Below are positions 1 through 18,146 of a DNA stretch of 18,146 nt, piece by piece. The stretch is from Candidatus Schekmanbacteria bacterium (GTDB lineage: Bacteria > CSSED10-310 > JACPHN01). A program made the translations under genes and the position numbers. Position 1 is the stretch's first letter. Each line of letters starts with the position of its first letter. The notes below the pieces were generated by a model, which made no database searches, had not been told where the DNA came from, and saw only the letters and a list, made by a program, of their open reading frames with translations. Location: assembly GCA_016188575.1 (NCBI GenBank), contig JACPHN010000025.1, forward strand, positions 1-18,146. Reading direction: 5' to 3'.

Positions 1-1
1 C

Positions 2-2341
2 AACTCTACCCCCGCTGACCTTTGGGTTATGGACACAACTGGCGGCAATCGAACAAAGATACGGACAGATGGCTTGCAGGTAGATGCGGGTCTGGTGGCG
101 GCCTCGGATGCGGCGACTCCGACCCCGACACCAACGGTCACGGCGACGCCGACGTCCACGGTGCCCGCCAACTTCACCGACGCTTTTGACACCTTGGACA
201 ACTGGACGCTCTACGGAAGCCCGCTGCCGGTGCAGGTTGCCTCTGTCTTTGGCAGGACGAACGTCTTCGACAACAATGGCGACCCCAACTACAATAGCGG
301 CGCCATCTCAAAACAGACATTCGATTTCCGCAACGGCTTCTCGATCGAGGCCGATGTCTATCTCGACTTTTCCGACCAGACCGGCTGTTGGGCCGGCGCG
401 GCAATCGGCATCGGCAACCCGACGTACCAGTCTTGGGGAGGTTACGATGGTTACCTTTGGATTGACCTCGACGCTTGGGGAGATGCCTGTTGGTCCGAGC
501 CCGCGACCCTGTGGCGGCACGCCTATGTGGTTGGAGGCTACTCCGGGCAAGGCGGAAGCGTCGCGTTCTGGCCCGATCAGGCGAACCCAACGCAATACCG
601 AGCGGATGGCTACTTGGGCGGCTGGCACACGCTCAAGGTGCTTGCGGGGTCGGATCTGATCCCGAAGTTCTACCTCGATGATTGGCTCGTGTTCACGGGG
701 ACGGCTCCGATCGACCCGAGCGTCCTGTCGGCCGCGAGGCCGCTGTGGCTCGGCGTCCGCTCCTCTGGGTCGGCGGGGAAGGCCTACCACGACGCGGTTC
801 GGTTGACGCTCGAATCGGGGCTCTCGACGCCAACCCCCACGCCCACCGTGTCGTCGCCGACCGCGACGCCGACGCCCACGCCGATTCCACTGGTCGGACC
901 TACCGACCTGACTGCCGTGGCGGGCCTGGCAAGCATCGCGCTCACCTGGAACGCCAGCATCACGCCCGCCGTTACCGGTTACGACATCTACCGCGGCGCC
1001 GTCACGGGGGTCTACGACCCAACGCCGATCAACGGCGGGACGCCGGTGTCCGGCACGACCTACCTCGATGCGTCGGCGACGCTGCAAGCCGGCCAGACCT
1101 ACTTCTACATCGTCCGGGCGCTTCGCGGCGGTACGGCCAGCGACCCGTCGAACGAAGCCAGCGCGCTCTTCGGCGGCGTTTCGCTCGACATCCCCGAGAT
1201 CGTCTCGGGGCCAGGTGTCGGTAACGTCATCGTGCCGGTCAACATCGGCAACGCCGACGGGCTCGCGCTGACGGCGGCCGACATTTGGGTCGATTACGAC
1301 ACCGCGCTCGTTCGCCCGGTAACGGTCCAGCGCACCGTGCTCTCGCGCGACTACGGGTGGTCCGAGACGCACACCGGTGGGCGGGTCAAGGTTGCCCTTG
1401 CAAGTGGCGATCCCGTCGCCTTGCGCGGCGAGGGCGAGTTCCTGCAGATCCTCTTCGACGTCATCGGCCCCGCCGGAGCCATCAGCCCGCTCACCTTCGT
1501 CGTCAGCGACACCGCGCTCTACGACGAGCAGTTCCAGGCGATCTCGGTGACCCTTGGCGATGGCAGTCTCACGATTCAGCCGGACAACCGCTGCGCGCGC
1601 GGGGACGTGACTGACGACGCCAAGATCCAGGCCGTCGACGCTGCCAAGGTGCTGCAGATCGCGGTCGGCAAGATCGAGGCCGACGATTGCTCGCGCAAGG
1701 GCGGTGACGTGAGCGGTGACGGCAAGATCCGCGCCAACGACGCGGCGATGATCCTCTATTACGCAACCCATGCCGAGTGGCCGCCGATTCCCTCCAATCG
1801 GGAGCTCGAGGAACGCTTCGGGCGCGCGGGCGGAACGCTGACCATCAGCGCCGATGACGCCGGGGCGATCGTCGGTGAGTCCTTCTCGGTGCCGATCCGC
1901 CTCAGCGACAGCTCGGGTGTGGCAGCGGTAGAGGTGACGCTTACCTATGACCCCGCGCTGCTGACCGCGACGGGCGTTTCGCTGGACGGTCTCACCACAG
2001 AGTCCTTTGTAGCGCAGACCCGGGTCGCGACCGGCTCGGTTCGGTTCGCGCTGACCAGCGACACGCCGTTGGCTACGGCAACAAGCCAGACGGTTGCACG
2101 GGTCGTTTTCACGGCGGATGCTGCAGGCACGAGCCCGCTGACGCTCGCGGCCCAAAACCTCTATGACCTCAACGGGCGTGACTTCGTGCGCTCGGATTTG
2201 GCGCGCACGATCGAGGTCGATCACGGCGTGGCGACCATCTCCGGCAACGGCGTCCCGGTTGGTCAGTCGCTGGCCATTCTTGTTGGGCTCGGCACGGCGA
2301 GCGCCGCGGTTGCCTTTGGCCGAAGGAAGCGCACCGTGTAG
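2..2341 (+). CDS. Secreted multidomain cohesin/dockerin surface protein, 5'-truncated by the window
   Basis: The frame is open to the window edge and the first residues (DLWVMDTTGGNRTKI) look like a TolB/PD40 propeller repeat, so the ATG at 29 is probably internal. Numbering from that ATG: Thr-Pro linker ~33-45; concanavalin/LamG-like beta domain ~46-265; second Thr-Pro linker ~266-287; fibronectin type III-like ~289-382; cohesin-like ~385-520; a two-repeat dockerin ~524-585 with GDVTDDAKIQAVDA (Asn replaced by Thr at loop position 3) and GDVSGDGKIRANDA; a second cohesin-like domain ~598-735. It ends in VPVGQ, a hydrophobic stretch and GRRKR, which resembles IPTL/PEP-CTERM-type sorting tails. 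Known family role: dockerins bind cohesins through Ca-loops and assemble extracellular complexes. Inference: an exported, membrane-anchored scaffold or adhesin. The second cohesin shares GTSPLTLAA with the cohesins at 2570-2905 and 5374-6072, so they are paralogues. Confidence 0.85.
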   Translation, partial: NSTPADLWVMDTTGGNRTKIRTDGLQVDAGLVAASDAATPTPTPTVTATPTSTVPANFTDAFDTLDNWTLYGSPLPVQVASVFGRTNVFDNNGDPNYNSGAISKQTFDFRNGFSIEADVYLDFSDQTGCWAGAAIGIGNPTYQSWGGYDGYLWIDLDAWGDACWSEPATLWRHAYVVGGYSGQGGSVAFWPDQANPTQYRADGYLGGWHTLKVLAGSDLIPKFYLDDWLVFTGTAPIDPSVLSAARPLWLGVRSSGSAGKAYHDAVRLTLESGLSTPTPTPTVSSPTATPTPTPIPLVGPTDLTAVAGLASIALTWNASITPAVTGYDIYRGAVTGVYDPTPINGGTPVSGTTYLDASATLQAGQTYFYIVRALRGGTASDPSNEASALFGGVSLDIPEIVSGPGVGNVIVPVNIGNADGLALTAADIWVDYDTALVRPVTVQRTVLSRDYGWSETHTGGRVKVALASGDPVALRGEGEFLQILFDVIGPAGAISPLTFVVSDTALYDEQFQAISVTLGDGSLTIQPDNRCARGDVTDDAKIQAVDAAKVLQIAVGKIEADDCSRKGGDVSGDGKIRANDAAMILYYATHAEWPPIPSNRELEERFGRAGGTLTISADDAGAIVGESFSVPIRLSDSSGVAAVEVTLTYDPALLTATGVSLDGLTTESFVAQTRVATGSVRFALTSDTPLATATSQTVARVVFTADAAGTSPLTLAAQNLYDLNGRDFVRSDLARTIEVDHGVATISGNGVPVGQSLAILVGLGTASAAVAFGRRKRTV

Positions 2342-2360
2342 CATCCATCTTCCCTGTGGT

Positions 2361-2406
2361 CCGGCGTGCTCGTCGTTCGGCGCCAGCGAACGACAAGCAC
2401 GGCCGG
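2361..2406 (+). terminator. Strong GC-rich hairpin after the cohesin/dockerin gene
   Basis: Twenty bases past the stop, arms 2365-2379 and 2387-2401 pair over 15 positions with one G-T wobble around the 7-base loop GCGCCAG. An outer CCGG/CCGG (2361-2364, 2403-2406) extends the stem after a one-base bulge. There is no clear T-run, so it may stabilise the 3' end rather than act as a classical intrinsic terminator. From here to 2569 I see no gene. Confidence 0.55.
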
Positions 2407-2569
2407 GCGCACCGGATAACTGGTAGCCGCTGAGGCGGCGGCGGTGTTCTCGTCCCTCCTCCTTCGATGTCTTACGACCGCTTGCCGGCGCGGCGGCGCC
2501 TTTCCTCGGGCCGCGAGCAGCGAGAACCGTTGCTTGTGGCCCGATCTCTCTACACTGCTCGCGAACGAT

Positions 2570-2905
2570 TTCAGTCTGACGACGCGCATCTCGTCGGATA
2601 AGATCAGCATCGCGATGATCTCGAGCGGAACGGGTCTGTCTGGAGGCACCAACGCGCCGATCCTGAACGTTGCGTTTTCTATCATTGGCGTCGGGACCAG
2701 CCCGTTGACCCTGGCGGCGTATTACAACTTCGACAAGCGTGGGAGAGACGTCAATCGCTTCAACCTGGCGGACGTCACGGCGCAATTGGGCCAGTTCGTG
2801 GCCAGTGCCGGGGGCGTGCCGGCGTTCGGGCCGGCGGGCGTCGCGGGTGTCGGTCTCGCGGCGAAGCTGTACATCCGAAGATCCGCGCGAAGGGGCCGCC
2901 GGTAG
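2570..2905 (+). pseudogene. Cohesin-protein 3' fragment with C-terminal anchor
   Basis: An open frame runs from an ATG at 2444, but only 2570-2905 resembles a real protein. It begins at FSLTTRISS, in the middle of a cohesin-like fold, and continues through GTSPLTLAAYYNFDKRGRD to the tail GGVPAFGPAGVAGVG with a hydrophobic stretch and IRRSARRGRR. The same 336 bp recurs nearly unchanged at 5737-6072, where the N-terminal half of the cohesin domain is present. The 2444-2569 part has no such match and looks like junk fused upstream. No signal peptide is visible. I read this as the decapitated 3' end left by duplication or recombination, not a working gene; the tail is of the VP-helix-Arg sorting type. 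Confidence 0.7.
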
Positions 2906-2922
2906 ACAGCGACGAGTTGCGG

Positions 2923-2985
2923 GTTTCGAGTTGCGATCCAGGCGTCCGACTCCAAACTCGACACTCCAAACGCGCAACTCGAAAC
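2923..2985 (+). terminator. Conserved stem-loop after the cohesin fragment, copy 1
   Basis: Arms GTTTCGAGTTGCG (2923-2935) and CGCAACTCGAAAC (2973-2985) are perfectly complementary over 13 bp. The 37-base loop contains two tandem ACTCCAAAC words. It starts 18 bases after the stop codon and recurs after the second cohesin gene at 6090-6152. It could be a terminator, an mRNA-stabilising hairpin or a dispersed palindromic repeat; there is no T-run. Confidence 0.45.
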
Positions 2986-3204
2986 TTGCCCATCCGGTAG
3001 CCGGCATGGCGGCGGCGCTCGCTCCTCCTGCAAATGGGTGCTGGTCGCCACTGTCGGCACCGGATGGCGCGAAGCTCGACAAGACCGCCTCAGATAGGGC
3101 GTCTCCGTACCATTCGACGGGGCGTTCTTCACCTTGGGTCGTGGCTGCCGACCAGCACAACGGGGCAGCACGGACGACCGTCACGCTTCCGAGGGCGATC
3201 CTGC

Positions 3205-3341
3205 GTCCAGCCGCCTTACGCACAAGCAACGAGGCGGTGAGGCGCCCCTTCCCATGGTCGGTGACTGTCCATTGTCCCGTGGCCACGGTCTCGCCTTCGT
3301 GCTAATCTCATGCGCGGAAGCTGCCGCCGGAGAACCGCCCT
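3205..3341 (+). repeat. Conserved upstream block of the ATPase/nuclease family, copy 1
   Basis: From 'gtccag' to the start codon this resembles 17526-17661, with long shared words such as 'acaagcaacgaggcggtgag' and 'cttcgtgctaatct', and 'ggagaaccgccc' just before the ATG. It probably holds the promoter and ribosome binding site. TAATCT near 3302 is a possible -10 box, but I find no well-spaced -35 box. The GGAGAA Shine-Dalgarno lies about 7-9 bases before the ATG. Confidence 0.6.
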
Positions 3342-4913
3342 ATGCGTCGTTTTTTCAATACAGCCGGGCCGTGTACGCCCGAAAAGCACTACATGCTGCC
3401 ACCAGAAGGTCGCCTGCCGCAGGTGCGCGATCTGATCGACCAGGAATCCTACTTCGTCGTCCACGCCCCGCGACAAAGCGGCAAGACCACCTGCTTCCGG
3501 GCGCTTGCCCGAGCCCTCACCACCGAGGGCCGCTACGCCGCGGTGCTCGCGAGTTGCGAAACAGCGCAACCTGCGGGCGGAGATGTGCATCTCGGCGTTC
3601 AAGCCATTCTGCGCAACATTAGCCTCAAGGCCGAGAGACTTCCTGCGTCCTGCCAGCCTCCTCCGGTCGAAGATTGCACGCAGGTGGAGCCCAATAGTCG
3701 CCTGCTGGCTTACCTTACGCGCTGGGCCGCGAAGGCGCCGCTGCCCGTGGTCTTGTTTCTCGACGAGATCGATGCCTTGCTCGATGAGACTCTGCTTTCA
3801 GTCCTGCGTCAGCTTCGGGACGGATACGGCGAGCGACCCGATCGCTTTCCCCAATCGATCGGTCTGATCGGCCTTCGGGATGTCCGGGACTACAAGGTGC
3901 GCATTCGGCCCGAAAGCGCGTCGCTGGGAACGTCATCGCCGTTCAATGTTCGGGTGGAGTCCCTGACGCTGTCCAACTTCACCATCAATGAGGTCGCGGC
4001 GCTGTACGGGCAGCATGCCACCGAGACGGGACAGCACTTTGAGCCCGAAGCGCTATCGTTGGCCTGGGAGCTCACGCGCGGCCAACCCTGGCTGGTCAAC
4101 GCGTTGGCGCGGCAGGTCGTGGAGAAGGACGTCCGCGACCGATCGGTGACCGTGACCCAGATCCACATCGAAGCCGCGAAGGATACCTTGATCCTGCGAC
4201 GGGATACCCACTTGGACTCCCTTGCGGACAAGCTACGCGACGAGCGGGTGCGCCGTGTCATCGAGCCGATCCTTGCGGGTGTTTCGCCCGACGCCGACCG
4301 CTATGACGACGATGCCGCCTACGTCGAGGATCTTGGTCTGATCGAGCGGCGCATGGGCGCACCGCCGCGTATCGCCAACCCCATTTACCACGAGGTCATC
4401 CCGCGCGCGCTCGCGTTCGCCGTGCAGGAGTCGCTGCCGCAACGCCCCGTCTGGTACGTGGGCGCGGACGGCACGTTGCTGACGGACAAGCTGCTCGACG
4501 AGTTTCAGGTCTTCTGGCTGCAACACGCCGAGCCGCTCCTGAGGCGGCAGCCCTATCCCGAGGCCGCACCACACCTGATTTTCTTCGGATTTCTTCAGCG
4601 CATCGTCAATGGCGGCGGGACCGTCGACCGGGAGTATGCCGTGGGCTCGGGGCGCATGGACCTCTGCGTCCGCTGGCGCCACGCCGGCGGCGAGCAGCGC
4701 GACGCGTTCGAGATCAAGGTCTGGCGCGACAAAAAGGCCGACCCGTTGGCGGAGGGGCTGGATCAGCTTACGGACTATTTGCTGCGGCTGGGGCTCGAGC
4801 ATGGGGCGCTTTTGCTATTCGATCGGCGCTCCAGCGCCCGACCAATCGAGGAGCGCTGTTCGTCGCAACAGCTCGAGCACCGGAGCAAGTCGATCCGCGT
4901 CTTGCGCCTGTAA
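3342..4913 (+). CDS. AAA-type ATPase with C-terminal PD-(D/E)xK nuclease-like domain
   Basis: A 523-residue protein. The N-terminus (RFFNTAGPCTPEKHYMLP...YFVVHAPRQSGKTT) is typical of a widespread, often multicopy family of AAA-like ATPases. Walker A is APRQSGKTT (~42-50) and Walker B is VVLFLDEIDAL (~136-146). An alpha-helical middle follows. The C-terminus has the nuclease signature GSGRMDL (~434-440), FEIKVW (~456-461), then QLTDYL, matching D...ExK...QxxxY of PDDEXK_9-like domains. The start is supported by GGAGAA just upstream and by the same start context in two other copies. Family function is not established; a mobile, defence-related or nucleic-acid-processing role is inference. This is the only complete copy here; its neighbours are cohesin fragments, and no partner gene is visible. 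Confidence 0.85.
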   Translation: MRRFFNTAGPCTPEKHYMLPPEGRLPQVRDLIDQESYFVVHAPRQSGKTTCFRALARALTTEGRYAAVLASCETAQPAGGDVHLGVQAILRNISLKAERLPASCQPPPVEDCTQVEPNSRLLAYLTRWAAKAPLPVVLFLDEIDALLDETLLSVLRQLRDGYGERPDRFPQSIGLIGLRDVRDYKVRIRPESASLGTSSPFNVRVESLTLSNFTINEVAALYGQHATETGQHFEPEALSLAWELTRGQPWLVNALARQVVEKDVRDRSVTVTQIHIEAAKDTLILRRDTHLDSLADKLRDERVRRVIEPILAGVSPDADRYDDDAAYVEDLGLIERRMGAPPRIANPIYHEVIPRALAFAVQESLPQRPVWYVGADGTLLTDKLLDEFQVFWLQHAEPLLRRQPYPEAAPHLIFFGFLQRIVNGGGTVDREYAVGSGRMDLCVRWRHAGGEQRDAFEIKVWRDKKADPLAEGLDQLTDYLLRLGLEHGALLLFDRRSSARPIEERCSSQQLEHRSKSIRVLRL

Positions 4914-5373
4914 TCATGACGGTCAGGCATCGCGAGACCGATCCCATTGGCCTCGCGGCATCGAATGGAGCACCCGTCACCAGGGTGCCCGGGAGCGTCG
5001 GGCATTTGGATCTCCCTCCTGCCGTCACCGGGACGACGGGCGCTTCACGTGCCTGAACGGCTGACCGTCCCTTCGAGCAGGCGAAGTGATGGCCGTCACA
5101 CTTCCCAGGGCGTTTCAGGCTCTTCGAGCGGTTCTCCCTGCTGGCGCGCCGTCGGGCCTCGTCCGGAAGAATGGCTTGCTGCCTCCGGCTGCGGTCCTTT
5201 GGGAAGAGGGTTCGCACGGCGCCCATGATGCCTTCGACGGTCAGCTCGTGGTGGTCGCGTACAGAGGCGGCGAAGCTCCCCCTCGACATCGACGCCAGTC
5301 GAATCTTCGATGGCCAACGCGCGGGCCTTCGTGCCAGGCTCCCGCGGCGAAGCCGTTGCCGGAGAACCGCCCT
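4914..5373. other. Intergenic region, no confident gene
   Basis: It holds a small stem GCACCC/GGGTGC (4970-4988) after the ATPase gene. It also carries a block with 'ggctcttcgagcggttc' (~5118-5134) that recurs at 6376-6392 beside the transposon insertion point. On the minus strand a frame open from 5421 contains a protein-like stretch (RDHHELTVEGIMGAVRTLF), but no family is recognised and the frame overlaps the antisense of the ATPase, so it is not called. The last ~15 bases are the ribosome-binding context shared by the ATPase copies. Confidence 0.5.
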
Positions 5374-5496
5374 ATGCGTCGTTTTTTCAATACTGCCGGG
5401 CCGTGTACGCCCGAAAAGCACTACATGCTGCCATCAGAAGGTCGCCTGCCGCAGATGCGCGAGCTGATCGATCACGAATCCTATTTCGTCGTCCAC
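5358..5496 (+). repeat. ATPase/nuclease start region, copy 2 (truncated)
   Basis: Matches 3326-3464 over 139 bp without indels, from the ribosome binding site through codon 41, then stops abruptly after GTCCAC. The following word TATTTCGTC (5497-5505) repeats the word at 5482-5490, so a short direct duplication marks the breakpoint. Confidence 0.85.
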
Positions 5497-6072
5497 TATT
5501 TCGTCACGCATGGCGAGTGGGCCTATTCGGCTCAAGCGCGAACGAGCGCCGCACCGATGGCAACGACGATCACCTTTGACGTTGGGGACGGTGCCGGCGT
5601 GGTCGGATCGAGCGGGACGGTGCCCGTGACCATCAGCGACGCGACCGGACTGACCTCCGGGCAGATCGATCTCGTCTACAATCCGGCGATCCTCACGGCA
5701 ACCGAAGCCTCGGTCGATGGCCTGCTCACCTCGGGGTTCAGTCTGACGACGCGCATCTCGTCGGGCAAGATCAGCATCGCGATGATCTCGAGCGGAACGG
5801 GTCTGTCCGGAGGCACCAACGCGCCGATCCTGAACGTCGCGCTCTCGATCATCGGCCAGGGGACCAGCCCGCTGACCCTGGCGGCGTATTACAACTTCGA
5901 CAAGCGTGGGAGAGACGTCAATCGCTTCAACCTGGCGGACGTCACGGCGCAATCGGGCCAGTTCGTGGCCAGTGCCGGGGGCGTGCCGGCGTTCGGGCCG
6001 GCGGGCGTCGCGGGTGTCGGTCTCGCGGCGATGCTGTACATCCGAAGATCCGCGCGAAGGCGCCGCCGGTAG
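5374..6072 (+). CDS. In-frame fusion: ATPase N-terminus joined to cohesin-domain anchored protein
   Basis: A 232-residue product. Residues 1-41 (MRRFFNTAGPCTPEKHYMLP...YFVVH) are the start of the AAA/nuclease family, ending just before where Walker A would be. From residue 42 the sequence becomes a cohesin-like domain (TTITFDVGDGAGVVG...VPVTISDATG...LVYNPAILTATEASV... GTSPLTLAA) and the VPAFGP-helix-RRSARRRRR anchor. The frame is also open upstream to an ATG at 5086, but 5374 is chosen because its GGAGAA and start context match the other copies. The cohesin part would normally need a signal peptide; none is present, so export and anchoring are doubtful. It may be a promoter-capturing fusion or simply a recombination scar. 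The 3' 336 bp duplicates 2570-2905. Confidence 0.65.
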   Translation: MRRFFNTAGPCTPEKHYMLPSEGRLPQMRELIDHESYFVVHYFVTHGEWAYSAQARTSAAPMATTITFDVGDGAGVVGSSGTVPVTISDATGLTSGQIDLVYNPAILTATEASVDGLLTSGFSLTTRISSGKISIAMISSGTGLSGGTNAPILNVALSIIGQGTSPLTLAAYYNFDKRGRDVNRFNLADVTAQSGQFVASAGGVPAFGPAGVAGVGLAAMLYIRRSARRRRR

Positions 6073-6372
6073 ACAGCGACGAGTTGCGGGTTTCGAGTTG
6101 CGAGTCAGGCGTCCTACTCCAAGCTCGACACTCCAAACGCGCGACTCGAAACTTGCCCATCCGGTGGCCGGCAAGGCAGCGGCGCTCGCTCATCCTGCAA
6201 ATGGACGCCAGTTGCCACGTTGCCACTGCCGGCACCGGATGGCGCGAAGCTCGTCGAGACCGCATCAGATAGGGCGTCTCCGTACCATTCGACGACGTTC
6301 TTCTCGCCCGATCGTGGCTGCCAACCGGCACCACGCGTCAGTACGGACGACCTTCACGCTTCCGAGGGTCAT
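5737..6372 (+). repeat. Direct repeat A, copy 2
   Basis: Second copy of 2570-3200; the coding part (5737-6072) has exactly the same length as copy 1. It ends shortly before the transposon's left target duplication. From 6373 to 6398 the sequence carries 'ggctcttcgagcggttc', shared with 5118-5134. Confidence 0.85.
6090..6152 (+). terminator. Conserved stem-loop after the cohesin fusion gene, copy 2
   Basis: Arms 6090-6102 (GTTTCGAGTTGCG) and 6140-6152 (CGCGACTCGAAAC) pair over 13 positions. One A-to-G change relative to copy 1 keeps a G-T pair, so pairing is preserved. It begins 18 bases after the stop, as in copy 1. Confidence 0.45.
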
Positions 6373-6392
6373 ATCGGCTCTTCGAGCGGTTC

Positions 6393-6398
6393 GTTACC
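6393..6398. repeat. Target-site duplication, left copy (GTTACC)
   Basis: GTTACC abuts the left terminal TGTAGAAGGG and is repeated exactly at 17505-17510, next to the right terminal CCCTTCTACA. Confidence 0.85.
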
Positions 6399-6520
6399 TG
6401 TAGAAGGGTGATATCAGAAACCCGGATGGGTGATATCAGAGCGCGCCGTGCTTGATATCAGAGACCCGATTCTGCTTGATATCAGAGGCTCCTCTGGGGC
6501 CTAATGCGTGATATCAGAGC
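6399..6520 (+). repeat. Left terminal inverted repeat with five TGATATCAGA sites
   Basis: TGATATCAGA occurs at 6409-6418, 6431-6440, 6453-6462, 6477-6486 and 6509-6518, giving steps of 22, 22, 24 and 32 bases. The core TGATATCA is itself a palindrome. The outer 66 bp are identical to the right end in reverse complement. By analogy with Tn7/Tn5053 these are the likely transposase-binding sites. Confidence 0.92.
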
Positions 6521-7008
6521 TACACCACCGGGGAGGCATCCGTCCTCGACTCGCGAGGGGTGTCGGTCTGGAATACGGGATTTAGCCTTTCCCCAGCAGG
6601 GGTGAGATGTTGGCGGGAGTCCACCGGTCGCCCGGACGTCGAGCCGCGCGAGCGTCGCCGCGGTAATCTCACTGCCCAACGGATTTTGCAGCTCCCTCAC
6701 GTTGGCCTCGATGTCGGCGAGATCCGCGGCGATCGCGTCCGGAGCCCGGTTCACTTGCTCGTCGACATCCGCCGATAAGTGGCGAAAAGGCATGGTTCGA
6801 AGCGAGCTCGAAGTGGACTTCGGCAATAGACTCGATGGTCGAATTCGTCAACGAGGTCACCGGACTGTCCTCTTGAAGGGGGGTCAATAACGCGTTTGAG
6901 GCGTTTCGTTGACACCCTGGGCAGTCCATCGGGCTTCGTCAACCCCTCGGTCCCCAATCTGGTCGAATCGGCAAAGTGCCACACTCCGGACCGACACCAG
7001 CGGGTAGC
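6521..7008. other. Left sub-terminal region without a confident gene
   Basis: Several minus-strand frames are open here (6482-6826, 6669-6929, 6751-6984) but overlap in different phases. One includes a helical-looking stretch (DAIAADLADIEANVRELQNP) that might be a decayed gene remnant. None shows a recognisable domain or a convincing ribosome binding site. The right edge contains a short tRNA D-arm-like word at 7000-7023. Confidence 0.4.
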
Positions 7009-7746
7009 TCAGTGGATCGAGCCATGGTGCATTTTGAGTACGGACTCGGCCAGCATTCGAACTGCCGGTTCCTCAGCTTCATTCCCTACTGTCTGAATCA
7101 CGCGGCACAGCTTGTCGTCCAGGCAGTCCCCCGACAACAAGAGCCCGGCAAGCTGCATCGTAGGTTCTCGAGACTCGAGCATAATGTCTGCAAGCACGCG
7201 TTTTCGATCGGAATCGTCCTTGCACCCCAGCCACATGGTCTGGTAGGCGTACGCGACAGCAAGTGGATGAGGCCTGCTGGTGCTACCCAGGAACAAAGTT
7301 GAGATCCGGTCCTGACTCTTTGGCCACTGTCTCTCGGTCTCCTGTGGCCGATAAACTTCATCCCAAAGTGGTAAGCGAAGAAACTCAGCAAATATTGGAC
7401 TGTTATGTATACGGTCGTCCTCAAGAATAATTGTCCGGAACTGGGTGTGCGATCTTCTTGCCCACAGAAAAACAAGCATCTCCAATCTGTCCCATTCAGT
7501 CAGGCGACGACTTTCGAAGAACACCTCATGAAGGTCTTTGAGCCATGTATCCGAGTCTTGGGAATATAGAACACATAACAGATACTCCTTCGCCTTGCTG
7601 TCTGGCATTGAGGTATATGCTCGCGATAGATTCGTGAAACCAGCCATGGCATCCATATCTCTGGCAATATTTCCAACAAGAAAATAATCCTTTGCAACCT
7701 TACAGATAATATTCTCAAGCAAATTCTTGATAGTCATGTTATTCAT
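7009..7746 (-). CDS. Hypothetical protein, candidate immunity protein of the Rhs tip
   Basis: A 245-residue protein with an ATG start, only 6 bases after the stop of the upstream Rhs-tip frame on the same strand, so translational coupling is likely. No known family is recognised. It looks soluble and alpha-helical with no signal peptide or membrane segment. The C-terminal third (RKRVLADIMLESREPTMQLAGL... DDKLCRVIQTVGNEAEEPAVRML) has the rhythm of HEAT-like helical repeats. Base composition and codons are clearly more AT-rich than the transposon core genes, as is usual for toxin tips and their immunity partners. Role as immunity protein rests on position and composition only. The last residues (GSIH) are encoded by a tRNA D-arm-like word, hinting at an altered 3' end. 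Confidence 0.6.
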   Translation of the reverse strand: MNNMTIKNLLENIICKVAKDYFLVGNIARDMDAMAGFTNLSRAYTSMPDSKAKEYLLCVLYSQDSDTWLKDLHEVFFESRRLTEWDRLEMLVFLWARRSHTQFRTIILEDDRIHNSPIFAEFLRLPLWDEVYRPQETERQWPKSQDRISTLFLGSTSRPHPLAVAYAYQTMWLGCKDDSDRKRVLADIMLESREPTMQLAGLLLSGDCLDDKLCRVIQTVGNEAEEPAVRMLAESVLKMHHGSIH

Positions 7747-7752
7747 AGTTGT

Positions 7753-8214
7753 TTAGTTGAATGGTGGCGGCCAACATGGGTTCATCATAGGTCGGCCGCT
7801 GCAGATATCTACATTCAATCGACATAAGAAACCACATGTTAGGCACGATTCTGCACAGTGACGACTAATTGGAGGTGGAAATACCTTGCAGCATCCAATG
7901 CACATACCCATTCTAAGTATACATGGATTCAACGAATCCGAACACGAATCGTCATCTTGTATCTGTGGTACAATTCTGTTCAATTCCACTGGAAAGCCTG
8001 TTATTTCACACTCTGACGGTACTACGGCAGTTATCGCCAACCTGCCAGTGAAAAACCTTTGCCGCAACTCGATACCCAACCGTGGGGCGTAAGTGCCCCA
8101 AGCTGCTACGGTCAGGCCTGCAACGTCATCACGGATCGTGCTTCGATACCATGCCGGTGGTACGCTACCACTCGACTCGACCAGGCGCCCATACGTATCG
8201 ACCTCCGCCGACGC
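7753..8214 (-). pseudogene. Displaced Rhs C-terminal tip, Cys-rich, out of frame with the core
   Basis: The frame begins with a second copy of the core end (ASAEVDTYGRLVE) and runs to WPPPFN before a stop. DDVAGL...TYAPRLGIELRQRF resembles a diverged version of the Rhs motif in which D.ETGL is followed by YDPRLGRF. After that comes a variable tip with about 14 cysteines (for example CIGCC, CLTCGFLC, MNPCW) and DDDSCSDS; no toxin fold is recognised. A 73-bp insertion/duplication upstream puts this frame +1 to the core, so it is not translated as part of the Rhs protein. A TTG at 8079 could start a 108-residue product, without a convincing ribosome binding site. It is AT-rich like its downstream neighbour. 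Confidence 0.65.
8177..8214. repeat. 38-bp direct repeat at the Rhs core/tip junction, tip-side copy
   Basis: Identical to 8250-8287; the two copies are separated by 35 bp (8215-8249). In the coding direction it encodes ASAEVDTYGRLVE at the end of the Rhs core. The repeat period is 73 bp, which is not a multiple of 3. Confidence 0.95.
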
Positions 8215-8249
8215 TAGCCAGGAGGGCTAAGATGCTGGATTGTCAAAAA

Positions 8250-8287
8250 TCGACCAGGCGCCCATACGTATCGACCTCCGCCGACGC
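8250..8287. repeat. 38-bp direct repeat at the Rhs core/tip junction, core-side copy
   Basis: Exact partner of 8177-8214. The spacer contains a stop for the core frame (TGA, 8243-8245), a small hairpin TAGCC/GGCTA (8215-8229) and the word TTTTTGACAATCC on the minus strand, which looks like a recombination scar rather than Rhs code. Confidence 0.95.
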
Positions 8288-8383
8288 CGCTACGTCGCCG
8301 TTCGAGTCCGTGAACCGCGTTGCCACGCCATCTAGACCGGCATGGTAGATCGTGCTCCCGCCAGATGAGTAGCTCTCCAAGAT

Positions 8384-9778
8384 CTATCCAGAATCGTCGG
8401 TGATGAGCAGCGACGCTAGCTGCCCATCCGCATCGAAGCTCGCCAGTGGTACATCCGAAATGCCTCGATACACGACTCGGACTCCCTCCGCGCCGTCGAT
8501 GCTGACCAAACGGTCAAGCGCATCGTAGCGATAGCTCTGCGCCACACCCGGACCCGTAGCCCCGGTCAGCCGCCCGAAGGCCTCCCATGTGTAGTGCGTG
8601 GTTTGGCTCGTGCTGCCCTCGATGCGCTCCGTCATGCGGTTCGCGCCGTCGAACGTGTAGTCGTAGCTATCGTCGGACTCGAGCCGACTCGCCACATCGT
8701 ACGCATACGTCGCCGACAGATGCGACGAGAGTCGGTTCCCGAAGAGGTCATAGGAGTAGCTTTCGTCCGGAAGTGGGCTCGCCGACGGGTGATCGACCAC
8801 CGTTGTCCGACCATCGGCGTCGTGCGAGTAGATATGCGATCCATCAAGCTCGCCTACCTGCGTCACGCGGCCCGACTTGTCATAGCCGTAATCGAAGCGC
8901 GAGATCGTTCCCGATGGGCCCGTGTGCACGATCGACGTCACCCGACCCGCGGCGTCGTAGGCGTAATCGGTTCGTGTCCCATTCGGGTGCGTGATCTTCG
9001 TCACCCGACCCACGGCATTTCGCGTGAGGTAGATCGTCTTGCCATCCGGCCTCTGAATCGAGGTGACCTCGCCGCGGCTGTTGCGCCCATAGCCCATTGC
9101 TCCGACGCCTACCAATTCGATTGTGTCTATCAGGCCGTCTTTGTCGTAGCCGTACTTCACATCTGTCAGCGGTTGCGCGCCACCGGATTTCGTCGTCCGT
9201 GACTCGAGGAGCCACCCGGACGCATTCCAGGTCAGCTCCGTCGTGGTATCCGCCGTTTCTGCACGGGCCAGGTTACCGAAGACGTCGTAGGAGAATGCGG
9301 CAAAGGTCCCATCCGACCCATCCTTTCGCGTCAGACGGCCCTCCGCATCGTAGGTTTCGATGACAGTTTCCCCATTCGCTCGGTAGGTCGTCCGCTGCCG
9401 GTTTGCGGAATCATACTGGTAGCGCTCGGTCTGACCTGGCGGATCCGTGCGGCTCACGACGCGATCACGACCGTCGTAGCTCATTCGCCATTCGCTTCCA
9501 AGCGGGTCGACGACTACCGAAGGCTGCGTCGCGGAACCTCCCGCGCTTACGCAGCTCGTGCATCCCGGTGCTCCGTCTCCGTACGCGAATCCGACTGTGG
9601 CGCCAGCCGGCGAGGTCCGTGACGACAGGCGATTGAGATCGTCGTAGGCAAAGCTCGTCATTCGGCCCTCGGCATCGACCATTGCCGTCGCCCGACCGGC
9701 GGCATCCCGCGCATAGGAGAGCGTGTTCCCGTTCGGATCGGACCGCGAGAAGAGGTTTCCCGCCGCGTCGAAACTCAT
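8384..9778 (-). pseudogene. Rhs/YD-repeat protein, C-terminal core segment
   Basis: About 464 residues of uninterrupted YD repeats (YDAAGRVTSIVHTG, YDKSGRVTQVGELDG, YDLFGNRLSSHLSA, YDALDRLVSIDGA). It is in the same reading frame as the upstream segment 9782-13504 and is separated from it only by one TGA and a Ser codon. It ends at a TAG (8384-8386). Past that stop the same frame continues with ILESYSSGGSTIYHAGLDG and SAEVDTYGRLV down to 8243, which is the normal end of an Rhs core. One gene has therefore been cut by two nonsense codons, either of which could be a single C-to-T change (CGA to TGA, CAG to TAG). Rhs cores form a beta-cage enclosing a C-terminal toxin. Internal initiation at 9778 is possible but unsupported. 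Confidence 0.85.
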
Positions 9779-9781
9779 GCT

Positions 9782-12700
9782 TCAGACGTTTCCGAGCGGA
9801 TCTGTGAGGCTCGTCACCTGGCCGCGAGCGTCACGGCCGAACGCATAGGTCGCGCTCCCCGGAAGCGTTATCGAGGTCGCGTTGCGCCTCGTGTCGTAGC
9901 CCAGCGTCGTGCGACGCGACAGCGGATCCCTGATTTCGGTGAGGTTACCCGTTTCATCATACGTATAGCTCGTGGTCGCCGTGATGGTCTCGTCGACCTG
10001 TTTGATCATCTGGCCCGAGCGATCGCGGTGATAGGTGATGCGACTGCCGTCCGCTCGCACGCGCGCCTTGGCGTTGCCGCGTTCGTCCCGCTCCCACGCC
10101 GTCTGGGCACCATCAGGCTCGGCTCTCCCCGTCTCCTGGCCAGCGCGGTTGATGGCGTAGCTCCAGACGCCACCCGCGCCATCAGTGATTGTGCTGGTCG
10201 CCTCTACCAAGGTCGCGGCGATCGCCGGATTGCCCCCGGTGCCGACTCCGTCCGTCAGAGAATCGGCGAGCCCTACTGCAACCGTAGGTCGATAGCTACG
10301 CACCTCGCCGTCGGCGCGCAACACCTGACGAGCTCGTCCTGTGACCGGATCATAGAAATACTTCGTGACAAACCCACGCGTGTCCGTCCGCGCCACCAGG
10401 CGATGATCCTGATCGTAGGCAAGGGTCGTGGTCGATCCGCCCGGAAGCACGACCGCCACGAGGTCGCCGGCGCCGTCCACCACGAAGCGGGTCACGCGGC
10501 CGCTCGGGTCGGCGATCCTCGCGAGCTTGCCCGAGCCGTCGTACGCCAGACTCGTTACCTGCCCCACTGGGTCGGTAATCGATTCGAGCCGCTCCGAAGC
10601 ATCGTACCCGTAGCTCGTCTGGTTCCCGTTGGGGTCAGTCCGAGCGCTGAGCCTTCCCGCGCCATCGAAGTCCAGCCGACTGCCGTCGCGGCGCGCTTCT
10701 GTAAACGAGCCGTCGCCATTCTTGACGAGCTTTTCGAAGAAGCGCGCCGACTCGTACTCGAGCGACGGTGAGAGGCGGAAAAGATAGAGCCCGAGCCCCA
10801 TTCGCATCGCGGCGATTTGTGATCCGTCCGGCAATACGGCAAGTGCCACGGGATCGGAGATTCCGTCCGGTGGATGCGCTCGTTGGCGTTTCATTCCGTC
10901 CTCACCCACCCGCACGATCTCGTCGGTGGCGATATCTGAGATCACGAGCCCGCCAGATGGGTCTGCTGCCAGCGCTCCGAGGTTGGTCAGGCCGGCGAGC
11001 CAGATCTCCCGGCCATCCAGCAGGCCTGGCTCAAGACGATAGATCGCGCCGTCCGCCTGCACGTAGATCCTCCCGTCCGTTCCCGCGACGACGAAGCCCG
11101 TGTCTGCAAAGCCGCTGGCGACGAGCGTTACCACGCCCGCCGTGCCGTCCGCGTTGCGATCGATCGCGTACAGCTTTCCTCCGGTCGTGGTCGAAACGTA
11201 GAGGCGCCCATCCGCGCCGACCACGGCGTCACCGGTGAAACGCCACGCCATCGCGCTCGTGTCCCAGACGGTAAAGGGAAACCTCGTGCCGGCTGCAAGC
11301 CCCGCCGTGTTGCGGATCCGCACCTCGGCTGGCTGACGCGCCACCACACCGCCAGTGTCGAGAGCGAGTGACATCACGAAGCCGGGATAGGCGTCGGAAA
11401 GCGGGCCAGGCATGTGGTCGATCTCCCGGATGGGCGTGAGCCGCACGCTCGCATCCGACGTCGCCCATGCCGGAGGAAATACGGCCTGGACATCGCCAGC
11501 AGAGTCGGTGACGGTGCCCCCGACGCTACCGCTTACCGTGACTGCGTCCGCTATCGGCGTGAGGTAGATCGTCGCGACGGCGGTTTCACTCTGAGCACCG
11601 GCGTAAATCTCCCGGTACGAAGGTGTGAATCCGCCCTGCATAATCGTCAGGCGGTAGCTCTCGCCGCCTGGAACAGGAAAGCGGAAGATGCCGGCGTAGT
11701 CGGTCACCGCACTGGTGCTGAACCCCGCGACGCTGACGGTGACGCCCGACATCGGCAGCTCCGTGACGGTGCTGCGGACCTCGCCCAGAATCACCGCGCT
11801 CTCGGCAGTCAGGGCCGGGGTTCCCGAAACCGTGAAGGAGAGTGAGTTTGACTCGGCACCCGCGACTTCGACCGCGACGGGTCCGCTCACCGCGCCCATG
11901 GGGACTTCGATATCAACTTCCGAGGAGGTCGCACTGAGCACGTTTGCCCTCACTCCGGCGAAGCTCACCCGATTCGCAGCCGGCGTGGCGCCAAGATCAT
12001 GTCCGAAGAGTGTGACTTGGGTACCTGGGGCCCCAGTCGCCGGGGAAATGTCGTCGAGAACGGGTTGCACGACTTCCTGGCGCAGCCGGATCGGCAGCGC
12101 ATTCGAGACGCGACCTCCGACCCGAACGGACACGTTGCCCTCCTGAATGCCGGAAGGAACCTCCACGAGCACCGACGAGGGGCTCGCCTCGTCGGGCGCC
12201 ACAGTGGCTCCCGAAAAAAGCACATCAGTCTCTGCCGGCGTCGCCCCCCAAAAAGCGCCGCTGAGAACCAGCAAGGCCCCGGGGGCCACCTCGCGTGGCG
12301 CCAGTGCCAGGAGAACGGGAGTGGCCGTGCTTCCCGGAACCTCGAAGGCAACGGCATTCGAGGTGACCGTGTCTACGATAACCGTGAGTGGCCCGCTAGT
12401 CGCACCGGTGGGTACCGTGACCTCGAGGTCGGTCGCCGTGGCGGACACCGCGGTCGCCATGGCACCAGCAAAGGACACCGAGCTTCCCCCAGGTGCCGTC
12501 GCAAATCCGTCACCCTGGATGTGGATGAGCTCCCCAGGACTCCCACTTGTGGGGAGCACGGCATTGATCCGTGGGGCGAGCGCCGCTAGCCCCTGCGCCT
12601 GCTGCGCGATGCGCAAAGCATCCGCGACGTCGACGATGCCGTCAGCGGTGACGTCAGCCCAGTCCATGCGCGGCGGAGCCTCGCCCTGACCGGTTAGCCA

Positions 12701-13504
12701 GGCGAGCAACGCCAGAGCGTCCGCCCGCGTTACTTCACCATCGTCATCCACGTCACCATGGGTCGCAAACGCTGCCATAGCCGCGATCACGATGCCGCCG
12801 CCGAGGATGGTTGCGAGCACGGCAGGCCGTGCCAGCAATGACCGCACGCGACGGCGATAGCGGGCGAGGATCGCCGCCATGAGCAGCGCCAGAAGGGTAA
12901 CGAGCATCACCGACAGCGCCGGAATTTCCTGAACCCGTCCCACCTTCACGACTGCAGGAACCACCGTAACAGCGATATCTGCGCCATCCGTGCCCACGAG
13001 TCGAGCAGCGGCAGCCGAGACCGTTCCCTGCGATCCGACTGAACCAACGACCAGGAAGGAGAGCGTCGCAATCTGTTGTGCGCCCGTGGGACCGTGCAGG
13101 CGCTCGTCCTGAAAGGTAGCAAAGCGTACCTCGCTCGCACCGAAACCAACAGTGGGCGCGGAAAAAGCCGAATCGAATGGGGGCGAGCCAGCAGAGACGC
13201 GATCGAGTCGCAGCACCTCGGGATCAAAAGTGACCCTGAGCTCTATGGCACCGATTGGCGTGGTAGACTCGAGCACAATCGGGATCTCGACGGAGCCGAG
13301 CTGCGCGGCGGATTCGGACGGAGCCGCCACGCGCAGGGTCGCCGCCTCGGCGTGTGGTCTCGCGGCGCCGGCTACGAACGCAATCCATAAGAGCACAGTA
13401 GGCAGCCAAAGACGACGTCGATGATCTGCTCGCCCGTGCTCGTGCACTCCTGCGCGCCACCGAGGTCCCGTCGAAATCGCCCGCACAGGAGTTTCACGAG
13501 TCAT
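9782..13504 (-). CDS. Rhs-like cargo protein N-terminal part: cohesin, dockerin, three TIG domains, YD repeats
   Basis: 1,240 residues up to a premature TGA. Order: Arg-rich n-region and hydrophobic signal/anchor ~30-53; cohesin-like domain ~54-190; IPALSVMLV-helix-ARYRRR, a sorting-tail look-alike, ~194-216; second hydrophobic segment ~228-248; dockerin ~249-308 (GDVDDDGEVTRADA, ADVTADGIVDVADA); three IPT/TIG domains starting ~311, ~393 and ~478; carboxypeptidase-regulatory-like beta domain ~567-640; beta-propeller-like segment (GADGRLYVSTTTGGKLYAIDR, LGALAADPSGG) ~740-900; YD repeats ~935-1240 (FDGAGRLSARTDPNGN onwards). Known family role: Rhs/YD proteins deliver variable C-terminal toxins. 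The anchor and dockerin suggest surface display. It starts 62 bp after the ATPase frame on the same strand, so it may be read through from the transposition operon. It is continuous in frame with 8384-9778. Confidence 0.88.
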   Translation of the reverse strand: MTRETPVRAISTGPRWRAGVHEHGRADHRRRLWLPTVLLWIAFVAGAARPHAEAATLRVAAPSESAAQLGSVEIPIVLESTTPIGAIELRVTFDPEVLRLDRVSAGSPPFDSAFSAPTVGFGASEVRFATFQDERLHGPTGAQQIATLSFLVVGSVGSQGTVSAAAARLVGTDGADIAVTVVPAVVKVGRVQEIPALSVMLVTLLALLMAAILARYRRRVRSLLARPAVLATILGGGIVIAAMAAFATHGDVDDDGEVTRADALALLAWLTGQGEAPPRMDWADVTADGIVDVADALRIAQQAQGLAALAPRINAVLPTSGSPGELIHIQGDGFATAPGGSSVSFAGAMATAVSATATDLEVTVPTGATSGPLTVIVDTVTSNAVAFEVPGSTATPVLLALAPREVAPGALLVLSGAFWGATPAETDVLFSGATVAPDEASPSSVLVEVPSGIQEGNVSVRVGGRVSNALPIRLRQEVVQPVLDDISPATGAPGTQVTLFGHDLGATPAANRVSFAGVRANVLSATSSEVDIEVPMGAVSGPVAVEVAGAESNSLSFTVSGTPALTAESAVILGEVRSTVTELPMSGVTVSVAGFSTSAVTDYAGIFRFPVPGGESYRLTIMQGGFTPSYREIYAGAQSETAVATIYLTPIADAVTVSGSVGGTVTDSAGDVQAVFPPAWATSDASVRLTPIREIDHMPGPLSDAYPGFVMSLALDTGGVVARQPAEVRIRNTAGLAAGTRFPFTVWDTSAMAWRFTGDAVVGADGRLYVSTTTGGKLYAIDRNADGTAGVVTLVASGFADTGFVVAGTDGRIYVQADGAIYRLEPGLLDGREIWLAGLTNLGALAADPSGGLVISDIATDEIVRVGEDGMKRQRAHPPDGISDPVALAVLPDGSQIAAMRMGLGLYLFRLSPSLEYESARFFEKLVKNGDGSFTEARRDGSRLDFDGAGRLSARTDPNGNQTSYGYDASERLESITDPVGQVTSLAYDGSGKLARIADPSGRVTRFVVDGAGDLVAVVLPGGSTTTLAYDQDHRLVARTDTRGFVTKYFYDPVTGRARQVLRADGEVRSYRPTVAVGLADSLTDGVGTGGNPAIAATLVEATSTITDGAGGVWSYAINRAGQETGRAEPDGAQTAWERDERGNAKARVRADGSRITYHRDRSGQMIKQVDETITATTSYTYDETGNLTEIRDPLSRRTTLGYDTRRNATSITLPGSATYAFGRDARGQVTSLTDPLGNV

Positions 13505-13565
13505 GCCCCATTGGCTCCTCGGAGCTCGATCACTAGCCTACTCATCGCATAGCTCCGCCGTTTCG

Positions 13566-14575
13566 TCAGCGCGCCCGAGATGGTCGCTCAGGTCTTCTGC
13601 TCTCTGTAGCTAGCGGCTGAGCGGGCGCACTTTCCTCGTCCTCCGGAATAGATTGGGCCCACGACGACGTTGTTATATATTCGGCTCCCAGCGCCGCAGC
13701 CGCAAATGGCGACTGGCACAAACGCAACATGGCCTTGGCGACCTCCAAGACGCGAAGGCGCGCCTGAGAACGGCCTCCATAGGTCCCCCGCAAGATTTTC
13801 TCGACAAGCTCGGGGCGTGCACCGACTTCATTCGCTACATCGCGGCTCTTGAAACCGATCCGGTCGAGCTCTCCAAGCAAGTTCCCAGGATCGCGGCCCG
13901 CACCTCGCCGCACGCTCTCCGCCGTAATCACCTCTTCGCCCATCAACTCTCCTTGCTCGAGGATGGGCCACAGGCAGTTCTTGATTTCTCCTGGCGTTTC
14001 CCGATGACGCTTGAGCTCTTGCCGAGCTTCCTGGCTCAAGATCTGCGGATCACTGCCACATTGTACGATGAGCCAGTCGACATACTCGTCGAAGGCGCGG
14101 CCGAGAGAGTCTACCCAGATCTCGCGCACTCGCCACTGGACTGTCTCCAATGCGCCTGGGCTTGATCGATAATGAAGACGGGATGCCGCTTGCCGCTGGC
14201 GCACTGACGGAGAAAACCCTCAATTTCCGCAGACCGCGAGGCGACCTTCTTGCGGTCGACCAGCTCGAAGTCCCGAGCAAGCTCGGAAAGCGCAATATTG
14301 AAGTGATAACTCCCTTTTTCCGGCACCTTGCTGAGCGAGATCAGGTATGGGCTGCCTCGTCTGGATTGTTCCAAGAGCTCGTTGACAAGATAGGTCTTGC
14401 CCACACCTGTCAAGCCGAACACGGCGACGAGCCCTACCCGTTCCTGGAGAAGCCGGGCAAGATCTCGTCGGGCAGCCGCCATTTGCGCTGTCTGATGGAT
14501 CCCGGTTGTCTCCGGCAGCCTCTGGAAATGATAGAAGTCAGCCGTTCTGTCGAGCATCGCCAGACGCTCTATCAA
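13566..14575 (-). pseudogene. TnsC/TniB/ExeA-type transposition ATPase, frameshifted
   Basis: Two overlapping frames make one protein of about 335 residues. The first (14575 to ~14160) has FYHFQRLPETTGIHQTAQMA, Walker A GLTGVGKT (~54-61) and Walker B VFIIDQAQ. The second (to 13566) resumes immediately as ALETVQWRVREIWVDSLGRAFDEY and carries a helical C-terminus. Reading through needs one extra base near 14153-14162, right after Walker B, so a single-base deletion, a recoding site or a sequencing error splits the gene. Its ATG lies 38 bases inside the 3' end of the transposase gene, so the two are translationally coupled. Known role: such ATPases choose target DNA and activate a TnsB/TniA/MuA transposase. 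Without repair this copy would lack the C-terminal half. Confidence 0.82.
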
Positions 14576-16253
14576 GCATCTCCTTGACTTGCGCCATCAC
14601 CTCGTCGCGCCGAAGCGTTCGGGCCAGGAGTGCGTCAATCTCCTGACGCTGCTCACGCGACAGACTTCCCAGAGAGATGCGGAATTCTTCAATGATCGCG
14701 CCCTTGGCGAGATGAGCGTTCACGAAGTACAAAGCGCCAGTCGCACTTTCCGGCCGCATCACCGCGCCGCTTACGATAAACCGCCGACGCTGATCCGCCT
14801 CGGATCGCCGATCAATGAACAAAGACTCTTTGGGGAGCTCGATCCGTTTAGACAGCTCGATGACCTTCTCGCGTCCGCCATCGACCACACGCTTGCGGCC
14901 ATGGAAGTCGCCCAGGGGTCGCTCCAGCGGGGTCGGCTTGAGCGGACCGTAAATCGCACCGTCAGCGGTACGGACGTAGAGACCGCTGTCGAAGAGTCCT
15001 TTCCAGACCTCCACCTTCTTTCCCTTGAGGTCGCAATGCTTCCCGGCGAGCTCCTCATTCAGCGCATATGACTCACCATCGTAGCGAACGCGGTACTCGT
15101 TGGAAACCAGCCGACTTTCCGGCTCTCGCGCCAAGTCGATAAACTCTTCCCAGGAACAGAGGCACCGAATGTTTTCCAGGTTCTGATACCAGGTGTCGAT
15201 GCGCTTCTCGTCCCACAGCGGATGTTTCGAGTAGGCGACATTGAGGACGTGAGCGGCGAGATATTGGCTGGCCTCGCGCAAGGTAGAAGGAAGGTGGAAT
15301 CGGAACAGCGACTCGAAGCTGCTGTGGAACGTTCTGAAGCTACGCTCTATCTTTCCCTTGCTGCGCGCCGCCGTGCGAACCTTGGCGCGAGAAGGCGGTT
15401 CGTGCAGTTGGATCTTCACCCCCAGCCGCTTCATTACCCGGAGAAAAACAGCGGACTTGGCGATAGGTCCGTTGTCCATGTAGAGGGCCTTCGGGACGCC
15501 CTGGAAAGGGAAGCTCGGGTCGGCCTTGGGCGCCATGGCATGAAAGAGAAAACGCAGACCCGTTTCGACGTCCTCGCCATGACCGAGGTTATACTCCATG
15601 AATTCGACTCGCGAGAAGTCATCAATGACGCAGTACAGCATCAACCGTGGTCGTCTCTGCCCCGCATCTCGCCAGCTCCTGTCCTCGGCGAGGTGGTCAT
15701 TGTCGTCGAGGTAGTAGGCGTCGGAAACCGAGATGTCGAACTGCCAGAACTCATTGGGCGCGGTGGCGCCGAAACGGACCGCGGAAGATTCCCACTGGGC
15801 CGGCTTATTCAGCGCCAGCTTGCGCAGCCAGTGGTCGACACTTGCGCGTTTTAGCCGACCGGCGGGTAGTTGCACCCATTCGCCCGTTTGCCGATCGCGG
15901 AATCCCCGTTCGCCGCGGACAATTGCGTCTGCGGTCGAAAGATGCGCGCCATCGCGATTTTTGCTTGCATACTTGATCGCCGCGACGATGTTGATCCAAC
16001 GCAGGAACTCTTCATGATCCTGGTGATGAGGGCGCTCGGCGTCACAGCGCTTTCTTCGGGTTGGCTCGGGATTGCGGCGGGCAAGGTATCGCCACACCGT
16101 GACCGGCTGACAACCGTAGCTCTCGGCGAGCTGCCGAACCAGCGCCGCGCGCTGGGCATCCCGTGGGGAAAGCATCTCGAGCTGTTTTCCGAGCCGCTCA
16201 ATGGCTTCGTCGGGGATCTTGGACAAGGAGAGCGCCCTCAGGATAAAATACAT
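14538..16253 (-). CDS. DDE transposase of the TnsB/TniA/Mu type
   Basis: 571 residues from the ATG at 16253, chosen because GGAG lies just upstream; a GTG at 16325 would add 24 residues without family-like sequence. The N-terminus has a helix-turn-helix region (LAESYGCQPVTVWRYLARR). The rve/RNase H-like core shows the acid triad D173 (EFWQFDIS), D260 (LYMDNGP) and E303 (KGKIERSF). A Mu-C-like beta-barrel follows (~400-450, SNEYRVRYDGESYALNEEL), then a C-terminal helical tail that would contact the ATPase. Known chemistry: end cleavage and strand transfer at TGT ends; without TnsA such transposases usually give cointegrates. It overlaps the ATPase gene at its 3' end and is divergent from the recombinase gene, with the promoter region between them. 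Confidence 0.9.
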   Translation of the reverse strand: MYFILRALSLSKIPDEAIERLGKQLEMLSPRDAQRAALVRQLAESYGCQPVTVWRYLARRNPEPTRRKRCDAERPHHQDHEEFLRWINIVAAIKYASKNRDGAHLSTADAIVRGERGFRDRQTGEWVQLPAGRLKRASVDHWLRKLALNKPAQWESSAVRFGATAPNEFWQFDISVSDAYYLDDNDHLAEDRSWRDAGQRRPRLMLYCVIDDFSRVEFMEYNLGHGEDVETGLRFLFHAMAPKADPSFPFQGVPKALYMDNGPIAKSAVFLRVMKRLGVKIQLHEPPSRAKVRTAARSKGKIERSFRTFHSSFESLFRFHLPSTLREASQYLAAHVLNVAYSKHPLWDEKRIDTWYQNLENIRCLCSWEEFIDLAREPESRLVSNEYRVRYDGESYALNEELAGKHCDLKGKKVEVWKGLFDSGLYVRTADGAIYGPLKPTPLERPLGDFHGRKRVVDGGREKVIELSKRIELPKESLFIDRRSEADQRRRFIVSGAVMRPESATGALYFVNAHLAKGAIIEEFRISLGSLSREQRQEIDALLARTLRRDEVMAQVKEMLDRASGDARQNG

Positions 16254-16381
16254 TAGCTCCACGGTAGCACCGCGCAACTGTCCGTTCAACCCTCGCCGAT
16301 CGCGCACGAAAACACGCGTCAGCACGCGCTGCAGCGGTCAGGACGCGAAGCTCTCCGGGACCCCATTCGACCAGGTAAGCC
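16254..16381. promoter_or_regulatory. Divergent intergenic region between transposase and recombinase
   Basis: 128 bp separate the two oppositely transcribed starts; it shrinks to 56 bp if the GTG at 16325 is used. Both genes must start here. I see no TGATATCA site and no convincing sigma-70 box pair. Confidence 0.35.
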
Positions 16382-17341
16382 ATGAAACACTCACGATCTA
16401 ACGTCGAACACACGAGGAACCCGCAGATGACGAACCCGGCTGCCACGATGACCGAGTGCAACCGCTTTGAAAGCTGGCTCGCCGAGCTCGCCCAGGCCGG
16501 GCGTACGGAACGAACGCTCCAGGAGTACAAAGGCGACTGGCTCGTTTTCAGCCAGTGGTTCCGAGGCATCAACGAGGAGCTTTTTGAGATCGCGGCGCTA
16601 ACCGGACGCGACTTGCGCGACTACGTTGACCACGAGCTCCGGGCGAAACGGGCAGTCAACACGGTGAACCGGCGGCTCGGGACAATGAAGCGGTACGCGG
16701 CGTACGCCGTCGACAACGGGTGGCTCGGTCCCGATGTCTATCGCAATCTGCGGCGAGTGCCCGCGATTCGCAGCCAACAGGTAGCACCGGAAGGTGTGGA
16801 AGGCGCCTCTGTGCGCAAGCTGCTGCGCAAGGTGGAGCGCGTGGGGGATCGCCGCGATGTTGCGCTGCTGTCGCTCCTGGCGCATACGGGACTGCGGGTA
16901 GGGGAGCTCGTCGAGCTCAAGATGGCTGATCTCGCGTTCTCGGAGGGCAGAGGTACGATCATCGTACACGCCGCCTACGCTAAAGGAAGCAAGGAGCGAC
17001 GGGTGCCAATTCCCGCGGAGGTGCGAGAGCTGATTCACGAGTATCTGGCAACGCGGGAGGGACTGGGTGATGACGCCGCGCTCTTTGTGGGCGAGCGCGG
17101 TCCACTCACCGCCAGCGGCGTCCACTGGCTCGTAGGCAAGTACGCGGCCATGGTGGGTCTGAAGCTAAGTCCGCACCAGCTCAGGCACGCGTTCGCGTAC
17201 GCGTTTCTGCGAAGTAGCAACAACAACTTGGTCGCGCTCGCTGATGTGCTCGGGCACGAAAGCCTGACGACGACGCGGCGGTACACGCGCACCAGACCCC
17301 AGGATCTGGCAGAGGAGATCGAAAAGGTGCAATTCGCATAG
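16382..17341 (+). CDS. Tyrosine recombinase (XerC/D-like), putative cointegrate resolvase
   Basis: 319 residues from the ATG at 16382. The ATG at 16427 (MTNPAATMTE) has a better-placed GAGGA and may be the true start. The N-terminal SAM-like core-binding domain (~20-110) is followed by the catalytic domain with R172 (HTGLRVGEL), a lysine in AYAKGSKERRVPI, H265 and R268 (HQLRH), H292 (LGHES) and Tyr 301 (TTTRRYTR), so all expected active-site residues are present. Known role: site-specific strand exchange through a Tyr-DNA intermediate. Inference: since the element has no TnsA and no serine resolvase, this enzyme may resolve cointegrates, as TnpI does in Tn4430. It lies between the transposase and the right terminal repeat. 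Helping integration is the alternative role. Confidence 0.92.
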   Translation: MKHSRSNVEHTRNPQMTNPAATMTECNRFESWLAELAQAGRTERTLQEYKGDWLVFSQWFRGINEELFEIAALTGRDLRDYVDHELRAKRAVNTVNRRLGTMKRYAAYAVDNGWLGPDVYRNLRRVPAIRSQQVAPEGVEGASVRKLLRKVERVGDRRDVALLSLLAHTGLRVGELVELKMADLAFSEGRGTIIVHAAYAKGSKERRVPIPAEVRELIHEYLATREGLGDDAALFVGERGPLTASGVHWLVGKYAAMVGLKLSPHQLRHAFAYAFLRSSNNNLVALADVLGHESLTTTRRYTRTRPQDLAEEIEKVQFA

Positions 17342-17382
17342 TCGGGCCGAGCGTCCTGGCCAGTGGCGCCGTTATCCGCCGG

Positions 17383-17504
17383 GCTCGGATATCACGCATT
17401 TGGCCCCAGAAGGACCTCTGATATCAAGCAGAATCGGATCTCTGATATCAAGCACGGCGCGCTCTGATATCACCCATCCGGGTTTCTGATATCACCCTTC
17501 TACA
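17383..17504 (-). repeat. Right terminal inverted repeat with five TGATATCAGA sites
   Basis: On the plus strand TCTGATATCA appears at 17417-17426, 17441-17450, 17463-17472 and 17485-17494. A one-mismatch version (TCGGATATCA) is at 17385-17394. The spacing mirrors the left end exactly and there are no indels over 122 bp. The innermost site starts 44 bases after the recombinase stop codon. Confidence 0.92.
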
Positions 17505-17510
17505 GTTACC
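17505..17510. repeat. Target-site duplication, right copy (GTTACC)
   Basis: Exact repeat of 6393-6398, directly outside the right terminus. Confidence 0.85.
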
Positions 17511-17525
17511 GTCGGGCGATCATGG

Positions 17526-17661
17526 GTCCAGCGGCCTTTCCCACAAGCAACGAGGCGGTGAGGCGCCCCTCCACATGAGCAGTGTCTGCCGGCGTCCCGT
17601 CGCCATGGTCTCGCCCTTCGTGCTAATCTGACATGCGGAGGCTGTTTCCGGAGAACCGCCC
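17526..17661 (+). repeat. Conserved upstream block of the ATPase/nuclease family, copy 3
   Basis: Counterpart of 3205-3341, sharing 'acaagcaacgaggcggtgag', 'cttcgtgctaatct' and 'ggagaaccgccc'. The transposon sits just outside this block, so the likely promoter of the ATPase copy is intact. Confidence 0.6.
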
Positions 17662-18146
17662 ATGGCACGTTTTTTCAATACCGCCGGGCCGTGTGAGCCG
17701 CGCGACCATTTTATGCTGCCGGCCGAGAGTCGTCTGCCGTCGATCCGGGAGCTTATCGACCAAAAGCTCTATTTCGTCGTCCACGCCCCGCGTCAAAGCG
17801 GCAAGACCACCTGCTTCCGGGCGCTTGCGCGAGCCCTCGCCGCCGAGGGCCGCCACGCCGCGGTGCTGGCGAGTTGCGAAACAGCGCAACCCGCCGGCGG
17901 AGATGTGCATCTCGGCGTTCAGGCCATTCTGCGCAACATTAGCCTGATGGCCGAGAGACTCCCTGCCTCCTTGCAACCTCCTCCGGTCGAAGATTGCTCG
18001 CAGGTGGAGGCCAGTAGTCGTCTGCTGGTCTATCTGACACGCTGGTCCGCGAAGTCGCCGCTGCCCGTCGTCTTGTTCCTTGACGAGATCGACGCCTTGC
18101 TCGACGAAACCTTGCTTTCCGTCTTGCGCCAGCTCCGCGCCGGATA
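17662..18146 (+). CDS. AAA ATPase/PD-(D/E)xK family protein, copy 3, cut by the window end
   Basis: The ATG at 17662 follows GGAGAA at the same distance as in the other copies. The frame is open to the window end (161 complete codons). It reads MARFFNTAGPCEPRDHFMLP, then Walker A APRQSGKTT and Walker B VVLFLDEIDAL. Nucleotide identity to 3342-3826 is high, with mostly silent or conservative changes (for example RLPSIRELIDQKLYF against RLPQVRDLIDQESYF), so this is a recent paralogue under coding constraint. The expected C-terminal nuclease domain lies outside the window. It stands downstream of the interrupted cohesin spacer, repeating the cohesin-spacer-ATPase order seen at 2570-4913. Confidence 0.9.
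   Translation, partial: MARFFNTAGPCEPRDHFMLPAESRLPSIRELIDQKLYFVVHAPRQSGKTTCFRALARALAAEGRHAAVLASCETAQPAGGDVHLGVQAILRNISLMAERLPASLQPPPVEDCSQVEASSRLLVYLTRWSAKSPLPVVLFLDEIDALLDETLLSVLRQLRAG

Follow-up and report, generated by a model that had tools for sequence, protein, structure and literature searches.

An 11.1-kb bacterial transposon akin to ISAzs36-type elements, with a tyrosine recombinase gene in the resolvase position

The organization of several described transposons is useful for reading the locus reported here. Tn552 (p480/p271/binL) follows a plan of DDE transposase, ATPase and resolvase, and its end sites differ from those of our element. V-K CAST TnsB and IS21 IstA are DDE transposases with AAA+ partners; V-K CAST also involves TniQ/CRISPR, neither of which is present in our element, and IS21 is not known to carry a resolvase. 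Transposons of the Tn7/Tn5053 family duplicate 5 bp of their target and have multiple transposase-binding sites at each end, a feature found here too as five putative sites per end. Head-to-tail site arrays have been described for the ends of Tn7, Tn5053 and Tn552, and in Tn7-like elements without TnsA the presence of a serine or tyrosine resolvase implies a cointegrate pathway (PMC8649781). IS481 elements mostly give 6-bp duplications (PMC10045372), and TnRErm46 targets NCTAGN (PMC6794481).

The element and its ends

The window, that is, the whole 18,146-bp stretch of Candidatus Schekmanbacteria DNA that was analyzed, contains an 11,106-bp element (6399-17504) with GTTACC on both sides (Table 1). 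At fixed ends, such a match has a chance probability of 1/4096. Both ends read TGTAGAAGGG inwards, the left one from position 6399 and the right one as the reverse complement of the sequence ...CCCTTCTACA ending at 17504. Over 122 bp the ends are mirrored with an identity of about 95%, and their outer 66 bp are identical. The end alignment thus bears out the initial annotation, which had described a transposon with two ends, a perfect outer 66 bp and a duplicated GTTACC. It had also called the transposon complete, which holds for the two ends, but the ATPase gene is broken and a cargo gene has decayed.

Table 1. Coordinates of features in and around the element (window positions)
Feature	Coordinates	Strand	Remarks
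Tandem paralog of the joined flanks, uninterrupted and lying outside the element	2732..3808	+	Empty site by homology; 36-bp difference at the junction
Left target-site duplication, GTTACC	6393..6398	.	Obeys the NNTANN family rule
Left end, 122 bp	6399..6520	+	TGTA terminus; five sites
Left site 1, TGATATCAGA	6409..6418	+	
Left site 2, TGATATCAGA	6431..6440	+	
Left site 3, TGATATCAGA	6453..6462	+	
Left site 4, TGATATCAGA	6477..6486	+	
Left site 5, TGATATCAGA	6509..6518	+	
Cargo ORF, 245 aa	7009..7746	-	
Cargo Rhs/YD-repeat protein with cohesin, dockerin and TIG domains	8384..13504	-	In-frame TGA at 9782-9784, TAG at 8384-8386
AAA ATPase gene, broken	13566..14575	-	ORFs 14111-14575 and 13566-14204, in different frames
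DDE transposase, 595 aa	14538..16325	-	D197/D284/E327 conserved
Tyrosine recombinase, XerC/D-like, 319 aa	16382..17341	+	R, K, HxxR, H and Y motifs present
Right end, 122 bp	17383..17504	-	Mirrors the left end
Right site 5, TGATATCCGA	17385..17394	-	One mismatch to TGATATCAGA
Right site 4, TGATATCAGA	17417..17426	-	Exact
Right site 3, TGATATCAGA	17441..17450	-	Exact
Right site 2, TGATATCAGA	17463..17472	-	Exact
Right site 1, TGATATCAGA	17485..17494	-	Exact
Right target-site duplication, GTTACC	17505..17510	.	

The flanks provide separate evidence of insertion. When they were joined with one GTTACC kept, they aligned with an uninterrupted paralog upstream in the window at 85% identity for the left flank and 84% for the right one. 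Apart from a 36-bp gap where the flanks meet and some small gaps elsewhere, the alignment is continuous, and this continuity identifies the element as an insertion. The paralog thus supplies the uninterrupted counterpart that had been sought, but the exact single GTTACC expected of an empty site is absent from it. A look for further copies of the end, also suggested at the outset, was successful: A lone degenerate end lies on another contig of the same genome (C159:16053-16149, corresponding to L004:10054-10150; 94% identity over 97 bp). No partner for it was found in the genome. Because it is preceded by CGTAGG, which is consistent with the NNTANN pattern of the family described below, this solo end is probably a second, decayed insertion. 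In seven other genomes of the phylum we found no paired end motif, nor did we find close relatives in these seven, in the 60 and 386 genomes chosen by kinship, or in genome and viral collections scanned with single-protein patterns. A tRNA-targeted integrative element was considered in view of the tyrosine recombinase and rejected, there being no sign of one and no tRNA or RNA family in the window. We conclude that the 11.1-kb stretch is a real bacterial transposon.

Each end carries five sites, with steps of 22-22-24-32 on the left and on the right. The spacing and mirroring agree with the initial description of five matching copies per end, except for the fifth right-hand site. The remaining nine of the ten sites are exact copies of the ten-base TGATATCAGA. 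Allowing up to two mismatches, we counted 26 matches to it, compared with 7.3 +/- 2.8 in shuffled sequences, and none of 200 shuffles reached 26. The 8-bp core TGATATCA is palindromic, from which it had been proposed that each site could bind a symmetric dimer, unlike the sites of Tn7 and Tn5053. The core palindrome is real, but the dyad ends there: The next three positions on either side are complementary in 0 of 10 sites, and the conserved flanking bases, G at -3 and GA at +8/+9 in all ten sites, are asymmetric. The dyad count therefore lends no support to a symmetric dimer at each site. Moreover, the sites within each end all face the same way, forming a directional head-to-tail array as at the ends of Tn7, Tn5053 and Tn552, so the supposed contrast with Tn7 and Tn5053 falls away. 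As read from their sequences, the sites are directional and asymmetric, which fits ordinary directional recognition.

Transposition genes and the family of relatives

The transposase gene is intact. Among the 724 plasmid records that it matched in tblastn, the best listed show 35-39% identity over 92-96% of its length, and a family profile gave 294 matching stretches in bacterial genomes. Phage matches were of Mu type with identities of at most 25%, and a scan of viral contigs with the family alignment returned two loci only. The window transposase is 35-38% identical to 11 aligned plasmid members, and in the tree it forms a deep branch outside all others, a very long one (4.0) whose exact place is unsure.

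Directly downstream of the transposase, in the position usual for the family, lies the AAA ATPase gene. It is broken: Compared with eight relatives, about 40 codons are missing between Walker B and a later conserved stretch, in addition to a frame change. We dropped the idea that the frameshift is due to a sequencing error alone, because these conserved codons are missing as well. Since its own ATPase gene is broken, this copy is probably now unable to move by itself; we infer that the ATPase was active in this element in the past.

The plasmid relatives are annotated as IS481, ISAzs36 or DDE transposase, and their neighbors are a recombinase and an ATPase of the AAA or ExeA family. In nearly all relatives an AAA ATPase and a resolvase adjoin the transposase, and in some the ATPase gene overlaps it. 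Complete relatives start with TGTA, apart from L074, which starts with TGTT; most of them have mirrored ends of 140-200 bp, and in nearly all of them the first two sites are 22 bp apart. The target duplications, wherever readable, are always 6 bp long, and all 19 distinct ones, GTTACC included, read NNTANN. Duplications were searched for at lengths of 4-9 bp and irrespective of TA, so the TA rule was not built into the result. Where a complete element lacks a matching duplication, TA is in most cases still found at positions 3-4 of both flanks.

The ISAzs36-type plasmid elements (L015, L018, L019 and L020) have, like our element, a transposase alignable over its full length with the DDE residues and an adjacent ATPase. 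They also share with it the TGTA termini, long mirrored ends, 22-bp first spacing and 6-bp NNTANN duplication. Our element differs in its divergent tyrosine recombinase, which replaces the serine one, its greater length of 11.1 kb, its Rhs cargo and its broken ATPase gene. Because the relatives share the termini, the long mirrored ends and the first spacing, the mirrored end layout is the rule in the ISAzs36-type family and not peculiar to this element. It had been stated that the end is of no recognized family, which remains correct for the end sequence itself, but the layout, termini, NNTANN pattern and gene set match IS481/ISAzs36-like elements. The 11.1-kb element is a distant, deep-branching member of this unnamed "IS481/ISAzs36-like" family, which is widespread though poorly described. 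In the open-licence literature we found no description of the family as ATPase-plus-resolvase transposons.

Two further observations concern the relatives. In some elements (L016, L029, L033, L040, L042, L046, L050, L061, L072, L084, L096 and L104), the two flanks differ, yet both carry a TA-centred 6-mer; this may reflect recombination between copies, or else intramolecular replicative transposition. In addition, longer dyads were read by eye in the sites of some relatives, e.g. CTCACATTGCGTGAG in L018 (L018:4409-4583, L015:7653-7834), and partial palindromes may recur in the end sites of the ISAzs36-type family.

The tyrosine recombinase and the proposed mechanism

We consider it likely that the locus as a whole is explained by a deep-branching "IS481/ISAzs36-like" transposon with a TnsB/IstA-type mechanism, present as a copy that has lost its ATPase. 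Judging from homology, the transposase would bind the head-to-tail sites, five per end, and pair the ends, and a TnsC/IstB-like ATPase would have delivered it to a TA-centred target. Joining of the 3' ends with a 6-bp stagger would then give rise to the GTTACC duplication. We propose a cointegrate as the product because no gene for a TnsA-like second-strand cutter was seen. Finally, the tyrosine recombinase would resolve the cointegrate in place of the usual serine resolvase. Resolution is the least certain of these steps, since a simple paired-arm scan around the tyrosine recombinase gene found no convincing crossover site. The transposition pathway could also differ from the cointegrate route, because copy-paste movement has been ascribed to IS481 elements (PMC6794481).

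The tyrosine recombinase gene lies beside the right end and is divergent from the transposase. Its product is at most 35% identical to other tyrosine recombinases in the same genome. We tallied the resolvases at 95 usable loci: A serine resolvase was nearby at 90, a tyrosine recombinase only at one (L074, from Nostocales LEGE 11386), and none was found at four. A serine resolvase beside the transposase is thus common without being universal, and it is absent from our element. We regard the tyrosine recombinase as the candidate cointegrate resolvase, and its presence in place of a serine resolvase is mainly what makes this element unusual.

L074, a complete element that fills its whole contig, resembles ours in having mirrored ends and, in the same resolvase slot and with the same orientation, a divergent tyrosine recombinase. 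The serine-to-tyrosine swaps in the two elements nevertheless look independent, because L074 is nested in a clade of serine-resolvase cyanobacterial elements in the tree while the window protein stands outside all others, and because the two recombinases are only 25% identical.

That distance from the sole other tyrosine case, together with the outcome of the crossover-site scan, also bears on a different reading of the gene. The tyrosine recombinase might be passenger cargo, or might act in dimer resolution or integration, rather than being the element's resolvase. We find this doubtful: The gene occupies the place between end and transposase where 90 of the 95 relatives have a serine resolvase, the serine gene is missing, and L074 presents the same replacement.

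Placement among named families, and accompanying genes

Profile and fold comparisons address the position of the transposase relative to named systems. The reference transposase nearest to the family profile is Tn552 p480 (E ~1e-8; reference sequence taken from pN315), followed by a TniA-like protein (E 4e-5). The similarity to p480 is remote, with 26% identity over 154 residues, and Tn552 carries a serine resolvase whereas our element has a tyrosine recombinase. The fold predicted for the transposase (mean pLDDT 72, pTM 0.59) found its best PDB matches in V-K CAST TnsB and IS21 IstA (Z 18-20), with 14-21% identity in the structural alignments and a large whole-length rmsd. By this predicted fold, the transposase is closest to TnsB and IstA.

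An IS481-family element with acquired cargo, as in TnRErm46, that moves without an ATPase partner seems improbable to us. Among NCBIfam profiles, IS481 fits the tested family members best, ours included; TGT ends and 6-bp duplications are common ground, and the NCTAGN target of TnRErm46 is likewise TA-centred (PMC6794481), although GTTACC, itself 6 bp and TA-centred, does not contain CTAG. However, the window transposase scores only 56.6 bits against a cut-off of 224, and a sample IS481 protein was not matched by the family profile. The adjoining and sometimes overlapping ATPase genes of the relatives and their multi-site ends of 122-200 bp also stand against this reading, IS481 elements and TnRErm46 having short ends and no described resolvase or ATPase dedicated to transposition. 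A Tn7/Tn5053(Tn402)-family transposon proper is less probable still, for despite the head-to-tail arrays, TGT ends, pairing of DDE transposase with AAA ATPase, predicted fold closest to TnsB and the serine or tyrosine resolvases known in that group (PMC8649781), TniQ, TnsD and TnsA were not found among the main ORFs, the family profile did not significantly match Tn7 TnsB (E 1.5) or Tn402 TniA (E 48), and the duplication is 6 bp instead of 5 bp. The element belongs to the ISAzs36-type group, not to Tn7, Tn402 or IS481 proper.

The ISAzs36-type group may extend to a wider proposal, for and against which we see about equal chances: It would be a separate major ATPase-dependent DDE lineage, placed between IS481 on one side and Tn7/IS21 on the other, whose ends follow a fixed code (TGTA, 22-bp first spacing and mirrored ends), which targets NNTANN without TniQ, and whose cointegrate resolvase is exchangeable, unrelated tyrosine recombinases having taken its place in at least two independent events. 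The core explanation of the locus is ordinary; of value are the family-wide signature and the recombinase exchange. Hundreds of plasmids from Salmonella, Klebsiella, Pseudomonas and other hosts carry ISAzs36-type elements, but the IS481 label, given by the transposase, hides the ATPase, the resolvase and the long ends. The TGTA/22-bp/NNTANN signature lets the boundaries and the cargo of such elements be called. The serine-to-tyrosine swap, for its part, opens a way to test whether resolution is a plug-in step that does not depend on the machinery of transposition.

As for cargo, the 245-aa ORF had no family match. The Rhs gene is decayed and interrupted by in-frame stops. TGA recoding at the stop at 9782 was rejected: TGA also terminates the transposase gene, TAG serves as the second stop in the Rhs gene, and the 3' part of the latter contains a local duplication. 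Rhs/YD-repeat genes are numerous in this genome, with 49 matching stretches; the paralogs on contigs C31 and C62 have long open frames, unlike the decayed transposon copy, and C193 is also among the matches.

Outside the element, the flanks belong to a set of paralogous units, both tandem and dispersed, which occur in the window at 2732-3808, 5326-5496 and 17505-18146 and on contigs C241, C223, C66 and C19 of the same genome. The array units comprise an AAA-type ATPase gene (at 3342-4913 and from 17662 onward) as well as cohesin-domain genes, whose conserved flanks show 70-84% DNA identity.
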